Shown: piece after piece, positions 1 through 64,000 of the stretch
How the letters are laid out: the number at the start of each line of letters is the position of its first letter
How positions within the stretch are numbered: position 1 is the first letter of the stretch
NCBI RefSeq assembly: GCF_031760065.1
Contig: NZ_CP134500.1
Coordinates: 4,092,001-4,156,000 of the forward strand
Direction: 5' to 3'
DNA: 64,000 bases
DNA from: Streptomyces durocortorensis
GTDB taxonomy: Bacteria > Actinomycetota > Actinomycetes > Streptomycetales > Streptomycetaceae
Made by a program: the position numbers and the translations under genes
Notes under the pieces: generated by a model
What the model was told of the DNA's origin: nothing
Databases searched by the model: none
Seen by the model: only the letters and a program-made list of their open reading frames with translations

Positions 1-376
1 GGGAGTGGCTGAAGGTGAGCGGGGGCTCGTCGCCGGGCATCCAGTCCGCCTCGACGTCGACCCAGCCGAAGCGACGCTCGAAGATCATGACGTCCGAGGA
101 CTCGGTGAAGTCCAACTCCGCGTACTGCCGCCGGTGCGAGCGGTTGCCGCGCGGGTCCTGGTCGATCTGCTCGACGATGTCGCACAGCGCCCACGCGAAG
201 TCGAGCACCGGCACCCATCCCCAGGCTGTGGACACCTCGCGGTCCGCCTTGGTGTCCGCGAGGTAGACGTCGCCGGAGAACAGATCGTGGCGCAGCGCGC
301 GGACGTCCGCGCGGCGGTAGTCGGTCTGCGGGGGGTCGGGGAAGCGACGGGAGAGGGAGTAGCCGATGTCGAGCAC
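1..376 (-). CDS. Hypothetical protein, 3' end beyond left edge
   Basis: The frame starts at a GTG (376-374) and runs off the left edge with no stop, so only the N-terminal 125 or so residues are visible. An in-frame TGA lies just upstream of the GTG, which fixes the start region, but no clear ribosome binding site is seen. The protein begins VLDIGYSLSRRFPDPPQTDY and contains the acidic/aromatic stretch FSGDVYLAD and later WGWVPVLDFAWALCDIVEQ. It looks like a soluble actinobacterial protein of unknown function. I recognise the general look of a Streptomyces hypothetical family but cannot name a role. Codon use is normal for the window, so it is probably intact outside the window. Confidence 0.75.
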   Translation of the reverse strand, partial: MLDIGYSLSRRFPDPPQTDYRRADVRALRHDLFSGDVYLADTKADREVSTAWGWVPVLDFAWALCDIVEQIDQDPRGNRSHRRQYAELDFTESSDVMIFERRFGWVDVEADWMPGDEPPLTFSHS

Positions 377-431
377 GGATCGATGGTGTCATGCCCGGTC
401 ACGGGGGCTGACACGATCGAGTGAGGGCGCA

Positions 432-516
432 GGTTCTTCTTCGCGGCGTTCAGCGTGGCCTGGGCGGCCTTGGCGGCGGCAGCCACGGTCAGGTGCGTGG
501 TCTGCCGGAGGTTGCG
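432..516 (-). pseudogene. HbpS/GlcG-like gene fragment (85 bp relic)
   Basis: Read on the minus strand, this segment encodes NLRQTTHLTVAAAAKAAQ and then ATLNAAKKN. It matches residues 50-78 or so of the HbpS-like gene at 3470-4027 almost base for base: I count two substitutions and one 3-base deletion over 85 bases (compare 3617-3703). The two copies are in opposite orientation. Sequence on either side does not continue the similarity, so this is a stranded internal piece with no signal peptide, no C-terminal domain and no start of its own. It is most easily explained as debris from a duplication or rearrangement. Confidence 0.8.
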
Positions 517-615
517 ACGCGGAGTGTCGTGGTGTCGTGACCGGCGCAGCCGGTGAACAGGGCGCGAAGCTCTCGCCGAGGCGCTCCGGGCCACGGACGC
601 CGATGCCGCAGCGGT

Positions 616-924
616 TTCGCCGAATTCACCGAGGCGGGTTTGGGAACCACCCCGGCCCGTGAGATCTGGAGGAACCTGATGGGCACTGGGCTGAGTCGCT
701 TCCGGGGCTTCGTCGCCGAATCCTTCCGCGACGAGGGTCGGGTAGAAAGGCGCCTGGAAAGCCGCGCCGAGGACATTCTGCGGATTCTCGCGGTGCGCGG
801 TGTGGAGGTGCCGGACGCGGCACGGCAGCGCATCACCACGTGTGCCGACCTTGCGGTGCTCGACGTGTGGTTCGAGCGGGCGGTCACCGCATCGAGTGTC
901 GACGCCTTGTTCGACGAGAGCTGA
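616..924 (+). pseudogene. C-terminal remnant of Rpn/PD-(D/E)XK nuclease-like protein
   Basis: The frame reads FAEFTEAGLGTTPAREIWRN, then a charged linker RDEGRVERRLESRAEDIL, then RGVEVPDAARQRITTCADLA and FERAVTASSVDALF. From knowledge of the families, this architecture is the C-terminal tail of the Streptomyces proteins annotated as Rpn-family recombination-promoting nuclease / putative transposase (YadD-like). The N-terminal nuclease core is absent upstream. A short protein could start at ATG 679 and would have 81 residues, but there is no convincing ribosome binding site, and the tail alone has no known function. Treated as a 5'-truncated relic next to two other gene fragments. Confidence 0.55.
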
Positions 925-1066
925 TCCGAAAGCCGGTCCGAGGGCTGACCTTCCACGATCAGAACCAGGCCGTCGGGTGGCAGCACCTTGCGGCAGTTGC
1001 TCAGGACCGTGACCGCCTGGTCATCCCTCCAGTCGTGCAGGACGCTCTCTTCATGAGGTAGATATC
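925..1066 (-). pseudogene. O-methyltransferase fragment
   Basis: On the minus strand the reading frame gives VLHDWRDDQAVTVLSNCRKV and then LPPDGLVLIVE. This is the hallmark region of class-2 SAM-dependent O-methyltransferases (consensus LHDWDDERA..ILRNCR...P.G.LLIVE). Immediately upstream, another frame gives IYLMKR, the residues that normally precede this motif, so at least one frameshift separates the two parts. Only about 45 codons of a gene that should have about 340 remain, and the fragment butts against the Rpn-like relic. It is non-functional debris, probably from a former secondary-metabolism or accessory gene. Confidence 0.65.
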
Positions 1067-1070
1067 CGTT

Positions 1071-1120
1071 CCTGTCCTGGACGAAAGTTCTGCGCGCCTG
1101 TCCTGGGCGAACGTTCTGCG
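1071..1120. repeat. Two imperfect 24-bp direct repeats
   Basis: Copies at 1071-1094 and 1097-1120 begin CCTGTCCTGG and end GTTCTGCG, differing at two positions and separated by 2 bases. They lie just beyond the 3' end of the response regulator gene. Role unknown; they may be slippage products or a remnant of a mobile-element end. Confidence 0.6.
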
Positions 1121-1158
1121 GGTCCGTCCGGCGGATCAGGCATGCCGCGCGCCGGGCC

Positions 1159-1797
1159 CTACGGCAGCAGACGCTGTTCCTTCGCGACCGATACCGCGCC
1201 CGCGCGGGTGTCGACGCCGAGTTTGTCGTAGATCCGGCCCAGGTGGGTCTTGACCGTGGCCTCGCTGATGAACAGGGCGCGGGCGATGTCGCGGTTGCCG
1301 AGGCCCTGGGAGAGCTGGGCGAGGATGTCGCGTTCCCGGTCGGTGAGGCTGGGGCGGGGGCTGCGCATCCGGGCCATGACGCGGCTGGCGACGGGGGCCG
1401 AGAGCGTGGTGCGGCCCTGGGCCGCGGACCGGATGGCGGCGAACAGTTCCTCGGGGCGTTCGGCCTTCAGCAGGTAGCCGGTGGCGCCGGCCTCGATGGC
1501 GCGGGTGATGTCGGCGTCGGTGTCGTACGTGGTCAGAACCAGGACGTGGACGGTGCCGTCGGCGGCGATGCGGCGGGTCGCCTCGACGCCGTCGATGCCT
1601 TCGCCGAGCTGGAGGTCCATGAGGACGACGTCCGGGGTGAGCCGGGCGGCGAGCACCACGGCCTCCTCGCCGCTGCCCGCCTCGCCGACGACCTCGATGT
1701 CCGGTTCGCTGCCGAGGAGGGCGAGCAGTCCGGCGCGCACGACCACGTGGTCGTCGCAGAGCAGGATGCGTACGGGAGTTGTCGGGCGGCTGGTCAT
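1159..1797 (-). CDS. senR: LuxR-family response regulator, SenR-like
   Basis: This is a 212-residue NarL/FixJ-type response regulator. The receiver domain (about 9-125) has the acidic pair D15-D16, phosphoacceptor D61 in VVLMDLQ, the conserved T89/T90 and a Lys in GYLLKAE. The C-terminal LuxR helix-turn-helix (about 148-208) contains LTDRERDILAQLSQGLGNRD and ATVKTHLGRIYDKLGV. Its ATG overlaps the stop of the kinase gene by 4 bases, so the two are co-translated. With an HbpS-type gene divergently transcribed beyond the kinase, the arrangement is that of the HbpS-SenS-SenR redox/heme sensing system described in Streptomyces reticuli, where SenR controls oxidative-stress genes such as catalase-peroxidase. 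Targets here are not visible. The function of a phosphorylation-controlled DNA-binding regulator is secure; the SenR name rests on context. Confidence 0.9.
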   Translation of the reverse strand: MTSRPTTPVRILLCDDHVVVRAGLLALLGSEPDIEVVGEAGSGEEAVVLAARLTPDVVLMDLQLGEGIDGVEATRRIAADGTVHVLVLTTYDTDADITRAIEAGATGYLLKAERPEELFAAIRSAAQGRTTLSAPVASRVMARMRSPRPSLTDRERDILAQLSQGLGNRDIARALFISEATVKTHLGRIYDKLGVDTRAGAVSVAKEQRLLP

Positions 1798-3236
1798 GCG
1801 GGTTCCTCCGGGGCGCTGGTGGCCGGGGCCGTGGTGAGGGGGACCTCGGCCGAGAGCACCGTGCCCTCGCCCGGCGCCGACTCGATCGTGAGCGTTCCGC
1901 CGAGCTGGTGCACTCGGGCCCGCATCGCCGGGAGGCCGTGGCCGCGGACGGTGGGGGTGCCGTGTGCGCCTGCGGGCTCCACGGTGAAGCCGCGGCCGTT
2001 GTCTGCGATGTCCAGGACCACCCGGTCGTCCAGGTGGGTCAGGGTCAGGCCGGCGGCGGTCGCCCCGGAGTGCTCCCCCACATTGGCCAGGGCCCCTTGG
2101 GCGATGCGCAGCAGGGCGGACTGCACCCGGTCCGGCAGGGGGGTGTGCGGAGTGCCCTCCACGTGGCACCGGACGGTCAGGGCGCCCTGGGCCTGCGCCG
2201 TCTCGCGGGCCGCCAGCGCGTGCAGCGCCGCCTCCAGGCCGCCGCCCTCCGCGAGGTCGGCCGGGGCCAGGTCGTGGACGAAGCGGCGGGCCTCGGCGAG
2301 GTTGCGTTCGGCGATACCCGTGGCGGTACGGACATGGCGGCGGGCGGCGTCCGGGTCGGCGGTCCAGGTGCGGTCGGCGGCCTGGAGCAGCATCTGCTGG
2401 CTGGACAGGCCCTGCGCGAGGGTGTCGTGGATCTCCATGGAGAGCCGCTGTCGTTCGGCGAGGGTGCCCTCGCGGCGCTCGGTGGCGGCGAGTTCGCGCC
2501 GGGTGCGCAGCAGGTCGTCGATCAGCTCGCGCTGGCGTGCGGCCAGTTCCCGTTGGCGTACCGCCTGGCGCTGCATATGGACGAAGACGGCGGTCGCTAC
2601 GGCGGCCACGGCGGGTGGGGCGAGTACCAGGTTCGGGTCGAACCCGGTCGCCAGGCGCAGTTGCGCGGCGACGACGAACGCCGTGAGCAGGGCGACGAGC
2701 GCGAGTGCCGCACGCGGCGGCAGGATGCGCAGCCCCGTGTAGAAGAGCGGCACCGCGCACCACGCGAAGCTCGGCGCGAGCACGACCAGCACCATCCAGA
2801 CGACGACGAGGACCCCGAGCCAGGTGAGCCGGCGCGGGGTGGGGCGCGAGCCGAGGACCGGGCCGAGGAGGTAGAGCGCCGCGAGGGTGATGGAGAGAGC
2901 GATGATCCACGGGGTGCGGGCCTCGCCGGGGTGCCGCATCAGGAAGCGGGTCAGCGAGGCGCCGAGCAGCAGGAAGAACGCGGCGTGCATGAGGAGCGCG
3001 AGCCAGCGGGCGTCGGGGTCCGGGCCGGTGGGGACATTCTCCTCCGCGCTGTGCGGATGGGGGTCGGCCTTCTCCGGGGCGTGCGGACGGTGGGCACTCT
3101 TCTCCGCGTTGTGCGGACGGGGGTCACCCCCTTCCAGGTCGTGCGGACGGGGGGCACTCTGCTCCCCCTCGTGCGCACCGGAGCCACCCCTCTCCGCGTC
3201 GCGCGGACCGCCTGGGTGGTGCACCTCGTACCTCAC
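1794..3236 (-). CDS. senS: Sensor histidine kinase, SenS-like, with His-rich N-terminal repeats
   Basis: The 480-residue kinase has about five to six hydrophobic segments between residues 77 and 220, and a HisKA_3 dimerisation box with phosphoacceptor H270 in RLSMEIHDTLAQGL. It ends in a HATPase domain with DIADNGRGF and GHGLPAMRARV. It is translationally coupled to the response regulator. In the S. reticuli SenS model, the extracytoplasmic HbpS protein modulates kinase activity; hbpS here lies divergently 234 bases away. Oddity: residues about 20-70 consist of 10-residue tandem repeats (RPHDLEGGDP, RPHNAEKSAH, RPHAPEKADP, HPHSAEENVP) rich in His and acidic residues before the first membrane segment. 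I used GTG 3236; GTG 3224 (VHHPGG) has a better spaced GAGG ribosome binding site, so the start is uncertain by 4 codons. Confidence 0.88.
   Translation of the reverse strand: MRYEVHHPGGPRDAERGGSGAHEGEQSAPRPHDLEGGDPRPHNAEKSAHRPHAPEKADPHPHSAEENVPTGPDPDARWLALLMHAAFFLLLGASLTRFLMRHPGEARTPWIIALSITLAALYLLGPVLGSRPTPRRLTWLGVLVVVWMVLVVLAPSFAWCAVPLFYTGLRILPPRAALALVALLTAFVVAAQLRLATGFDPNLVLAPPAVAAVATAVFVHMQRQAVRQRELAARQRELIDDLLRTRRELAATERREGTLAERQRLSMEIHDTLAQGLSSQQMLLQAADRTWTADPDAARRHVRTATGIAERNLAEARRFVHDLAPADLAEGGGLEAALHALAARETAQAQGALTVRCHVEGTPHTPLPDRVQSALLRIAQGALANVGEHSGATAAGLTLTHLDDRVVLDIADNGRGFTVEPAGAHGTPTVRGHGLPAMRARVHQLGGTLTIESAPGEGTVLSAEVPLTTAPATSAPEEPA
3031..3210 (-). repeat. 30-bp tandem repeat encoding 10-residue units
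   Basis: The motif GTGCGGAC or a close variant recurs at 3051, 3081, 3111, 3141, 3171 and 3201, an exact 30-base period over about six diverged units. The period is a multiple of three and lies in frame with the kinase gene, giving decapeptide repeats with the pattern (R/H)PH-x-x-E. Copy number could vary between strains without breaking the frame. Confidence 0.8.
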
Positions 3237-3303
3237 GTTTCCTGTCGCCGCCCCTGTTGACCTGCGCAGATCCCCCCATGGTGGCCCGGCCCGACCACCC
3301 CCG

Positions 3304-3323
3304 CATCAACCGATCGGCTGATG
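3304..3323. promoter_or_regulatory. 20-bp dyad between senS and hbpS
   Basis: CATCA-A-CCGATCGG-C-TGATG is symmetric at 18 of 20 positions around a perfect CCGATCGG core. It lies in the 233-base region between the divergent senS and hbpS genes, 68 bases from the kinase GTG and 147 bases from the hbpS ATG. A second short dyad, GTACG-N5-CGTAC, is at 3359-3373. Both are reasonable candidates for an operator of SenR or another stress regulator; nothing in the sequence identifies the protein. Confidence 0.45.
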
Positions 3324-3469
3324 GGGACGTCAGCCGTCCCGCGCGCCGCTTCCAGCCGGTACGTCGACCGTACGGGGCCGGATCCGCCGGGAGGATCGAC
3401 ACCAGAGCGAAACGCCCGGCCCGCTCGTACGAACCACCGGGCCGCCCCGGAAACCATCAAGGAGCCACC

Positions 3470-4027
3470 ATGAAGAAGCTGTCGCTGCGTACCCGTGTCG
3501 TCACCGGTGCCGTTGTCGTCGCCGCCCTCGGGGCCGGGACGTTCGGCGCGATGTCCGCGAGCGCCTCCTCCCCGACGGCCGCCCCCGCCACCGCGGTCAA
3601 GGCCGACACGAAGAACCGCAACCTCCAGCAGACCACGCACCTGACCGTGGCTGCCGCCACCAAGGCCGCCCAGGCCACGCTGAACGCCGCGAAGAAGGAG
3701 AACCAGCGCGTCTCCGTCGCTGTGGTCGACCGCAACGGCAACACCATCGTCACCCTGCGCGGCGACGGCGCGGGCCCGCAGTCCCCCGAGTCCGCCGCGA
3801 AGAAGGCGTACACCGCCGTCTCCTGGAACGCCCCCACCTCCGAGCTGGTCAAGCGCCTGGAGCAGGCCCCGAACCTGAAGGACATCCCTGGCACCCTGTT
3901 CCTCGGCGGCGGCGCCCCGGTCCAGGTCAAGGGCGCCCCGGTGGCGGGCATCGGCGTGGCCGGCGCGCCCAGCGGCGACCTCGACGAGAAGTTCGCCCGG
4001 GCGGGCGTCGCCGCCCTCGCCCGGTAG
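3470..4027 (+). CDS. hbpS: HbpS-like secreted heme-binding GlcG/DUF336 protein
   Basis: This 185-residue protein has a signal sequence (residues 1 to about 33: MKKLSLRTRVV, hydrophobic AVVVAALGAG, then SASAS) followed by a single GlcG/HbpS (DUF336) domain. Family features are LTVAAATKAAQATLNAAKK, VSVAVVDRNGN, LRGDGAGPQSPESAAKKAYT and GIGVAGAPSGDLDE near the C-terminus. HbpS proteins form octamers, bind and degrade heme, and signal redox state to the SenS kinase; the divergent kinase/regulator pair here fits that role. ATG 3470 follows AAGGAG at a good distance. It heads a probable operon with the ankyrin gene (37-base gap) and the lipoprotein gene. An 85-base piece of this gene is duplicated in inverse orientation at 432-516. 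Confidence 0.92.
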   Translation: MKKLSLRTRVVTGAVVVAALGAGTFGAMSASASSPTAAPATAVKADTKNRNLQQTTHLTVAAATKAAQATLNAAKKENQRVSVAVVDRNGNTIVTLRGDGAGPQSPESAAKKAYTAVSWNAPTSELVKRLEQAPNLKDIPGTLFLGGGAPVQVKGAPVAGIGVAGAPSGDLDEKFARAGVAALAR

Positions 4028-4064
4028 TCGCGTCCGCACAGGCACAGCCGAGAACGGAGTACCC

Positions 4065-4661
4065 ATGAACGCCCTCGATCACGACCTGCTCACCGCCGCA
4101 CGCACCGGCGACGCCGACCGTGCGCGCACCGCGATCGAGGGCGGTGCCCGGGTCGACGTCCGCGACGACGAGCTGCGTACCCCCCTGCTCCTTGCCGTCC
4201 ACGGTGACCATGTCGAGGTGGCCCGGCTGCTCGTGGCGGCCGGGGCCGACCCGAACGCCCAGGACCGCCGCGAGGACAGCCCCTGGCTGGTCACCGGGGT
4301 CACCGGCAGCGTTGCGATGCTGCACGTGCTGCTGCCCGCCGGACCGGACCTGACCCTGCGCAACCGGTTCGGCGGCGTCTCCCTCATCCCTGCCAGCGAA
4401 CGCGGCCATGTCGCGTACGTACGGGAGGTGCTGCGCGTCACCGACATCGACGTCGACCACGTGAACCGGCTCGGCTGGACCGCCCTGCTGGAGGCGGTGA
4501 TCCTCGGCGAGGGCGGCCGGGCGCACCAGGAGGTCGTGGAACTGCTGCTCGCGGCCGGGGCGACACGGGATCTGCCCGACGGGGACGGGGTCACCCCGCT
4601 CGCCCACGCCGAGCGGCGCGGGTTCGCGGAGCTGGCCGCGCTGCTGCGAGACGCCGCATGA
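4065..4661 (+). CDS. Ankyrin-repeat protein
   Basis: The 198-residue protein is built of ankyrin repeats with recognisable ends: DHDLLTAARTGDADRARTAI, RTPLLLAVHGDHVEVARLLV-AAGADPNAQD, GVSLIPASERGHVAYVREVL and GWTALLEAVILGE..VVELLL-AAGA. No signal peptide or membrane segment is present, so it is cytoplasmic. Ankyrin proteins act as binding scaffolds; in some bacteria they sit next to catalases and support peroxide defence, which suits the HbpS/SenS neighbourhood, but that is inference. It lies 37 bases after hbpS, and its stop overlaps the ATG of the next gene (ATGA), indicating one transcript. ATG 4065 is the first start after hbpS and is preceded by a GGAG-type site. Confidence 0.9.
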   Translation: MNALDHDLLTAARTGDADRARTAIEGGARVDVRDDELRTPLLLAVHGDHVEVARLLVAAGADPNAQDRREDSPWLVTGVTGSVAMLHVLLPAGPDLTLRNRFGGVSLIPASERGHVAYVREVLRVTDIDVDHVNRLGWTALLEAVILGEGGRAHQEVVELLLAAGATRDLPDGDGVTPLAHAERRGFAELAALLRDAA

Positions 4662-5881
4662 CCGCGAAGCGCGGTCCCCGCGCCCGCCGAACAGCCGGGG
4701 CACCCGCCGCCCGCGCCCGCCGCATCACGTTCGCCCTCGTCGCCGCCGCCCTGCTAGCCGGGTGCGCGACCGGCACCACGGAGGCCGCCCCGGACACCTC
4801 CGGCACCCCGGCCGGGTCCGCCGCGCCGAGCACCGTGCGCACCCCCGACCCCTCCCGTACCCCCACCGGCCGCACGGCCGACGGGACTCTCCTCGTCGCC
4901 GACTTCGGCAGCGACACCGTGACCTTCGTCGACCCCGGGCGCGACGGGTCCGGGGAGGGCGGGGTCCCCATCGCCTCGGTCGAGGTAGGCACCGCCCCCT
5001 ATGGCCTCGTCGTCGGCGAGGACGGGCGGGCCTGGGTCGCCACCGCCGAGGGCGTCGCGGTCGTGGACACGCAACGGCGGACACGCCTCGCGCTCATCCC
5101 GTACGAGACGGAGACCGGACCCGTCACCGCCGGCGAGTACCGGGGCGGCGGCATGGGCATCGCCCTGGCCCCCGGCGGCGAGCACGTCTACGTCGGCGTC
5201 AACGTGCCCGACGGCAACGGCACCGTGGAGGTCATCGACACCGAGGCCGGCGAGGTCACCGGCACCGCGCCGGTCGGACGTCGCCCCTTCGACGTGGACG
5301 TCTCGCCGGACGGCCGTGAGGTGTACGCCACCGATCACGACTCCTTCGACGTCACGGCGGTGGACGCGGACACACTCAGGACCCGGCGCATGGAAGTCGC
5401 CCCGTACGGCACCGAGGGCGGGCTCGGCTCCTGGCTCAAGCCGCACTACGCCGTCGTACGCCCGGCGGACGGCAAGCTGTTGCTGCCCTTCGAGGGGGAG
5501 CGGCTCGCGGTCCTCGACCCGCGCACCGGCGAGGTGACGATCGAGCGGATGACCGCCAACACCCACCAGCACGGCGCGGCCCTCACCCCCGACGGGACTC
5601 TCCTCGTCGTCGGCACCGGCCCGATCGGCTCGGACGACGAGGGCCCCTCGCTCACCGTCCGCACTCCCGACGGCAAGGAGCGGGTCGTCCCGCTGAAGGG
5701 ACCGCACGAGGACGTGGCGGTGTCGAAGGACGGCCGGACGGCGTACGTCACCGGCGGCTTCACCCGCGACGGTTACTGGAACGGGATCACGGTCGTCGAC
5801 CTGGACGGCCTGGAGGACCCGGAGAGCGAACCGGTCCGCCTGACGGCGGGCAACCGGCCCCTCGGTATCGCCGTCCTCTGA
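4658..5881 (+). CDS. Lipoprotein with YncE-like beta-propeller
   Basis: The 407-residue protein has a twin-basic N-terminus, a hydrophobic segment and lipobox LLAGC (Cys about residue 32), so it should be a lipid-anchored exported protein. After a Thr/Pro/Ser spacer come repeated four-stranded blade motifs such as LLVADFGSDTVTFVDP, VEVGTAPYGLVVGEDGRAWV, HVYVGVNVPDGNGTVEVIDT, RRPFDVDVSPDGREVYATDH and GPHEDVAVSKDGRTAYVTGG. These are typical of YncE/NHL-type seven-bladed propellers. Such proteins bind ligands or partner proteins at the cell surface; no catalytic residues are evident. Coupling by a 4-base overlap to the ankyrin gene places it in the hbpS operon. Confidence 0.88.
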   Translation: MTAKRGPRARRTAGAPAARARRITFALVAAALLAGCATGTTEAAPDTSGTPAGSAAPSTVRTPDPSRTPTGRTADGTLLVADFGSDTVTFVDPGRDGSGEGGVPIASVEVGTAPYGLVVGEDGRAWVATAEGVAVVDTQRRTRLALIPYETETGPVTAGEYRGGGMGIALAPGGEHVYVGVNVPDGNGTVEVIDTEAGEVTGTAPVGRRPFDVDVSPDGREVYATDHDSFDVTAVDADTLRTRRMEVAPYGTEGGLGSWLKPHYAVVRPADGKLLLPFEGERLAVLDPRTGEVTIERMTANTHQHGAALTPDGTLLVVGTGPIGSDDEGPSLTVRTPDGKERVVPLKGPHEDVAVSKDGRTAYVTGGFTRDGYWNGITVVDLDGLEDPESEPVRLTAGNRPLGIAVL

Positions 5882-5925
5882 GCAGAACCCGCTTCCCTCA
5901 GCAGAGGAAGCCGTCTCCCTGAGCC

Positions 5926-5961
5926 GAAGCCGCCCGCCCGTTCCCCGAGGCGGGCGGCTTC
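5926..5961 (+). terminator. Hairpin terminator after the hbpS operon
   Basis: Arms GAAGCCGCCCGCC (5926-5938) and its exact complement (5949-5961) enclose a 10-base loop, 45 bases after the lipoprotein stop. It has no U-tract, which is normal for Streptomyces. Confidence 0.75.
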
Positions 5962-6018
5962 TCCCTGATCCGAACTGACCGCCAGGACCTGGCGGCAGGC
6001 CCGCCTAGGATCGACCGG

Positions 6019-7416
6019 GTGAATCTCCGCCCCCCGGCCCGTACCGCGTCCTTCCTCCTCGCCCTCGCCCTCCTCAGCGCGGGCTGTTCCGGCGGGGTCG
6101 AGGGCACGCCGGGCGCGGCCGGGCTGCGCGACCCGTACTTCCCCGGGCTCGGCAACGGCGGCTACGACGTCACGCACTACGGCCTGAAGCTCGACGTCGA
6201 CCCGGCCGCCGACCGGCTGCGCGGCACGGCGACGATCACCGCCCGCGCCACCCAGGACCTGAGCGCGTTCCACCTCGACCTGGCCGGGCTGGACGTCGAG
6301 AGCGCGACCGTCGCGGGTCGGCCGGCTGCCGTGAACCGGGCGGGCAAGGAGATGACGCTGCGTCCGGCGGGGGCGGTGGAACACCGGTTGCGCAAGGGGC
6401 GCACGTTCGCCACTGTTGTGCGCTACTCCGGATCTCCGGAGACCCTCACCGACGCGGACGGTGAGAAGGAGGGCTGGCTGCGGACGGCGGACGGTGCGGT
6501 GGCCCTCGGCGAGCCGACCGGCTCCATGGCCTGGTTTCCCGGCAACCACCACCCGAGCGACAAGGCCGCGTACGACATCGAGATCACCGTGCCCGAGGCG
6601 CTGACTGCCGTCTCCAACGGGGAGTTGGTGTCCCGGCGTACGGAAGACGGCCGTACCGCCTTCCGCTGGCGGACCGCCGAGCCCATGGCGAGCTATCTGG
6701 CGACGGTGGCCGTGGGCCGGTTCGCCACGGAGGAGTCGGTGACGCCGGAGGGCATCCGGCTGTTCACCGCCGTGGATCCGGAGTCGGCGGCGGCGAGCGA
6801 GGACGTGCTGGGGCGGATTCCGGCGGTGCTGAAGTGGTCGGCCGGGAAGTTCGGCCCGTACCCCTTCGCCTCCGCCGGGGCGATCGTCGAACGGACGGGT
6901 GACTCGACGTACGCCCTGGAGACCCAGAACCGGCCCGTCTTCCCCGGCCCGCCCGACACCGCTCTCCTCGTCCACGAGCTGGCCCACCAGTGGTTCGGGA
7001 ACTCCGTCACCCCCGCGACCTGGCGGGACATGTGGCTCAACGAGGGCTTCGCCACGTACGCGGAGTGGCTCTGGGCCGCCGACCACGAGGACGTGCCCGT
7101 CGAGGAGAGCTTCGAGGAGGCGTACCAGAACGACGCCAACTGGGCTTTCCCGCCCGCCGATCCGCCGAACGCCGTGGATCTGTCCGATCCGCCGGTGTAC
7201 GGGCGCGGGGCCATGGTCGTGCACCGCGTCCGGCTCGCCATGGACGACGACCCGGCGTTCTTCGCCCTCGTCAGGGGGTGGACCAAGGCCCACCGGCACG
7301 GGAACGCCTCCACCGACGACTTCACCGCGTACGTGGAGGAGGAGACGGGGCAGGATCTGACCGGGCTGTGGGACGCCTGGCTGTACGGCGAAAGCCGACC
7401 GCCCGGGGAGGGCTGA
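6019..7416 (+). CDS. M1-family metallopeptidase lipoprotein
   Basis: The 465-residue zinc aminopeptidase-like protein carries the gluzincin signature HELAHQWFGN (zinc ligands both His, catalytic Glu) with the third ligand Glu in WLNEGFATYAEW downstream. The substrate-binding exopeptidase motif appears as ALETQNRPVF instead of the classical GAMEN, so peptide specificity is uncertain. The N-terminus is a lipoprotein signal with lipobox LLSAGC, placing the enzyme outside the membrane. GTG 6019 is the only start that precedes the signal peptide. It stands alone between two hairpins. M1 enzymes trim N-terminal residues from peptides; a role in peptide scavenging or turnover of exported peptides is likely. 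Confidence 0.92.
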   Translation: MNLRPPARTASFLLALALLSAGCSGGVEGTPGAAGLRDPYFPGLGNGGYDVTHYGLKLDVDPAADRLRGTATITARATQDLSAFHLDLAGLDVESATVAGRPAAVNRAGKEMTLRPAGAVEHRLRKGRTFATVVRYSGSPETLTDADGEKEGWLRTADGAVALGEPTGSMAWFPGNHHPSDKAAYDIEITVPEALTAVSNGELVSRRTEDGRTAFRWRTAEPMASYLATVAVGRFATEESVTPEGIRLFTAVDPESAAASEDVLGRIPAVLKWSAGKFGPYPFASAGAIVERTGDSTYALETQNRPVFPGPPDTALLVHELAHQWFGNSVTPATWRDMWLNEGFATYAEWLWAADHEDVPVEESFEEAYQNDANWAFPPADPPNAVDLSDPPVYGRGAMVVHRVRLAMDDDPAFFALVRGWTKAHRHGNASTDDFTAYVEEETGQDLTGLWDAWLYGESRPPGEG

Positions 7417-7451
7417 CCTGCGCATGCGAGCAGACGTCCCGTCGCGCGCCG

Positions 7452-7484
7452 GAGCCCCCGGCCGCGCGGTGCGGCCGGGGGCTC
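7452..7484. terminator. Bidirectional hairpin between M1 peptidase and terD
   Basis: Perfect 14-bp arms beginning GAGCCCCCGGCCGC (7452-7465) and 7471-7484 enclose a 5-base loop. It sits between convergent genes and can serve both. Confidence 0.8.
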
Positions 7485-7519
7485 GGGTGAAGCCGGTGAA
7501 GCTGTTGTGCCCGCTCGGG

Positions 7520-8095
7520 TCAGAGGTTGACGCCGAAGTCCTGGGCGATGCCGCGCAGGCCCGAGGCGTAACCCTGGCCGACCGCGCGGAACTTCCACTC
7601 GGCGCCGTTGCGGTAGAGCTCGCCGAAGACCATGGCGGTCTCGGTGGCGGCGTCCTCGCTCAGGTCGTAGCGGGCGATCTCGGCGCCGCCGGCCTGGTTG
7701 AGGATGCGGATGAACGCGTTGCGGACCTGGCCGAAGTTCTGGCTGCGGGTCTCGGCGTCGTAGATGGAGACCGGGAAGACGATCTTGTCCACATCGGCCG
7801 GCAGGCCTGCCAGGTTGACGTTGATCTGCTCGTCGTCGCCCTCGCCCTCACCCGTGACGTTGTCACCGGTGTGCACGATGGTCTGGTCCGGCGTCGACTT
7901 GTTGTTGAAGAAGACGAAGTGGCCGTCGGAGAAGACCTTCCCCGCCGGGTTGACCGCGATCGCCGAGGCGTCGAGGTCGAAGTCGGTGCCGGTGGTGGTA
8001 CGGACGTCCCAGCCGAGGCCGACCGTGACGGCGGTCAGGCCCGGTGCCTCCTTGGTGAGCGAGACGTTGCCGCCCTTGGACAGGCTTACTGCCAT
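7520..8095 (-). CDS. terD: TerD-family calcium-binding stress protein
   Basis: The 191-residue protein has all TerD features: the N-terminus [20 protein letters not shown], the aspartate-rich strand [22 protein letters not shown] and the acidic calcium-site region [14 protein letters not shown], ending in [17 protein letters not shown]. TerD proteins bind calcium with paired acidic sites and are linked to tellurite and membrane/phage stress; in Streptomyces they affect differentiation. Length is typical of the family. It is transcribed alone toward the hairpin at 7452-7484. ATG 8095 is preceded by an AGGAAAGGG-type site. The upstream 230 bases contain loosely repeated purine-rich segments but no site I can name. 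Confidence 0.95.
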
Positions 8096-8326
8096 GGGAA
8101 GTCCCTTTCCTCGTCGTGTGCGGGCTTCGTGCCATCACGAAGCTACCGTCATCCGTCATAACGCAAGCAGCAGACCATGAGGTTCCTGTTCGCTTTACTT
8201 TCTTTGCCGAACTTCCTCCGGACGGGATCCGGCGGCGAAGAACCGGACGGGTTCCGGCGGCAGAAGAAGTGACGAGTGGGGTGCGGCGGCAAAAGAAGGT
8301 GACGGGCGGGGTGCGGGGAGGGGACC

Positions 8327-8761
8327 ATGGGTGTCATGTCCGGGCCCTATGTCATCCGCGGCTCGGTCTCCCTCCCGGAGGCCGAGCTCATGTGGCGTTT
8401 CTCGCGCTCCTCGGGCCCCGGCGGCCAGCACGTCAACACCAGCGACTCGCAGGTGGAGCTGCGCTTCGACCTGGCGGCGACCGAGGCGCTCCCCGAGGTG
8501 TGGAAGGAGCGGGCGCTGGAGCGGCTCGCGGGCAGGCTGGTGGGCGGAGTTGTCTCCGTACGGGCGTCCGAGCACCGCTCCCAGTGGCGCAACCGCGAGA
8601 CGGCCGCCGTGCGGCTCGCCGCGCTGCTGGCCGAGGCCACGGCGCCGCCGCCCAAGCCGCGCATCAAGCGGAAGATCCCGCGCGGGATCAACGAGCGCAG
8701 GCTGCGCGAGAAGAAGCAGCGCGGCGACACGAAGCGCGGCCGCTCGGGCCGCGACTGGTAG
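8327..8761 (+). CDS. arfB: Peptidyl-tRNA hydrolase ArfB (YaeJ)
   Basis: The 144-residue protein carries the GGQ hydrolysis motif in RSSGPGGQHVNTSDSQVELR and a basic C-terminal tail (PKPRIKRKIPRGI, then REKKQRGDTKRGRSGRDW). This is the layout of ArfB, which inserts its tail into the empty mRNA channel of stalled ribosomes and releases the nascent chain without a stop codon. The size matches the family and excludes RF1/RF2. ATG 8327 follows GGGAGGGG; an internal ATG at 8336 is possible. It ends 14 bases from the convergent flavin reductase gene. Confidence 0.93.
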   Translation: MGVMSGPYVIRGSVSLPEAELMWRFSRSSGPGGQHVNTSDSQVELRFDLAATEALPEVWKERALERLAGRLVGGVVSVRASEHRSQWRNRETAAVRLAALLAEATAPPPKPRIKRKIPRGINERRLREKKQRGDTKRGRSGRDW

Positions 8762-8775
8762 CCCCGTCGGGCCCG

Positions 8776-9339
8776 TCAGCCCAGCTGTCGGTAGCGCCCC
8801 TTGAAGTACGTCAGCGGGTCCCCGTCCGGGCTCGGCAGCTCCGCCGTCAGCACCCGCCCGATCACCAGGGTGTGGTCCCCGGCCGCCACCCGCTGCTCGG
8901 TCCGGCACTCCAGCGTCGCCAGCGCCCCGCCGATCAGCGGCGCGTGCGTCACCCCGCCGCGTACGTACGCGATGTCCTCGAACAACAGCCGGTCGCTGAT
9001 CCGGCCCTTCATGGCGAACCGGCCCGCGATGTGCCGCTGGCTCGCCGCCAGGACGGAGACCGCCCACAGCGGCTGCTCGTCGAGGAGGTCGTCCATCCTG
9101 GAGCCGTTGCGCAGGCTCACCATCACCAGGGGCGGGTCCAGGGACACGGACATGAAGGCGGTCGCCGTCATACCGACGTCCTCGCCCCGGCCGTCCGCGT
9201 CGAGGGGCGGTTCCTGGGCGGTGACCAGCACCACCCCGGCGGCCAGCCGCGCGAGTGCGGCGCGGAACTCGTCGTTGCTCACTCCCTCAGCATGGGGGAT
9301 GGGCTCGGGGCGCGGAGTGGGGGGTTTCGTCTGGAGCAC
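8776..9339 (-). CDS. Flavin reductase-like FMN-binding protein
   Basis: The 187-residue protein has the split-barrel flavin reductase fold: FRAALARLAAGVVLVTA, then GMTATAFMSVSLDPPLVMVS, FAVSVL-type strand (LWAVSVLAASQRHIAGRF), and the C-terminal HTLVIGRVL. Such enzymes reduce FMN or FAD with NAD(P)H and hand the flavin to a monooxygenase; no monooxygenase partner is adjacent, so the substrate chain is unknown. The start is a GTG at 9339, giving a Pro-rich N-terminal extension of about 20 residues before the conserved domain; a shorter start is possible. Single gene, convergent with arfB. Confidence 0.88.
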   Translation of the reverse strand: MLQTKPPTPRPEPIPHAEGVSNDEFRAALARLAAGVVLVTAQEPPLDADGRGEDVGMTATAFMSVSLDPPLVMVSLRNGSRMDDLLDEQPLWAVSVLAASQRHIAGRFAMKGRISDRLLFEDIAYVRGGVTHAPLIGGALATLECRTEQRVAAGDHTLVIGRVLTAELPSPDGDPLTYFKGRYRQLG

Positions 9340-9404
9340 ACCGGAACGCTAGCCGTGGCGGCCGGACGACCGCATCGGGCCAAGGGACCAAGCCGGTCCT
9401 AGGA

Positions 9405-9530
9405 CTCCGGGACGGGCTCCGGACGGGCCCCGGGGCGGCTCGTGAACGGGCTCCAGAGACGGGCTCCGCAACGGCCCCCGCGACGGGCTCCGTAACGGCC
9501 CCCGGGACGTACTCCTGAACGGACCCTGAA
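9405..9530 (+). repeat. Degenerate direct repeats of ACGGGCTCC / ACGGCCCCC type
   Basis: Nine- to fifteen-base units (GGACGGGCTCC, AACGGGCTCC, GACGGGCTCCG, AACGGCCCCCG) recur about eight times in the region before the cyclase gene. They do not form a coding frame and may be a slippage-expanded spacer. Confidence 0.5.
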
Positions 9531-9547
9531 TAGATCCTGAACGAGAT

Positions 9548-9569
9548 CGGAACGACAGTTGTCGTTCCG
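9548..9569. promoter_or_regulatory. 22-bp perfect palindrome upstream of cdgB
   Basis: Arms CGGAACGACA and TGTCGTTCCG around a central GT form a perfect dyad about 170 bases before the cyclase start. The size and symmetry fit a dimeric repressor operator. Two looser dyads follow, at 9633-9651 (CTGTG...CACAG) and 9654-9668 (CACTG-N5-CAGTG). Confidence 0.6.
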
Positions 9570-9596
9570 GGTCACTGGCAACCCATGATCATCTAT

Positions 9597-9612
9597 TGTG
9601 ACTTGAGTCACA
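9597..9612. promoter_or_regulatory. Crp-like site TGTGA-N6-TCACA
   Basis: TGTGACTTGAGTCACA matches the classical CRP half-sites exactly with a 6-base spacer, and also the GTGN6GNCAC form reported for Streptomyces Crp. It is 129 bases upstream of the cdgB ATG. BldD is known to control cdgB in S. coelicolor, but this dyad is one base shorter in the spacer than the BldD consensus as I recall it, so Crp is the better fit. Confidence 0.55.
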
Positions 9613-9740
9613 GAGTCCATTTTCTGCTGACCCTGTGTACCGGGTGCACAGCTCACTGTGATTCAGTGGCGGGGACACTGCAAACAAGTACGTCGATATG
9701 AAACCTGGAGTTGCTGTCGAGGTCTCGGGGAGTGCGAGCA

Positions 9741-11393
9741 ATGGAGGCCGAGTCGGAGCCGTATGTCCGCCTTGCGACCATGCGGCAGCTGCATCAGGCC
9801 GTCGCTGATCTCAACACGGCGCGGAGCCTGGCGGACACGCTTCAGTCCGTCGCCGACGGCATCGTCACGGGCCTCGGCTACGAGCTGGGCTGCGTCAACC
9901 TGGTCCGGCCCGACGGCGACCTCGTCATCGCCGCCTTCGCGGGCAACGCCGCCGCCGAAGCCCTCATCACCGGCCGCGTCGGCTCCCGCACCTCCTGGGA
10001 GCGCCGTCTCTCCATGGGCGAGGCCTGGGACGACCTCCGGTTCATCCCGCACACCGAGGGCTGGGTCCTCCTCGACGACGACGTGCCGCAGTGGCACACC
10101 GAGGGGCCCGAGCCCAGGTTCGAGGACGAGTGGCATCCGCTGGACCGGCTCTACGCCCCGATGTACGCGTCCGGCGGCGGCCGGGACCTCCTCGGTGTCA
10201 TATCCGTCGACCGGCCGCGCAACGGGCGCCGCCCCGGAGCGTGGGGGCGCGAGGCGCTCCAGATGTACGCGTCCCAGGCCGCCATCGCGATCAGCAACGC
10301 CCGGCTGCGGGCCAACATGCAGCGCGCCCTGGTCAGACTCGAACGCGAACAGCAGGCGCTGCGGGCCAGCGAGGAGTCGTTCCGGCAGGCCTTCGAGTAC
10401 GCGCCCAGCGGGATGGCCATCGCGGAGATGGGCGGCGACCAGCAGGGCAGGCTGCTGCGGACCAACGACGCCCTGTGCCGGCTGCTCGGCCGCCCGGCCT
10501 CCGTCATGCGCCGCTACTCCTTCGCCGACCTGGTCCACCCCGAGGACATCGGCACCCTGCTGCGTACCTCCGCCGAGGGCGGCCGGGCCGAGCTGCGGCT
10601 GAGCCGCCGGGACGGCACGTACCTCTGGGTCTCCCTGCGTAACTCGGTGGTCGCGGACGCCGCCGACGGGCCGCGCTTCCTGCTCACCCATGTCGAGGAC
10701 ATCGAGGAGCGCAAGCGCCACGAGCTGAACCTCGCGCATCGCGCCTCGCACGACGCGCTGACCGGGCTGCCCAACAGCGCCGAGCTGAAGTCGCGGCTCA
10801 GCGCCCGGCTCTGTGGGCGTCCGCACTCCCCGGCCGCGACCGCGATCGAGGCGCTGGACGCGGCGTACGGGGACGTCGAGTCGTCCCTCACCCACGGCTA
10901 CCGCGCCGACGGGTACGAAGGAGAGGCGCTGCCTGGCGGCCCCTACGACCACCATGTGCACGCGGTGGCCCCCGACCCGGAGCACGACGACGGGACGAAG
11001 GGGCTCGCGGTGCTCTTCTGCGACCTCGACGGCTTCAAGTCCATCAACGACCGTTTCGGACATCACACCGGTGACGCGGTCCTCATCGAGGTGGCCCGGC
11101 GGCTGACCACCTGTGTCCGGGACGGTGACACCGTCGCCCGGCTCGGGGGTGACGAATTCGTCGTTCTCGCCGACGGCCTCGGATCGGCGGACGCCGCTGA
11201 CCTGGCCGTACGCCTGCGGAATGCCATCATTCCGCCCATAAGGGTCGACGGTCGTGCCGTCCGGGTCGGGGCGAGTTTCGGCATCGGCTGGGCCGAGTGC
11301 GGGATGACCGTGGAAGAGGTCCTGCGCTCCGCCGACCAGCGGATGTACGTGGAAAAACGGTCCCGGTCGAAGGTTCACCGCAGGGCCGGCTGA
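9741..11393 (+). CDS. cdgB: GAF-PAS-GGDEF diguanylate cyclase, CdgB type
   Basis: The 550-residue cytoplasmic protein has a GAF domain (about 15-190), a PAS domain (about 205-325, with YAPSGMAIAEM and DLVHPEDI) and a C-terminal GGDEF domain whose active site RLGGDEF places GGDEF at 469-473, consistent with c-di-GMP synthesis. The metal-binding region FCDLDGFKSIND is intact. Between HRASHDALTGLPN and that motif there is an unusual insertion of about 60 residues (containing YDHHVHAVAPDPEHDDG). Domain order and context match S. coelicolor CdgB, a developmental diguanylate cyclase. ATG 9741 has GGGGAG at the right distance; TTG 9711 is an alternative. Several dyads upstream suggest multi-factor control. 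Confidence 0.9.
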   Translation: MEAESEPYVRLATMRQLHQAVADLNTARSLADTLQSVADGIVTGLGYELGCVNLVRPDGDLVIAAFAGNAAAEALITGRVGSRTSWERRLSMGEAWDDLRFIPHTEGWVLLDDDVPQWHTEGPEPRFEDEWHPLDRLYAPMYASGGGRDLLGVISVDRPRNGRRPGAWGREALQMYASQAAIAISNARLRANMQRALVRLEREQQALRASEESFRQAFEYAPSGMAIAEMGGDQQGRLLRTNDALCRLLGRPASVMRRYSFADLVHPEDIGTLLRTSAEGGRAELRLSRRDGTYLWVSLRNSVVADAADGPRFLLTHVEDIEERKRHELNLAHRASHDALTGLPNSAELKSRLSARLCGRPHSPAATAIEALDAAYGDVESSLTHGYRADGYEGEALPGGPYDHHVHAVAPDPEHDDGTKGLAVLFCDLDGFKSINDRFGHHTGDAVLIEVARRLTTCVRDGDTVARLGGDEFVVLADGLGSADAADLAVRLRNAIIPPIRVDGRAVRVGASFGIGWAECGMTVEEVLRSADQRMYVEKRSRSKVHRRAG

Positions 11394-11536
11394 CGTTCAC
11401 GACCCCGTTCCTCCCCTACCCCGTACCGGTTTCCCGGCCCCGCCCCGGCCCATGATCGCAATTCGGGCCCTGCTCCGTTCGAGGTAGGCTCGGCCGGTCG
11501 GCGACGGCTGGCGACATGGTGAGGAGTGACCCAGGG

Positions 11537-12547
11537 ATGACGGCCGGAAACAACGGCGCGAGCAAGCCCGAGGACGACGATCCGTTCGGCTATCTGTACG
11601 CGGACGGACAGGCGGCAGGCGCCCAGGCGCCCGGCCAGGGCGGCTACGGCTATCCGGGTCCGGCCGCGCAGCCGGGCGTGCCCAGAACGTCGTACAACCA
11701 GGTGCGGGCCGTCGGTGAGCGCCAGTACGGGCAGCAGGCGCCTCCGCAGGCGCCCCCGCAGCAGGGGTACGGCTACCCGCCCCAGCAGCAGTACGGCCAG
11801 CCCGCGCAGCAGTACAACCGGCCGAACCCGCAGTACGCGGCCCCCGAGACCTACCCCGGCGGCGCGCCCGCCGGGCAGCACCCGGCCCAGGGCGGTCACG
11901 GCGGCCCCGGCCCCGGCCGCGGCGGCCCGAACACCAAGGCGCTCCTGATCGCGGCGGTCGCCGTGGTCGCGGTCGTCCTCATCGGCATCGGCGCGGCCCT
12001 GCTCACGGGCGACGACGGTGACAAGGACGACAAGAGCAACGAGGCCTCCTCCTCGCAGGGCTCCGCGGGCCAGGTCGAGGAGTCGAAGAAGCCGGAGGAG
12101 AAGCCCGAGCCGACCCCGACCCCCGTCGAGCTCCCGAAGCAGGACGCGGCGACGCTGACGCTGGGCGGCACGGCCTCCCTGGACAACACGGTCAAGGGTG
12201 CCAAGGGCGCGAACGGGAACTACATCAACCTCAACGAGGTCGGCCGCTCGGCGACCTGGACGGTCGAGGTTCCCGAGGCCGGCGCGTACACCCTGTACGT
12301 GACCTACGGCGTGCCCGGCAAGGACGCGAAGACGACCCTGACCGTCAACGCGCAGGAGCCCCGCTCCATCAACATGAAGAACTTCGCGAAGGCCGCCGAG
12401 GGCGATCTGGAGAAGGGCTGGACGAACACGTACGCGTACGTCCAGCTCGACAAGGGCTCCAACACCCTCAAGCTGTCGTGCGAGACCGGCGACGAGTGCG
12501 ACGCCAACCTCGACCAGCTTGAGCTGAAGTCGGGCCACATCAAATAG
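11537..12547 (+). CDS. Membrane-anchored protein with C-terminal carbohydrate-binding (CBM35-like) domain
   Basis: The 336-residue protein starts with a Gly/Gln/Pro/Tyr-rich cytoplasmic region (residues about 10-130, with GYGYPPQQQYGQPAQQYN). One membrane segment (AAVAVVAVVLIGIGAALL) follows, then a charged Glu/Lys/Pro linker, and a C-terminal beta-sandwich domain (about 200-336) with RSATWTVEVPEAGAYTLYVT and ANLDQLELKSG. The latter resembles CBM6/CBM35 sugar-binding modules. This suggests a protein anchored with its binding module outside the cell, perhaps touching wall glycans. ATG 11537 was chosen; ATG 11516 in frame would add seven residues. No enzyme is fused or adjacent, so its task is unknown. 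Confidence 0.8.
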   Translation: MTAGNNGASKPEDDDPFGYLYADGQAAGAQAPGQGGYGYPGPAAQPGVPRTSYNQVRAVGERQYGQQAPPQAPPQQGYGYPPQQQYGQPAQQYNRPNPQYAAPETYPGGAPAGQHPAQGGHGGPGPGRGGPNTKALLIAAVAVVAVVLIGIGAALLTGDDGDKDDKSNEASSSQGSAGQVEESKKPEEKPEPTPTPVELPKQDAATLTLGGTASLDNTVKGAKGANGNYINLNEVGRSATWTVEVPEAGAYTLYVTYGVPGKDAKTTLTVNAQEPRSINMKNFAKAAEGDLEKGWTNTYAYVQLDKGSNTLKLSCETGDECDANLDQLELKSGHIK

Positions 12548-12588
12548 CGGCAGCCGCCGAGAAGAACGGCTGACCGCCACCCGCCGTA

Positions 12589-12627
12589 CCGACGCCCTGA
12601 TCGCCGCCCAGGTGGTCAGGGCGTCGG
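12589..12627. terminator. Hairpin between convergent genes
   Basis: Arms CCGACGCCCTGA (12589-12600) and TCAGGGCGTCGG (12616-12627) are perfectly complementary with a 15-base loop. The right arm contains the stop codon of the kinase gene, so the hairpin serves both converging transcripts. Confidence 0.7.
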
Positions 12628-13569
12628 CGTGTGCGGCTCCACGCGTACGCGCGGCAGCAGTTCCACGTAGGCCGCCGCGTCGAACTCCCCGGCCGTCGGG
12701 GCGAGCACCGTCGCCGTCGACAGGGCCACCGCGCGGGCCAGGCGCTGCGGCCAGTCCAGCCCCTCGGCCAGGGCGGACAGCAGACCGGCCACCGCGGAAT
12801 CGCCCGCTCCGGTCGGGTTGCCACGCACCGGGGCGGGCGGGGCGGCCCGCCAGGTGCCCTCGGGGGTGACGGCGAGCACGCCCTCCGGGCCCAGAGAGGC
12901 GATCACCGCGTGGGCCCCGCGGCGGCGCGCGTCCCCGGCGGCTCGCAGCGGCTCGCGGGCGCCGGTCAGCTGGGCCAGCTCCTCCGCGTTCGGCTTGACC
13001 AGGTCGGGGCGGGCGGCGATGCCCCGGCGCAGGGGTTCGCCGCTGGTGTCCAGGAGGACGGGTACGGCGGCGGCGCGGGCGGCCCGGACCAGCTCGGCGT
13101 AGGCGCCGACGTGGATGCCGGGCGGCAGGGAGCCGCACAGCGCGACCGCGTCGGCCTCCGCGAGGAGCTCCTCGTACGTCCGCACGAAGGCGGCCCATTC
13201 CGCGGGGCTCACCTGCGGTCCGGGCTCGTTGAGCTGGGTGGTGTCACCGGTCGAGCGGTCGGTGACGGCGAGCGTGCGGCGGGTGTTCCCGGCGACCGGG
13301 ACGAGCGCGTCGCGCGGTGGGAGCGGGGCGAGCAGGGAGCGCAGGACGTCTCCGGTGGGGCCTCCGGCGAAGCCGGTGACGACGGCTTCGTGGCCGAGCG
13401 CGCCGAGGACCCGGGCGACGTTGAGGCCTTTGCCGCCGGGGCGTTCGATGACCTCGCCGACCCGGTGGCTACTGTGCGGGACGAGCGCGTCGACGGTGTA
13501 CGTAACGTCCAGCGCGGTGTTCAGAGTGACGGTCAGGATCACCTCTGCCGGTCCCTCCCTCGGGTGCAT
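12616..13569 (-). CDS. PfkB-family hexose kinase (1-phosphofructokinase / tagatose-6-P kinase type)
   Basis: The protein (317 residues from ATG 13569, about 308 from GTG 13542, which has the better GGAGGG site) is a PfkB-fold sugar kinase. It has VTLNTALDVTYTVD near the N-terminus, RPGGKGLNVARVLGALG (substrate-binding di-glycine), DTSGEPL, LVKPNAEEL, and the C-terminal anion-hole/catalytic motif NPTGAGDSAVAG with base Asp. Family members phosphorylate fructose-1-P, tagatose-6-P or similar sugars. Lying beside nagA and nagK, a role in amino-sugar or tagatose-phosphate breakdown is plausible but not shown. It has its own leader, being separated from nagA by a hairpin. Confidence 0.88.
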   Translation of the reverse strand: MHPREGPAEVILTVTLNTALDVTYTVDALVPHSSHRVGEVIERPGGKGLNVARVLGALGHEAVVTGFAGGPTGDVLRSLLAPLPPRDALVPVAGNTRRTLAVTDRSTGDTTQLNEPGPQVSPAEWAAFVRTYEELLAEADAVALCGSLPPGIHVGAYAELVRAARAAAVPVLLDTSGEPLRRGIAARPDLVKPNAEELAQLTGAREPLRAAGDARRRGAHAVIASLGPEGVLAVTPEGTWRAAPPAPVRGNPTGAGDSAVAGLLSALAEGLDWPQRLARAVALSTATVLAPTAGEFDAAAYVELLPRVRVEPHTPTP

Positions 13570-13625
13570 GGCCCCAGTGGTGCGCGCCTTCGCTGCGGCA
13601 CGCGCTTCTGATGATCATGTCAAAA

Positions 13626-13665
13626 CGATGGCGGTCGGCCCAGTGCCGGGCGCCGACCGCCATCG
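13626..13665 (-). terminator. Terminator of the nagK-nagA operon
   Basis: A perfect 14-bp stem, CGATGGCGGTCGGC at 13626-13639 pairing with 13652-13665, has a 12-base loop and lies 35 bases after the nagA stop. Confidence 0.75.
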
Positions 13666-13700
13666 CTTCGTTACCCGTCGGCCTGGTCAGGCCAGGCGGA

Positions 13701-14858
13701 CTAGTCCGACTTGGGCTCGACGATCCACTCGCCCTGCCGCATGACGCCCTTGAGGACGAAGTCCTCGTCGAGGACGACCAGGTCGGCGTCCTTGCCCGGG
13801 TCCAGCGAACCGACCCGGTCGTAGACGCCGAGCAGCCGCGCGGGGTTGGCGGAGATGGACCGGACGACGTCCTCGACGGGGATCTCGTCGATGGTGACGG
13901 CCCGCCGGAACGCGGTGTCCAGGGTGAGCGTGGAGCCCGCGATCGAGCCGCCCTCCACCAGCCGGGCCACACCGTCGGTGACCTCGACCGCGAGCGGGCC
14001 GAGCTGGTACTCGCCGTCGCCGAAGCCCGCCGCGTCCATCGCGTCGGTGATCAGCGCGACCCGGCCCGCGCCCTTGTGGCGGTAGGCCAGCTCCAGGACC
14101 GCCGGGTGCAGGTGGGTGCCGTCGTTGATCAGCTCGACCGTGATCCGGTCGTCCTCCAGGAGGGCGGCGATCGGGCCGGGCTCGCGGTGGGCGAGCGGCG
14201 GCATCGCGTTGAACAGGTGCGTGGCGACGGTCGCGCCCGCGTCGATGGCTTCGACGGTCTGGTCGTACGTCGCGTCCGTGTGGCCGATGGCCGCGATGAC
14301 CCCGTGCTCGGCGAGGAGCCGCACCGAGTCGATGCCGCCGGGCAGCTCGGTGGCCAGGGTGAACATCCGGGCGGTGCCGCGCGCCGCGTCCAGCAGCTTG
14401 CGGACCTCGGCCGGGTCCGGGTCGCGCAGCAGCGCCTCGCTGTGGGCGCCCTTGCGGCACGGCGAGATGAAAGGGCCCTCGAAGTGGATTCCGGCCAGGT
14501 CGCCCTGCTCAACCAGTTCGGACAGGACGCCCGCGCGCCGGGCGAGGAAGTCCATCTCGCCGGTGACGGTGGAGGCGACCAGGGTGGTGGTGCCGTGCTC
14601 GCGGTGCGTACGGATGCCGGTGAGGACCTCGTCAACGGTGCCGGAGGTGAAGGAGGCCCCGCCGCCGCCGTGGTTGTGCATGTCCACGAAGCCGGGGACC
14701 ACCCAGTGGCCGGAGAGGTCGACGGTCCGGGCGCCCTCCGGCGCGGAGCCGGCGATCCGGGTGCCCTCGACGGTCACCCGGCCGTCCTCGACGGTGCCGG
14801 TGGGGAGCACCACCCGGGCGCCGGCGAGAACGGTGCTGTCTGCTGCGCGTCCGGCCAT
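13701..14858 (-). CDS. nagA: N-acetylglucosamine-6-phosphate deacetylase
   Basis: The 385-residue amidohydrolase-fold enzyme converts GlcNAc-6-P to glucosamine-6-P. Visible motifs are the metal-binding GFVDMHNHGGGG, HFEGPFISPCRKGAHS (metal Glu and substrate contacts), GHTDATYDQ, THLFNAMPPLAHREPG, and the catalytic Asp in LITDAMDAAG. The end has the composite-domain return KDADLVVLDEDF. Length is normal for NagA. Its ATG overlaps the upstream kinase stop by one base (TGATG), so the genes are translationally coupled. In S. coelicolor the equivalent nagKA pair is repressed by DasR, and a DasR-like site is present upstream of nagK here. Confidence 0.96.
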   Translation of the reverse strand: MAGRAADSTVLAGARVVLPTGTVEDGRVTVEGTRIAGSAPEGARTVDLSGHWVVPGFVDMHNHGGGGASFTSGTVDEVLTGIRTHREHGTTTLVASTVTGEMDFLARRAGVLSELVEQGDLAGIHFEGPFISPCRKGAHSEALLRDPDPAEVRKLLDAARGTARMFTLATELPGGIDSVRLLAEHGVIAAIGHTDATYDQTVEAIDAGATVATHLFNAMPPLAHREPGPIAALLEDDRITVELINDGTHLHPAVLELAYRHKGAGRVALITDAMDAAGFGDGEYQLGPLAVEVTDGVARLVEGGSIAGSTLTLDTAFRRAVTIDEIPVEDVVRSISANPARLLGVYDRVGSLDPGKDADLVVLDEDFVLKGVMRQGEWIVEPKSD

Positions 14859-15790
14859 CAGGCGGAAACCTCCGTGGAGAGTAGATCCCAGGCGAGCAGC
14901 CCCGCGCCCAGGCATCCGGCGGTGTCCCCGAGGGCCGCCGGGACGATGTGGGGCAGCTTCTGGAACGTGACGCGTTCCTCGACGGCTGCACGCAGTGGTG
15001 TGAACAAGGTTTCCCCGGCCTCGGCGAGCCCGCCACCGATGATGATTTTGCGGGGGTCCAGCAGGGTGAGCGCGGTGACGAGGCCCGAGGTGAGCGCGTC
15101 GACGGCGTTGTGCCAGACCTCGATCGCCGCCGGGTCGCCCGACTCGACGGCCTTCGCGCAGTCCGCGGCGTCCGCCTCGGGGTCCCCGGAGGCGGTGGCC
15201 CAGGCCCGGCTCACGGCGGACGCGGAGGCCAGGGTCTCCAGACAGCCGCGCTGGCCGCAGCCGCACTCCGGGCCGTCCGGGCGGACCACGATGTGCCCGA
15301 TCTCGCCCGCGTACCCGTGGGCACCCGCCTCGATGGCGCCCGCGATGCCGATGGCCCCGGCGATCCCGGTGCCCAGCGGGACGAACAGGAAGCGGTCCGC
15401 GCCGCGCCCGGCGCCGATGCGGCCCTCGGCGAGCCCGCCGGTGCGGACGTCGTGGCCGAGGGCGACCGGGATGCCGCCGAGCCGCTCACCGAGCAGGGCG
15501 CGCAGCGGTACGTCGCGCCAGCCCAGGTTCGCCGCGTAGACCGCGATCCCCTGCTCGGCGTCGACGATGCCGGGTACGGCGACGCCCGCGGCGACGGCGC
15601 TCTGGCCGAAGTGTTCCTCGCCGTGGGCGCGAAGCTCCGCGGCGAATCCGAGGATGGTCTCGACGACCGCGTCGGCGCCGCGCTTCCGGCCGGTGGCCCG
15701 CCGCGCCTGGTGGAGCAGCGTGCCGTCGGCCCCGACCAGTGCGGCCTTCATTCCGGTGCCGCCCACATCGAGGGCGATGACATGTCTCAC
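14858..15790 (-). CDS. nagK: ROK-family N-acetylglucosamine kinase
   Basis: The 310-residue ROK kinase has the phosphate loop ALDVGGTGMKAALV, the substrate/catalytic segment VALGHDVRTGGLAEGRIGAG (Asp base), the EIGHIVV motif, and the ROK zinc signature CGCGQRGCLETLAS. The adenosine-binding KIIIGGGLAEAG comes near the end. It should phosphorylate GlcNAc entering by non-PTS routes or from wall recycling, feeding NagA. It is the first gene of the operon and overlaps nagA. ATG 15790 is about 28 bases from a DasR-type operator. Assignment to GlcNAc rather than glucose or mannose rests on the operon partner. Confidence 0.9.
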   Translation of the reverse strand: MRHVIALDVGGTGMKAALVGADGTLLHQARRATGRKRGADAVVETILGFAAELRAHGEEHFGQSAVAAGVAVPGIVDAEQGIAVYAANLGWRDVPLRALLGERLGGIPVALGHDVRTGGLAEGRIGAGRGADRFLFVPLGTGIAGAIGIAGAIEAGAHGYAGEIGHIVVRPDGPECGCGQRGCLETLASASAVSRAWATASGDPEADAADCAKAVESGDPAAIEVWHNAVDALTSGLVTALTLLDPRKIIIGGGLAEAGETLFTPLRAAVEERVTFQKLPHIVPAALGDTAGCLGAGLLAWDLLSTEVSA

Positions 15791-15817
15791 GGAAGACAGT
15801 TTCGCCCGCCGACTCCA

Positions 15818-15833
15818 AAAGGTCTAGTCCACT
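15818..15833. promoter_or_regulatory. DasR-responsive element (dre) upstream of nagK
   Basis: AAAGGTCTAGTCCACT matches the dre consensus ACTGGTCTAGACCACT at 13 of 16 positions. Placement just upstream of nagK fits direct repression by DasR, relieved by glucosamine-6-P, as known in S. coelicolor. Confidence 0.7.
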
Positions 15834-15939
15834 AGCACTGTTTGTTGCGCATCCATACAAAATGATGGACGAGTGAAGGCGGGGCTTTTTGTGCCGTAAA
15901 GCGACGAAATGGAAACCGGGATCGGGGGGAATCCGGACC

Positions 15940-15955
15940 AAAGGTCTGGACCAAG
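15940..15955. promoter_or_regulatory. Second, weaker dre-like site
   Basis: AAAGGTCTGGACCAAG has the core GGTCTGGACC, one change from the dre core GGTCTAGACC, but poorer flanks (11 of 16). It lies midway in the 392-base region between nagK and the divergent solute-binding gene, so it could control the latter. Apart from the two dre-like sites I see no further gene or strong hairpin in this intergenic region. Confidence 0.45.
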
Positions 15956-16183
15956 ATACGGGGCGCGGGTCCCCGACTGCCAGTAACCGTGCGCCAGTTG
16001 TGGCCTCCGGAGCCCGTATACGTTGCCGAAGCGATACTCCGATGGTGTAGACCGTCGCCTCGGCGATGGGGGAAAATCGCAGTTCATCCGGACGGTGCCA
16101 GGACAGCTGGCGGTGCCGCGACCGACAGGAACGGCCGTGGGCGACGCCAGGAGCACCGCCCGTGAGCAAGGCGATCAACGAGG

Positions 16184-17464
16184 ATGGGCGAGGCTGTGCA
16201 GCGGCGCTTTTTGGGTCTGACCGCGGTGGTGGCCGCGCTGGGAATGACGGCAACGTTGTCTGCCTGTGGCGGCGGTGAGAGCGAATCGGGCGACGTGACC
16301 CTGAAGCTGGTCGCCGCCGACTACGGCACCGGCCCGGCCAACAGCTCCGAGAAGTACTGGAGCGGGGTCGCGGCGGGCTTCGAGGAGGAGCACCCCGGCA
16401 TCAAGGTCGATGTCACCGTCCTCTCCTGGAAGGACGTCGACCGCGAGGTCGCCGAGATGGTGAAGGACGGCAAGGCTCCGGACATCGCCCAGATCGGCGC
16501 GTACGCCGACTACGCCAAGGACGGCAAGCTCTACACCGCCGACGAGACGCTCGCCATCCGCACCACGGCGAACTTCCTCCCCTCGCTCACCGACGCCGGC
16601 AGGGTCGACGGCACCCTCTACGGGATGCCCTTCGTCGCCAGCACCCGGCTGCTCTTCTACAACGAGAAGCTCTTCGACCAGGCGGGCCTGGACGCCCCCG
16701 AGACCTGGGACGACATCGCCGCCGGTGCCGCCGCGCTCAAGGCGAAGGGCGTCGACTACCCCTTCGCCCTGCCGCTCGGGCAGGAGGAGGCCCAGGCCGA
16801 GACCCTGATGTGGCTGCTCAGCGGTGGCGGCGGCTACACGGACGAGGTCGGCGCGTACGACATCGACTCGGCCGCGAACATCAACACCTTCCGCTGGCTC
16901 CGGGACAACCTGGTCGGCAAGGGCCTCACCGGCCCCGTCGCACCGGCCAAGCTCGACCGGGCCAAGGCGTTCGAGGCGTTCACCGAGGGCAAGGTCGGCA
17001 TGCTCAACGGCCACCCCACGCTGATGGACGAGGCCGAGGCCAAGGGCGTCAAGGTCGGTATGGTCCCGCTGCCCGGCGCCGACGGGCCGACCACGGGCTC
17101 CATGGGCGTCGCCGACTGGATGATGGGCTTCAAGCAGAACGGTCACCGCAAGGAGATCGGCAAGTTCCTCGACTACGCCTACACCGACGAGAACGTCCTC
17201 GCCTTCGCCGAGGAGTACGACCTGCTCCCGGTCACGGGCAGCGCCTCCGCCGCGATGGAGTCGGACAAGAAGCACAAGAAGCTGCACGAGTTCCTGGCGG
17301 CCCTGCCGAACTCGACGCTGCCCCCCTTCGGCAAGACGTCCTGGGCCACGGTCAGCGACGCGGTCAAGAGGAAGATCGGCGAGGCGGTCGCCCCGGGCAG
17401 CAATCCCGAGAGCGTGCTCGGCGGGATATCCGCCGAGGCGACGCAGGCGGAGGCGGCGGAGTAG
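16184..17464 (+). CDS. ABC transporter solute-binding lipoprotein (family 1, orphan)
   Basis: The 426-residue protein is a type-1 extracellular sugar-binding protein with a signal peptide ending in lipobox LSAC (Cys about 28). It has the usual family segments: VAAGFEEEHPGIKVDVTVLS, KAPDIAQIGAYADYAKDGKL, DGTLYGMPFVASTRLLFYNE, GKVGMLNGHP and TTGSMGVADWMMGF. It captures an oligosaccharide or amino sugar for import. No permease or ATPase gene is next to it, so it must share a transporter encoded elsewhere (MsiK-type ATPase is usual in Streptomyces). Divergence from nagK across dre-like sites suggests an amino-sugar ligand. Start could be ATG 16184 or GTG 16196; neither has an ideal binding site. 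Confidence 0.88.
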   Translation: MGEAVQRRFLGLTAVVAALGMTATLSACGGGESESGDVTLKLVAADYGTGPANSSEKYWSGVAAGFEEEHPGIKVDVTVLSWKDVDREVAEMVKDGKAPDIAQIGAYADYAKDGKLYTADETLAIRTTANFLPSLTDAGRVDGTLYGMPFVASTRLLFYNEKLFDQAGLDAPETWDDIAAGAAALKAKGVDYPFALPLGQEEAQAETLMWLLSGGGGYTDEVGAYDIDSAANINTFRWLRDNLVGKGLTGPVAPAKLDRAKAFEAFTEGKVGMLNGHPTLMDEAEAKGVKVGMVPLPGADGPTTGSMGVADWMMGFKQNGHRKEIGKFLDYAYTDENVLAFAEEYDLLPVTGSASAAMESDKKHKKLHEFLAALPNSTLPPFGKTSWATVSDAVKRKIGEAVAPGSNPESVLGGISAEATQAEAAE

Positions 17465-17507
17465 TCGGTCGGTGTCGTTGTCGGGGGTGGGCATTAGGTT
17501 GGTTGAT

Positions 17508-17801
17508 ATGACCGCCCCCGATCGCGACAACCGCGGCACCGAGCCCGAGCCCGAGCCTGAGCCCGGGCCCGGTTCCGCTGCGCTGTCCGTACGGGAGAGG
17601 GCACTGCTCGCCCTGGAGCGGCGGTCCTGGGCAGGGCCGGGGACCAAGGAGCGGGCGATCCGGGAGGAGCTCGCGATCTCGCCGGTCCGCTACTACCAGC
17701 TGCTGAACGCGCTGATCGACGACGAGCGAGCCCTGCGGGAGGACCCGGTCACGGTGAACCGGCTGCGGCGCGTGCGCGACGCGAGACGCGGCCGCCGCTG
17801 A
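17508..17801 (+). CDS. DUF3263 protein
   Basis: The 97-residue protein begins with an acidic/Pro run of Glu-Pro dipeptides (EPEPEPEPGPG) and then the DUF3263 domain: LSVRERALLALERRSWAGPG, TKERAIREELAISPVRYYQL and LNALIDDERALREDPVTVNR. It ends in an Arg-rich tail. The domain resembles a small helix-turn-helix, so DNA binding is likely but no target is known. ATG 17508 follows a GGTTGGT spacer with weak ribosome binding complementarity. It lies 43 bases after the solute-binding gene in the same direction. Widely conserved in actinomycetes. Confidence 0.85.
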   Translation: MTAPDRDNRGTEPEPEPEPGPGSAALSVRERALLALERRSWAGPGTKERAIREELAISPVRYYQLLNALIDDERALREDPVTVNRLRRVRDARRGRR

Positions 17802-17840
17802 CCGGGCTGGAGGCCCCGCCGCTGACGCGGTCGGAGAGTC

Positions 17841-17976
17841 TTCGGCACCAAGACCTGGATACTCGACGCGGCGCCGGACACCGCCGAGGGCGCCACCTCG
17901 CTGTACGACGAGCGTGCTGTGGATCGGCGCGGCCCTGGCGCTGCTGGCCGTGGGCGGGACCCGCCGCACAGGTTAA
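17841..17976 (+). pseudogene. MFS transporter C-terminal remnant
   Basis: Two pieces in different frames can be read: FGTKTWILDAAPDTAEGATS followed by LY, then TTSVLWIGAALALLAVGGT-RRTG and a TAA at 17974-17976. Together they correspond to two separated segments of the last third of a DHA1-type drug exporter (the AAPDAAE..ATALY loop and the final membrane helix). About 45 codons are missing between them and the frame is shifted, so this is a deletion-scarred relic. Confidence 0.55.
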
Positions 17977-18056
17977 AGATCAAGTTAGCCAACGTGTTTT
18001 CGCTTCCGTCATCGGAAGGGAGGCCGCCACCCGCCGCACGGCGTTAGGGTCGCAGC

Positions 18057-18908
18057 ATGGGCAGCCACTCCGCACACCTGCCGACCCCGACCACCCCGGC
18101 CGGCCGCGAGGGCCTGAGCGCCGTCCTCGCCCGCCCCGACCGCGCGGTCATCGCCCTCGACTTCGACGGCACGCTCGCCGACATCGTCCCGGACCCCGAG
18201 CAGGCCCGGGCCCACCCCGGCGCGGTGCCCGCGCTCGCCGCGCTCGCGCCGAAGGTCGCCTCCATCGCCGTGATCACCGGCCGCCCGGCGGGCGTCGCGG
18301 TGCGCCACGGCGGCTTCGCGGGCGTCCCCGGCCTGGAGCACCTCGTCGTTCTCGGACATTACGGCGCCGAGCGCTGGGACGCCGTGACCGGCACCGTCCA
18401 CGCCCCCGCCCCGCATCCCGGCGTCAGCGCCGTGCGCGCCGAACTCCCCGGCGTACTCCACGAGTTCGGCGCCTGGCGCGGCACCTGGATCGAGGAGAAG
18501 GGGCAGGCTGTCGCCGTCCACACCCGGCGAGCCAAGGACCCGCAGGCAGCCTTCGAAGCGCTGCGCGGCCCCCTGGGCGAGCTGGCCGCGCGGCACGGGC
18601 TGATCGTCGAACCCGGCCGGCTGGTGCTGGAGTTGAGGCCGCCGGGCATGGACAAGGGCGTCGCCCTGGCGGACTACGTGACGGAGCTGGACGCCGAGTC
18701 CGTGGTGTACGCGGGCGACGACCTCGGGGACCTCGCCGCGTTCGCCGCGGTGGAGAAGCTGCGGACGGGGGGCCCGGACGGCATCCCCGGCCTGCTGGTG
18801 TGCAGCGGCAGCGCCGAGGTGCCCGAACTGGCCGAGCGCGCCGACCTGTCGGTGCCGGGCCCGGCCGCCGTGGTCGCGTTCCTGGCGGCGCTGGCCGAGC
18901 GGCTCTGA
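18057..18908 (+). CDS. otsB: Trehalose-6-phosphate phosphatase
   Basis: The 283-residue HAD-superfamily enzyme has motif I LDFDGTLADIVPD (nucleophile and acid Asp), motif II AVITGRP, a conserved GHYGAERWD segment, and motif IV VYAGDDLGDLAAFAAV, with GMDKGVAL before it. These are the signatures of OtsB, which dephosphorylates trehalose-6-P to trehalose. It converges on otsA with only 7 bases between stops, an unusual inward-facing layout for the two steps of one pathway. ATG 18057 is the annotated start; no strong binding site is visible. Trehalose serves as spore and stress solute in Streptomyces. Confidence 0.94.
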   Translation: MGSHSAHLPTPTTPAGREGLSAVLARPDRAVIALDFDGTLADIVPDPEQARAHPGAVPALAALAPKVASIAVITGRPAGVAVRHGGFAGVPGLEHLVVLGHYGAERWDAVTGTVHAPAPHPGVSAVRAELPGVLHEFGAWRGTWIEEKGQAVAVHTRRAKDPQAAFEALRGPLGELAARHGLIVEPGRLVLELRPPGMDKGVALADYVTELDAESVVYAGDDLGDLAAFAAVEKLRTGGPDGIPGLLVCSGSAEVPELAERADLSVPGPAAVVAFLAALAERL

Positions 18909-18915
18909 AGGGCCC

Positions 18916-20307
18916 TCACCCCTCCCGCAGCGCCTCCAGCTGGTCCAGGAACCACCGCTGCGGCGGCAGTGCGGTCGCGGCCTCCGCCAGCCGCTTCGTG
19001 CGGCCCGTCCGCTCCTCGGAGCCCATCGACAGGGCCTCGTGCAGTGCCTCCGCCGTGCCCACCACGTCGTACGGGTTCACCACGATCGCGTCCTCGCCCA
19101 GTTCCTCGTACGCCCCCGCCTCCCGCGACAGCACCAGCGCGCAGCCGTGGTCGGAGACGACGGGGACCTCCTTGGCGACCAGGTTCATGCCGTCGCGGAT
19201 CGGGTTGACCAGCGCCACGTCCGCCAGCCGGTACGCGGCCAGCGAGCGGGCGAAGTCGTCCTTGACGTGGAGGACCACCGGCGTCCAGCTCTCCGTCCCG
19301 TACGCCCCGTTGATCTCCGTGGCCAGGGACTGCACCGCGGCCGTGTAGTCCCGGTACACCGCGAGGTCCTGGCGGGAGGGGTAGGCGAAGGCGATGTGCA
19401 CGACTCGCTCGTGCCACTCCGGGTGGGCGTCCAGCAGGGCCCGGTACGCGTGCAGGCCGCGCACGATGTTCTTGGACAGCTCCGTGCGGTCCACCCGGAC
19501 GATGGTCTTCCGGCCCTCGCCGATCTGCTCGCGCAGCGCCGCCATCCGGTCGTCCACGTCCGGTTCCCGGGACCGCCGCCGCAGGAAGTCCGCGTCGGCC
19601 CCCAGCCCGTGCACCCCGATCCGGGTGCCGCCGGTCCCGCCGAGGAACTCCGTACAGCAGCCGATGAACGCGTCCGCCCAGCGGCGGGTCAGGAACGCGG
19701 CCCGGTCCGCGCCGAGGATGCCGCGCAGCAGCTGCTCGGCGATGTCGTCGGGCAGCAGCCGGAAGTAGTCGACGGGCGCCCACGGGGTGTGCGAGAAGTG
19801 GCCGATCCTCAGGTCGGGGCGCAGCTCGCGGAGCATTCCGGGGACCAGGGCCAGGTGGTAGTCCTGGACGAGGACCGCCGCCCCGGGGCCGGCCTCCTCG
19901 GCGAGCGCCCGGGCGAAGGCCCGGTTGTACCTCTCGTACGAGGCCCACCGGCGGCGGAACTCCGCGTCGAAGACCGGCTCGACGGGGGTCTGGTAGAGCA
20001 GGTGGTGGACGAACCACAGCACGGAGTTGGCGATGCCGTTGTACGCGTCGGCGTGCACCTCGGCGTCGATGTCCAGCATCCGGACGCCCGGCTCGCCGAC
20101 CCCGCGTCGCACGGCCTCGCGGTCGCCGTCGCCGAGGGCCGCGCAGACCCACAGCTTGTCGTCCACGGCGCTCAGCCCGGAGACGAGGCCGCCGCCGCCG
20201 CGCCTGGCGTCGAGCGTCCCGTCCTCACCGAGCGTGTACGAGACCGGGCCGCGGTTGGACGCGACGAGAACCTGGGCAGTCGAGTTGGGTGCGTGCTCGG
20301 AGACCAT
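18916..20307 (-). CDS. otsA: Alpha,alpha-trehalose-phosphate synthase (UDP-forming)
   Basis: The 463-residue GT20 glycosyltransferase makes trehalose-6-P from UDP-glucose and glucose-6-P. Motifs seen: VASNRGPVSY at the N-terminus, GGGGLVSGLSA (donor phosphate loop), DYHLALVPGMLRELRPDLRI, GHFSHTPWAPVDYFRLLP, VDRTELSKNIVRGLHAY, DGMNLVAKEV and a final LSREAGAYEELGEDAIVVNP. Length agrees with the family. It is transcribed toward otsB and lies 68 bases beyond gpgS, so gpgS-otsA may be co-transcribed. Confidence 0.96.
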   Translation of the reverse strand: MVSEHAPNSTAQVLVASNRGPVSYTLGEDGTLDARRGGGGLVSGLSAVDDKLWVCAALGDGDREAVRRGVGEPGVRMLDIDAEVHADAYNGIANSVLWFVHHLLYQTPVEPVFDAEFRRRWASYERYNRAFARALAEEAGPGAAVLVQDYHLALVPGMLRELRPDLRIGHFSHTPWAPVDYFRLLPDDIAEQLLRGILGADRAAFLTRRWADAFIGCCTEFLGGTGGTRIGVHGLGADADFLRRRSREPDVDDRMAALREQIGEGRKTIVRVDRTELSKNIVRGLHAYRALLDAHPEWHERVVHIAFAYPSRQDLAVYRDYTAAVQSLATEINGAYGTESWTPVVLHVKDDFARSLAAYRLADVALVNPIRDGMNLVAKEVPVVSDHGCALVLSREAGAYEELGEDAIVVNPYDVVGTAEALHEALSMGSEERTGRTKRLAEAATALPPQRWFLDQLEALREG

Positions 20308-20375
20308 GTAGCGGAACCTAGCCCGTTACGGAAGCCGCCAAACGCCTCGGCCCGCACACCGCCCGGCGAACCTCC

Positions 20376-21353
20376 CTACGCCGCGTGGCGCTCCGCGTAC
20401 TCCGCGATCTCCCGCATCGGCGGCCGCTCCTCCGTGTCCACCGCATGGGTGTGCGGCACGAACCCCTCCGCGCTCCGTTCGAACTGGGTCAGCGCGGGCC
20501 GCACCAGATGGCCCCGGGAGAGCCGCAGCTGCGCCGTACGGTAGATCGCCGCCGCCATCCGGCCCAGCGCCTGCCCGTCCTGGTGGCGGTGGACGCGCAC
20601 CCCGACGTCGACCTGGCCCAGCGCGTCCAGGCCCACGGTGTGCAGCGCGTCCACCAGCAGCCCCAGCTCCACCCCGTAACCGACCGGGAACGGCAGCCGC
20701 TCCAGCAGCGAGCGCCGCACCGCGTACTCCCCGCCCAGCGGCTGTACGAATCCGGCCAGCTGCGGCCAGTGCAGATTGAGCAGCGGGCGGGCCACCAGCT
20801 CGGTGACCCGGCCGCCCTGACCTGCGCTGTTGCCGAGCGGACGGTCGTACATCGCCTTGACGAACTGGACGGTGGGGTCGGTCAGCAGCGGTCCGACCGT
20901 CCCCGAGACGAAGTCCGCCGAGAAGTCCTTCAGATCGGCGTCGACGAAGCAGACGATCTCGCCGCTGGTAACCAGGAGCGACCGCCACAGCACCTCGCCC
21001 TTGCCGGGCAGGGCCGGGATACGGGGGAGGACCGCGTCCCGGTGGACCACCCGGGCGCCCGCCGCCCGGGCGACGGCGGCGGTGGCGTCGGTGGAGCCGG
21101 AGTCGATCACCACGAGCTCGTCGACCAGCCGGACCTTCTCCATCAGCTCGCGCCGGATCGTCGTCACGATCGCCCCGACCGTGGCCTCCTCGTTCAGCGC
21201 GGGCAGCACCACGCTCACCGACGTGCGGTGGGGGTCGGCGGCCCGGGCGTCGGTGAGCCGGTCCAGCGGGCGGTCGTCGCACGACCAGGAACGCCTGGTC
21301 AGCCAGCGCTCCACCTCTTCGAGCACGGTCGGCACTCCCTGTGTGTGATCCAT
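20376..21353 (-). CDS. gpgS: Glucosyl-3-phosphoglycerate synthase
   Basis: The 325-residue GT-A (GT81) enzyme transfers glucose from an NDP donor to 3-phosphoglycerate, the first step to glucosylglycerate and, in mycobacteria, methylglucose polysaccharide. It shows VSVVLPALNEEATVGAIV, ELVVIDSGSTDAT, the metal motif VCFVDADLKDFSADF, GGEYAVRRSLLERLPFPVGY and GVELGLLVDALHTVGLDALG. Next to otsA and otsB it completes a compatible-solute block. No GpgP phosphatase gene is adjacent. The gene runs away from the riboswitch-controlled operon that starts on the other strand. Confidence 0.93.
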   Translation of the reverse strand: MDHTQGVPTVLEEVERWLTRRSWSCDDRPLDRLTDARAADPHRTSVSVVLPALNEEATVGAIVTTIRRELMEKVRLVDELVVIDSGSTDATAAVARAAGARVVHRDAVLPRIPALPGKGEVLWRSLLVTSGEIVCFVDADLKDFSADFVSGTVGPLLTDPTVQFVKAMYDRPLGNSAGQGGRVTELVARPLLNLHWPQLAGFVQPLGGEYAVRRSLLERLPFPVGYGVELGLLVDALHTVGLDALGQVDVGVRVHRHQDGQALGRMAAAIYRTAQLRLSRGHLVRPALTQFERSAEGFVPHTHAVDTEERPPMREIAEYAERHAA

Positions 21354-21481
21354 CTCGCGGTTCGGACGACTATCTCAACGGTCCGGTGCTTCGGTTACAG
21401 TCTTGAACAACGCGGATGACCGTCGCATGTCGGGGTCACACCGCACATAAACGCCTGGATCGAAGATCCAGCGCCATAGAG

Positions 21482-21605
21482 CTCATCCAGAGGGACTGAG
21501 GGAACGGCCCGTTGAAGTCCCGGCAACCCTCCTACCGACCGCGAGGTCACGGTGGGGAAGGTGCCAATTCCGTCTTGTGGCGAAATGCGTCGCGAGGAAG
21601 ATGAG
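21482..21605 (+). promoter_or_regulatory. SAM-I (S-box) riboswitch
   Basis: The RNA has the S-box core: P1 strands CTCATC (21483-21487 region) and GATGAG (21600-21605), the kink-turn stretch AGAGGGACTGAGGGA, then ACGGCCCGTTGAAGTCCCGG, CAACC, and the 3' conserved GGTGCCAATTCC. It binds S-adenosylmethionine. The 3' strand of P1 adjoins GAGAAAGG, the only ribosome-binding-like sequence before the ATG at 21626, so translational control by P1 formation is likely. Genes under S-boxes normally belong to methionine, SAM or sulfur supply. Confidence 0.9.
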
Positions 21606-21625
21606 GAGAAAGGGCCTCCGCCATC

Positions 21626-22942
21626 ATGGCTGTTCAGACAGTTGCAGGTAACGCCGCCACCCCCGGCACCACCACCACTACGCCTTCCGTGGACCTCGGT
21701 CCCGCCGCGGCGCTTTCCTGCCGCGAGTGCGGCGAGCGTTTCGAGCTCGGCCCCCTTTTCGCCTGTGCGTCCTGTTTCGGGCCGCTGGAAGTGGCGTACG
21801 ACCTGCCCGCCGGTTCCCCCGAGGAGCTGAAGGCGCGCATCGAGGCCGGTCCGGACAACATCTGGCGCTACGCCCCGCTGCTGCCGGTCCCCGCCGACGT
21901 CGCGCAGAAGCCCAACCTCAACCCCGGCTTCACCAAGCTGGTCAAGGCCGACAACCTCGCCCGAGAGCTGGGCGTCACCGGCGGCCTGTACGTGAAGGAC
22001 GACTCCGGCAACCCGACGCACTCCTTCAAGGACCGCGTCGTCGCGATCGCCGTCGAGGCCGCCCGCGCCTTCGGTTTCACCACCCTCTCCTGCTCCTCCA
22101 CGGGCAACCTGGCCGGTGCCGTCGGTGCCGCCGCCGCCCGCGCCGGACTGCGCTCCTGCGTGTTCATCCCGCACGACCTGGAGCAGGGCAAGGTCGTCAT
22201 GGCCGCGGTGTACGGCGGTGAACTGGTCGGCATCGAGGGCAATTACGACGACGTCAACCGCTTCTGCTCCGAGCTCATCGGCGACCCGCTCGGCGAGGGC
22301 TGGGGCTTCGTCAACGTCAACCTCCGCCCGTACTACGGCGAGGGCTCCAAGACCCTGGCGTACGAGATCTGCGAACAGCTCGGCTGGCGGCTGCCCGACC
22401 AGATCGTCATCCCGATCGCGTCCGGCTCCCAGCTGACGAAGATCGACAAGGGGCTCCAGGAGCTCATCAAGCTCGGCCTGGTCGAGGACAGGCCGTACAA
22501 GATCTTCGGAGCCCAGGCCGAGGGCTGCTCCCCGGTCTCCGCCGCCTTCAAGGCCGGTCACGACGTCGTGCGGCCCCAGAAGCCGAACACCATCGCCAAG
22601 TCCCTGGCCATCGGCAACCCGGCGGACGGCCCGTACGTCCTGGACATCGCCCGCCGCACCGGCGGCGCGGTGGAGGACGTCACCGACGAGCAGGTCGTCG
22701 ACGCGATCAAGCTGCTGGCCCGCACCGAGGGCATCTTCGGTGAGACGGCGGGCGGGGTGACGCTCGGCGTGACGAAGAAGCTCATCGAGGCCGGCGTCAT
22801 CGACCCGGCGCTCACCACCGTCGTGGTCAACACCGGCGACGGACTCAAGACGCTCGACGCGGTCTCCGCGACCTCGCAGGCCACGGCGACGATCAAGCCG
22901 AGCCTGGACGCGTTCCGCACCGCGGGCCTCGGCTCCGCCTGA
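21626..22942 (+). CDS. thrC: Threonine-synthase-like PLP enzyme under SAM control
   Basis: The 438-residue fold-type II PLP enzyme has an N-terminal zinc ribbon (Cys32, Cys35, Cys47, Cys50: CRECGERFELGPLFACASC). It then has the ThrC core with PLP lysine K135 in GNPTHSFKDR, SCSSTGNLAGAVGAAAARAG, the phosphate cup IASGSQLTKIDKG, and a late VVNTGDGLKTLD. By family it should act on O-phosphohomoserine to make threonine. Yet it is behind a SAM riboswitch and 32 bases before a CysO-like sulfur carrier. That suggests it may instead replace the phosphate with carrier-bound sulfide to form homocysteine. From memory, a ThrC-like/sulfur-carrier route of this kind (MetM/MetO) has been reported in Streptomyces; I could not verify that here. 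The thrC label reflects homology only. Confidence 0.85.
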   Translation: MAVQTVAGNAATPGTTTTTPSVDLGPAAALSCRECGERFELGPLFACASCFGPLEVAYDLPAGSPEELKARIEAGPDNIWRYAPLLPVPADVAQKPNLNPGFTKLVKADNLARELGVTGGLYVKDDSGNPTHSFKDRVVAIAVEAARAFGFTTLSCSSTGNLAGAVGAAAARAGLRSCVFIPHDLEQGKVVMAAVYGGELVGIEGNYDDVNRFCSELIGDPLGEGWGFVNVNLRPYYGEGSKTLAYEICEQLGWRLPDQIVIPIASGSQLTKIDKGLQELIKLGLVEDRPYKIFGAQAEGCSPVSAAFKAGHDVVRPQKPNTIAKSLAIGNPADGPYVLDIARRTGGAVEDVTDEQVVDAIKLLARTEGIFGETAGGVTLGVTKKLIEAGVIDPALTTVVVNTGDGLKTLDAVSATSQATATIKPSLDAFRTAGLGSA

Positions 22943-22974
22943 CCACCCCAGAACGAAGGAAGAAGGGCACCACC

Positions 22975-23253
22975 ATGAGCGTCAAGGTCCGCATCCCCAC
23001 CATCCTCCGTACGTACACGGGCGGCCAGGCCGAGGTCACGGCGGAGGGCGCGAAGCTCTCCGAGGTCATCGAGTCCCTGGAGAAGGACCACCCCGGCATC
23101 GCCGCCCGAGTCCTGGACGACCAGGGCAAGCTGCGCCGCTTCGTCAACGTGTACGTCAACGACGACGACGTGCGCTTCGAGGGTGGTCTGGACGCGGCCA
23201 CGCCCGACGGCGCAGGTGTCTCGATCATCCCGGCCGTGGCCGGCGGCTGCTGA
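22975..23253 (+). CDS. MoaD/ThiS/CysO-like sulfur-carrier protein ending GGC
   Basis: The 92-residue beta-grasp protein opens with VRIPTILRTYTGGQAEVTAE, continues RRFVNVYVNDDDVRF and ends SIIPAVAGGC. It closely resembles mycobacterial CysO, whose C-terminal Gly-Gly is adenylated and converted to a thiocarboxylate that donates sulfur to CysM. Here a Cys follows the Gly-Gly and must be removed before activation. A JAMM-type peptidase such as Mec+, which cleaves CysO-Cys, would be a natural processing enzyme, but none is in the window. Placement directly after the ThrC-like gene, under a SAM riboswitch, makes it the probable sulfide donor of that enzyme. ATG 22975 has an AAGGAAGAAGG site. Confidence 0.9.
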   Translation: MSVKVRIPTILRTYTGGQAEVTAEGAKLSEVIESLEKDHPGIAARVLDDQGKLRRFVNVYVNDDDVRFEGGLDAATPDGAGVSIIPAVAGGC

Positions 23254-23279
23254 CGCCGCAGCACCCGCAGCACCCGCAG

Positions 23280-23312
23280 TTGCCCCCTCCGCGAGAGAAG
23301 CGGAGGGGGCAA
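23280..23312 (+). terminator. Terminator of the riboswitch operon
   Basis: A perfect 13-bp stem, TTGCCCCCTCCGC / GCGGAGGGGGCAA, with a 7-base loop and followed by TTCTG lies 27 bases after the carrier gene stop. Confidence 0.85.
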
Positions 23313-23672
23313 TTCTGCATGGTTGAGCGCGGTACAGTTGGGGAAGCCCCCTTCGCTGCCCGTGCCGCCCGCACATATGAGAATGCGCCCGGACCGATAA
23401 GAAGCAGCCAAAGTACGTGAACCTCTTGAGGCATAAGTGGCCTTTGCCTGGCCCGACTTGCCCGTAATTTTCAGCAATCCCGCATATTCGGGCGTTCGGC
23501 CGCGCCCAGAATTCTCGTCCGATTGACCTGTTGCAGAGGGCAGTTGGGCAGATACATTCAGCCGCGGTCGACGCGCTACGGCGCCGCACACCCTCTCCTG
23601 TCGGAGGGTGAGTTCTGACCCGGGCCCGCGAAGTGCGGTCCTGTGCAAGGGCCAGTAATAGGGGAGTTAGGC
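23313..23672 (+). other. Long non-coding leader region of the cold-shock gene
   Basis: These 360 bases are relatively A/T-rich for the window and hold no convincing gene. A TTGACC hexamer occurs at 23523-23528 and a small hairpin ACCCTCTCCTGTCGGAGGGT at about 23590-23609. Cold-shock genes often have long structured 5' leaders; this stretch is a candidate but no start site can be fixed by eye. Confidence 0.4.
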
Positions 23673-23879
23673 ATGGCTCAGGGCACCGTCAAGTGGTTCA
23701 ACGCGGAGAAGGGGTACGGCTTCATCGCGGTCGACGGTGGTGCGGATGTTTTCGTCCACTACAGCGCGATCCAGATGGACGGGTACCGCACCCTCGAAGA
23801 GGGTCAGCGAGTTGAATTCGAGATCTCGCAGGGCCAGAAGGGGCCCCAGGCCGACATGGTCAAGCTCGCCGTCGGCTGA
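23673..23879 (+). CDS. Cold-shock domain protein
   Basis: The 68-residue single cold-shock domain protein has both RNA-binding motifs: RNP1 KGYGFIAV and RNP2 VFVHY, with the start [18 protein letters not shown]. CspA-like proteins melt mRNA secondary structure. ATG 23673 follows GGGGAG 8 bases upstream. The gene is monocistronic, with a long leader and a strong terminator. This family is multi-copy in Streptomyces, so I give no paralogue name. Confidence 0.95.
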
Positions 23880-23914
23880 GCTCGGCGCGGTCGTCCGACG
23901 ACACCACTCACGCA

Positions 23915-23954
23915 CGAAGGGCCCGGCCCCCTGATCCGGGGGCCGGGCCCTTCG
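23915..23954 (+). terminator. Strong terminator after the cold-shock gene
   Basis: A perfect 17-bp stem beginning CGAAGGGCCCGGCCCCC (23915-23931 with 23938-23954) with a 6-base loop lies 36 bases after the stop. Confidence 0.9.
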
Positions 23955-24033
23955 CGCGTGCCGGGTCCGGGGCGGACGGCGCGATCGCTGTCCGGATCCG
24001 GTCCGCTGTCCGGTCCATATTCGACCAGGGACG

Positions 24034-24060
24034 CTTGCACTCGCAGGGGTCGAGTGCTAA
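24034..24060 (+). promoter_or_regulatory. CIRCE element 1 (HrcA operator)
   Basis: CTTGCACTC-N9-GAGTGCTAA differs from the CIRCE consensus TTAGCACTC-N9-GAGTGCTAA only in the left arm. HrcA should bind here and repress groEL until heat shock. Confidence 0.85.
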
Positions 24061-24069
24061 TCATTGGCG

Positions 24070-25845
<1,776 letters not shown>

Positions 25846-25886
25846 TCGGGTCCGGTCCGCCGGTCGATCGAAGTTCCGCGTACGTC

Positions 25887-25930
25887 CCACAGGGGCGGTA
25901 TCTCCTTCACCGGAGGTACCGCCCCTGTGG
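25887..25930 (+). terminator. groEL terminator
   Basis: Perfect 14-bp arms CCACAGGGGCGGTA (25887-25900) and TACCGCCCCTGTGG (25917-25930) enclose a 16-base loop that itself contains a CTCC/GGAG pair. Confidence 0.85.
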
Positions 25931-26000
25931 CGTGTCCCGGGACGGGTTCCGCTGGGACAATGCCGGGACGGTTGTACGGACACGGGGGGCGGGGGTGGCC

Positions 26001-26573
26001 ATGGCGGCTGCGCAGGCGGGGAGCGAGGAGTACGCGGGGAGCGGCGGCCCGGGGCGCACGCGGTGGAGCAGGGGCCGGCTCAAGGGCGCCTCGCTCGTCC
26101 TCGTGGGGACGGTCCTGTTCGCGGCGGGGCTGTTCGTCGTGGTGACCGGCACGGGTCTCTCCGGCCTCCTCGGCATGCGGGTGGAGACGTTCGGCCGGAT
26201 CGAGTGCCACGACACCCGCGCCGAGAAGGGCCGGACCGTCTGGCACTGCTTCGGCGAGAGCCCCGCCCAGCGGCGCGCCAATGACGCGGAGCGCGAGCGG
26301 GTGGCCCGGCAGGCGCTGCGCGCCCATGTGGACGGCTCGCCGAAGCCGGCGGAGATCGGGCGCACCCGGATCACCTTCGCGGACCACGACGGCAGGACCG
26401 ACCCCGAGACGATCACCGCGACGCAGGTCTTCGACGGCGGACGGTGGTTCGCGCACTCGTCGGAGCTCGTCGGCTACGGCATGATCCCGCTGCTGCTGGG
26501 CGTCGGAACGGCGGCCTGGGGCGGCTACCGGGTGCGCGAGGCGGGCCGGTGGCGGGCCTGGAGCCGACCGTAG
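26001..26573 (+). CDS. Small membrane protein with two TM helices
   Basis: The 190-residue protein has a cytoplasmic N-terminus, a first membrane helix (LVLVGTVLFAAGLFVVVTG), an exposed loop of about 100 residues containing two Cys (RIECHDTRAEKGRTVWHCFG), and a second helix near the C-terminus (MIPLLLGVGTAAWGGYRV). The loop Cys pair could form a disulfide outside the cell. I do not recognise the family with confidence; the layout resembles DUF3592-type proteins. ATG 26001 and GTG 25995 are both possible starts after a G-rich stretch. No operon partner. Confidence 0.7.
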   Translation: MAAAQAGSEEYAGSGGPGRTRWSRGRLKGASLVLVGTVLFAAGLFVVVTGTGLSGLLGMRVETFGRIECHDTRAEKGRTVWHCFGESPAQRRANDAERERVARQALRAHVDGSPKPAEIGRTRITFADHDGRTDPETITATQVFDGGRWFAHSSELVGYGMIPLLLGVGTAAWGGYRVREAGRWRAWSRP

Positions 26574-26649
26574 GCGCGCTGAGGCCCACCGTAGGTGCCC
26601 TTTGAAGCCCACCTGAGGCGCGCTGAGCCCACGGGAGGTGCGCCTGAGG
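26568..26649 (+). repeat. Four imperfect 20-23 bp direct repeats
   Basis: Units beginning ACCGTAGGCGCGCTGAGGCC, ACCGTAGGTGCC, ACCTGAGGCGCGCTGAG and ACGGGAGGTGCGCCTGAGG follow each other from the stop of the membrane protein onward. They are probably slippage products. Confidence 0.5.
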
Positions 26650-27059
26650 AGGCGGCGCGGCTGTTCGGCATGGCCGAATGCTTACTTGTAGCGCCCAACG
26701 CCGTACGACAACACGGGCGGGCCCGGTTCCGTCGATCCCGGTGGCTCGCGGGTCGTCCATGGTGCGGTCGGGGGCGGGGCCTGTGGACGGCGCGGCCCCG
26801 GCTGGTTCTTCCGACGCACCCGGCGCTGCCCGCTCTCCGGGCAGCTCACTGCCCGATGCGGCCCCCGCGTACAGCCATTGGTCCAGTCCACTCGGCCGGC
26901 AGGGGGCCGTCGATGTGCGACTGCACATGCCGACCGGTCGGTGCCCCGTGCCGTGGTGGGGCGTCCGGGGCCAGGTCTTCGCCGCTCGCGCTATCCAGCC
27001 AACTTCGTGCCGTAAGTCGGAATCATGCGTACCGGTTCGGCAGCGGGACATGATGGCTC
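26650..27059. other. Intergenic stretch before the lasso cluster, no gene seen
   Basis: I find no open frame here with convincing codon bias or family resemblance on either strand. One minus-strand frame ends in LSYGVGRYK but has no recognisable domain. This 410-base stretch marks the junction between core-like genes and the lasso cluster and may be remnant sequence. Confidence 0.4.
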
Positions 27060-27082
27060 TGGTGTTCACGTGGTGAACACCA
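27060..27082. promoter_or_regulatory. Perfect dyad upstream of the lasso precursor
   Basis: TGGTGTTCAC-GTG-GTGAACACCA is a perfect 10-bp inverted repeat with a 3-base centre, 75 bases before the precursor ATG. It could be an operator or overlap the promoter. Confidence 0.55.
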
Positions 27083-27100
27083 GTCGCATGAACAACTTCA

Positions 27101-27127
27101 GTTATGCGGACCCAAGTTGGGCATAAC
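27101..27127 (+). promoter_or_regulatory. Leader hairpin of the lasso operon
   Basis: GTTATGC (27101-27107) pairs with GCATAAC (27121-27127), and inside it CCAA pairs with TTGG, giving a compact stem-loop 30 bases before the precursor start. It may act as an operator or stabilise the abundant precursor mRNA. Confidence 0.45.
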
Positions 27128-27157
27128 GGTCGTCAATCACGCAGAAGGGAAGGTCTC

Positions 27158-27280
27158 ATGAAGCAGCAGAAGAAGGCTTACGTGAAGCCGTCGATGTTCA
27201 AGCAGGGCGACTTCTCGAAGAAGACCGCCGGCTACTTCGTCGGCTCGTACAAGGAGTACTGGACCCGGCGCATCGTCTGA
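27158..27280 (+). CDS. Lasso peptide precursor, KEYW-type core
   Basis: The 40-residue peptide has a 24-residue leader with the RRE recognition pattern YxxPxMxxxGxFxxxT (YVKPSMFKQGDFSKKT) and a penultimate Thr. The predicted core is GYFVGSYKEYWTRRIV. Gly1 and Glu9 are placed to form a nine-residue macrolactam ring, leaving a seven-residue tail YWTRRIV with bulky Tyr/Trp/Arg plugs. The KEYW tetrapeptide resembles the keywimysin group known from Streptomyces. ATG 27158 follows GAAGGGAAGG. It is the first gene of a complete biosynthetic operon. Target and activity of the mature peptide cannot be read from the sequence. Confidence 0.93.
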   Translation: MKQQKKAYVKPSMFKQGDFSKKTAGYFVGSYKEYWTRRIV

Positions 27281-27330
27281 TCCGCCGGTCCCCTACCCCC
27301 GCACTGTGTGAGAACTTCCGGAAGGTGAAG

Positions 27331-29304
27331 ATGCCCGGCCAGCTGCGTGACTACTTCGTCGTCCTGCCGGACAGCGTGGCGGGAGCGGCGGCGGCCGGGC
27401 GGCTTCCCGCACCGGGAGTGACCGGAGCGGCCCCGCCGGTGGGCGACGCCCTGACCGTCGCCCACCCCTCGGGCCGGCCCTGGGTCGTCGCCCGCCCGCT
27501 GGTCCGCAAGCTCAGCCACCTCGCCCGGGGCGGGGACGCCCTCGTCCTCATCGGCCCGGACCGCGTCCCCGACGCCGTGCTCGCCGGGCTCCTGGACGGC
27601 GCCCGGAGCCGGACAGCCCTGGAGGCCCGCCTCACCCGGCTGCCCGGCCTCTACCACGTGGTCGCCCGGCTCTCCGGGGAGACCTGGGTCCGGGGAACCG
27701 CCACCGGACTGCGCCGGATCTACCACGCCCGGCACCCGGACGCCGGAACCATCGCGTCCGACCGCCCCGCCGTCCTGGCCCGCCTGATCGACGCGCCCCT
27801 GGACGACGGCGCGCTCGCGCTGCGGCTGCTGGACTTCGTGCCGCACCCCCTGAGCCGGCGCGTCGTGTGGCGGGGCGTCCACGAGACCGGTGCCGGGTAC
27901 GGCCTGGCCCTGCCCGTCGCAGCACCGGGCACGGCCGCCGTCCCCGGCCCCGCGGAGCACCGCTGGTGGGAGCCGCCGCCGGGCGAACTCTCCCTGGCGG
28001 AGGGGGCCCGAAGACTCGGTGACGCGGTCGCCGCCTCCGTACGGGCCCATGTCGGCGGCCTGGACCGGATCAGCTGCGAGCTCTCCGGCGGCATGGACTC
28101 CACGGCCCTCACCTTCGTCGCCCGGGAGACCGGCCCGGCGAGCCTGTCCCTGCTGACGGTGGCCGCCCGGGACCGCTACAGCGAGGACGAGACTTGGGCG
28201 CGGAGGGCGGTGGAGGCGGCGCGGGGAGCCGAGGCGGCGCAGAAGGGCGTGGCGGGACGGGGAGCCGAGGCGGCGCGGCGAACAGCGGATGCCTCCGCCC
28301 TGGACCACCACCTCATCCCCGCCGACGACGCCCCCTACTTCTACGCCGACCTCGCCGCCACCTCCGCCGAGCTCAACGACGAACCGCTCCCCGTCGCCCC
28401 CGGCCGGGCCCGCGCGCACCTGCTCCTGAGCCGCGCCCGCGCCACCGGCTCCCGCTACCACCTCACCGGCTACGGCGGCGACGAACTCTTCCTCGGCCTG
28501 CCCCACGCCTACCAGGACCTCTTCCACGGCAACCCCCTCACCGCCTGGAACCACCTCAGCGGCCTGCGCCACCAGCTCGGCTGGCCCCTCCTGCCCACGC
28601 TGAAGGCCCTGTTGGGCCGCTCCACGTTCCCCCGCTGGATCGCGGGCGCGGTCAGCGACGAAACCCAGCCCGTAGCCAGGACCCCGCTGCTCTCCTGGGG
28701 CGTACGGCAGTCCCTGCGCCCGTGGTTCACGGACCACGGATGCGCCCTGATCACGGAGGAGTTCCGGGCCGCCGCCGAGCACGCCGAGCCGATCGACCCG
28801 TGGCGCGGGCGGCATGTGGACATCGACGCCGTACGGATGGGGGCCCGGCACTTCCAGGCGATGGAGGACGTCGGCATGACGATCGGGCTGCCGGTCGCCG
28901 CGCCCTTCTACGACGACCGGGTCCTGGAGGCGACCCTCGCCGTCCGGCTGCCGGAGCGGATCAGCCCCTGGCGCTACAAGCCGCTCCTCGCCGAGGCGAT
29001 GCGCGGGGTGGTGCCGGATGCGCTGCTGGCCCGGACGACGAAGGACCACATGTCCTCCGACGAACACCAGGGCCTGAGTGAACACGGGCCGGAACTCGCG
29101 GAGTTGTGGGCGGACTCCCGGCTCGCCGCGCATGGCCTGGTCGACTCCCGCCGTCTGCTCCGGCTCGCCGCCGAGCCCTTCTCGCCGGTCCTGGTCGAGC
29201 ACTCCATCAGCCCGACCGTGGCCGGGGAGACCTGGCTGCGCACGGCGCAGAACGCCTGGCCCGCACTCCGTTCCACCACCCCCTCCAGCGAGGCGACCCT
29301 GTGA
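27331..29304 (+). CDS. Lasso cyclase (asparagine-synthetase-like, C protein)
   Basis: The 657-residue protein has an N-terminal region replacing the glutaminase domain (about 1-230) and a C-terminal ATP-pyrophosphatase domain with the loop SGGMDST at 252-258. It also has GYGGDELF and APFYDDRVLEATLAVRLPER, LARTTKDHMSSDEHQG later. It should adenylate the Glu9 side chain and close the ring onto the Gly1 amine. Oddity: residues about 295-320 carry an in-frame duplication (GAEAAQKG...GAEAARR; 19-base repeats at 28222-28240 and 28258-28276) in a low-complexity insert. ATG 27331 follows GGAAGG. The stop overlaps the next gene's GTG. Confidence 0.93.
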   Translation: MPGQLRDYFVVLPDSVAGAAAAGRLPAPGVTGAAPPVGDALTVAHPSGRPWVVARPLVRKLSHLARGGDALVLIGPDRVPDAVLAGLLDGARSRTALEARLTRLPGLYHVVARLSGETWVRGTATGLRRIYHARHPDAGTIASDRPAVLARLIDAPLDDGALALRLLDFVPHPLSRRVVWRGVHETGAGYGLALPVAAPGTAAVPGPAEHRWWEPPPGELSLAEGARRLGDAVAASVRAHVGGLDRISCELSGGMDSTALTFVARETGPASLSLLTVAARDRYSEDETWARRAVEAARGAEAAQKGVAGRGAEAARRTADASALDHHLIPADDAPYFYADLAATSAELNDEPLPVAPGRARAHLLLSRARATGSRYHLTGYGGDELFLGLPHAYQDLFHGNPLTAWNHLSGLRHQLGWPLLPTLKALLGRSTFPRWIAGAVSDETQPVARTPLLSWGVRQSLRPWFTDHGCALITEEFRAAAEHAEPIDPWRGRHVDIDAVRMGARHFQAMEDVGMTIGLPVAAPFYDDRVLEATLAVRLPERISPWRYKPLLAEAMRGVVPDALLARTTKDHMSSDEHQGLSEHGPELAELWADSRLAAHGLVDSRRLLRLAAEPFSPVLVEHSISPTVAGETWLRTAQNAWPALRSTTPSSEATL

Positions 29305-29552
29305 AGCTCAGAAAAGGCATAGCCGTCACGACGACCGAGTACGGCGGCGTCCTCCTTGACGAGAAGGACGGCAGCTACTGGCAGTTGAACGACACCAGCG
29401 TCATCGTCGTCGAGACCCTGGCGGCGGGACACGCCCCCGAGGCCGCCGTCGAACGGATCGTCGCCGAGTTCGATGTCGAGCGCGCCGAGGCGGAGTCGGA
29501 CGTGGCGGAGCTGACCCGGCAGCTCGTCGACGCGAAGATCCTGCGCCCGTGA
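29301..29552 (+). CDS. RRE (PqqD-like) leader-recognition protein, B1
   Basis: The 83-residue PqqD-fold protein reads MKLRKGIAVTTTEYGGVLLD, GSYWQLNDTSVIVVETL and later VAELTRQLVDAKILRP. It should bind the precursor leader through the YxxP...G.F...T motif and deliver it to the protease. GTG 29301 overlaps the cyclase stop by 4 bases and its own stop overlaps the B2 start, typical of translational coupling in split-B lasso operons. Confidence 0.93.
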   Translation: MKLRKGIAVTTTEYGGVLLDEKDGSYWQLNDTSVIVVETLAAGHAPEAAVERIVAEFDVERAEAESDVAELTRQLVDAKILRP

Positions 29553-30028
29553 CCACCGAGATGACCATGCCCCGCCGGGGCGCGGCAGCGGGCGGCCCGC
29601 GCCTGCGCGCGGCGATCGCCGCCGCGTTCGTCCTGGCCCGGTTCAAGCCCGGCCGCCTGCGCCGGGTGCTGACCCGGTGCAGCAGGGGCGCGCGCCCGGC
29701 CTCGTATGCGGAGACGCTGGAGGTGTACGAGGCGGTCGTCGCCACCAGTCGCCGCTGCGCGGGCCGTTACGGCTGTCTGCCGCGCTCGGTCGCCATCGCC
29801 CTGGCGTGCAGGATGTCCGGCTTCTGGCCCGACTGGTGCGCGGGGGTCCGGACGGCACCGCCGTTCTCACCGCATGCTTGGGTGCAGGCGGGGGGCCGTA
29901 CGGTCGGGGAGCAGGCAGAACCGGCGGATCTGCGTCCCTTGATGGTGGTGACGACGGTACGCGAGGGGGTTCCGGGTGAGCGCGGTGGCGGGGGCGACGG
30001 GAGCGACGGGAGCGGGCGGGCTGCCTGA
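29549..30028 (+). CDS. Lasso leader peptidase (transglutaminase-like, B2)
   Basis: The 159-residue protein carries the Cys-His pair of the lasso B-type cysteine protease: Cys in RYGCLPRSVAIALACRMSG and His in FSPHAWVQAGG. This domain removes the leader after the Thr-Ala junction of the precursor. The C-terminal 20 residues are low complexity (GGGGDGSDGSGRAA) and overlap the start of the transporter gene by 53 bases in another frame, longer than usual. GTG 29549 overlaps the B1 stop. Confidence 0.9.
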   Translation: MTTEMTMPRRGAAAGGPRLRAAIAAAFVLARFKPGRLRRVLTRCSRGARPASYAETLEVYEAVVATSRRCAGRYGCLPRSVAIALACRMSGFWPDWCAGVRTAPPFSPHAWVQAGGRTVGEQAEPADLRPLMVVTTVREGVPGERGGGGDGSDGSGRAA

Positions 30029-31940
30029 GCGCGCGGCGGAACCTGCGACGAAACGTCCCCCCGAGGAGGCCTCTGGGGCAGAGGAGGCCCCTGGGGTGGA
30101 GAGGGACCCTGCGGCCGAGAAGGCCTCCGGCACCGAGAAGGCCTCCGGCACCGAGAAGGCCCCCGGCACCGAGAAGGCCCCCGGCACCGAGAAGGCCCCC
30201 GGGGCCGTGCCGGGCCGCTCCCCCCTCCGCCTCCTCCTCGCCCGGGCGCGCCCCCACCGGGGCGTCCTGCTGGGGGCGGGGCTGCTGTCGCTCGCCGGGT
30301 CCGGGGCGGGGCTCGCGATGCCGCTGATGGCGAAGCACGCGGTGGACACGTTCGCCGACGGCCGCTCGCCCGCCGGGCCGCTCGTCCTGCTGACCGCACT
30401 CGTCCTCGCCGGGGCCTACCTTTCCGCGTACGGGAGCTATCTCATGGCCCGTACGGGGGAGGGCGTCGTGCTCCAGGCGCGCGGCCGACTCGTGGGCCGG
30501 ATCATGCGGTTGAAGGTCCCGGCGGTGGACCGGCTGACTCCCGGGGACCTCCAGGCGCGGGTCACGAGCGACACGACGCTGCTGAGCACGGTGCTGTCCA
30601 GCGGTCTCGTCGAGTCGTTCAACAGCGTTCTGATGCTGCTGGGCACGGTCGCGCTGATGGCGTACATGGACCTGGCGCTGCTCGGCGTGACCCTCGTCGT
30701 GATCGTCGCCATCGGGGCCGTAACAGCCTTGCTGATGCCGCGCATCCAGCGGGCGCAGCTCCGCGCGCAGGAGTCCGTGGGCGCGATGGGCGCGGCCCTG
30801 GACCGGGTGCTCCAGGCGTTCCGTACGGTCAAGGCGAGCGGGGCGGAGGAGCGGGAGACGGCGGCGGTCGCGGAGGCGGCGCGGCACGCGTACGACCAGG
30901 GGGTGTCGGTCGCGAAGTGGTCCTCGGTCTCCGATGTCACGATGACGATGTCGATCCAGCTGGCGTTCCTGGCGGTGCTGGGCGTCGGCGGCGCGCGGGT
31001 CGCGTCGGGCTCGCTGGAGATCTCGTCGCTGATCGCGTTCCTGCTCTACCTCTTCTACCTGATGGGCCCGATCGGGGGCCTGGTCGAGGGCTGGACGGGC
31101 TTGCAGAGCGGCCTCGCCGCCGTACGGAGGATCGACGAGGTGGAGTCGCTGCCGGGCGAACCGACCACGGGCTCCGGGGGCGTACCGGGGGAGGGCACCC
31201 CGCTGGGCGTCACCTTCCAGGACGTGACCTTCGGGTACGGGGACGAGCGCGCCCCGGCCCACAAGGGCGTCACGTTCGACGTGCCGACGGGCGGTCTGGT
31301 GGCGCTGGTGGGACCGTCGGGGGCGGGCAAGTCGACGGTGTTCAGCCTGCTGGAGCGGTTCTACGACCACGACGGCGGCACGATCACCGTGGACGGCCGG
31401 GACATCCGCGACTGGCCGCTGGCGGAGCTGCGAGCCTCCCTCGCGTACGTGGAACAGGACGCGCCCGTCCTGGCCGGGACGCTGCGGGAGAACCTGCTCT
31501 TCGCCGCCCCGGACGCGCGGGAGGAGGCGCTGGCCGAGGCCGTGACCCGTACCCGGCTGGACACCCTGGTCGCCCGGCTGCCCGACGGCCTGGACACGGC
31601 CGTGGGCCACCGGGGCGTCACCCTCTCCGGCGGCGAACGCCAGCGCATCGCCATCGCCCGCGCCCTGCTGCGCCGCCCGCGCCTGCTGTTGCTGGACGAG
31701 GTCACCTCGCAGCTGGACGCGGTCAACGAGCAGGCGCTGCGCGATGTCATCCTCGAACTGGCCGCACAGAGCACGGTGCTGGTCATCGCCCACCGCCTGT
31801 CGACCGTCCGCCACGCGGACCGCATCGTGGTCCTGGAGGAGGGCCGGGTCCGCACGGCGGGCACGCATGAGGAGCTGATCGCCTCGGACGACCTCTACCG
31901 CGAGCTGGCGACGACGCAGCTGGCGGCGGAGGTGCGCTGA
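29976..31940 (+). CDS. Lasso peptide ABC exporter (D protein)
   Basis: The 654-residue half-transporter has a six-helix membrane domain (about 85-370) and an ATPase domain with Walker A GPSGAGKST (446-454), signature LSGGERQR (550-557), Walker B LLLLDEVTSQLDA and switch IAHRLS. It should export the mature lasso peptide and give self-immunity. The first 75 residues are an unusual charged leader including five hexapeptide repeats (EKASGT, EKAPGT). GTG 29976 lies inside the B2 gene; a later start after the repeats would also leave an intact transporter, so translation of the repeat region is uncertain. Confidence 0.9.
   Translation: MSAVAGATGATGAGGLPERAAEPATKRPPEEASGAEEAPGVERDPAAEKASGTEKASGTEKAPGTEKAPGTEKAPGAVPGRSPLRLLLARARPHRGVLLGAGLLSLAGSGAGLAMPLMAKHAVDTFADGRSPAGPLVLLTALVLAGAYLSAYGSYLMARTGEGVVLQARGRLVGRIMRLKVPAVDRLTPGDLQARVTSDTTLLSTVLSSGLVESFNSVLMLLGTVALMAYMDLALLGVTLVVIVAIGAVTALLMPRIQRAQLRAQESVGAMGAALDRVLQAFRTVKASGAEERETAAVAEAARHAYDQGVSVAKWSSVSDVTMTMSIQLAFLAVLGVGGARVASGSLEISSLIAFLLYLFYLMGPIGGLVEGWTGLQSGLAAVRRIDEVESLPGEPTTGSGGVPGEGTPLGVTFQDVTFGYGDERAPAHKGVTFDVPTGGLVALVGPSGAGKSTVFSLLERFYDHDGGTITVDGRDIRDWPLAELRASLAYVEQDAPVLAGTLRENLLFAAPDAREEALAEAVTRTRLDTLVARLPDGLDTAVGHRGVTLSGGERQRIAIARALLRRPRLLLLDEVTSQLDAVNEQALRDVILELAAQSTVLVIAHRLSTVRHADRIVVLEEGRVRTAGTHEELIASDDLYRELATTQLAAEVR
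30117..30206 (+). repeat. Five 18-bp tandem repeats in the exporter gene
   Basis: Units of GAGAAGGCCTCCGGCACC or the CCC variant run head to tail in frame, encoding EKA(S/P)GT. High similarity between units indicates recent expansion. Confidence 0.85.
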
Positions 31941-31943
31941 GGG

Positions 31944-32531
31944 TCAGCGGGCGTAGTCCTTGAGTTCCTCGGTGTCCAGGGTGATGGAGACGGGGCGGGG
32001 GAGGACGGCGGCGTCACCGTAGTCGTAGGAGTGCTGCTGCCGGTAGCGGCCCTTGTCGGGTTCGCTGTGGACGAGGAGGGTCCCGGACTCGCGGTCGATC
32101 AGGAGGTAGACCGGGATGCCCGCTGCGGCGTATCCGTGAGGCTTCTCGTTCCGGTCGCGACGGTCGGTGTCGTGGTCGTGGGAGGTCACTTCCACGGTCA
32201 TCAGGACGCCCTCGGCAGGTGCCCATTCCCCTTGTCCGGCGAAGTGCCGACGAGGGGCGAGGACACCGTCCGGGCGGGCGCGGCCCTGCCGGCACGCCTC
32301 CACCATCAGTCCCTGCTCCGGATGCAGGTCGAGGTCGGGGCGATGCTGCATGCACTGACGCAGCAGCCACATGAAGATGGTTCCGTGGTCGCCGTCGGGC
32401 ACGGGCTTGACCTCTAGCTTTCCGTTGATGAGCTCAAGCGTCACGGTCTCGGGGGCCGTCCGGGCGAGCTGCTCGAACTCCTCGACGGACATCTGGGCGT
32501 GCGGTGCGTGATCGGCGGGGCTGGGGGTCAT
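31944..32531 (-). CDS. Uma2-family (DUF820) putative endonuclease
   Basis: The 195-residue protein has the Uma2 layout: MSVEEFEQLA, VTLELINGKLEVKPVPDG, ARPDGVLAP, GVLMTVEVTSHDHDTDRRDR (catalytic-like E-V-T-S), EKPHGYAAAGIPVYLLIDRE. Uma2 domains have a PD-(D/E)XK nuclease fold, are very numerous in Streptomyces and have no settled function. ATG 32531 follows GGAGGCG. It converges on the lasso exporter with 3 bases between stops and lies 56 bases downstream of a frameshifted HTH gene. Confidence 0.9.
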   Translation of the reverse strand: MTPSPADHAPHAQMSVEEFEQLARTAPETVTLELINGKLEVKPVPDGDHGTIFMWLLRQCMQHRPDLDLHPEQGLMVEACRQGRARPDGVLAPRRHFAGQGEWAPAEGVLMTVEVTSHDHDTDRRDRNEKPHGYAAAGIPVYLLIDRESGTLLVHSEPDKGRYRQQHSYDYGDAAVLPRPVSITLDTEELKDYAR

Positions 32532-32587
32532 GGCGTCGCCTCCTCCCCTCCATCGTGCCCCGTCGGATCTGCGGTCGAGCTGCACGG

Positions 32588-33407
32588 TCATCGGTATGTC
32601 CTCTCGGACCGGGGGACCAGGCCCGCCCGGACCGCGTTCATCCGCTCCCGCACGCCGGGCGGCTGCACGGCCCCGGGCGGCCCGGCAGGCGGCTTGGGGG
32701 ACGGCCCCCGGCAGGGCCGGCAGAGGCCGCCGAGCAGTGCTTCGGGCGGTCCGGGGACTTGGCACTCGCCGCATTCCAGGGTGCGCAGGACGGTCCGGGG
32801 GCCCGGCAGGATCCGCTCGGGCGGCAGCTTGTCGCGCAGACGGCGTTCGACGAGGCGGGCGGGGTGATGCACGGGTACGGGCAGTCCGTCGGTGAGGGCG
32901 TGCAGCAGCTCGGCCTCCGTCGCGCCCCGGGCGAACCACTCGCCGACCTGGGGTTCCAGGTGCAGGCAGTCGGCGGCGGACAGCGTCAGCGTCGGGGCCG
33001 TACGCCCCAGGGCGGCCAGCAGGATGAACGCCCGGGAGCGGGTGGGCCGTCGGGGTTCGTCCGGCGGGACGTCGCCCCGGATGAAGGCGCTCCACCACGC
33101 GTCCTCGCGGGCGGTACGGGAGAAGAAGGTCCGGGTGACCCAGAAACATCTGCCTGTCGGTGATCACGCACTCGCTGCCGCGCCGCAGATGCCCGGCGGC
33201 CTGGAGCCGGTTGAGGGTGGTGCCCAGGGCGCACTGCCCGTACGGGAGGTGCTTGGCCAGCGTCTTCACGGAGATGTCGGAGCCGTCGGGCAGCCGGTCG
33301 ATGTACGCGGCGACGGCGGCGTCGCGGGGGAGGAGGTGGGCGAAGTCGCCTTCGGTGCGCGGTCGTTCGCCGGGGGCGCAGCGCTTGCCGTAGCCGGGGT
33401 TGGCCAT
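32588..33407 (-). pseudogene. Frameshifted HTH-type regulator gene
   Basis: The 5' part (from ATG 33407) encodes MANPGYGKRCAPGERP, AVAAYIDRLPDGSDISVKTL and GTTLNRLQAAGHLRRGSECV, a winged-helix-like DNA-binding region. Near 33142-33150 the frame is lost. In the next frame the same protein continues as WVTRTFFSRTAREDAWWSAF, LHALTDGLPVPVHHPARLVE and a zinc-ribbon-like ECGECQVPGPP..GLCRPCR, stopping at 32588. A single extra base around ATGTTTCTGG explains the break. The family is common in Streptomyces and normally about 270 residues in one frame. Either a true pseudogene or a sequencing error. Confidence 0.65.
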
Positions 33408-33750
33408 GGGGTGCGGGGGTGAGTGCGGCGTGGTAGGGGCAGCACTAAGGTAGTTGTCAGCCACGGAGGTCTTTTCTGTGATGTGGTCTTCGTTGGTCAG
33501 ACCCCTGTTCGGTGTTCTCAGCACCGGCGGGGGTCGTCTTTTCTTGTGTCTGGTCCTTCCGCACGCTAGAGCCTGGCGACCGTGCGTCGCAAGTCGGTCA
33601 CAAACGGTCAACTTCGCTGCCAGGGTGGGTGGGTGGGAGAACTGACCCATCCACCCAATCCTTGTTAAGAGCGCTCGGATCTCACGGCTTGAGCTTCGGG
33701 CGGTCCGGTCCGCCGACCGGTGGCCTCGCGGCGTACGGCAGCATCTCCGT
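33408..33750. other. Divergent intergenic region with a stem-loop
   Basis: No gene is visible. ACCCCTGTTCGGTG (33501-33514) pairs imperfectly with CACCGGCGGGGGT (33522-33534) and is followed by CGTCTTTTCTTG, so on the plus strand it resembles a terminator although no gene precedes it on that strand. GTG 33464 offers a possible upstream start for the frameshifted HTH gene. Confidence 0.4.
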
Positions 33751-34296
33751 ATGACGAACACCAGCTTGATACCCGCAACCCTGTCGTTCCGCCGGGCGCA
33801 GGAGACCGAGAGTGACCTGACCGAGCTCGTACGCCTCCGGGATGCCGCCGCGCGCTGGCAGATCGCGCACGGGATCGAGCAGTGGAAGCCCGGCGATCTG
33901 GGTGCCGATCACTTCAGGGCGAGGCTGCGGGCGGGCGAGGTGTGGATCGCCACCCTCGGGCCGGACGGGCCGAGCGCCGGGGCCTGGGAGCTGTGGTGGG
34001 ACGACGAGCCCGCCTGGGGCGTGCAGCCGCCGGTCGCGGGCTACGTCCACCGTCTGATGACCGACCGCCGGACCGCCCCGCCCGGCGCGGGCCGCGCGCT
34101 GTTGGCCGAGGCCGAGCGCCGGATCGCCGCGTACGGGCGGGAGCTGTGCCGGCTCGACTGCCTGACGTCCAACGACCGGCTCCGCCGCTACTACGAGGAC
34201 GCGGGGTACGTGGTGGTCGGCGAGCAGGCGGGGAAGAACGGCGACGGGGGGCGGACGTACGGGGTGACGTTGTTGGAGAAGAGGTTGGGGGAGTGA
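33751..34296 (+). CDS. GNAT-family N-acetyltransferase
   Basis: The 181-residue protein has the GNAT fold: an N-terminal LVRLRDAAARWQIAHGIEQW, a central VAGYVHRLMTDRRTAPPGAG that forms the acetyl-CoA pyrophosphate loop, RALLAEAERRIAAYGRELCR, and C-terminal DRLRRYYEDAGYVVVGE. Substrate unknown; members acetylate amines on small molecules, peptides or antibiotics. ATG 33751 has no strong binding site. Single gene. Confidence 0.88.
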   Translation: MTNTSLIPATLSFRRAQETESDLTELVRLRDAAARWQIAHGIEQWKPGDLGADHFRARLRAGEVWIATLGPDGPSAGAWELWWDDEPAWGVQPPVAGYVHRLMTDRRTAPPGAGRALLAEAERRIAAYGRELCRLDCLTSNDRLRRYYEDAGYVVVGEQAGKNGDGGRTYGVTLLEKRLGE

Positions 34297-34345
34297 GGGG
34301 CGCCCGTGCCGGGGCGGCTCTCAACAGACGGCGACCGCACGGGCG

Positions 34346-35197
34346 CTATCGCAAGCGGCTGACATAGGCGGGTGCGAGGGTGCGAATGCGCTGCTCCGGT
34401 ACGTCTCCGCTCAAGGCGCGGACAGCCATGTCGACGCCGGGGGTGGCGGCGGCGCCGAAGAGGGCGTGAAGCTTTTCGAGGCCCTCTGTCGCCGTGTTGC
34501 CGATCCGGGCGTCTTTCTGGAGTTCGACGAACCGGGAGGCGATGTGACGGGGTGAGGCGGTCATCATGATGCGCAGCACGTCACCGGCGTCTTTGTCGGT
34601 CAGCCGGTCGGGGCGTTTGTCCGCCTCGCTCAGACGATCGCTGATCTTGAAGGCTTTGGCGACCAGGAGCGCTGTGGGGCCTGCGACGTTCACGACGATG
34701 CTGCGGGGGTCCTCTGTGTCGAGGCTGGCGACTAGCAGGGGAGAGCGGTCCACCGCGGCGACCTCCAGGCCGTCGATCCACCGTGCGGACATGGTGCCGT
34801 GCGGAGGGACCTTGGCGCTGCGTTTTCCGTTCTTCGGAGAGAGCTGCCGAGGGACGAGCAGGTCCAGTTCGACGGGGACCACCTTGTCTCCGATGGTTTC
34901 GGGGCGCTCCCAGAGTCCGGGCTGATGGTCGTTCTTCAAGCCGAACCCGGCTGCCCGGAGGGATGCGTCCAGGTGCGGGCGGTCGCCCAACAGCATCGGG
35001 TCGATGCTGAGGTCCCCGTCCGAGGTGAAGGGGGCGTTGCTGATCGCCGCGTCGGGAGAGCGGAGGTGGACGGCTTGGGCGCCGACGACGGTCAGTGCTG
35101 GAAGGTGGTCCCGCAGTGCGCTGAGTCCGTCCAGGAGGACACGCCGGGCCACGACCGTGAGCTGACGGGGGTCGACGTCGTCAGGGAACTTGGCCAC
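34346..35197 (-). CDS. Nucleotidyltransferase-like toxin (AbiEii-like)
   Basis: The 283-residue protein resembles nucleotidyltransferases of type IV toxin-antitoxin systems. It has VGAQAVHLRS, then FTSDGDLSIDP (the D-x-D type metal motif), VVPVELDLLVP (third acidic residue), LLVAKAFKISDRL and RPDRLTDKDAGDVLRI (the KDxxD signature common in AbiEii-like proteins). It lies 40 bases downstream of a helix-turn-helix protein of AbiEi character, the usual antitoxin-first order. AbiE systems arrest growth of phage-infected cells by modifying tRNA or other targets. The role is inferred from motif pattern and partner. Confidence 0.75.
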   Translation of the reverse strand: MAKFPDDVDPRQLTVVARRVLLDGLSALRDHLPALTVVGAQAVHLRSPDAAISNAPFTSDGDLSIDPMLLGDRPHLDASLRAAGFGLKNDHQPGLWERPETIGDKVVPVELDLLVPRQLSPKNGKRSAKVPPHGTMSARWIDGLEVAAVDRSPLLVASLDTEDPRSIVVNVAGPTALLVAKAFKISDRLSEADKRPDRLTDKDAGDVLRIMMTASPRHIASRFVELQKDARIGNTATEGLEKLHALFGAAATPGVDMAVRALSGDVPEQRIRTLAPAYVSRLR

Positions 35198-35237
35198 CGT
35201 GCCTCATGCTCTCCGTGAAAGTGCCAGTGGCGCAATC

Positions 35238-36380
35238 CTAGAGCTGAGGCGTTGTCAGCAGGTCGTGAATGCCGGAAATCCGCCAGAGGTCCTGGTGGCC
35301 CTTCATGTACTCGATGACGGCCTCCCCTTCGGCAGGCATGCGGCCCGGCCCGGCCAGGCAGTCCAGGGCGACCTGGCTCAGTGCCACGTGCGGAATGCCC
35401 TCCACGGTCTCGGTGCGTTCGAAGACGGACCGGTCGCGTGCCTGAAGCAGCAGGACGTCCGCGTTCTCGTCGACCGGGAGGAGGCCGAGTTCGTCGCCGA
35501 GGTCGTCTTCGTCCAGGAGGGGGGAGACGTACACCATGAGCTGCCCGCCCGCGGAGAGCGGGGCCACGGTGTGAGCGGCATGGGTGCCGGTGACCGCGAT
35601 CTTGTCGAGCCCCGAAGGCGGGAGGCGCCGGATGCGTTCGACCACGGAGGGGATGCCGTTCGGCGCCAGCAGGCCGACGTACGAGCCCTTACGGAGAAGC
35701 GTCTCTCGCTCGGCGCGGCTCCGCAGCAGGTTCGGCCAGTCGACGAACGTGATGACTCGCCCGTCCCGGCGGATGAGGAGCTGATCCTCCAGCGCGTCCA
35801 GGAGCCGCGAGACGTAGCCGAGACTCAGCCCCGAGGCTTGGGCGAGCTCGCCCGCGCGGTACGGGGGGTACACGTCCGTGAGGAGTCGTACCAGCCTGCC
35901 CGCTTTCGGTCCGGCCAGTGTGGTCCTGCCCGGCTCCTTGGCCAGCGCCTGTGGGGCCCGGGTGGCCCCTTCGGTGTAGATGACGACGGCAGGCCGGGGG
36001 ATGCGTAGGGACACGTTGCCCATCAGGTCCAGGTAGCTGATGTCGTGTCTGCGCAGAAGCTTCTGGGTCTGGCGCGAGAGCCAGGGAGCCATGACCAGCA
36101 AGGTCGTGTAGTGGTTGAGCTGTTGCAGCAGATCCAGCTTGGTCAGGAGGACCTCTTCCACCATGCGAGGTGACACGCCGGTGAGCTTCACATCGACCAG
36201 AAGCTGCCCGTAGGAACTCTCGCCCTCACCTTGCACGGTCATGATGATGTCGCTGCCACTGCGGTGCGTCTCTTTGCCGTCCGGGCGGCGGTCGATCCGC
36301 CATGAGGGGCCGAGAAGCTCGGCCAGCCGGGCCACACCCTGTTCAAAGAGGGCATCTTGGGTCAGCTCGTCGACCGTCAT
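35238..36380 (-). CDS. AbiEi-like antitoxin/regulator with nuclease-fold N-terminus
   Basis: The protein (380 residues from ATG 36380; 388 from ATG 36404) has an N-terminal region with a restriction-endonuclease-like pattern, GSDIIMTVQGEGESSYGQLL and VDVKLTG (Asp...D-x-K). This is followed by a winged helix-turn-helix (ILTDVYPPYRAGELAQASGL, SLGYVSRLLDALEDQLLIRR) and a C-terminal domain typical of AbiEi-type antitoxins. AbiEi proteins bind inverted repeats in their own promoter and neutralise the NTase toxin. A 22-bp inverted repeat upstream supports autoregulation. Neither candidate ATG has a good ribosome binding site, so a leaderless start is possible. Confidence 0.75.
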   Translation of the reverse strand: MTVDELTQDALFEQGVARLAELLGPSWRIDRRPDGKETHRSGSDIIMTVQGEGESSYGQLLVDVKLTGVSPRMVEEVLLTKLDLLQQLNHYTTLLVMAPWLSRQTQKLLRRHDISYLDLMGNVSLRIPRPAVVIYTEGATRAPQALAKEPGRTTLAGPKAGRLVRLLTDVYPPYRAGELAQASGLSLGYVSRLLDALEDQLLIRRDGRVITFVDWPNLLRSRAERETLLRKGSYVGLLAPNGIPSVVERIRRLPPSGLDKIAVTGTHAAHTVAPLSAGGQLMVYVSPLLDEDDLGDELGLLPVDENADVLLLQARDRSVFERTETVEGIPHVALSQVALDCLAGPGRMPAEGEAVIEYMKGHQDLWRISGIHDLLTTPQL

Positions 36381-36416
36381 GCACTTATAGTCGCATGGCC
36401 GCATGTGCTGCCCCAG

Positions 36417-36479
36417 GAAAACTTGCCTTGATGGCTAAGTTTTCTGTTCGAGGAAAGTTAGTCATCAAGGCAAGTTTTC
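36417..36479. promoter_or_regulatory. Long inverted repeat upstream of the AbiE-like pair
   Basis: GAAAACTTGCCTTGATGGCT (36417 onward, 22 bases) and its reverse complement at 36458-36479 differ at one position, with a 19-base spacer that carries the partial pair TTTTC/GGAAA. The region is much more A/T-rich than its neighbours and lies 37 bases before the antitoxin ATG, as expected for an AbiEi operator. Confidence 0.75.
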
Positions 36480-36639
36480 TCGCACTCCCGGCTTCTGTGC
36501 CTCAGGAAAGTGGGGTGTACGGGCAACTGATCCCTCTCGATCCCGGCTCGTGGGCGTGCATGCGGGTTCCGTGACGCCGATCACTCTCGAATCTTCGTGG
36601 GCGGTGTCGACCGGATGACCTGCGACGGGCGTATACCCG

Positions 36640-37167
36640 GTGAAGCGAAAGACCCGGGAGCGACATTTGACCGTCGAGGAGTTCGAAGAGTTCTACGCCC
36701 AGGCGGTCGCGCGTCTCACGGGCCAGCTGTACGTGATGACCGGCGACCTCCAGGAGGCGCAGGACGTCGTGCAGGAAGCGTTCGTCAAGGCGTGGGTCCG
36801 GCGCGGGCGGCTGGAGCGTGACGGGCAGCCCGAGGCGTGGATCCGTACGGTCGCGTGGCGTCTGGCGGTGAGCCGTTGGCGTTTCCGGCGGCGGTCGGCG
36901 GACGCCTGGGGCCGGGGGAGCGGTGTGCCGGAGCACGTGGCGCCGCCGGACCCGGAGCATGTGGTGCTGGTCGACGCCCTCCGTGAGCTGCCCGCGCAGC
37001 AGCGGCGCACGCTGACCCTGCACTACCTGTGCGACCTCACGGTCGAGCAGATCGCCAGGGAGACCGGGCTTTCCGGCAGCACGATCAAGACGCATCTGGT
37101 TCGCGGACGGGCGGCGCTCGCCGTCCGTTTGCAGGACCCCCGCCTGGAGGAGGCTCCTGATGTCTGA
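36640..37167 (+). CDS. ECF-type RNA polymerase sigma factor
   Basis: The 175-residue SigE-like sigma factor has region 2 (FYAQAVARLTGQLYVMTGDL, EAQDVVQEAFVKAWVR) and region 4 (ALRELPAQQRRTLTLHYLCD, LTVEQIARETGLSGSTIKTH), joined by a short linker. GTG 36640 is the start. The stop overlaps the next gene by 8 bases, so the pair is coupled, the usual layout for a sigma factor with its membrane regulator. Target promoters are not evident, though positive autoregulation from the upstream region is common. Confidence 0.93.
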   Translation: MKRKTRERHLTVEEFEEFYAQAVARLTGQLYVMTGDLQEAQDVVQEAFVKAWVRRGRLERDGQPEAWIRTVAWRLAVSRWRFRRRSADAWGRGSGVPEHVAPPDPEHVVLVDALRELPAQQRRTLTLHYLCDLTVEQIARETGLSGSTIKTHLVRGRAALAVRLQDPRLEEAPDV

Positions 37168-37645
37168 ACCACGGGACCCCGTGGGGGCCGAGGGGTCCGA
37201 AGACCCGTTGCGATCGCTGTTCCGGCAGGCGGGGGACTTCGGGCGGGCTCGCTCCGACGCGGCCCCGGCGTCCGGTATCACCGAGCGCGGCATGCGGGCG
37301 CAGCGACGCCGGATGGCCGCGCTGGCGGTCGGGGTGTGCCTGGTCGTCGGCGGGGGCGGCGCGGCCGCCGCGGGCCTGCTGCCGACGCGGCCCGCCCCGG
37401 TCGCCCCCGCCACGAGCCCGTCGCCCAGCTACCCGTCACCCGTACCGTCCGACCGTCAACCGACCGAGCCGCCACCACCGGTGCCCAGCAATACGGTGCC
37501 GGGGGCGACGACGGGTTCGGAGGGTGGGCCCGCGACGCAGGGGGGCGTGCCGACGACGCGGCCACCTGCGTCGGCTTCGTCGACGTCCACGCCGACGTCG
37601 ACGGGGGAGGCGGCGACGGGGGAGGCAGCGACGCTTCCTCCGTGA
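37160..37645 (+). CDS. Single-pass membrane protein, probable sigma-factor partner
   Basis: The 161-residue protein has a cytoplasmic N-terminus of about 55 residues (DPLRSLFRQAGDFGRARSDA), one membrane helix (MAALAVGVCLVVGGGGAAAAGLL), and a long Pro/Ser/Thr-rich extracellular tail (PATSPSPSYPSPVPSDRQPT...). There is no zinc HxxxCxxC motif, so it is not a classical ZAS anti-sigma factor. Coupling to the ECF gene makes it the likely regulator. The tail could span the cell wall as a sensor stalk. Confidence 0.75.
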   Translation: MSEPRDPVGAEGSEDPLRSLFRQAGDFGRARSDAAPASGITERGMRAQRRRMAALAVGVCLVVGGGGAAAAGLLPTRPAPVAPATSPSPSYPSPVPSDRQPTEPPPPVPSNTVPGATTGSEGGPATQGGVPTTRPPASASSTSTPTSTGEAATGEAATLPP

Positions 37646-37772
37646 CCCCTGTGACCTTCGGGGCCCCGGCGCCCCGTGACCTCTTCCCGTAAGCGCTGAC
37701 CTTCTTCCTTCCTGTGCCCCGGCGGACTCACCGGGCGATCCTGCACGCCGAGGTGCGTCCGAAAGGTGCTCG

Positions 37773-39023
37773 ATGTCCATCCTCTCGCCGGGCCTGCGAC
37801 CTTCCCCTTCCCCTCCCTCTTCCCCTCGCCCTCCCCGTGCGTCCGTTGTGCCGAGCCGACCCCCCTGGACCGACCGATTCCGCAGGCTGTCCGCCCGCCT
37901 GAGCCCGTCCGACCGCAGGGTGCTGTGGTTCTACCTCCTGACCCGAATATCCCTGGGGATCACGGCCCACTTCGCCCGCTGGCTGTTCCCCGCCCGCCCG
38001 GGCGACCGGGAGGCGGCCCCGGTCCTCGCCCCCTTCCAGCAGTGGGACGCGAACCACTACCTCCACATAGCGCGCGACGGCTACTTCCCCTCCGGCGCGG
38101 GCCCCTGGGTGAGCGGCTGGGACAACCGGGAGGCGTTCTTCCCCGGGTACCCGCTGCTCCTGCGTGCCGTGCACACCGTGGTCCCCGACTGGACGGCGGC
38201 CGGGCTGCTGATCTCGTTCGTCGCGGGGGCGGTGGCCGTGCTGGCCCTGGCCCGTATCGCGCGGGCGTACCTGCCGGAGGGCGGGGCCGACCACCGTACG
38301 GTCGTCCTCTTCCTGCTCTCTCCCTGCGCGGTGTTCCTGGCCGCCGGGTACACGGAGGCGCTGTTCCTCGCCTTCGCCCTGCCCGCCTGGCTCGCCGCGC
38401 TGCGGCACCGGTGGGCTCTCGCGGCCGTTCTGGTGGCGCTGGCGACGACCGTGCGCGTCAGCGGCCTGTTCCTCGCCGCCGCCGTCGCCTTGCTCTTCGT
38501 GCTGTCCGCCCGGACTCGCCGGGACTGGCGGGCGGCGGGCTGGACGCTGCTTCCGGCGCTGCCCCCGGCCGCGTACAGCTGGTACCTGTACGCGCACACG
38601 GGCGACTGGATGGCGTGGAAACACGCCCAGGAACGCGGCTGGTACCGGACCTTCCACGCCCCTTGGGAGGCGTGGGCGAACACGTGGCACGCGGCGTTCG
38701 ACGGCGTACACACGACCGGCTACGCGGCGATGTTCCAGGCGGAGTTGGCGGCGATGCTGGTGGGTCTGGCCCTGGTCGCGTTGCTCGTACGGTATCGCCG
38801 CTGGCCGGAGGCGGTGTACGTCGCGCTGAGCCTGTGGGCGCTGGGAACGTCGTACTGGTACACGTCCATCCCCCGCGCGACCCTGCTGTGGTGGCCGTTG
38901 TGGATCGGCCTGGCGTCCCTGAGCCTGCGCCGCCCCTGGTTCAGGACGGCGTACCTGTGCGTGGCCGCCCCGCTGACCACACTGGTCGCGCTGACGTTCC
39001 TCACGGGGCGGTGGGCGGGGTGA
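37773..39023 (+). CDS. Polytopic mannosyltransferase-like (GT-C, PIG-V related)
   Basis: The 416-residue membrane protein has about ten hydrophobic segments and a first extracytoplasmic loop with QQWDANHYLHIARDGYF and NREAFFPGYPLLLRAV, the acidic DAxHY type motif of GT-C enzymes that use polyprenol-phosphate sugars. Related actinobacterial proteins are annotated as mannosyltransferases similar to eukaryotic PIG-V. It probably adds mannose to lipid or wall-linked acceptors outside the cell. The N-terminal 30 residues are Pro/Ser-rich. ATG 37773 was chosen. A link to the sigma pair just upstream (127-base gap) is plausible. Confidence 0.8.
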   Translation: MSILSPGLRPSPSPPSSPRPPRASVVPSRPPWTDRFRRLSARLSPSDRRVLWFYLLTRISLGITAHFARWLFPARPGDREAAPVLAPFQQWDANHYLHIARDGYFPSGAGPWVSGWDNREAFFPGYPLLLRAVHTVVPDWTAAGLLISFVAGAVAVLALARIARAYLPEGGADHRTVVLFLLSPCAVFLAAGYTEALFLAFALPAWLAALRHRWALAAVLVALATTVRVSGLFLAAAVALLFVLSARTRRDWRAAGWTLLPALPPAAYSWYLYAHTGDWMAWKHAQERGWYRTFHAPWEAWANTWHAAFDGVHTTGYAAMFQAELAAMLVGLALVALLVRYRRWPEAVYVALSLWALGTSYWYTSIPRATLLWWPLWIGLASLSLRRPWFRTAYLCVAAPLTTLVALTFLTGRWAG

Positions 39024-39055
39024 GCCACCGGGTGTTCGTTTCGAGCCCTCATCGC

Positions 39056-39089
39056 GCAGCGGACCGCATCGTGCAGCGGACCGCATCGT
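39056..39089 (+). repeat. Two exact 17-bp tandem repeats
   Basis: GCAGCGGACCGCATCGT occurs at 39056-39072 and 39073-39089, followed by a partial third copy GTAGCGG. Non-coding, between the mannosyltransferase and a convergent gene. Confidence 0.8.
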
Positions 39090-39236
39090 GTAGCGGCCCG
39101 CTGAACGCGGACCGTCGGCGCCTATGCCCGGGCCCGGCCCGGCCAGGCGCACGCGGTCGCCGCGCGACCGACTGACCGTCGACGGCAGGCGCGCCTTGTA
39201 GCGGTCCTGTGCGACTCCGCGTGGTCCTGCGCGGCC

Positions 39237-39692
39237 CTACGGTGCCCGGTCCATCGGGTCGTCGGCCGCCTCGCCATCGCGCAACGCCTTGTCGGCTGCC
39301 CGCCATCCCGCGCGTACATGGGCCCAGGGCAGGGAGTCGACTTCGTGCAGTCGCGAGTGCCGAAGAACCGCGCGGAGGGCGATCAGCCCGGGGCCGGCAT
39401 CGGCGCGGACGGGAACTCCGGCGTTGAGCTCCTCCGTAGAAGGGAGGGGCGGTCGGTCGAAGACGACTTCGTTCCGGGCCGCTCCGATCAGCCACAGAAG
39501 AATCCCGTCGCTCACCGCCTGCGCGCACTCCGCGTCGATGTCCTCGGGCCCGAGCGGATTGACGAACGCGAATCCGAGGCGCCCGTCCGGCAGGGGCTCG
39601 AAGTCGACGGTGAACCAGGCGAACCCGCCCATGCAGCTCGGCCGGGTGTAGCGGACATGGACGTCGCGGCGGGCTTCGGCGGGGAATCTCAT
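39237..39692 (-). CDS. Hypothetical protein
   Basis: The 151-residue soluble protein contains VHVRYTRPSCMGGFAWFTVD, GRLGFAFVNPLGPEDIDAEC and AQAVSDGILLWLIG. The middle part faintly recalls domain IV of elongation-factor-G-like proteins, but I cannot assign a function. ATG 39692 and high third-position GC support coding. It lies 34 bases upstream of nothing on its own strand and is transcribed in the same direction as, and upstream-independent of, the glucosidase operon. Confidence 0.65.
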   Translation of the reverse strand: MRFPAEARRDVHVRYTRPSCMGGFAWFTVDFEPLPDGRLGFAFVNPLGPEDIDAECAQAVSDGILLWLIGAARNEVVFDRPPLPSTEELNAGVPVRADAGPGLIALRAVLRHSRLHEVDSLPWAHVRAGWRAADKALRDGEAADDPMDRAP

Positions 39693-39726
39693 GCCACTCA
39701 GCCTTCCACCAGCCCCCGCCCGGCAG

Positions 39727-41142
39727 TTACCCCCGTTCCAGCCCGCCCCGCGCGATCACCTCCGCGTACCATCGCGCGCTGTCCTTCGCCGTGCGGCGCT
39801 GGGAGGCGAAGTCGACGTGGACGATGCCGAAGCGCTTGCTGTAGCCATACGCCCACTCGAAGTTGTCCAGCAGCGACCAGAGGAAGTACCCGCGTACGTC
39901 CACCCCGTCCGCGATCGCCCGGTGCACCGCCGTCAGATGCGCCTCCAGATACGCCACCCGCTCCGGGTCGTGGACCCGGCCTTCCGGGTCGGCGTAGTCG
40001 TCGTACGCGGCGCCGTTCTCCGTCACCAGGAGCGGCAGGTCCGGGAGTTCGTCGCGGAGGCGGGTCAGGAGCTCGTGCAGGCCGTTCGCGTCCACCGGCC
40101 AGTCCATCGCGGTGCGGGGGCCGGGGGCCGGGGTGAACGCCACATGTTCCTCCGCGCCCGCCCAGGGAGAGGGAGACTCCGACCGCCCCGCCGAAACCAC
40201 GCTCGGGGAGTAGTAGTTGATGCCCAGCGAGTCGACCGGGGTCGACGTGACCTCCAGGTCCCCGTCCCGTACGAACGACCAGTCCGTCACCGCCGCCGTG
40301 TCCTCCACCAGGTCCTGCGGCAGCCGCCCGTGGAACACCGGCTCCAGGAAGATCCGGTTCGCCACCGCGTCGATCCGGCGCACCGCGTCCCGGTCCGCCT
40401 CCGTGTCCGTCAGCGGACGCAGGGCGTGGAGGTTCAGGGTCAACGAGATCTCGGCCGTCGCCGGGAGGCGGTCGCGCAGGACCCTCGCGCCCGCGCCGTG
40501 CGCCAGGTTCAGGTGATGGGCGGCGCGCAGGGCCGCGAGGTCGCTGGTCCGGCCGGGGGCGTGGACCCCGTTCCCGTACCCGAGAAACGCCGCGCACCAG
40601 GGCTCGTTGAGCGTCGTCCAGGTCGTCACCCGGTCGCCCAGCGCCCCCGCCACCAGACCCGCGTACTCCGCGAACCGGTGCGCCGTGTCCCGCTCCGGCC
40701 AGCCGCCCGCGTCCTCCAGCTCCTGCGGCAGGTCCCAGTGGTAGAGCGTGGCCACCGGTCTGATCCCGGCCGCCAGCAGCTCGTCCACCAGGCGGCGGTA
40801 GAAGTCCAGGCCGCGTTCCACCGCCGGGCCCCGGCCGGTCGGCTGGACGCGGGGCCAGGAGACGGAGAACCGGTAGTCCGTGACGCCGAGTTCCTTCATC
40901 AGCCGTACGTCGTCCGGCATCCGGTGCAGATGGTCGGCGGCCGTGTCGCCGGTGTCGCCGTTGCGCACCTTGCCGGGCGTCCGGCTGAACGTGTCCCAGA
41001 TGGACGGCGTACGGCCGCCCTCCGTGGCACCGCCCTCGATCTGGTAGGCGGCGGTGGCCGTCCCCCAGCGGAATGCGGTGGGGAAGCGGAGTCCCGCGGC
41101 GTCATGCGTGGCGGTCGCCGGGCGGGCATCGACAGCGGTCAT
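39727..41142 (-). CDS. GH1 beta-glucosidase
   Basis: The 471-residue (beta/alpha)8 enzyme has the GH1 acid/base in [15 protein letters not shown], the nucleophile in [14 protein letters not shown], plus [20 protein letters not shown] at the N-terminus and [20 protein letters not shown] near the end. It lacks a signal peptide, so it hydrolyses imported disaccharides inside the cell. It is last in an operon with a binding protein and two permeases, the order seen in cebEFG-bglC. With a secreted GH81 enzyme under the same operator type, laminaribiose or laminari-oligomers are the probable substrates, though cellobiose is possible. Confidence 0.94.
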
Positions 41143-41156
41143 GAGACTGACACTCC

Positions 41157-41243
41157 AGAGGTGAGGGGGGAGGGAGGTGAGGAAGTGGAGATGGGGACAG
41201 AGGGGAGGGAGGGGAAGGGGAGGTGGGGGCGGGGACGGGGCGG
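41157..41243 (+). other. G-rich intergenic tract 1
   Basis: The plus strand carries a near-unbroken run of G3-G6 clusters (GGGGGGAGGGAGG ... GGGGGCGGGGACGGGG), so the transcribed mRNA is C-rich. It separates the distal permease from the glucosidase. Quadruplex formation in the template strand is possible. Confidence 0.6.
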
Positions 41244-41281
41244 CGCGTCCTGCCTGCGGACTTGGGCGGGCGCCGCCCCCG

Positions 41282-42208
41282 TCAGCCCTTCACCGCGCCC
41301 TGCATGATCCCGCCCACGATCTGTCGGCCCAGCAGGCCGAACACCAGCAGCACCGGCAGCGTGCCCAGCAGCGTGCCTGCCATGATCACCGACTGGTCGT
41401 TGACGTAACCGCCGCCGAGCTGCCGCAGCGCGACCTGCACCGTCGGCTCCTGTGAGGACAGCGCGATGATCGGCCAGAAGAAGTCGTTCCACGCCGTCAT
41501 GAACGTGAGCATCCCGAGCACCGCCATCCCCGGCCGCGCGATCGGGATCACGATCGACCAGAAGATCCGGGCCGTCGAGGCTCCGTCCACCCGCGCTGCC
41601 TCGATCAGCTCGTCCGGCAGCGACTGCACCAGGTACTGGCGCATGAAGAAGACCCCGAACGCCGAGACCAGGCCCGGCAGGATCACCGCCTGGAGCTGGT
41701 TCACCCACTCCAGCTTCGCGATCAGCATGAAGAGGGGGATCACGCCCAGCTGCGGCGGGATCATCATCGTCCCGATCGTCAGCGTCAGCAGCGCGCCCCG
41801 GCCCTTGAACTTCAGCTTGGCGAAGGCGAATCCGGCCAGTGTGCAGCACAGCACCGTGCCGATGGTGATCGAACTCGACACGATCAGCGAGTTCAGCAGC
41901 GCCTTGCCGATGTCCGCCTCTTCGAGGACCTGCTCGAAGTTCCTGATCAGGTTCGGGCCGGGCAGCAGGCTCGGCGGCACCTTCGCCATGTCGGCGTTGG
42001 AGCGGCTGGCCGTGACGATCGTCCAGTAGAAGGGGAACGCCGAGATCAGGAGGGCGAAGCCGAGGATGAGGTAGGAGAGCCAGCCGCCCTTCATCGTGCG
42101 GCCCGCGCCTCCCTTACGTCCCCGCCTGCGTCCCCGCCCACCGGGCGGCGGGTCCTGCGGCGGGCGGCCCGCTTCCGGGGCGGTCGGCGGTGCGGCGAGC
42201 GCGGTCAT
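41282..42208 (-). CDS. Sugar ABC transporter permease (second subunit)
   Basis: The 308-residue inner-membrane protein has six helices and the MalG-type EAA loop [20 protein letters not shown] followed by [12 protein letters not shown], which docks to the ATPase. The N-terminal 35 residues are Pro/Arg/Gly-rich and cytoplasmic. ATG 42208 overlaps the stop of the first permease by 4 bases. No ATPase gene is in the operon; Streptomyces sugar importers of this class share MsiK. Length and motifs match CebG-type permeases. Confidence 0.93.
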
Positions 42209-43185
42209 CGGCCGGCCTCCTTGCGTGCGCGGCGGCGCGCGATCAGGGCGTTGGCCCCGACGAGCACCACGATCAGGACGAACATCACCCAGGCGATGGC
42301 CGCGGCCCGGCCCAGGTGGAAGAAGCCCCAGCCCTGTTCGTACATGTACAGGCCGAGCGTCTGGTACTGGTGGGAGATCCCGCCCGAGATCGACCCCTCG
42401 AACAGCAGCGGCTCACCGAAGAGCTGAGTGGCCCCGATCGTGGAGATGATCACGGTGAAGATGATCGTGGGGCGGAGGCCGGGAAGCGTTACGTGGATGA
42501 ACTGGCGCCAGCGCGAGGCCCCGTCCATCTCCGCCGCCTCGTACAGCTCGTGCGGGATCGACTGCATGCCCGCCAGGTAGATCAGCGCGTTGTACCCCGT
42601 CCACCGCCAGACCACGATGCTGGACACCGCGATCTGCGAGGCGACCGTGCCCGTCTGCCAGTCCACCGGGTCGAGGCCGACCAGCCCGATCGCGTAGTTG
42701 ATCAGCCCGAAGTCCCTGCCGAAGAGCTGCGCGAAGACGAGTGTGGCGGCGGCGACGGACGTCGCGTACGGGAGCAGGATCGCGGTCCTGATGAACGTCC
42801 GGCCGCGGAGTTTGTAGTTGAGCAGGTGGGCCAGACCCAGCGCCATCGCCAGCTGCGGGACCGTCGACAGCACGCCGATGGTGAATGTGTTGCGCAGCGA
42901 GATCCAGAAGTACTCGTCGGTGAACAGCGCCGTGTAGTTGGCGATCCCCCGCCACTCCATCTCGCCGCTCGTCTGGAGCTCGACCCGGTAGAGGGAGACG
43001 AACGCGGTGTAGAGGAGGGGGAAGAGCCCGAAAGCGAGGAACAGGGTGAAGAAGGGGGCGATGTAGGCGTACGGGGATGCCTTGCGCCAGGTACGCCGGA
43101 GCGTGGCGGCCCGTCCGTCGTCGGGACCGGGCCCGGTTCCGGCGGGGCTGGGGGGCCCGGCCTTCGCGGTGGCGGTGAGGGACAC
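42205..43185 (-). CDS. Sugar ABC transporter permease (first subunit)
   Basis: The 326-residue MalF-type permease has the EAA loop ELYEAAEMDGASRWRQFIHV followed by TLPGLRPTIIF, and six membrane helices beginning YAYIAPFFTLFLAFGLFPLL. The start is GTG 43185 (VSLTATAKAG), which puts about 45 cytoplasmic residues before helix 1. A longer frame extends upstream into the G-rich spacer but is not coding in character. Coupled to the second permease. Confidence 0.93.
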   Translation of the reverse strand: MSLTATAKAGPPSPAGTGPGPDDGRAATLRRTWRKASPYAYIAPFFTLFLAFGLFPLLYTAFVSLYRVELQTSGEMEWRGIANYTALFTDEYFWISLRNTFTIGVLSTVPQLAMALGLAHLLNYKLRGRTFIRTAILLPYATSVAAATLVFAQLFGRDFGLINYAIGLVGLDPVDWQTGTVASQIAVSSIVVWRWTGYNALIYLAGMQSIPHELYEAAEMDGASRWRQFIHVTLPGLRPTIIFTVIISTIGATQLFGEPLLFEGSISGGISHQYQTLGLYMYEQGWGFFHLGRAAAIAWVMFVLIVVLVGANALIARRRARKEAGR

Positions 43186-43198
43186 GGTGCGGCCCTTC

Positions 43199-43259
43199 GG
43201 GGTCGGGAGGGGAGGAAGAGGAAGGGTGAGGGGGAGGGGGAGGGGCGACGAGTTACGGG
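43199..43259 (+). other. G-rich intergenic tract 2
   Basis: A second G-cluster run (GGGGTCGGGAGGGGAGG ... GGGGGAGGGGGAGGGG) lies between the binding-protein and first permease genes of the same operon. Similar composition to tract 1 suggests a shared role or mutational origin. Confidence 0.6.
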
Positions 43260-43340
43260 GGTGGGGCCGGGCCACCGTGGTGCGCACCGGGTGGACCGGC
43301 CCCAGGGAGGAGGGAAGAGGAGGGGCAGCGCGTCTCGGCG

Positions 43341-44645
43341 TCAGCCGATCACGTTGTCCACACCCTTCCTCGCCGTCTGCCACGCCTTGTCCGACGAGAC
43401 TCCCTTGCGCTCGACCTCGCTCAGCGCGTTCGTGATCTGCTGCATCACGTTCTGGTCGTGCACACCCAGCACCTGTACCGGGGACTCCTTCGCCGCGTCA
43501 CCGAAGATCCGGCCGATCGGAGCGCCCGAGAAGTACTCGTCCTTCGCGTCCGCGATCGTCTCGATGGCGCCCGTCGAGGACGGGAAGTTGCCCTGCTTCT
43601 GGAAGACCTTCGCCTGCTGCTCGGGGGCGGTCAGCCACTTGATGAGCGCGTACGCCTCCTTCTTGTGCTTGGCCGCACGCGGGATCGACAGGTACGAGCC
43701 GCCCCAGTTGCCCGCGCCGCCGGGCAGCTTGGCGATGTCCCACTTGCCCTTGCCGCCGTCACCGGCCTGGCCCTTGACGTAGCCGAGCATCCAGGCAGGG
43801 CAGGGGATCGTGGCGAACGAACCGGCCGAGAACGCCTGGTTCCACTGCGGGGACCACTGGTCGAGCTTGGCGCTCAGGCCCGCCTCGGCCGCCTCCACCG
43901 AGGTGTCCCAGGCCTCCTTGACCGCCGGGTTCCTGTCGTAGATCAGCTCGCCGGAAGCGTCGTAGTACCGCTCCTCCTCCTGGCCGATCATGATTCCGTA
44001 GAGCGAGCCGACACTGTCCAGCCAGGCGCTCTTGGCGGGGGCCTTCTTCTTGTACTCCTTGCCCAGCTCCAGGTAGCCGTCCCAGGTGGCCCACCTCTTC
44101 GCGAGCTCCTCGCGGTCCGTGGGCAGCCCGGCCTGCTCGAAGAGGTCGGTGCGGTAGCACATCGCCTCGGGGCCGACGTCCGTGCCGAGGCCGAGGATCT
44201 TGCCGTCCTTCGTGGTCGCCGCCGACCACTTGGCCTCGGCGAACTCGCCCTTGAGCCGGTCGGCCCCGAACTCCTTCAGGTCCTGGAACTTGTCGGACTG
44301 CTGCTGGGTGACGGAGGCGATCCGGCCCACCTCGACGCCCTGCACGTCCGCGAGACCGCCGCCGCCCGCGAGGCGGGTCTGGAGCGACTTCCAGTAGTCC
44401 GCCTCGTCCTGGGTGTCGCTCTGCTTGATCTTCACGCCCGGGTTGAGCTTCTCGTACTCCTCGTACAGCCCGGCCTCCTTGAAGCCGAACGATCCGAAGA
44501 GGTCGACGGTGAGCGTGACCTTTCCGCCCGCGCCGTCGGCGGAGTCCGGCGAGTCGCTGGACCCGCAGGCGGCGAGGAGCGCCCCGGCGAGGACGACCGC
44601 GCCGAGGCGGGCAGTGGCTCTCTTGGCGGCTCGGGCGATGGGCAT
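43341..44645 (-). CDS. Oligosaccharide-binding lipoprotein of the ABC importer
   Basis: The 434-residue family-1 solute-binding protein has a signal peptide with lipobox LLAAC (Cys about 27). It continues VTLTVDLFGSFGFKEAGLYE, LADVQGVEVGRIA, GLGTDVGPEAMCYRTDLFEQ and NWGGSYLSIP. It resembles CebE, which binds cellobiose and cellotriose, but the linked GH81 enzyme suggests beta-1,3-linked ligands. It heads the four-gene operon and is divergent from the glucanase gene. A LacI-type operator lies 38 bases upstream of its ATG. Confidence 0.93.
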   Translation of the reverse strand: MPIARAAKRATARLGAVVLAGALLAACGSSDSPDSADGAGGKVTLTVDLFGSFGFKEAGLYEEYEKLNPGVKIKQSDTQDEADYWKSLQTRLAGGGGLADVQGVEVGRIASVTQQQSDKFQDLKEFGADRLKGEFAEAKWSAATTKDGKILGLGTDVGPEAMCYRTDLFEQAGLPTDREELAKRWATWDGYLELGKEYKKKAPAKSAWLDSVGSLYGIMIGQEEERYYDASGELIYDRNPAVKEAWDTSVEAAEAGLSAKLDQWSPQWNQAFSAGSFATIPCPAWMLGYVKGQAGDGGKGKWDIAKLPGGAGNWGGSYLSIPRAAKHKKEAYALIKWLTAPEQQAKVFQKQGNFPSSTGAIETIADAKDEYFSGAPIGRIFGDAAKESPVQVLGVHDQNVMQQITNALSEVERKGVSSDKAWQTARKGVDNVIG

Positions 44646-44682
44646 GGGAAGCCTCCCTTGGCTTCGGGATGAACCGAGCGCC

Positions 44683-44698
44683 TTGAGAGCGCTCTCAA
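44683..44698. promoter_or_regulatory. LacI-type operator 1
   Basis: TTGAGAGCGCTCTCAA is a perfect 16-bp palindrome related to the CebR box TGGGAGCGCTCCCA. It lies in front of the binding-protein gene. Confidence 0.85.
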
Positions 44699-44845
44699 AA
44701 CCTGATCTGGAGCGTCCCCCACCGCCCTCGCTCCGTCAAGACTCGAACACATAACGGCTTGGCGTCCCGCCCAATCGACGCCCAACTGCCAAGCGTGTGC
44801 GTTCTCTTGACACTCACGTTTCAGGAGTTTTACGTTCCTTGGCAC

Positions 44846-44862
44846 TTGAGAGCGCTCTCGAA
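44846..44862. promoter_or_regulatory. LacI-type operator 2
   Basis: TTGAGAGCGCTCTCGAA has the same core GAGAGCGCTCTC with one outer mismatch, 37 bases before the glucanase GTG. Confidence 0.85.
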
Positions 44863-44898
44863 GGCGCTCTTCGCCCCCCCATGATCGAGGTGCTGCTC

Positions 44899-47715
44899 GT
44901 GCGAACCTCCCTCTCCGGACTCGCCTCCAGAGGCGCTCCCAGAATCACCACCAGACCCGCTGCGGCGGCACTCCTCGCCGTCGCCGTGGCCGCCGTGGGC
45001 CTGGGCCCCGCCGCCTCCCCCGCGGCGGCCGCCACCATCCCCGCCGGTTCCGGCAGCTACACCGACTCCCGCCCCGCCGGCACCTCGGGCCCGACGACCA
45101 ACACCGGGGCGCCCGTCACCCCCAAGGTCACCGCGGCCGCGAAGGACAAGCCGGTCCCGACCAACGACTGGTGGTCCTCGCTCGCCTTCCAGCGCTACGG
45201 CGACAACCCGTACTCCACCCCCATGTACGGCCACCCGCTCACCTACCAGGCGACCTCCGGCGGACTGGAGGTCGGCTACCCGACCACCCCCGCGATCGTC
45301 GGCGACGGCAGGCAGTACGAGTACGCCCACAAAGCCGACCTCACCGTCGGCCTGAGCGGCCTGAACTCGCCCGACACCAAGGCCGACGACTGGTCCGACT
45401 GGACGGTGACGCCCTACTGGGCGGACGGCTCCCGCACCTTCCGGGCCACCATCGGGCACGGCATGCCCTTCGTATACGCCAAGGGCTCCGGCGGCGACGC
45501 CCGCGTCACGACCGCCTCCGCGCCCACGGTCTTCTCCGACCAGGGCAACGTCCTCGGCATCACGGTCGCCGGTCACCACTACGCCCTCTTCGCCCCGACC
45601 GGCAGCGACTGGAACATCTCCGGCTCCACGATCACCGCGGGTCTCGGCGGGAAGGACTACTTCTCGCTCGCGGTCCTGCCCTCCACCGACGCGCTCGCCA
45701 CCTACCGGAAGTACGCGTTCAGTTTCGTCACCGGCTCCCGGGTGGCGTGGCAGTCCACCGGCGGCGACGTGCGGGCGACCTACACGCTCACCACCGAGGC
45801 CGAGGAGGGCACCGAGCGCGGCACGCTCCAGGCCCTCTACCGCCACCAGTGGCTGCACACCACCGACGCGCTGACCCCGTACACGTACGTGTCGCCGCGC
45901 GGCACGATGAAGGTGCGCGAGTCCGCCTCCTTCACCACCAGCCAGCGCAGCAGCGGCGTGGTGCCCGCGCTGCCCGCGACCAGCGGTGTCGACACGGCGC
46001 GGCTGACCGGGTACCTCAACGAGGTCGCGAACGCGTCCGACCCGTTCTCGGGGGCCACGGACACCTACTGGACCGGCAAGGCGCTCGGCCGTCTCGCCCA
46101 GCTGGTGCCCGTCGCCGACCAGATCGGCGAGACCGCCACCCGCGACAAGCTCCTCGGCCTGATGAAGGGCCGACTCCAGGAGTGGTTCACGGCGGGCGGG
46201 GCCAGCGAGTTCAGCTACGACAAGGACTGGAAGACCCTCACCGGCTACCCGGCCTCGTACGGCAGCGACACCGAGCTCAACGACCACCACTTCCACTACA
46301 GCTACTACGTCTACGCGGCGGCGATCATCGCCCAGTACGACCAGGCCTGGGTCGCCGACTCGGCCTGGGGCACGATGATCAAGCACCTGATCCGCGACAC
46401 CGCCAACCCCAGCCGCACCGACGCCGCCTACCCCTTCCTGCGCGGCTTCGACGTGTACGCGGGCCACAGCTGGGCCTCCGGCCACCAGGGCTTCGCGGCG
46501 GGCAACAACCAGGAGTCCTCGTCGGAGTCCATCAACCTCAGCGCGGGACTCGTCCTCTGGGGCGCGGCGACCGGCGACACCGCCCTGCGCGACCTCGGCA
46601 GCTACCTGCTGACGACGGAGTCGGAGGCGATCACCCAGTACTGGTTCGACGCCTCGCAGGAGGTCTTCCCCGCCTCCTTCGGCCACGACACCGTCGGCAT
46701 GGTCTGGGGCAGCGGCGGCGCTTACGCCACCTGGTGGACCGCGAACCCGGAGGAGATCCACGGCATCAACGTCCTTCCGGTCACCGGTGGTTCACTGCAC
46801 CTGGCCCGCGAGAAGGCGGCGATCAAGCGGAACATCGCCGAGATGGAACGGAACAACGGCGGCCCGGCCCAGGAGTGGCGTGACCTGCTCTGGGAGTTCG
46901 AGGCACTGTCCGACCCGGCCGCGGCGAAGGCCAAGTGGGACGCCGCGAACGGGAACTACGCACCGGAGGCGGGTGAGTCCAAGGCGCACACCTACCACTG
47001 GATCAACACCCTGAACACGGTCGGCGCCCCGGACATGACCGTCAGCGGCGACCTGCCCACCTCCGCCGTCTTCTCGAAGGACGGCACCCGCACCTACACC
47101 GCGCACAACCACAGCTCCTCCGCACGTACGGTGACCTTCTCCGACGGCAAGACCCTGTCCGTACCGGCCCGCTCCACGGCCACGAGCACGGGCCCCGGCG
47201 GCGGAGACCCGGACCCGGGGGAGCCCGGCCCGTCCACCGGCAACACCTTCCGGCTCAAGACCGGCGGCATCCTCACCACCGCCACCACCGACCCGGCGGG
47301 CGCGGACACCCTGGCCTCGGCCGGCGGCGTCAACCGGGACGGCACGCCGTACCGCCCCACGGCCTACGAGATCAAGAACGTCGACGGCGAACTCGCCGGC
47401 GGGGCCGCCACGTCCTTCCGCCTCCGGGTCGACGCGGGCACGACGGTCGGGCTCGCCCCGCAGGTCCGGGTCAGCTACGACCTGACCGGCGACGGCACGT
47501 TCGACCGGGTGGAGACCTTCCGCTACTTCGCGACCGACCCGGTCGCGGGCTGGGAGGAGTACACCCAGGCGGTCGGCACCCAGGCCGTCACGGGCAGCCT
47601 GGGCGACCTCAGGGGCGGCACGGTCCGCCTGGAGATCTGGAACGCGCTCGGCAACGACACGTCGCAGGTTCAGACGGGGACGGAAGCGGCGGTGCTGAGG
47701 ATTCCGTACGAGTAA
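44899..47715 (+). CDS. Secreted GH81 endo-beta-1,3-glucanase with C-terminal module
   Basis: The 938-residue enzyme has a signal peptide (hydrophobic AAALLAVAVAAVGLG, cleavage near AAAA-TIP) and a GH81 catalytic domain: NDWWSSLAFQRYGDNPYSTP, MYGHPLTYQ, ELNDHHFHYSYYVYAAAIIA, and the catalytic Glu region GNNQESSSESINLSAGLVLW. A Pro/Gly linker (GGGDPDPGEPGPSTG) leads to a C-terminal beta-rich domain of about 150 residues that probably binds glucan. It cuts laminarin or fungal and callose walls endolytically. GTG 44899 follows GAGGTG at the right distance; ATG 44881 is an alternative. Control by the LacI operator upstream fits induction by oligosaccharides. Confidence 0.92.
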   Translation: MRTSLSGLASRGAPRITTRPAAAALLAVAVAAVGLGPAASPAAAATIPAGSGSYTDSRPAGTSGPTTNTGAPVTPKVTAAAKDKPVPTNDWWSSLAFQRYGDNPYSTPMYGHPLTYQATSGGLEVGYPTTPAIVGDGRQYEYAHKADLTVGLSGLNSPDTKADDWSDWTVTPYWADGSRTFRATIGHGMPFVYAKGSGGDARVTTASAPTVFSDQGNVLGITVAGHHYALFAPTGSDWNISGSTITAGLGGKDYFSLAVLPSTDALATYRKYAFSFVTGSRVAWQSTGGDVRATYTLTTEAEEGTERGTLQALYRHQWLHTTDALTPYTYVSPRGTMKVRESASFTTSQRSSGVVPALPATSGVDTARLTGYLNEVANASDPFSGATDTYWTGKALGRLAQLVPVADQIGETATRDKLLGLMKGRLQEWFTAGGASEFSYDKDWKTLTGYPASYGSDTELNDHHFHYSYYVYAAAIIAQYDQAWVADSAWGTMIKHLIRDTANPSRTDAAYPFLRGFDVYAGHSWASGHQGFAAGNNQESSSESINLSAGLVLWGAATGDTALRDLGSYLLTTESEAITQYWFDASQEVFPASFGHDTVGMVWGSGGAYATWWTANPEEIHGINVLPVTGGSLHLAREKAAIKRNIAEMERNNGGPAQEWRDLLWEFEALSDPAAAKAKWDAANGNYAPEAGESKAHTYHWINTLNTVGAPDMTVSGDLPTSAVFSKDGTRTYTAHNHSSSARTVTFSDGKTLSVPARSTATSTGPGGGDPDPGEPGPSTGNTFRLKTGGILTTATTDPAGADTLASAGGVNRDGTPYRPTAYEIKNVDGELAGGAATSFRLRVDAGTTVGLAPQVRVSYDLTGDGTFDRVETFRYFATDPVAGWEEYTQAVGTQAVTGSLGDLRGGTVRLEIWNALGNDTSQVQTGTEAAVLRIPYE

Positions 47716-47718
47716 GCG

Positions 47719-47751
47719 GTACGGGCAACCCGTAGGGCCCTTGGCCCGTAC
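47719..47751. terminator. Hairpin between glucanase and repressor genes
   Basis: GTACGGGC (47719-47726) pairs with GCCCGTAC (47744-47751) across a 17-base loop, between converging genes. Confidence 0.55.
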
Positions 47752-47785
47752 GGAACGGAAGCAGGTGCGGCGGGTCTCCGGCTCC

Positions 47786-48865
47786 TCAGGCGGAGGCCCG
47801 TCGCACGAGCGTGGTCGGTGTGATCACCGACTCGGGGACATCGCCGCTGCCCGTACGGTCCCGGTCCAGCGCGCGCAGCAGCAGCCGGGCCATCAGCCGC
47901 CCCTGCGCCTCGATCTCCTGGCTGACGGTGGTCAGCGGTGGATCGGTCTGCTCGGCAACCGATTCCATGTCGTCGAACCCCACCAGCGCCACCTGCTCCG
48001 GCACCGAGATCCCGCGCTCGCGCAGCACCCGCAACGCGCCGGAGGCCATCAGGTCGTTGGCGACGAACACCGCGTCCAGGTCGGGCCGCCTCTCCAGCAG
48101 CTCGGCCATCGCCCGCGCCCCGCTCTCCACGGTGAACGCCCCCTCGGCGACGAGCGTCGGGTCCACGTCCAGCAGCACGTCCCGATAACCGTCCAGCCGG
48201 TCCATCGCCGAGGTCTGGTCGGCGGGCCCGCCGATGTGCGCGATGCGCTCCCGCCCGAGGTCCTTCAGATACCGCACGGCCAGCCGCGCCCCGCCCCGGT
48301 TGTCCGCGTCGACATACGGGACGGCCTGGTCACCCGGGTCGGCGGTCCAGCCGGGTCGCCCGCCGTACACCGCCGGGATGCCGGCCCGCCGGGTGATCGC
48401 GGGCACCGGGTCGTCGGTGTGCAGCGAGAACGCGAGCGCCCCGTCCACGTGCCCGCCGGACAGATACCGGGCGATCCGGTCGAAGTCCCCGGGCCCCTCC
48501 ACCAGCAGCAGGACGAGCTGGGTGTCGTGGGCGGTGAGCTCCTTGCTGATGCCCCTGATCTGCTGCGAGAAGAAGGGGTCCGAGAAGAACCGCGTCTCCG
48601 GCTCCGCGATGACGACCGCCACGGCCCCGGTCCGACGCGTGACGAGGGTCCGCGCGGCGTGGTTCGGGATGTACCCGAGCTCCTCGACCGCCCGGAGCAC
48701 CTTGTCCACCAGGGGCTTGCGGACGCCGTCGCCCCCGTTGACGACCCGCGAGGCGGTGGCCCGGGAAACCCCCGCACGCGCCGCGACGGCTTCCAGGGTG
48801 GGCCGGGACCCGGGAGACTGCTCGGGCAAGGCGGTCGCTCCTCGTCGACGGGGCAGCGGCGACAC
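47786..48865 (-). CDS. LacI-family repressor of the glucan regulon
   Basis: The 359-residue regulator has the LacI helix-turn-helix and hinge (RPTLEAVAARAGVSRATASR, VVNGGDGVRKPLVDKVLRAV, EELGYIPNHAARTLVTRRTG) and a periplasmic-binding-like effector domain (FFSDPFFSQQIRGISKEL, VDADNRGGARLAVRYL, DAVFVANDLMASGALRVL). The homology to CebR and the three TGAGAGCGCTC-type sites at the importer, glucanase and its own promoter make it the local repressor, released by a beta-glucoside disaccharide. About 20 residues precede the HTH. Confidence 0.93.
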   Translation of the reverse strand: MSPLPRRRGATALPEQSPGSRPTLEAVAARAGVSRATASRVVNGGDGVRKPLVDKVLRAVEELGYIPNHAARTLVTRRTGAVAVVIAEPETRFFSDPFFSQQIRGISKELTAHDTQLVLLLVEGPGDFDRIARYLSGGHVDGALAFSLHTDDPVPAITRRAGIPAVYGGRPGWTADPGDQAVPYVDADNRGGARLAVRYLKDLGRERIAHIGGPADQTSAMDRLDGYRDVLLDVDPTLVAEGAFTVESGARAMAELLERRPDLDAVFVANDLMASGALRVLRERGISVPEQVALVGFDDMESVAEQTDPPLTTVSQEIEAQGRLMARLLLRALDRDRTGSGDVPESVITPTTLVRRASA

Positions 48866-48911
48866 GCGGTCGCCGTCTCGCCTACAGCCTAGCGCCGGGC
48901 ACCCACAGGGC

Positions 48912-48925
48912 TGAGAGCGCTCCCA
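48912..48925. promoter_or_regulatory. LacI-type operator 3 (autoregulation)
   Basis: TGAGAGCGCTCCCA, a hybrid of the local and CebR consensus forms, lies 47 bases upstream of the repressor start. Confidence 0.8.
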
Positions 48926-48955
48926 GGGGAGGCCCCGCGTCCGCTTGGGCCCGCT

Positions 48956-49279
48956 TCAGCCCTGCTTGAGGTCCGCGATGAAGGAGCTCCAGGCGGCGGT
49001 ACGGAAGAGGAGGGCGGGGCCGTCGGTGACCTTGGAGTCGCGGACGGGGACGAGGTCGGGGACGCCGTCGAGGACTTCGAGGCAGTCACCGCCGTCGCCG
49101 CCGCTGTGGGTGGACTTGCGCCAGGTGCCGACTTCGAGGCAGTTGCCCCCGCTGCCTCCGCTGTAGGACGACTTGTGCCAGGTGGCGACCTCTACACAGT
49201 TGCCGCCGTCGCCGCCGCTGTACGACGACTTCTGCCAGGTCGCCGTCGACAGGTCGTAGTCAGAGCTGCTGAGCTTCAT
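48956..49279 (-). CDS. DUF397 protein with three tandem units
   Basis: The 107-residue protein contains three 19-residue copies of the DUF397 motif in a row: TWQKSSYSGGDGGNCVEV, TWHKSSYSGGSGGNCLEV and TWRKSTHSGGDGGDCLEV. A single normal C-terminal stretch VPVRDSKVTDGPALLFRTAA follows. Usual DUF397 proteins of about 60-80 residues have one such motif. These proteins pair with Scr1/WhiJ-type helix-turn-helix regulators in development and in toxin-antitoxin-like modules. It overlaps the upstream regulator gene by 20 bases and is co-translated. Confidence 0.9.
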   Translation of the reverse strand: MKLSSSDYDLSTATWQKSSYSGGDGGNCVEVATWHKSSYSGGSGGNCLEVGTWRKSTHSGGDGGDCLEVLDGVPDLVPVRDSKVTDGPALLFRTAAWSSFIADLKQG

Positions 49280-50120
49280 CGTCGTATTCCTTTGCCGCCG
49301 ACTCGATCCAGTCCAGAGATGCGGCCGGTGAGAGTGCGCTGGCCACGAGGAGATCGTAGGTCAGTTCGTACTGGCGAACAGTGGCCGGATCGTCCTTCAA
49401 CTGCCCGACGCCCAGGCCGTCGACGTAGGCCAGGGGCGGTTCGTCGGCGAAGGCCATGAGCTTGAGCGGGCCGGTCAGGGCAGCATGCGCCCCGGCCGAG
49501 AACGGCAGCACCTGCACGATGACCCGCCGCTGCCTGATCAGTGTCGCGAGGTGCCGAAGAGCTTCCGCCATCACGGCGGGGCCGCCCACCGTGCGCCGCA
49601 GCGTTGCCTCGTCGAGGACGGCCCACAACAAGGGCTTCGTTGGATGGGCCAGCAGCTGCGTCCGCTCCAGCCGACCGACGACCAAGTCGTGGATGACGCT
49701 GTCGACGGCGGTCGGCTGGTAGGCGTGGAACACCGCCCGCGCGTACGCCTCGGTCTGAAGCAGCCCCGGGATCAGCTGAGGGGAGTACTGCTTGATGACC
49801 TCCGCCCGGGCCTCCGCCTCCGCCGCCTCCGCGAAGTGGTCCGGGTACTTCGACTTCTTCAGGGCCGCGCAGTTGCGGGTGAAGAAGCCGCCCGTGTCGA
49901 GGATCTCGTCCAGCTTCACGGCCTGGTCCATCTGCATGCGGCGGACGCCGGACTCCAGCTGACCGATGAACGAGCCGCTGACGAAGAGCGGGGCCCCCAG
50001 CTCGGTCTGGGAGAGACCGGCCGCCTCTCTCCGGTGGCGTAACTCCGCCCCCAGCAGAGCCCTCGGTGACGAAGAAGGGTCGAGTTCTTTCGGACCAGGC
50101 AAGGCAACTCCCGATGGCAC
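49260..50120 (-). CDS. Helix-turn-helix regulator, Scr1/WhiJ type (DUF5753)
   Basis: The 286-residue protein has an N-terminal XRE helix-turn-helix (LLGAELRHRREAAGLSQTEL, FVSGSFIGQLESGVRRMQMD) and a C-terminal DUF5753 domain (QYSPQLIPGLLQTEAYARAV, LDEATLRRTVGGPAVMAEAL, PFSAGAHAALTGPLKLMAF). This family, expanded in Streptomyces, works with DUF397 partners to control differentiation; WhiJ is the best known. ATG 50120 is assumed. The pair is divergent from two small genes. Confidence 0.9.
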   Translation of the reverse strand: MPSGVALPGPKELDPSSSPRALLGAELRHRREAAGLSQTELGAPLFVSGSFIGQLESGVRRMQMDQAVKLDEILDTGGFFTRNCAALKKSKYPDHFAEAAEAEARAEVIKQYSPQLIPGLLQTEAYARAVFHAYQPTAVDSVIHDLVVGRLERTQLLAHPTKPLLWAVLDEATLRRTVGGPAVMAEALRHLATLIRQRRVIVQVLPFSAGAHAALTGPLKLMAFADEPPLAYVDGLGVGQLKDDPATVRQYELTYDLLVASALSPAASLDWIESAAKEYDDEAQQL

Positions 50121-50215
50121 TCGTGCGGTTGTTGGAACCGCGCCTCTTCCAGGCTAGCGGCGCGTTGGACACGCTGGGTATGCATTCCCATTACTCAGAG
50201 TGGAAGGTGTGCACC

Positions 50216-50458
50216 ATGGAAGCGACGGAGCGGCGCAGGGCGGCGGCGGACAGAGTGCGGACGGCGGAGGACGCGGTGGCGCAGCTGAAGGAAGGGCTCG
50301 CGGAGTTCGGACTGAAGCTGCCGTCGCTGCGGATCGATCCCGTCTCGTGCGCGGGCAACGAGCCGACGCCGTTGGTGGACCTGGGCCGCTGCAACATCGA
50401 CACCGCGTTGCGGCTGTGCGAGGTGCTGGCGGAGAAGGAGAGCGGTCATGACGGGTGA
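50216..50458 (+). CDS. Small hypothetical protein
   Basis: The 80-residue protein MEATERRRAAADRVRTAEDA... is helical at the N-terminus, with LKEGLAEFGLKLPSLRIDPV, CAGNEPTPLVDLGRCNIDTA and ALRLCEVLAEKES. Similar proteins accompany WhiJ/DUF397 loci in Streptomyces; function unknown. ATG 50216 follows GGAAGG; an upstream ATG at 50183 is possible. Its end overlaps the next gene by 11 bases. Confidence 0.8.
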   Translation: MEATERRRAAADRVRTAEDAVAQLKEGLAEFGLKLPSLRIDPVSCAGNEPTPLVDLGRCNIDTALRLCEVLAEKESGHDG

Positions 50459-50684
50459 GGGACTTGAGTCGTGTACGCCCGAGCCGGGGTCGTTCGCGGT
50501 GGACGAGCGGGACGGGCGGGTCGGCAGGGTGATGGGCCGGGTCGGGCCGTACGTACAGCTGAGGCCGCCGGGCGGCGGGCCCGAGTGGGACTGTCCGCCG
50601 GAGGTGGTGCGGCCCGCGCCACCGGGGGTGGTGCTGCGGGCCCGGGTGACCGAGATCAACCGGGAGGGGCAGCTGCCACGCTGA
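50448..50684 (+). CDS. Small hypothetical protein, SH3-like
   Basis: The 78-residue protein contains GSFAVDERDGRVGRVMGRVG, PYVQLRPPGGGPEWDCPPEV and RARVTEINREGQLPR, a short beta-rich pattern seen in many Streptomyces small proteins next to regulators. ATG 50448 follows GGAGAAGGAG and overlaps the preceding gene, so the two are coupled. Function unknown. Confidence 0.8.
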   Translation: MTGEGLESCTPEPGSFAVDERDGRVGRVMGRVGPYVQLRPPGGGPEWDCPPEVVRPAPPGVVLRARVTEINREGQLPR

Positions 50685-50690
50685 GGCGCG

Positions 50691-50730
50691 GTGGGCCGGT
50701 GGGCCGGTGGGCCGGTGGGCCGGTGGGCCG
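50691..50730 (+). repeat. Five exact tandem copies of an 8-bp unit
   Basis: GTGGGCCG is repeated five times head to tail directly after the small-gene pair. Not in a reading frame; likely polymorphic in copy number. Confidence 0.9.
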
Positions 50731-50998
50731 GTCGCGGTCGGGCCCACCGCCGCTCGGAGGCGTGTGCGGGGGCGCAGGCTGCGGAACGCCATGTGGTGCG
50801 CGGAAAGTTGCTCGTGGCGCGCCGGGCTCTCGGCCTGTCGATGGCGCTCCGGGGAGTCCTCGACCTGCGGAACGGCCGCGTCTGTTGAGGGCTGCGTGCC
50901 CGGGCCACCCGTACGTGGGACGCTGGTGAGAAGCGGCGTACAGCCGCGAAAGCCCCGATCTAGCCTTCTCGGCAAGGCCACGGAAGAAGGGACCCGCG
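50731..50998. other. Intergenic stretch, no gene seen
   Basis: No frame here has a recognisable domain or ribosome binding site. The final 40 bases before 50999 contain GGAAGAAGGGACCCGCG, the binding site of the following gene. Confidence 0.4.
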
Positions 50999-51616
50999 AT
51001 GACCGCAGCGTTCGTCGAGGACGGCCAGGCATCGGATGGGCACGCGTGGGACTACCTGCTGCAGACATGGCGTGAACTGGACGTGCCCGAAGGGTGGCGC
51101 GCCGAGATCGACGAGGGGCAGATCGTCTTGGTACCACCGCCGCACGCGCACCACAATGGCATTGCCGCCAAAGTGCGGCGCAGGCTCTACGCGACGTTGC
51201 CCGAGGACCTGGAGATCTACCAGACCCTCGGCATCCATGTAGCCCCGCTCGGCAAGCTGTACGTCCCCGACCTGGTGGTGATGCCAGGGGAGCTGATCGC
51301 CGCCGCCGATCCCGAGACCAGTGATCCGATGGACGCCTCGGAGGCGTTGCTCGTCGTCGAGATCACGTCGAAGGGCAACGCGCGGGAGGACCGCACCAAG
51401 AAGTACCGCGCGTATGCCCGTGCGGGTGTTCCGATGTACCTGCTGATCGACCGGTTCGACACCCGGGGCCCGATGGCCACGCTGTTCACGGAGCCGAGCG
51501 AGGACGGTACGTACAAGCACACGGACGCGGTGCCGTTCGGTAAGCCGCTGGTCGTGCCGCCGCCGTTCGACGTCTCGCTCCGGACGGGCGAGTTCCCGGG
51601 GCCCGCCGCACCGTAG
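50999..51616 (+). CDS. Uma2-family (DUF820) putative endonuclease
   Basis: The 205-residue protein follows the Uma2 pattern: GWRAEIDEGQIVLVPPPHAH, YVPDLVVMPGELIAAADPET, ALLVVEITSKGNAREDRTKK (acidic core), YRAYARAGVPMYLLIDRFDT. It is the second member of this family in the window and more standard than the one at 31.9 kb. ATG 50999 follows GAAGGGAC. It ends 8 bases before a very strong hairpin. Confidence 0.92.
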   Translation: MTAAFVEDGQASDGHAWDYLLQTWRELDVPEGWRAEIDEGQIVLVPPPHAHHNGIAAKVRRRLYATLPEDLEIYQTLGIHVAPLGKLYVPDLVVMPGELIAAADPETSDPMDASEALLVVEITSKGNAREDRTKKYRAYARAGVPMYLLIDRFDTRGPMATLFTEPSEDGTYKHTDAVPFGKPLVVPPPFDVSLRTGEFPGPAAP

Positions 51617-51623
51617 GCTCATC

Positions 51624-51662
51624 GGCCGCCCCACCCGGGGCGTCGCCCCGGGTGGGGCGGCC
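51624..51662. terminator. 18-bp bidirectional terminator
   Basis: A perfect 18-bp stem starting GGCCGCCCCACCCGGGGC (51624-51641 with 51645-51662) and a 3-base loop separates convergent genes; both stops lie within 10 bases. Confidence 0.92.
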
Positions 51663-51666
51663 CGCC

Positions 51667-52659
51667 TCAGCCGAGCCAGCCGCGCCGTACCGCTTCGGCG
51701 CCCGCCTCGAAGCGGGAGTGGGCGCCCAGGCGGGTCATGAGTTCGGCCATCATGCGGCGGGTGGTGCGCACCCCCAGGCCGAGTCGCCGTGCGACGACGG
51801 TGTCGGTGTGGCCCTGGGCGAGCAGGCGCAGCAACTGCCTTTCCTGGCCGGTCAGCCCGTTGTCGTCGTGTTCGCGGTCGGTGGCGGTGCCGAAGTCGTC
51901 CGCCTGGTCCCAGATGGCTTCGAAGAGCGCGGCGAGGGCGGTGAGGATGCCCGGCCCCTGGAGCTGGAGGGCGCCGCGGGTGGTGTCCTCGGGGTCGATG
52001 GGCAGCAGGGCGGCGCGCCCGGTGAACAGGACCATGCGCAGGGGCAGTACCGCGGCGGTCCGTACGTGTGCTCCCTGGGAGGTGAGCCACCGGGCGTAGC
52101 CCAGGGTCGTGGGGTCGTTGCGCACGGAGGCTTGGTAGAGGGTGCGCATGGGGATGCCGCGCTCCAGCAGGGCGGCGTCCAGGGGGCGGGAGGCGTCGAG
52201 GGTGGCTTGGGTCTGCGCGCCGCCGGGCATGAAGGACATCAGGGGTGCCGTGGCCTCGCGGGCCAGTTGTTCCAGGCGGATGCGGATCTCCTCGACGCCG
52301 GTGAGGACTTCGACGTGGGTGCGGCTCGCCTCGGCTTCGGCGTGCTGGCGCAGCAGGGTCAGGGCGGCGACCTGGGCGTCCGCGAACTCCTGCTGGGAGC
52401 GCCGCAGTTCTCCCTCGCGCATGGACAGAAGCAGCTGGATGCCGACCGACGGGGGGACCGGGCGGAGCGTGCCTTCCGCGTGCGGCGAAGTGTGCAGCAG
52501 GCTCAGTTCGGCGAGCTGGTCGAGCGCGGCGCGTATGCCGCTGTCGGGCAGGGCCAGGGCCGCGGAGAGCTCGGCGACGCCGTACTCCGGCTCTTCCAGC
52601 ATGAGCCGGTAAACCGCTTCGGCGGTGTGGTCGATTCCGAGCGCGTGCAGCTGCGACAT
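51667..52659 (-). CDS. TrmB/LuxR-type transcriptional regulator
   Basis: The 330-residue protein combines an N-terminal TrmB-like winged helix (GIDHTAEAVYRLMLEEPEYG, VAELSAALALPDSGIRAALD), a middle region including a coiled part and a phospholipase-D-like sensory section (MRTLYQASVRNDPTTLGYAR), and a C-terminal LuxR helix-turn-helix (LTGQERQLLRLLAQGHTDTV, VARRLGLGVRTTRRMMAELM). Two DNA-binding heads on one sensor are characteristic of a Streptomyces-expanded family whose effectors are largely unknown. It is divergent from a set of genes including a tiny exported peptide, so that set is the probable target. Confidence 0.88.
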   Translation of the reverse strand: MSQLHALGIDHTAEAVYRLMLEEPEYGVAELSAALALPDSGIRAALDQLAELSLLHTSPHAEGTLRPVPPSVGIQLLLSMREGELRRSQQEFADAQVAALTLLRQHAEAEASRTHVEVLTGVEEIRIRLEQLAREATAPLMSFMPGGAQTQATLDASRPLDAALLERGIPMRTLYQASVRNDPTTLGYARWLTSQGAHVRTAAVLPLRMVLFTGRAALLPIDPEDTTRGALQLQGPGILTALAALFEAIWDQADDFGTATDREHDDNGLTGQERQLLRLLAQGHTDTVVARRLGLGVRTTRRMMAELMTRLGAHSRFEAGAEAVRRGWLG

Positions 52660-52789
52660 GGAGTTCCCCCAGTTCGTTCCTTATCGCGCCGATGGCGACG
52701 ATAGCCGCGGCCGGGCAGCTTGCTGCCCGCAAACCTCCTGCCTGGGCGAAACCCTGGGCAATGTCCGTCTCGCATTTCAAGATCAGCGC

Positions 52790-53068
52790 ATGCTTATGGT
52801 GACCGTGGCCCTCAGGGGTCCGCAAAGTGCTGCCCTGCCTGCCGATGTGCTGGACATCCTGTGGTTCGTCGCCTCTTTCGAACGCGGCGTCGAGCATCTG
52901 CACGCCGATTCCCCCGAGGTCGGAGGCATCGGCCATCTGACGTTCTTCGTCAAAGGGTCGACGCGGGAGAAGGCCGTGGCGCTGGCGCGCGGGATCACCC
53001 GCCGGGCGCTGGTGGACTCACCGGCGCTGACCGGCTGGCACGTGGTGCCGATGCCGGGGCAGCCATGA
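52790..53068 (+). CDS. Small hypothetical protein
   Basis: The 92-residue protein runs MLMVTVALRGPQSAALPADV, LDILWFVASFERGVEHLHAD, IGHLTFFVKGSTREKAVALA and RGITRRALVDSPALTGWHVV. It looks like a soluble alpha/beta fold with no known domain. ATG 52790 or 52796 may be the start; neither has a clear binding site. It is the first gene divergent from the TrmB/LuxR regulator and could be its target or cofactor. GC3 is high, supporting coding. Confidence 0.65.
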   Translation: MLMVTVALRGPQSAALPADVLDILWFVASFERGVEHLHADSPEVGGIGHLTFFVKGSTREKAVALARGITRRALVDSPALTGWHVVPMPGQP

Positions 53069-53165
53069 GGCAGGAGGCTGCCAGGCCACCCCCTGCCACA
53101 TTGATCTTCTTCCTTTCGGGCTGCCGGGCGAGCAGTGTTGATTCCACGCCGAGCGGGACGCCCCG

Positions 53166-53250
53166 GAGCTTCCGAGGTTCCCAGAGTTTCCGAGGTTTCC
53201 GACGCTTCCCGAGTTCCCGAGTTCCCGGAGTTCCCGGAGTTCCCGCCCGA
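53166..53250 (+). repeat. Degenerate 8-10 bp repeats (GAGTTCCCG type)
   Basis: TTCCGAGG, TTTCCGAGG, GAGTTCCCGA and GAGTTCCCG G variants recur about nine times just before the exported-peptide gene, in its probable promoter or leader region. Confidence 0.7.
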
Positions 53251-53290
53251 GCCTTCCGTTCAATTCGCCCGTCCCGTCTGAAGGAGCACC

Positions 53291-53440
53291 ATGTCTGCCG
53301 CCCGTCGACTGCTCAGCGCCACTGCCGTCGCTCTCGCCCTCGTCGCGTCCCTGGCCGCCGGAATCGCACTGGACGAGCTCGCCGAGCCCGGAGCGGAGAT
53401 TCGCAGCCAGGGCGCGCAGGACTCCGCCGGATGGGGATAG
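53291..53440 (+). CDS. Tiny exported peptide (49 residues)
   Basis: ATG 53291 follows AAGGAG at an ideal distance and opens a frame of 49 codons: MSAARRLLSATAVALALVAS, LAAGIALDELAEPGAEI and a tail ending QDSAGWG. The N-terminus is a clear signal sequence (two Arg, then a hydrophobic core ending near AAG). Secretion would release a peptide of about 25 residues, acidic, with a Gly-Trp-Gly terminus. I know no family. Placed between the TrmB/LuxR regulator gene and an EamA transporter with an M20 hydrolase, it might be a signal or a surface peptide. Confidence 0.7.
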   Translation: MSAARRLLSATAVALALVASLAAGIALDELAEPGAEIRSQGAQDSAGWG

Positions 53441-53496
53441 AGGCCGCTCCCACCCCGACCACCACTACCGCATGACGATGCAGCTGAGGACCTACG

Positions 53497-54456
53497 TTGA
53501 CCCCGACCACCTCTTCCACGGCCGCCACGCCGTCCGTGACCACCGCGCCGCCCGCACCCGCCACCTCCCCCGTCTCGCGCCTCGGGCTGTGGCTCGGCCC
53601 CCTCCTGGCGCTCGGCGCGACCGCCATCTGGTCCGGGAACTTCGTCGTCGCCCGCCATCTGGGCGATGTCATACCCCCCGTCCAGACCTCCTTCTGGCGG
53701 TGGGTGATCGCCCTCGTCGCCGTCGCCCCCTTCGCCACGCGAGGGCTCCTGCGCGACTGGCCCGCGGTGCGCCGGCACGCCGGTCTGATCGTGGTCGCGG
53801 CCCTGCTGGGGGTGACCCTGTTCAACACCCTGATCTACATCGCCGGGCAGTCGACGTCCGCCACGAACCTGGCTCTGATCGCGGCCGCCTCCCCCGCGGT
53901 GATCGCGGCGTTCGCCTTCCTGGACGGGGAGCGGATGACCGCCGTCCGCGCCACCGGCATGGTCATCGCGTTCGTCGGCGTGGTCACCCTGATCTCCAAG
54001 GGGAGCGTCACCGCCCTGCTCTCGATGGACTTCCGGGCCGGAGACCTGTGGATGCTCGCCGCGATGGCGACGTTCGCCGCCTACTCGGCGCTCCTCAAGC
54101 GCAAGCCGTCCACCATCTCCGGCCCCAGCTTCCTGCTGGCCACCTTCGCCGCGGGCACCGTGATGCTCGCCCCCGTGTACGCCGTGTCCGTCGCCCTCCA
54201 AGGGGCCTTCACACCCAGCGGCGCCACCGTCGGACCGCTGCTCTACATCGGCATCGCCTCGTCCGCGATCGCCTTCTACACCTGGAACAAGGCCGTCGCC
54301 CTCATCGGCGCCACCCGCGCCGGGATCGTCTACTACCTCCAGCCCGTGTTCGTCGCCTGTGTCGCCTACCTCGCGATCGGCGAGCACATCACGCTCATCC
54401 AGATTCTCTGCATGGGCGCGATCATCACCGGCGTCGCCGTCGGCGCCAAGCGCTGA
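53497..54456 (+). CDS. EamA/DMT-family transporter
   Basis: The 319-residue protein has ten membrane helices in two EamA repeats: LALGATAIWSGNFVVARHLG, PPVQTSFWRWVIALVAVAPF, NTLIYIAGQSTSATNLALIA and, in the second half, LLYIGIASSAIAFYTWNKAV, LIGATRAGIVYYLQPVFVAC. DMT proteins export amino acids and small metabolites. The start is TTG 53497, supported by GAGGA six bases upstream; the N-terminal 25 residues are Thr/Pro/Ala-rich. Next to an M20 amidohydrolase, a role in export or uptake of an amino-acid derivative is likely. Its stop lies inside a 25-bp tandem duplication. Confidence 0.9.
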   Translation: MTPTTSSTAATPSVTTAPPAPATSPVSRLGLWLGPLLALGATAIWSGNFVVARHLGDVIPPVQTSFWRWVIALVAVAPFATRGLLRDWPAVRRHAGLIVVAALLGVTLFNTLIYIAGQSTSATNLALIAAASPAVIAAFAFLDGERMTAVRATGMVIAFVGVVTLISKGSVTALLSMDFRAGDLWMLAAMATFAAYSALLKRKPSTISGPSFLLATFAAGTVMLAPVYAVSVALQGAFTPSGATVGPLLYIGIASSAIAFYTWNKAVALIGATRAGIVYYLQPVFVACVAYLAIGEHITLIQILCMGAIITGVAVGAKR

Positions 54457-54501
54457 AACCGCCCGACCCGATACGTGCTGAAACCGCCCGACCCGATACG
54501 T
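54452..54501 (+). repeat. Perfect 25-bp tandem duplication across a stop codon
   Basis: Copies 54452-54476 and 54477-54501 both start GCTGAAACCGCCCGACCCGA. The first contains the TGA of the EamA gene. No mismatch between copies, so the event is recent. Confidence 0.95.
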
Positions 54502-54513
54502 AAGGAAGAACTC

Positions 54514-55686
54514 ATGTCGCTTCACGTCAACGCCGACCGTCTGCTCTCCGACCTCACCCACCTGTCCCAGATCGGGGCCGGGCAGGACGGCGCCCTGTGG
54601 CGCATCGCCGGTACGAAGGCCGACTGGGCCGGGCGGGACTGGCTGGACAAGACCATGCGCGTGGAGGGCCTGCACACCTACTACGACGAGACGGGCAACG
54701 TCTTCTCCCGCCGCAGGAACACCTCCGGGCCCTGGCTGCTCCTCGGATCGCACGCCGACACGGTGCCCGCCGGTGGCCACCTGGACGGCGCCTACGGAGT
54801 CATCGCCGCCATGGAGGTGCTGCGCACCCTGCACGAGGAGGGGCACCCGCTGGCCGATCACGTGGAGAGCGTGGCCTGGTTCGACGAGGAAGGCGTACGC
54901 CCGGAGTCCGCCGGCGGGCTGGTGGGCTCCACCGCCCTCGCGGGCTCCGCTCACGCCGCGGACCTCGTGGGCTATCTGGAGATCCACATCGAACAGGGCC
55001 GCCGTATGGAGAAGGCCGGGCTGAACCTGGCACCCGTCACCGGCATCGTGGGCGTACGCCGCTACCAGGTGTCCGTGTCCGGGCAGGAGAACCACGCGGG
55101 CACCACGATGTGGGTGGACCGCCAGGACGCGGGGCGGGTGGCCGCCCGCATGGTCGCCGAACTGAAGGACATCATCCTGGCCGTCGATCCGAAGGGGATC
55201 GGCAACGCCGGTGTCATCAGCTTCGGCCCCGGAGCGGCCAACGTCGTGCCGGGCACCGCCAGTGCCGAACTGGAGGTCCGGGCCTCCTCGGAAACGGCCC
55301 TGGACCGCATCGAAACCGACCTGGACGAGACCCTTTCCCGTATCGCGGCGGAGGAGAACTGCGCTGCCGAGCTGGTCCGTGTCTCCGCCAAGCCCGCCGC
55401 GCACTTCGACAAGCGTGTCCTGAACGCCGTCCATGAGACCTGTCTGGAGAAGGGCCGCACGGATCAGCTGCTCTCCTACGCGGGGCACGACGCGTCAGTG
55501 ATCTCCACGCGCCTTCCCACCGCGATGATGTTCGTGCCCTCGACCGGCGGGTTCTCCCACTCCAACAAGGAGCACACGCCCGATGAGCAGCTGGTCCTGG
55601 GGGCGCAGGCCCTGCTCGACGCGGTCCTGAAGGTGGCGCCGATGCTGCTGGAGCAGGTGAGTTCCCCTGTGGCACTGGCGGCGTGA
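54514..55686 (+). CDS. M20-family amidohydrolase (N-carbamoyl-amino-acid hydrolase / allantoate type)
   Basis: The 390-residue di-zinc enzyme has GSHADTVPAGGHLDGAYGVI (His and Asp ligands), VAWFDEEGVRP, GYLEIHIEQGRRME (ligand His), GQENHAGTTMWVDRQDAGRV, LSYAGHDASVI and a final GGFSHSNKEHTPDEQLVLGA. It should hydrolyse a carbamoyl or ureido amide. The particular substrate is unknown; neither purine nor hydantoin genes are adjacent. ATG 54514 follows AAGGAAG. Probably in one operon with the EamA gene, pointing to salvage or export of an N-carbamoyl amino acid. Confidence 0.92.
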   Translation: MSLHVNADRLLSDLTHLSQIGAGQDGALWRIAGTKADWAGRDWLDKTMRVEGLHTYYDETGNVFSRRRNTSGPWLLLGSHADTVPAGGHLDGAYGVIAAMEVLRTLHEEGHPLADHVESVAWFDEEGVRPESAGGLVGSTALAGSAHAADLVGYLEIHIEQGRRMEKAGLNLAPVTGIVGVRRYQVSVSGQENHAGTTMWVDRQDAGRVAARMVAELKDIILAVDPKGIGNAGVISFGPGAANVVPGTASAELEVRASSETALDRIETDLDETLSRIAAEENCAAELVRVSAKPAAHFDKRVLNAVHETCLEKGRTDQLLSYAGHDASVISTRLPTAMMFVPSTGGFSHSNKEHTPDEQLVLGAQALLDAVLKVAPMLLEQVSSPVALAA

Positions 55687-55846
55687 GAGCCGCCCCCGGC
55701 CCCAGCTCCCCCGGCCCGCCCGGCTCCGCCGTCTCGTGGGGCCGGGCGGAGCCGCATCCACCGAAGCGGGGGAGCGACGATCCACAGGTTTGCGATGATC
55801 GACCTCACTGAACAGCACGAGTGATCACGACACCACCGGAGGATTC

Positions 55847-56041
55847 ATGGACGCACTCAGCAGCGAGGGAATGTGTGAGCTCGATCCGGTCACCTGGGAC
55901 GCGCTGATCGACGCGCTGAAGGCCAACGGCGTGTCCGACGAAGTGCTCAGCAAGGTCTGCCGGGAAGCCCTCGAAAAGATCAACACCACGCCGGCTACGG
56001 TCCGGGAGGAATGGCTGGCCACCGGCTTCAAGCCCTACTGA
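55847..56041 (+). CDS. Small hypothetical protein
   Basis: The 64-residue protein MDALSSEGMCELDPVTWDAL... continues IDALKANGVSDEVLSKVCRE, ALEKINTTPATVREEWLATG, FKPY. Predicted all-helical and acidic. ATG 55847 follows CCGGAGG. No family known to me. The intergenic 160 bases before it and 250 after hold nothing recognisable. Confidence 0.7.
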   Translation: MDALSSEGMCELDPVTWDALIDALKANGVSDEVLSKVCREALEKINTTPATVREEWLATGFKPY

Positions 56042-56295
56042 ACGACTGGTAGCCCGGCCGAGGGCGCGGGCCACATTTCCGGTGCCGAGCGGCCCTATAC
56101 GCATGAGGACGACGCAAGCCGGTGGGGGCGGGTGGGGTGGATCGGGCCGGAGGCGGGGGCGGGCCGAGGCCGGGGGCACAGTCCCCCGGTCGGACGGACT
56201 CCGGAACCGGCCGCGTTCATCTCGGCAATTCCTACCGGCGCCTTGGATAGTTGTTCTACCTTAGAACCTCCGCAGTCCGTCGGGGGGACCGTCGC

Positions 56296-57003
56296 ATGGC
56301 CAAGGACCAGATCGAGCACATCCGTACCGAGCGACCGTCCGCGCCTGCCACCGCACTCGCCGCCCAGCACGGCCTGGGCGACTGGGTCGACACCTTCGCG
56401 ACGAAGCAGGGCTTCGGGTGGAAGAAGTGGCGGGACTGGAGGCTCTACTTCTTCACGGGCGGCATGGCCGTGACGGCGCCGACCGGCTTCACGGCCGCGT
56501 ACGACTGGGGCACCGTGCGCGTCCTCCAGTACCGCACCACCGTCAACGGCGCTGCTTCGGAGGCCTGTTCCACTCTGATCGACCCGGCGGGGAGGGCCCT
56601 GACCATAGGGTTCGGCAGGCCTCCGCTCTTCAAGTCCGACAAGACGGTTCTCGGTGTCACCTCGTGGGAGTGCGGCGCCGGGTTCCTCTACCCGCACCTC
56701 TGGGGCGACCACATCCAGGGGCGTGTCACCCAGGCCCAGTTGGGCGGGGCGATCGCACGCGTCCAGCAGGGTGAATCGGTCAACTTCGGCCCCTACACGG
56801 TCAACCGGGACGGTGTCTCGGACAAGAAGTACTCGGCGGCCTGGCCGGAGATCATCGAAATCGGCTTCGGCGCCGGCGCCTTCATGTTCAACGGCCACCA
56901 GAGGAGGTCGACGGTACCCGAGGGCGCGGAAGTGTTCCGGATTCCCAACCTCGACCTCTTCGTGAAGCTGTGCCGCCATCTCAGCCCCAACCTGAAGGAC
57001 TGA
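56296..57003 (+). CDS. Hypothetical protein upstream of kinase-transporter
   Basis: The 235-residue soluble protein begins MAKDQIEHIRTERPSAPATA, contains WKKWRDWRLYFFTGGMAVTA, VRVLQYRTTVNGAASEACST, VNFGPYTVNRDGVSDKKY and ends VPEGAEVFRIPNLDLFVKL. It resembles a beta-rich, possibly PH-like domain but I cannot name it. ATG 56296 has no strong site. Ten bases separate it from the kinase-transporter gene, so the two are co-transcribed and it is a candidate kinase substrate or partner. Confidence 0.75.
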   Translation: MAKDQIEHIRTERPSAPATALAAQHGLGDWVDTFATKQGFGWKKWRDWRLYFFTGGMAVTAPTGFTAAYDWGTVRVLQYRTTVNGAASEACSTLIDPAGRALTIGFGRPPLFKSDKTVLGVTSWECGAGFLYPHLWGDHIQGRVTQAQLGGAIARVQQGESVNFGPYTVNRDGVSDKKYSAAWPEIIEIGFGAGAFMFNGHQRRSTVPEGAEVFRIPNLDLFVKLCRHLSPNLKD

Positions 57004-57013
57004 CCCCGCCACC

Positions 57014-59497
57014 GTGGAACAGCTGACGGGGCAGGACCCCACCCACATCGGCCCCTACCGTCTGATCGCCCGGCTCGGCGAGGGCGGAATGGGCCTGGTC
57101 TACCTCGGCCGCTCCGACCTCGGCCGCACGGTCGCGGTGAAGGTCGTGCAGGCCGAGCACGCCCAGCATCCCGAATTCCGCAGGCGTTTCGCCCGCGAGG
57201 TCGCCGCCGCCCGACGGGTGGGCGGCGACTGGACGGCAGCCGTGCTCGACGCCGACACCGACGCTGCGACGCCCTGGGTGGCGACGCAGTACATCCCGGG
57301 CCCGGACCTGACCACCGTGGTCGGCAAGGACTTCGGTCCGCTCCCCGAGCGCTCCGTCCACACCCTGGCCAACCGCCTCGCCCTCGCCCTCCAGGCCGTG
57401 CACGAAGCGGGCCTCGTCCACCGCGACCTCAAGCCGTCGAACGTTCTGGTGACGGTCGACGGACCTCGCGTCATCGACTTCGGCATCGCGCGGGCGCTGG
57501 ACAGCGTCGGCGGCGACAGCCTTCTGACCCGCACCGGAATGCTGATCGGTTCCCCCGGATTCATGTCGCCGGAACAGGTGCGGGGCCATGAACTCACCCC
57601 CGCCAGCGACCTGTTCTGCCTCGGCGCGGTCCTCGTCTACGCCGCCACCGGGCGCCTCCTCTTCGGGGCCACGGACACCGGGCTCAACGCGCACCTGTTC
57701 CGGATCGCCGAGGAAGAGCCCGACCTGACCGGCGTACCGGACTCCCTGCTGGATCTCGTACGCGCCTGCCTGCACAAGGACCCGGCCCAGCGGCCCACCA
57801 CGGCTCAGGTGATCGAGCGTACGGCGACGGACGGGCCCGGGGAGTGGCTGCCCGGCTCGGTGCTGGCCCAGCTCGGGCGCAAGGCGGCGGAACTGCTGGA
57901 CTTCGCCCCGGAGGTGCGAGGTGCCCGGCCCGACCCCCGCGTGCCCGGTTCGCGGTCCGCCCCGCGCGCGGGGGCCGCTCACCCGGATGCCCGGCCCGAG
58001 CCGACCTCGTACCCTCTGCCACCCGCCACGCCACCGCCCCCGCACGCCCCGAACCCGTACGCCGCCCCGAACCCGTACGCGCCGACGGCCGCCCCGGAGG
58101 GCGACGGCGTGGCGCTGAACCCCTGGCGCTGGCGAGGCCTGGCGCTGGCCACCTTCGCGCAACTGGTCGTGCTGGTCGACGCGGCGAGCACGCCCGCGCT
58201 GCTGTACTGGGCCGTCAAGGACCTGGCCTTCGCCACCTATGACCTGCACCAGATCCAGGCCGGCTATGTCCTGGCCTTCTGTTCGCTGCTGTTCGTCGGT
58301 GGGCACATCGCGGATCTCGTCGGCCGCAGGACGACGCTGCTCATCGGCCTGACCGGGTTCGCGTTGGCCGCCGTGGTCGGCGCCACGGCCGCCGGGCCCG
58401 AGGCACTCGTGGTGAGCCTCGTCCTGCGGGGTGTCTTCGCCGCCCTGATCACCCCGGCGGCGTTCGGCCTGGTCGCCGCCCAGTTCACCGAGCCGGGGGA
58501 ACGCAGGAAGGCCTTCGGGGTCTACTCCGTGACCGGCCTCGGCGGTGTCGCACTGGCCCTGTTCATCGCCGTGCCGCTCACCGAGTCGACGACCTGGCGC
58601 CTTGCCCTGTACGCCGTCGCCGGGCTCTCCCTCGTCGCACTCATCGGCACCGCCACCCTGGTCCGCGACTGGGTCCGCCGCGCTCCGGCCCGCTTCGACG
58701 GTCCCGGTGCGCTGCTGAGCACCCTCGGGATCGCGGCCGTCGTCTTCGGCCTGGCTCAGGTGCTGGGCGGATGGGGTGGCTGGGGTGAGCCGCTGATGGT
58801 TCCCGCCCTCGTCCTCGGCGTCGTCCTGCTGGCCGCCTTCGCCTGGCAGCAGTCGAGGGCGGGGACCAGCCCGATCCTGCCGGCGTACGCGACCGGGACC
58901 CGCGACCGCCTCGGTGCCTCGCTCGTCCTGTTCCTGATCGGGCTTGCCCTGGCGCCCGTGGCGTCACTCCTGGGAGCGTTTCTGATCTCCCTCGGCCCGT
59001 TGGCGTCCCTTCCCGCCTTCCTGGTGATGGCGGGTGCGTTTCTCATCGGTTCCCTGGCCGTCGCCGCCCGGCTGCTGCCGCGCATCGGGCCCCGCGCCCT
59101 GCTGGTGCCGGGGCTGCTGCTCGCGGCGGTCGGGGTGATGCTCATCGAGCTGGCCCAGGACTCCGTTTCCAGCACCGTCCCCAGCATGATCTGTGTCAGT
59201 GTCGGCCTGGGCATGGTCGGCACGGTGCTCTACTCGACCATCACCGACGGCATCGCCGCGCACGACTCCGGCGGCCGGGGCGGTCTCGTCATGGCGAACC
59301 AGCACTTGGGCGGTGAACTCGCCTTCGCGCTGCTCGGCGGGACGCTGTTCCAGCTGTCCAGCGTCGACCCCGTACTCGTCTACGGGGCGGCCGGGGTCCT
59401 GGCCGTCGCCGCCCTGCTCGGCGGGCTGCTGATCAAGGGCCCGGCGAGGACCGTCGCCCCCGCCGAGCCCTGGTCCGCCCCGACCCTGCCGGGTTAG
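57014..59497 (+). CDS. Ser/Thr protein kinase fused to an MFS transporter
   Basis: The 827-residue protein has an N-terminal Hanks-type kinase domain (residues 15 to about 268): glycine loop LGEGGMGLVY, Lys43 in VAVKVV, HRDLKPSN with Asp138, DFG at 155-157, SPEQVRGHELTPASDLFCLG and the final Arg in PAQRPTTAQ. A Pro/Ala-rich linker (about 290-365) leads to an MFS permease of 12 to 14 helices (about 375-810) with LVGRRTTLLIGL, GGHIADLV in place of motif A, and DHA2-like order. Kinase catalytic residues are all present. A kinase covalently joined to an exporter is unusual; the kinase may gate transport or the permease may sense ligand. GTG 57014 is the start. Confidence 0.93.
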   Translation: MEQLTGQDPTHIGPYRLIARLGEGGMGLVYLGRSDLGRTVAVKVVQAEHAQHPEFRRRFAREVAAARRVGGDWTAAVLDADTDAATPWVATQYIPGPDLTTVVGKDFGPLPERSVHTLANRLALALQAVHEAGLVHRDLKPSNVLVTVDGPRVIDFGIARALDSVGGDSLLTRTGMLIGSPGFMSPEQVRGHELTPASDLFCLGAVLVYAATGRLLFGATDTGLNAHLFRIAEEEPDLTGVPDSLLDLVRACLHKDPAQRPTTAQVIERTATDGPGEWLPGSVLAQLGRKAAELLDFAPEVRGARPDPRVPGSRSAPRAGAAHPDARPEPTSYPLPPATPPPPHAPNPYAAPNPYAPTAAPEGDGVALNPWRWRGLALATFAQLVVLVDAASTPALLYWAVKDLAFATYDLHQIQAGYVLAFCSLLFVGGHIADLVGRRTTLLIGLTGFALAAVVGATAAGPEALVVSLVLRGVFAALITPAAFGLVAAQFTEPGERRKAFGVYSVTGLGGVALALFIAVPLTESTTWRLALYAVAGLSLVALIGTATLVRDWVRRAPARFDGPGALLSTLGIAAVVFGLAQVLGGWGGWGEPLMVPALVLGVVLLAAFAWQQSRAGTSPILPAYATGTRDRLGASLVLFLIGLALAPVASLLGAFLISLGPLASLPAFLVMAGAFLIGSLAVAARLLPRIGPRALLVPGLLLAAVGVMLIELAQDSVSSTVPSMICVSVGLGMVGTVLYSTITDGIAAHDSGGRGGLVMANQHLGGELAFALLGGTLFQLSSVDPVLVYGAAGVLAVAALLGGLLIKGPARTVAPAEPWSAPTLPG

Positions 59498-59526
59498 GGA
59501 ACCTTCCTACGAGGCCCGGCGGGAGG

Positions 59527-61101
59527 TCAGACCCCCGCCGGGGCCTTGGCCGGGTCGGTGCCGGGGTCCGGGCCGCCGGTGCCCCCGGGCCCGCCCGTCG
59601 CTCCCGCCTCCGGTGCCGGGTGCGTGCCGCCCGTGGCGGCGACCGTGGACGAGACCGGCTCCTGGGAGACGTTGAACTCGGTCAGCAGGTCCTTGCCGAA
59701 GCCGAAGAAATACGTGGCGACGAACCCGGCGACATACCCGACGAGCAGGCCGCCCGCGTAGATCGCGATCGTCGAGCCCAGCCCGTGGTTGCCGTCCAGG
59801 AGCGGGAACAGGGCCCAGCCGGACGGGCCGATGGCCGTCGAGCCGACCGTGTCGCCGAGCTGGTTGAACAGGCCGACGAAGCCGCCGCCGAACGCGCCGC
59901 CCACGCACGCCGTGATGAACGGGCGGCCCAGCGGCAGCGAGACGCCGTAGATCAGGGGCTCGCCGACGCCCAGCAGGCCCGCCGGAAGCGCGGACTTGAT
60001 GGTGCGGCGGATCGACTCGTTACGGGGGAGGCGGCAGTAGACCGCCATCGCCGCGCCCACCTGGCCCGCGCCCGCCATGGCCAGGATCGGCAGCAGGACC
60101 GTGTAGTTCTGCTGTTCGATCAGCGTGGTGTGGATCGGGATCAGCGCCTGGTGCAGGCCCAGCATGACCAGGGGCAGGAACAGGCCGCCGAGCACGAAGC
60201 CCGCGCCCGCGCCGCCGTTGGCCAGCAGCCAGTCCGCGAACGTACCGATCGCGGAGGACACCTCGCCCGCCACGAACATCAGGCCGAAGATGGTCACCAG
60301 GCCGGAGATCAGCACCGTCAGGGTCGGGGTGACCAGGACGTCCAGTGCCTCCGGCACCCACCTGCGGCACCACTTCTCCACGTACACCGCGAGCACCGCC
60401 GCGCCCAGCGCGCCGAGCACACCGCCCTGGCCGGGGGAGAGGCTCTGGCCGAACGCGTCGACGTCTCCGACGCCCGGGAAGACGATGATCGCCGCGACCG
60501 CACCGCCCAGGACCGGCGTACCGCCGAACTCCTTGGCCGTGTTGTAGCCCACGAACACCGCGATCAGCGCCATGAAGCCGGACGCCATCGCCGCCAGCGC
60601 GGGCGTGACGGAGGGCAGCCACTCCAGGTTGATCAGCAGGCCGCCCAGGCCCGCGATGATCCCGCAGCCGATGAGGGCCGGGATCAGCGGCACGAAGATG
60701 TTGGCGATGCGGCGCAGGAACAGCTTGAACGGGGTCGCGTTCCTCGCCTTCCGCCGTGCCTTGATCGCCGCGCCCTGCGCCGCCAGCTCCTCGGCCGACA
60801 CGGCAGCGGGGGCCGGGGCCGGTTCCGGTGCTGCCGCGCGGGCCTCCTCCACCAGCCGCTCGAACTCCGGCGTGACCCGGGCGACCGTGCCCGGACCCAG
60901 CACGATCTGGTACGAGTCGTCCTCGACGACGCCCATCACGGCGGGCAGGGCCCTCAGCGCCTCGTCGTCGACGAAGGACCGGTCGTGCAGACCGAGTCGG
61001 AGCCGGGTCATGCAGTGGGCGATGGAGCTGACGTTCGCGGCGCCACCGACGAGCGGAAGGATCGCGGCGGCGGTGGCGCGGTTCTTGTCTTCTGTGGCCA
61101 T
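59527..61101 (-). CDS. murP: PTS EIIBC permease, MurNAc/GlcNAc type
   Basis: The 524-residue protein has an N-terminal EIIB domain with the phospho-Cys in SIAHCMTRLRLGLHD, and a C-terminal EIIC domain of about ten helices (PFKLFLRRIANIFVPLIPAL, GYNTAKEFGGTPVLGGAVAA, GEPLIYGVSLPLGRPFITAC). The tail is Pro/Gly/Thr-rich. It lacks EIIA, as MurP does, and must share one. With murQ and an RpiR regulator beside it, import and phosphorylation of N-acetylmuramic acid is the best assignment; sucrose or GlcNAc specificity is not excluded. ATG 61101. Confidence 0.88.
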   Translation of the reverse strand: MATEDKNRATAAAILPLVGGAANVSSIAHCMTRLRLGLHDRSFVDDEALRALPAVMGVVEDDSYQIVLGPGTVARVTPEFERLVEEARAAAPEPAPAPAAVSAEELAAQGAAIKARRKARNATPFKLFLRRIANIFVPLIPALIGCGIIAGLGGLLINLEWLPSVTPALAAMASGFMALIAVFVGYNTAKEFGGTPVLGGAVAAIIVFPGVGDVDAFGQSLSPGQGGVLGALGAAVLAVYVEKWCRRWVPEALDVLVTPTLTVLISGLVTIFGLMFVAGEVSSAIGTFADWLLANGGAGAGFVLGGLFLPLVMLGLHQALIPIHTTLIEQQNYTVLLPILAMAGAGQVGAAMAVYCRLPRNESIRRTIKSALPAGLLGVGEPLIYGVSLPLGRPFITACVGGAFGGGFVGLFNQLGDTVGSTAIGPSGWALFPLLDGNHGLGSTIAIYAGGLLVGYVAGFVATYFFGFGKDLLTEFNVSQEPVSSTVAATGGTHPAPEAGATGGPGGTGGPDPGTDPAKAPAGV

Positions 61102-61159
61102 GGTGCTCGGAGCCTTGCTGTGCGGGGGGTGTGGTGCCTGTGGCGCCCAGGAGGGTGGG

Positions 61160-62131
61160 TCAGGTGGTGCGTGCAGCCGTGAGGGCGGCGCGGAGGTGGC
61201 CGCCGGACTCGGTCAGGAGACGGGTGGCGGTGGGGCCGTCGACCCCGCCGAGGATGGCGAGGATCGCGTGCTTCACCTCGCCGTCGGTGGCGGCGAGCGC
61301 GGCCTCGATCTCGGCGTCGGAGGCGCCGGTGGCCAGGGAGACGATGTGCCGGGAGCGGGCCCGCAGTTTCTCGTTGGACGCGCGGACGTCGACCATGAGA
61401 TTCCCGTACGTCTTGCCGAGCCGGATCATCGTGATCGTCGAGATCATGTTGAGGACGAGCTTCTGTGCCGTGCCCGCCTTCAGCCGGGTCGAGCCGGTGA
61501 GCAGCTCGGGGCCGGTGACGACCTCCAGGGGGTGTTCGGCGGCGGCGCCGAGCGCGGAGTCCGCGTTGCAGGACAGCCCGATGGTCAGGGCGCCCTGGGC
61601 GCGGGCGTGCTCGACCGCGCCGATCGCGTACGGCGTGCGGCCGGAGGCGGAGATGCCCACCACCGTGTCGTCGGCGCTCAGCTTCAGCGCGTCCAGGTCG
61701 GCGGCGGCCAGCTCCTTGCTGTCCTCCGCGCCCTCGACGGCGGTGACCATGGCGGAGGGGCCGCCCGCGATCAGACCGATGACCTCGGACGGGTCGGTGT
61801 TGAACGTGGGCGGGCACTCGCTGGCGTCCAGCACTCCGAGGCGGCCCGCGGTGCCCGCGCCCGCGTAGATCAGCCGGCCGCCGCGCGCCATCCGCTCGGC
61901 GGTGGCGTCGATCGCCGCGGCGATCCGCGGCAGCCGCTCGGCGACGGCGGCGGGGACGGTGGCGTCCTCGCCGTTCATGATGCGGGCGATCTCCTCGGTG
62001 GGCAGCCGGTCGATCTCGGCCAGCTCGGGGCGGAACGCCTCGGTGGTGAGGGTCGCCAGCTGGGCGCGGAGCTCGCCGTAGCCGCCGGAGGTGCTGGAGG
62101 TCTCGGCGTTCGTGCCGGTGGTGGAGGTCAT
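61160..62131 (-). CDS. murQ: N-acetylmuramic acid 6-phosphate etherase
   Basis: The 323-residue SIS-fold lyase removes the lactyl ether from MurNAc-6-P to give GlcNAc-6-P. It shows GGRLIYAGAGTAGRLGVLDA, SECPPTFNTDPSEVIGLIAG, SADDTVVGISASGRTPYAIG, GLSCNADSALGAAAEHPLEV, LTGSTRLKAGTAQKLVLNMI and MIRLGKTYGNLMVDV. All catalytic-site segments of MurQ are present. It lies between the PTS gene (58-base gap) and the RpiR gene (89-base gap) on one strand; its product would feed NagA elsewhere in this window. Confidence 0.97.
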   Translation of the reverse strand: MTSTTGTNAETSSTSGGYGELRAQLATLTTEAFRPELAEIDRLPTEEIARIMNGEDATVPAAVAERLPRIAAAIDATAERMARGGRLIYAGAGTAGRLGVLDASECPPTFNTDPSEVIGLIAGGPSAMVTAVEGAEDSKELAAADLDALKLSADDTVVGISASGRTPYAIGAVEHARAQGALTIGLSCNADSALGAAAEHPLEVVTGPELLTGSTRLKAGTAQKLVLNMISTITMIRLGKTYGNLMVDVRASNEKLRARSRHIVSLATGASDAEIEAALAATDGEVKHAILAILGGVDGPTATRLLTESGGHLRAALTAARTT

Positions 62132-62220
62132 GGAGGGCTGCTCTGCTTTCTCGGTCTCGTACGCGTACGGGCGGTGCGCGGCCCGCTCCCGGGGCCAGGG
62201 GGTGCCGGGGGCCAGGAGGG

Positions 62221-63138
62221 TCAGCGGGTCCGGGGGGTGTGGCGGTGGGCGAGGGCCTCGTACGACGCGGAGAGCGCGGGCGCAGCGGTCTCGTACGTCC
62301 GCTGCGCGACGCCTATGAACAGGCAGTCCACGACGAGCAGCTGGCTCGTGCGGCTCGACATGGCGGCGGGGCGCAGCTCGCTCTCGCGGGCGGTGGACGT
62401 GGTCAGCACATGGTCCGCGTACTGCGACACGGGTCCGTCGGGCCGCCCGGTGATCGCGACCGTCGTGGCCCCGCGTTCGAACGCGACCCGCAGCGGCTCG
62501 ATGACGTCGCCGGTCGAGCCGGAGTGGGTGATCGCTATGGCCACGTCACCGCTGCGCAGCTGGACGGCGTTGGTCACCGCGAGGTGCGGGTCCGTGTGGG
62601 CGTGGGCTATCAGGCCGATCCGGAGCAGCTTCTGCGCCAGGTCCTGACCGACGAGCGAGGAGGCCCCCACGCCGTAGATGTCGATGCGGCGGGCGGTCGA
62701 GGCGGCGGCCACCGCGGCCCCCAGCTGCACGGTGTCGAGCCCGGCGGCGGTGTCCGCGAGGGTCTGCTGCTCGTCGTGGGCGAGCTTGGCGACCACGTCG
62801 GCGATCGGGTCGTCCACCGCGATGTCGGCGGTCACGGCGGGCGACCGCCCGGACTCCTGGTGTGCGGCGAGCCCGGCCAGCGCGAGGCGCAGGTCCCGGT
62901 AGCCCGGGTAGCCCAGGAGGCGCGCGGTGCGGACGACGGTGGCCTCGCTGGTGCCGGTCAGCTCGGCGAGACCGGTGACGGTGAGTGCGGAGCATCCGGC
63001 AGGGTCGCCCGCGACGGCTTCGGCGACCAGCTGCATGGAGCGGGTCATGGAGGGCGCGAGCGTCCGGACCTTGGCGGCGAGGGCCGCGGGGGCGGGCGGG
63101 GACTCGCCGCTGAAACTTTCCTTCACGTCAATGGTCAC
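62221..63138 (-). CDS. murR: RpiR/MurR-type regulator
   Basis: The 305-residue protein has an N-terminal RpiR helix-turn-helix (VTGLAELTGTSEATVVRTAR, LLGYPGYRDLRLALAGLAAH) and a C-terminal SIS sugar-phosphate domain (RIDIYGVGASSLVGQDLAQK, DVAIAITHSGSTGDVIEPLR, GATTVAITGRPDGPVSQYAD). It should sense MurNAc-6-P and control murQ and the PTS gene. The start is GTG 63138. An imperfect dyad immediately upstream suggests autoregulation. Confidence 0.9.
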   Translation of the reverse strand: MTIDVKESFSGESPPAPAALAAKVRTLAPSMTRSMQLVAEAVAGDPAGCSALTVTGLAELTGTSEATVVRTARLLGYPGYRDLRLALAGLAAHQESGRSPAVTADIAVDDPIADVVAKLAHDEQQTLADTAAGLDTVQLGAAVAAASTARRIDIYGVGASSLVGQDLAQKLLRIGLIAHAHTDPHLAVTNAVQLRSGDVAIAITHSGSTGDVIEPLRVAFERGATTVAITGRPDGPVSQYADHVLTTSTARESELRPAAMSSRTSQLLVVDCLFIGVAQRTYETAAPALSASYEALAHRHTPRTR

Positions 63139-63141
63139 ATC

Positions 63142-63156
63142 TGAAAGATATTTTCA
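63142..63156. promoter_or_regulatory. RpiR-type operator candidate
   Basis: TGAAAGATATTTTCA has perfect TGAAA/TTTCA arms, a pattern typical of RpiR operators, and lies 4 bases before the GTG start of the regulator. The local A/T richness stands out. Confidence 0.6.
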
Positions 63157-63245
63157 ACCCGGGCCCCCGTCAACCCCCGTTCCTTCTCCGGTCCCTGCCC
63201 CTGGCCGTTGGTCCCTGCCTCCGGCGCGGGCGCACAATGGTGGGC

Positions 63246-63614
63246 ATGGAGCTGAACCCCCTGGAGCAGGCACTGCACACCGCCCGCGCACTCGTCATGG
63301 CCGACCTCGCCGCGGGCGACGTCGCCGAGGCGGACATCGTCTCGCTGGTCGAGGACGCCGTGACGCACCGGCGCTGGTGGGTGGAGCAGTGGCCTGAGGG
63401 CACGGAGTTCGTGGCCGGGCTGGTCGCCCAGGACGTACAGGACGCCCTGCTGGAGCGGTACGGGCGGTGGCCGCTGTGCCCCGCGTGCGACGGGGACGAA
63501 CCGCACGCCCTGGACGTGGAGCCGGAGCTCGGCCCCGATCCGCACTGGGTGTGCACCAAGGCGGCCGTGGCCGTCGCACCGGTGGGGGCGCTGGGCGAGG
63601 CACTGCGGCGGTGA
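63246..63614 (+). CDS. Small hypothetical protein with CxxC
   Basis: The 122-residue protein MELNPLEQALHTARALVMAD... contains DIVSLVEDAVTHRRWWVEQW, PEGTEFVAGLVAQDVQDALL and LCPACDGDEPHALDVEPELG, a CxxC pair that could bind zinc, and HWVCTKAA. Streptomyces homologues of this type are usually uncharacterised. ATG 63246 (or 63237). It overlaps the following DUF4031 gene by 4 bases. Confidence 0.8.
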   Translation: MELNPLEQALHTARALVMADLAAGDVAEADIVSLVEDAVTHRRWWVEQWPEGTEFVAGLVAQDVQDALLERYGRWPLCPACDGDEPHALDVEPELGPDPHWVCTKAAVAVAPVGALGEALRR

Positions 63615-63880
63615 CCCTCTACATCGACCCGCCCACCTGGCCCGGACACGGCCGCCTCTGGTCGCACCTGGTCAGCGACACGTCGTTCGAGGAGCTCCAC
63701 GCCTTCGCCGCCGCCATCGGCTGCCCGCCCCGGGCCTTCGAGCGCGACCACTACGACGTACCGGAGGCGCACTACGCGGACGCGGTGCGGGCCGGGGCGC
63801 GGGAGGTCGGGTCGAAGGAGCTGGTGCGGCGGCTCACGGCCGCGGGGCTCCGGAGGCCGAAGGGGCGGCCGAGACCCTAG
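63611..63880 (+). CDS. DUF4031 protein
   Basis: The 89-residue protein matches DUF4031: VTLYIDPPTWPGHGRLWSHL, VSDTSFEELHAFAAAIGCPP, RAFERDHYDVPEAHYADAVR. Short, soluble, common in actinomycetes, function unknown. GTG 63611 overlaps the stop of the previous gene, showing coupling. Confidence 0.9.
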   Translation: MTLYIDPPTWPGHGRLWSHLVSDTSFEELHAFAAAIGCPPRAFERDHYDVPEAHYADAVRAGAREVGSKELVRRLTAAGLRRPKGRPRP

Positions 63881-64000
63881 GGTCGGCCGAGGCCCCAGGG
63901 GCCGCCGCGCTCCTAGCGATCAGCCGCGAGCGCGAGCCGCTGCCGCCCCGGCCGTCACCGCCGGCCTGGAGGCGCAGCGACACCGCCACCGCCGCCAGGG
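63834..64000 (-). CDS. C-terminal part of a gene entering from the right edge
   Basis: A minus-strand frame is open from the right edge to a TGA at 63836-63834, reading LAAVAVSLRLQAGGDGRGGS and later an Ala/Ser/Pro-rich tail. High third-position GC suggests real coding, with the stop overlapping the end of the convergent DUF4031 gene. Too little is visible to name a product; the hydrophobic start of the fragment could be the last membrane helix. Confidence 0.35.
   Translation of the reverse strand, partial: LAAVAVSLRLQAGGDGRGGSGSRSRLIARSAAAPGASADPRVSAAPSASGAPRP

What the first reader, a model, noticed from the sequence alone, without database searches (positions are those of the whole stretch)
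21482..23253. SAM riboswitch controls a ThrC-like enzyme and a CysO-like carrier ending in Gly-Gly-Cys
Seen directly: an S-box aptamer, a threonine-synthase-like PLP enzyme with zinc ribbon, and a beta-grasp carrier whose end is AVAGGC, then a strong terminator. Known: S-boxes control methionine/SAM genes, and in mycobacteria CysO thiocarboxylate plus the fold-II PLP enzyme CysM makes cysteine. Inference: this pair makes homocysteine from O-phosphohomoserine using carrier sulfide, with the extra Cys first removed by a JAMM peptidase. I recall a similar Streptomyces route being reported (MetM/MetO), unverified here; the Cys-capped tail and its processing may be the least described part.
Basis: partly seen in the sequence, partly recalled or inferred. 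Interest (0 to 1): 0.85.

Follow-up and report, generated by a model that had tools for sequence, protein, structure and literature searches.

The report
Streptomyces MetM-MetO homocysteine pathway operon
This is a SAM-controlled two-gene unit by which Streptomyces very probably makes homocysteine for methionine from a threonine precursor and a protein-bound sulfur, a route already published in this genus; what may be new is that some related bacteria keep the enzyme but seem to run it on the cysteine pathway's sulfur carrier.

Summary
In detail: an SAM-I riboswitch (21480-21607), a ThrC-like PLP enzyme (21626-22942) and a ThiS-fold carrier ending AVAGGC (22975-23253) stand in a row, followed by a strong hairpin. 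But it is not new. [quoted passage not shown] The Cys cap is labile: 46 of 80 Streptomyces loci have it, 34 end in bare GG. New as far as I could search: the riboswitch precedes 59 of 59 sampled MetM genes of the class, its P1 stem running into the ribosome-binding region; and 13 of those 59 lack metO. Those 13 genomes hold one close carrier, always between a JAMM-motif and a CysM-motif gene, so one carrier and one peptidase probably feed both cysteine and methionine synthesis there. No activity was tested.

The parts
21480..21607 (+). SAM-I (S-box) riboswitch aptamer
   Evidence: RF00162, 81 bits, full model 1-108
21600..21614 (+). P1 3' strand (GATGAGGA, 21600-21607) running into the purine-rich ribosome-binding region of metM (GAGGAGAAAGGG)
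   Evidence: sequence and Rfam alignment; in relatives, riboswitch end to first in-frame start codon is 6-18 nt in 55 of 56 measured
21626..22942 (+). metM: ThrC-like fold-type II PLP enzyme, 438 aa, predicted O-phosphohomoserine-dependent homocysteine synthase
   Evidence: PF00291 221 bits, TIGR00260 272 bits; nearest solved structures are threonine synthases
21719..21775 (+). CxxC-x11-CxxC zinc-ribbon-like motif of MetM (residues 32-50)
   Evidence: absent from the genome's two other ThrC-like proteins examined, but present in the 40%-identical control protein of another genome
22010..22042 (+). MetM signature NPTHSFKDRVV around the expected PLP lysine (K135); the genome's own ThrC reads NPTGSFKDRGM
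   Evidence: position of the PLP lysine by homology
22956..22967 (+). purine-rich ribosome-binding site of metO
   Evidence: sequence
22975..23253 (+). metO: ThiS/MoaD-fold sulfur carrier, 92 aa, ends AVAGG-Cys
   Evidence: PF02597 58.7 bits; nearest solved relatives 4n6e_B and 3dwg_C
23242..23250 (+). Gly-Gly plus the encoded Cys cap (TGC, 23248-23250)
   Evidence: sequence; cap present in 46 of 80 Streptomyces loci
23280..23312 (+). strong GC hairpin behind metO, probable terminator
   Evidence: -37.1 kcal/mol, z -5.97; no consensus T-run

Best explanation
This is the metM-metO operon. When SAM is low, the riboswitch's P1 stem opens and frees the ribosome-binding region of metM; when SAM is high, P1 closes over it (inferred from layout). 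MetO is translated with an extra Cys after Gly-Gly. The JAMM peptidase encoded near cysO-cysM removes the Cys (inferred). MoeZ adenylates the exposed glycine and loads sulfur, giving MetO-COSH (inferred). MetM takes O-phosphohomoserine, the product of ThrB and substrate of the separate ThrC, and attaches the carrier's sulfur, giving homocysteine (reported for MetM of S. albulus, inferred here). If the product first forms as a carrier adduct, as in CysO/CysM (recalled), the same peptidase would release it, which would explain why one peptidase suits both jobs. The Cys cap itself is probably tolerated rather than required.
For: Riboswitch 81 bits, the genome's only one over the cut-off, and over the gathering score before 59 of 59 sampled MetM genes but not before the one 40%-identical ThrC-like control. 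Separate lysA-hom-thrC-thrB operon. No metX or metA match. MoeZ NF005902 754 bits against a cut-off of 647, with a rhodanese domain. One strong PF14464 match, about 3.6 kb from cysO. In 197 genomes of the class this peptidase family is matched in 132 of 136 with MetM and 30 of 61 without, and 53 of the 61 without MetM have metX. Published, as told by a citing paper: MetM is a homocysteine synthase in Streptomyces that uses O-phosphohomoserine and prevents methionine auxotrophy in S. albulus, where metM has an upstream SAM riboswitch (passages of PMC12172450). In S. platensis, deleting the JAMM gene ptmS1 or the MoeZ-type gene ptmS4 abolished thioplatensimycin and thioplatencin production, and PtmS3 carries a single Cys after GG (passages of PMC6006322).
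Against: No activity was tested. Hasebe 2024 could not be read, and the S. albulus proteins were not compared directly with this pair. The genome keeps a cystathionine gamma-synthase-type enzyme (NF005871 686 bits), a gamma-lyase-type one and a third strong PF01053 member of unclear subfamily, so another homocysteine route is not fully excluded. Strong metX is present in 59 of 136 genomes with MetM, including 6 of 16 Streptomyces. In a ligand-free fold of the leader the two states are nearly equal in energy (-69.2 kcal/mol, and -68.4 with the 5' P1 strand blocked), and the GAGG stretch of the ribosome-binding region pairs in the blocked state too; only the GGG at 21612-21614 becomes more open, unpaired probability 0.56-0.93 rising to 0.97-0.98. 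The cyanobacterial homologue was reported to act as threonine synthase and deaminase, and its authors doubt that it works fully as MetM in the cell. Four MetM genomes have no peptidase match; they are 78-86% complete.
Confidence: 0.9

Rival explanations
1. The enzyme is an ordinary threonine synthase and the riboswitch reflects general control of the aspartate family.
For: It passes the thrC equivalog cut-off, and its closest solved structures are threonine synthases. A cyanobacterial homologue was reported to act as threonine synthase and deaminase (passages of PMC12172450).
Against: A higher-scoring thrC (324 bits for TIGR00260) lies in lysA-hom-thrC-thrB of the same genome. MetM differs from it around the PLP lysine (NPTHSFKDRVV against NPTGSFKDRGM) and has a zinc ribbon that this ThrC lacks. 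SAM riboswitch before 59 of 59 sampled relatives.
Confidence: 0.04
2. MetM works in the cell mainly with free sulfide or with CysO, and MetO is an auxiliary carrier.
For: 13 of 59 sampled MetM genes have no metO in the roughly 450 nt behind them, and their genomes hold one close carrier, between a JAMM-motif and a CysM-motif gene.
Against: In Streptomyces the carrier gene is in all 80 loci kept and behind metM in all 15 class-draw congeners fetched; 46 of 59 sampled MetM genes have it directly behind. The cyanobacterial homologue given Na2S with O-phosphohomoserine gave only an unidentified peak.
Confidence: 0.15
3. The encoded Cys cap has a selected function of its own, for instance as a mimic of the carrier-cysteine adduct that makes the new protein a good peptidase substrate, or as a latch against early activation.
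For: The cap is nearly always Cys when present: 9 of 10 capped tails among 45 readable ones of the class sample, the tenth Ala. The 9 lie in four families of the draw.
Against: Presence and absence switch 12 times on a tree of 95 Streptomyces loci. Most capped tails read GGC-TGC-stop (43 of 46 in Streptomyces), which a 3-base duplication across a GGC-TGA junction would give; this is weak, because GGC and TGC are also the expected codons at this GC content. CysO caps vary freely.
Confidence: 0.15

Closest known systems
MetM/MetO of Streptomyces albulus (Hasebe 2024, Appl Environ Microbiol 90:e01247-24)
   Same: ThrC-like enzyme, sulfur carrier gene, upstream SAM riboswitch, same genus (as described in passages of PMC12172450)
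   Different: Nothing established. The paper is not held, so its sequences and any word on the cap could not be compared.
PtmS1/PtmS2/PtmS3/PtmS4 of Streptomyces platensis (PMC6006322)
   Same: PtmS3 has a single Cys after GG and its GG form is residues 1-91, the length of MetO here without its Cys. PtmS2, capped MV, is an orthologue of this genome's CysO (a protein named PtmS2 is 91% identical and ends GGMV). The JAMM peptidase gene and the MoeZ-type gene are required for sulfur delivery.
   Different: Studied there as sulfur donors for thioplatensimycin; 'threonine synthase' and 'methionine' do not occur in the main text. Deleting ptmS2 alone did not stop production. That PtmS3 is MetO is my inference.
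CysM/CysO/Mec of actinobacteria
   Same: Fold-type II PLP enzyme using a phospho-amino acid and a carrier thiocarboxylate (CysM: PMC12910592 passages), with JAMM peptidase and MoeZ (recalled)
   Different: Makes cysteine from O-phosphoserine; here a separate cysO-cysM pair exists in the same genome
HcyS/HcyF/HcyD of Wolinella succinogenes (recalled; my one search did not surface it)
   Same: Carrier-thiocarboxylate route to homocysteine with a JAMM peptidase that uncaps the carrier
   Different: Recalled to use a MetY-type enzyme and an O-acetylhomoserine-type substrate, not a ThrC-type enzyme

Membership tests
MetM/MetO homocysteine pathway | ThrC-like enzyme that is not the genome's threonine synthase | tested here: met
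   separate lysA-hom-thrC-thrB row; different motifs
MetM/MetO homocysteine pathway | SAM riboswitch upstream of metM | tested here: met
   relatives
MetM/MetO homocysteine pathway | sulfur carrier gene directly downstream | tested here: met
   32-nt gap
MetM/MetO homocysteine pathway | conversion of O-phosphohomoserine to homocysteine with carrier thiocarboxylate | not testable with these tools
   needs an enzyme assay
MetM/MetO homocysteine pathway | orthology to the S. albulus proteins themselves | not tested
   S. albulus sequences not fetched; genus-wide conservation only (16 of 16 Streptomyces of the draw, 79-100% identity)
SAM-I riboswitch (RF00162) | score over the gathering threshold, full-length model | tested here: met
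   81 against 44.4 bits
SAM-I riboswitch (RF00162) | SAM binding and control of metM expression | not testable with these tools
   ligand-free fold alone is inconclusive
Threonine synthase (as biological role) | the genome's threonine synthase, linked to hom/thrB | tested here: not met
   that place is taken by another ThrC
CysO/CysM cysteine pathway | carrier next to cysM and in the mec-linked carrier group | tested here: not met
   not next to cysM; falls with 46 other metM-linked carriers, apart from 21 mec-linked ones (branch 97/64, not starred)
JAMM-processed capped carriers | residue(s) after Gly-Gly and a JAMM peptidase in the genome | tested here: met
   GGC tail; PF14464 104.5 bits
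JAMM-processed capped carriers | removal of the cap by that peptidase | not testable with these tools
   needs mass spectrometry

The most novel reading that the evidence does not exclude
In several actinomycete lineages MetM has lost (or never had) its own carrier and draws sulfur from CysO, so that one thiocarboxylate carrier and one JAMM peptidase feed both cysteine and methionine synthesis, with the methionine enzyme under SAM control; MetO would then be a dedicated, dispensable second carrier.
Probability: 0.55. Interest if true: 0.45.

Novelty: already known. Interest (0 to 1): 0.3.

Why it matters
It accounts for how a genome with no metX or metA match can make homocysteine, and suggests that many actinomycete proteins that score as 'threonine synthase' are methionine enzymes, recognisable by the riboswitch and the NPT(H/N)SFKDR motif (the zinc ribbon alone does not separate them). 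The metO-less genomes offer a direct test of whether one sulfur carrier can serve two amino acid pathways.

Tried and rejected
Rejected: housekeeping threonine synthase. Rejected: the Cys cap as a defining feature of the carrier. Rejected: MetM and metX as strict alternatives; 59 of 136 MetM genomes also have a strong metX. Rejected: the zinc ribbon as a mark of MetM alone, since all 141 rows have it and these include the 40%-identical control. Counting choices: I dropped G007 (40% identity) from MetM, and counted four genomes whose only metX match is 145-164 bits (G019, G053, G136, G172) as metX-negative; no genome and no control reached the TIGR01392 cut-off of 500 bits. The Fisher values ignore kinship and are not used as evidence.

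Led nowhere: searches for the Hasebe text and for the Wolinella system (swamped by medical papers). The contiguous-riboswitch paper (PMC12452182) does not treat this locus in the 12 passages seen. A FastTree protein tree gave 18 cap changes (14 in Streptomyces, 4 outside); I rely on the DNA tree (12 in 95 rows). Three of the 59 riboswitch-to-start gaps were not measured because my motif missed their Asn variant; one measured gap is 164 nt, at L138, whose riboswitch match is weak (46.8 bits). No structure was predicted.

Full report
What is there. The window lies in a one-contig genome of 7.296 Mb. A Streptomyces locus has an identical MetM (L024), so the host is very probably a Streptomyces. 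Rfam at gathering thresholds gives one match in the window, an SAM-I riboswitch at 21480-21607 with 81 bits, the only one over the cut-off in the genome. It is followed by a 438-aa ThrC-like PLP enzyme, 32 nt later by a 92-aa ThiS-family carrier ending AVAGGC, and then by a very stable hairpin at 23280-23312, which has no good T-run and was not listed by the consensus scan.

The genome around it. Of the three other matches to MetM in the genome, one (36% identity) lies in a lysA-hom-thrC-thrB row at about 5.336-5.342 Mb, so the threonine pathway has its own ThrC and makes O-phosphohomoserine. No metX match (TIGR01392, E 0.001) and no metA match (PF04204, E 0.01) was found; the same searches rang in 9 and 8 of 14 control genomes. 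PF01053 gives three strong matches (272-502 bits) and three marginal ones just over the cut-off. The strong ones are a cystathionine gamma-synthase type over its cut-off, a gamma-lyase type over its cut-off, and one of unclear subfamily, best methionine gamma-lyase at 297 bits, under the cut-off. A second carrier, 54% identical, ends AVAGGMR and stands directly before cysM. One strong JAMM-family match lies about 3.6 kb from it; a second at 15.1 bits is under the cut-off. The strong one has the stretch HSHTATEAYPSRTD, which fits the JAMM motif HxHx7SxxD (motif recalled; sequence). One MoeZ with a rhodanese domain is present. All parts that the route needs are therefore encoded.

All 80 hold the carrier, and the 17 of those 80 that I scanned all have the riboswitch. 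In an even draw of 197 genomes of the class, 137 have a match at E 1e-60 or better; one, at 40% identity, I count as an ordinary ThrC-like protein. I fetched 60 of these 137 places, chosen to span the families: 59 MetM plus that one as control. The riboswitch is over the gathering score before 59 of 59 and not before the control; one of the 59 is weak (46.8 bits). From riboswitch end to the first in-frame start codon it is 6-18 nt in 55 of 56 measured, 164 nt in the other. There is little room for a terminator, and P1's 3' strand, exactly AAGATGAGGA in 34 of 56, runs into the purine-rich ribosome-binding region. Control of translation by P1 is the natural reading. In a ligand-free fold of the window's leader, however, the open and closed states are almost equal in energy, and the GAGG stretch pairs in the blocked state too, only the GGG after it opening further; so the switch is not shown. 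Of 141 rows (window, 80 Streptomyces loci, 60 class loci including the control), 139 carry NPT(H/N)SFKDRVV, one NPTHSFKDRPV and one neither (which row was not printed). All 141, so the control too, have a CxxC pair of the ribbon type. The genome's own ThrC reads NPTGSFKDRGM and lacks the ribbon.

Company. PF14464 is matched in 132 of 136 MetM genomes and in 30 of 61 others; the four exceptions are 78-86% complete. Strong metX is in 59 of 136 MetM genomes and 53 of 61 others, so 189 of 197 have at least one of the two. In Streptomyces metX is in 6 of 16. MetM is thus not a strict replacement for metX. These counts do not correct for kinship.

The Cys cap. Among the best 120 carrier relatives (of 8000 scored), 67 end AVAGGC, 50 AVAGG and 3 otherwise. 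Among the 80 Streptomyces loci it is 46 GGC and 34 GG. Of the 46 class loci with metO, one tail runs off the fetched stretch; of the other 45, 9 are GGC, 1 GGA and 35 GG. On a DNA tree of 95 Streptomyces loci the cap changes 12 times, against a mean of 31.8 and a minimum of 24 in 200 label shuffles. It is therefore labile and not required. CysO is different: none of its best 120 relatives ends in bare GG (the list is biased towards the capped query), while in the class sample its tails range from none to some 20 residues. The cap and its processing are in print: in S. platensis two capped carriers, PtmS2 (MV) and PtmS3 (C), two uncapped ones, one JAMM peptidase (PtmS1) and one MoeZ-type protein (PtmS4, written MoaZ there) were described. 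Deleting ptmS1 or ptmS4 stopped thioplatensimycin and thioplatencin production, deleting ptmS2 did not, and the GG forms of both capped carriers supported sulfur transfer in the reconstituted reaction, with about 3-fold rate enhancement (PMC6006322, passages). A protein named PtmS2 is 91% identical to the CysO here and ends GGMV. That PtmS3 is MetO is inferred from its cap and length.

Carrier sharing. Of the 59 sampled MetM genes, 13 have no carrier gene in the roughly 450 nt fetched behind them. A whole-genome search of these 13, with 7 metO-bearing genomes beside them, found one close carrier (52-62% identity) in each of the 13; two of them also have a distant one (43%, 36%). Each of the 7 has two close ones. 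Two of the 13 genomes are under 90% complete (75% and 87%), so a metO could be missing from those assemblies. In 13 of 13 the close carrier stands between a JAMM-motif stretch and CysM-motif stretches. On a 70-row carrier tree these 13 fall with the 8 CysO proteins, not with the 47 MetO (branch 97/64, not starred; few columns). On a quick MetM tree MetO presence changes 7 times, at least 3 by starred branches. Six of the 13 have metX and seven do not; metA was not tested in them. The simplest reading is that MetM uses CysO there. The listings of my paper searches and the passages of the four papers I opened showed no statement of this, but the main paper could not be read.

Literature seen. 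PMC12172450: passages only; it cites Hasebe, Adachi, Maruyama and Hamano 2024 for MetM as a homocysteine synthase in Streptomyces with homologues in cyanobacteria, names metO in S. albulus, and says S. albulus metM has an upstream SAM riboswitch. It also reports that the cyanobacterial homologue acts as threonine synthase and threonine deaminase and doubts that it works fully as MetM in the cell. Hasebe 2024 itself: nothing seen. PMC6006322: passages only. PMC12452182 and PMC12910592: passages only. The Wolinella Hcy system and the detail of CysO-cysteine adduct release are recalled.

Verdict. A correct and well-argued reading of a known pathway. What I add: the riboswitch in every MetM place sampled across the class with its translational layout, a sequence mark that separates MetM from ThrC, the lability of the cap, and the metO-less genomes that point to carrier sharing.

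Noticed in passing
L173-L185 (carriers of 13 unnamed actinomycete genomes); their metM places are L121, L122, L123, L127, L128, L137, L138, L139, L146, L147, L157, L160, L161: SAM-riboswitch-preceded metM without metO behind it; the genome's only close carrier stands between a JAMM-motif and a CysM-motif gene.
   Followed up: yes
L181, L178: Carriers whose C-terminal extensions repeat the AVAGG-type ending (L181 ends ...VTVLPAVAGG a second time; L178 ends AVAGGAGGVAGG), as if the end had been duplicated.
   Followed up: no
L022:4926-6050:- (G000:C1 about 5.026 Mb): A third ThrC-like protein (374 aa, PTLSFKDRG motif, no zinc ribbon) that reaches no threonine synthase cut-off in NCBIfam; role unknown.
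   Followed up: partly
window 23643-23879 + and 24220-25845 +: Cold-shock domain protein and Cpn60-family chaperonin downstream of metO.
   Followed up: no
window 18057-21353: Trehalose-phosphatase (+), family-20 glycosyltransferase (-) and family-2 glycosyltransferase (-) upstream of the riboswitch.
   Followed up: no
window 27325-29304 +: Asparagine-synthase-domain protein (PF00733, 120 bits); role not examined.
   Followed up: no
genomes G007, G010, G014, G076, G081, G084, G140, G150: Eight of 197 class genomes match neither MetM nor metX at my thresholds; their homocysteine route is open, though several of these assemblies are incomplete.
   Followed up: no
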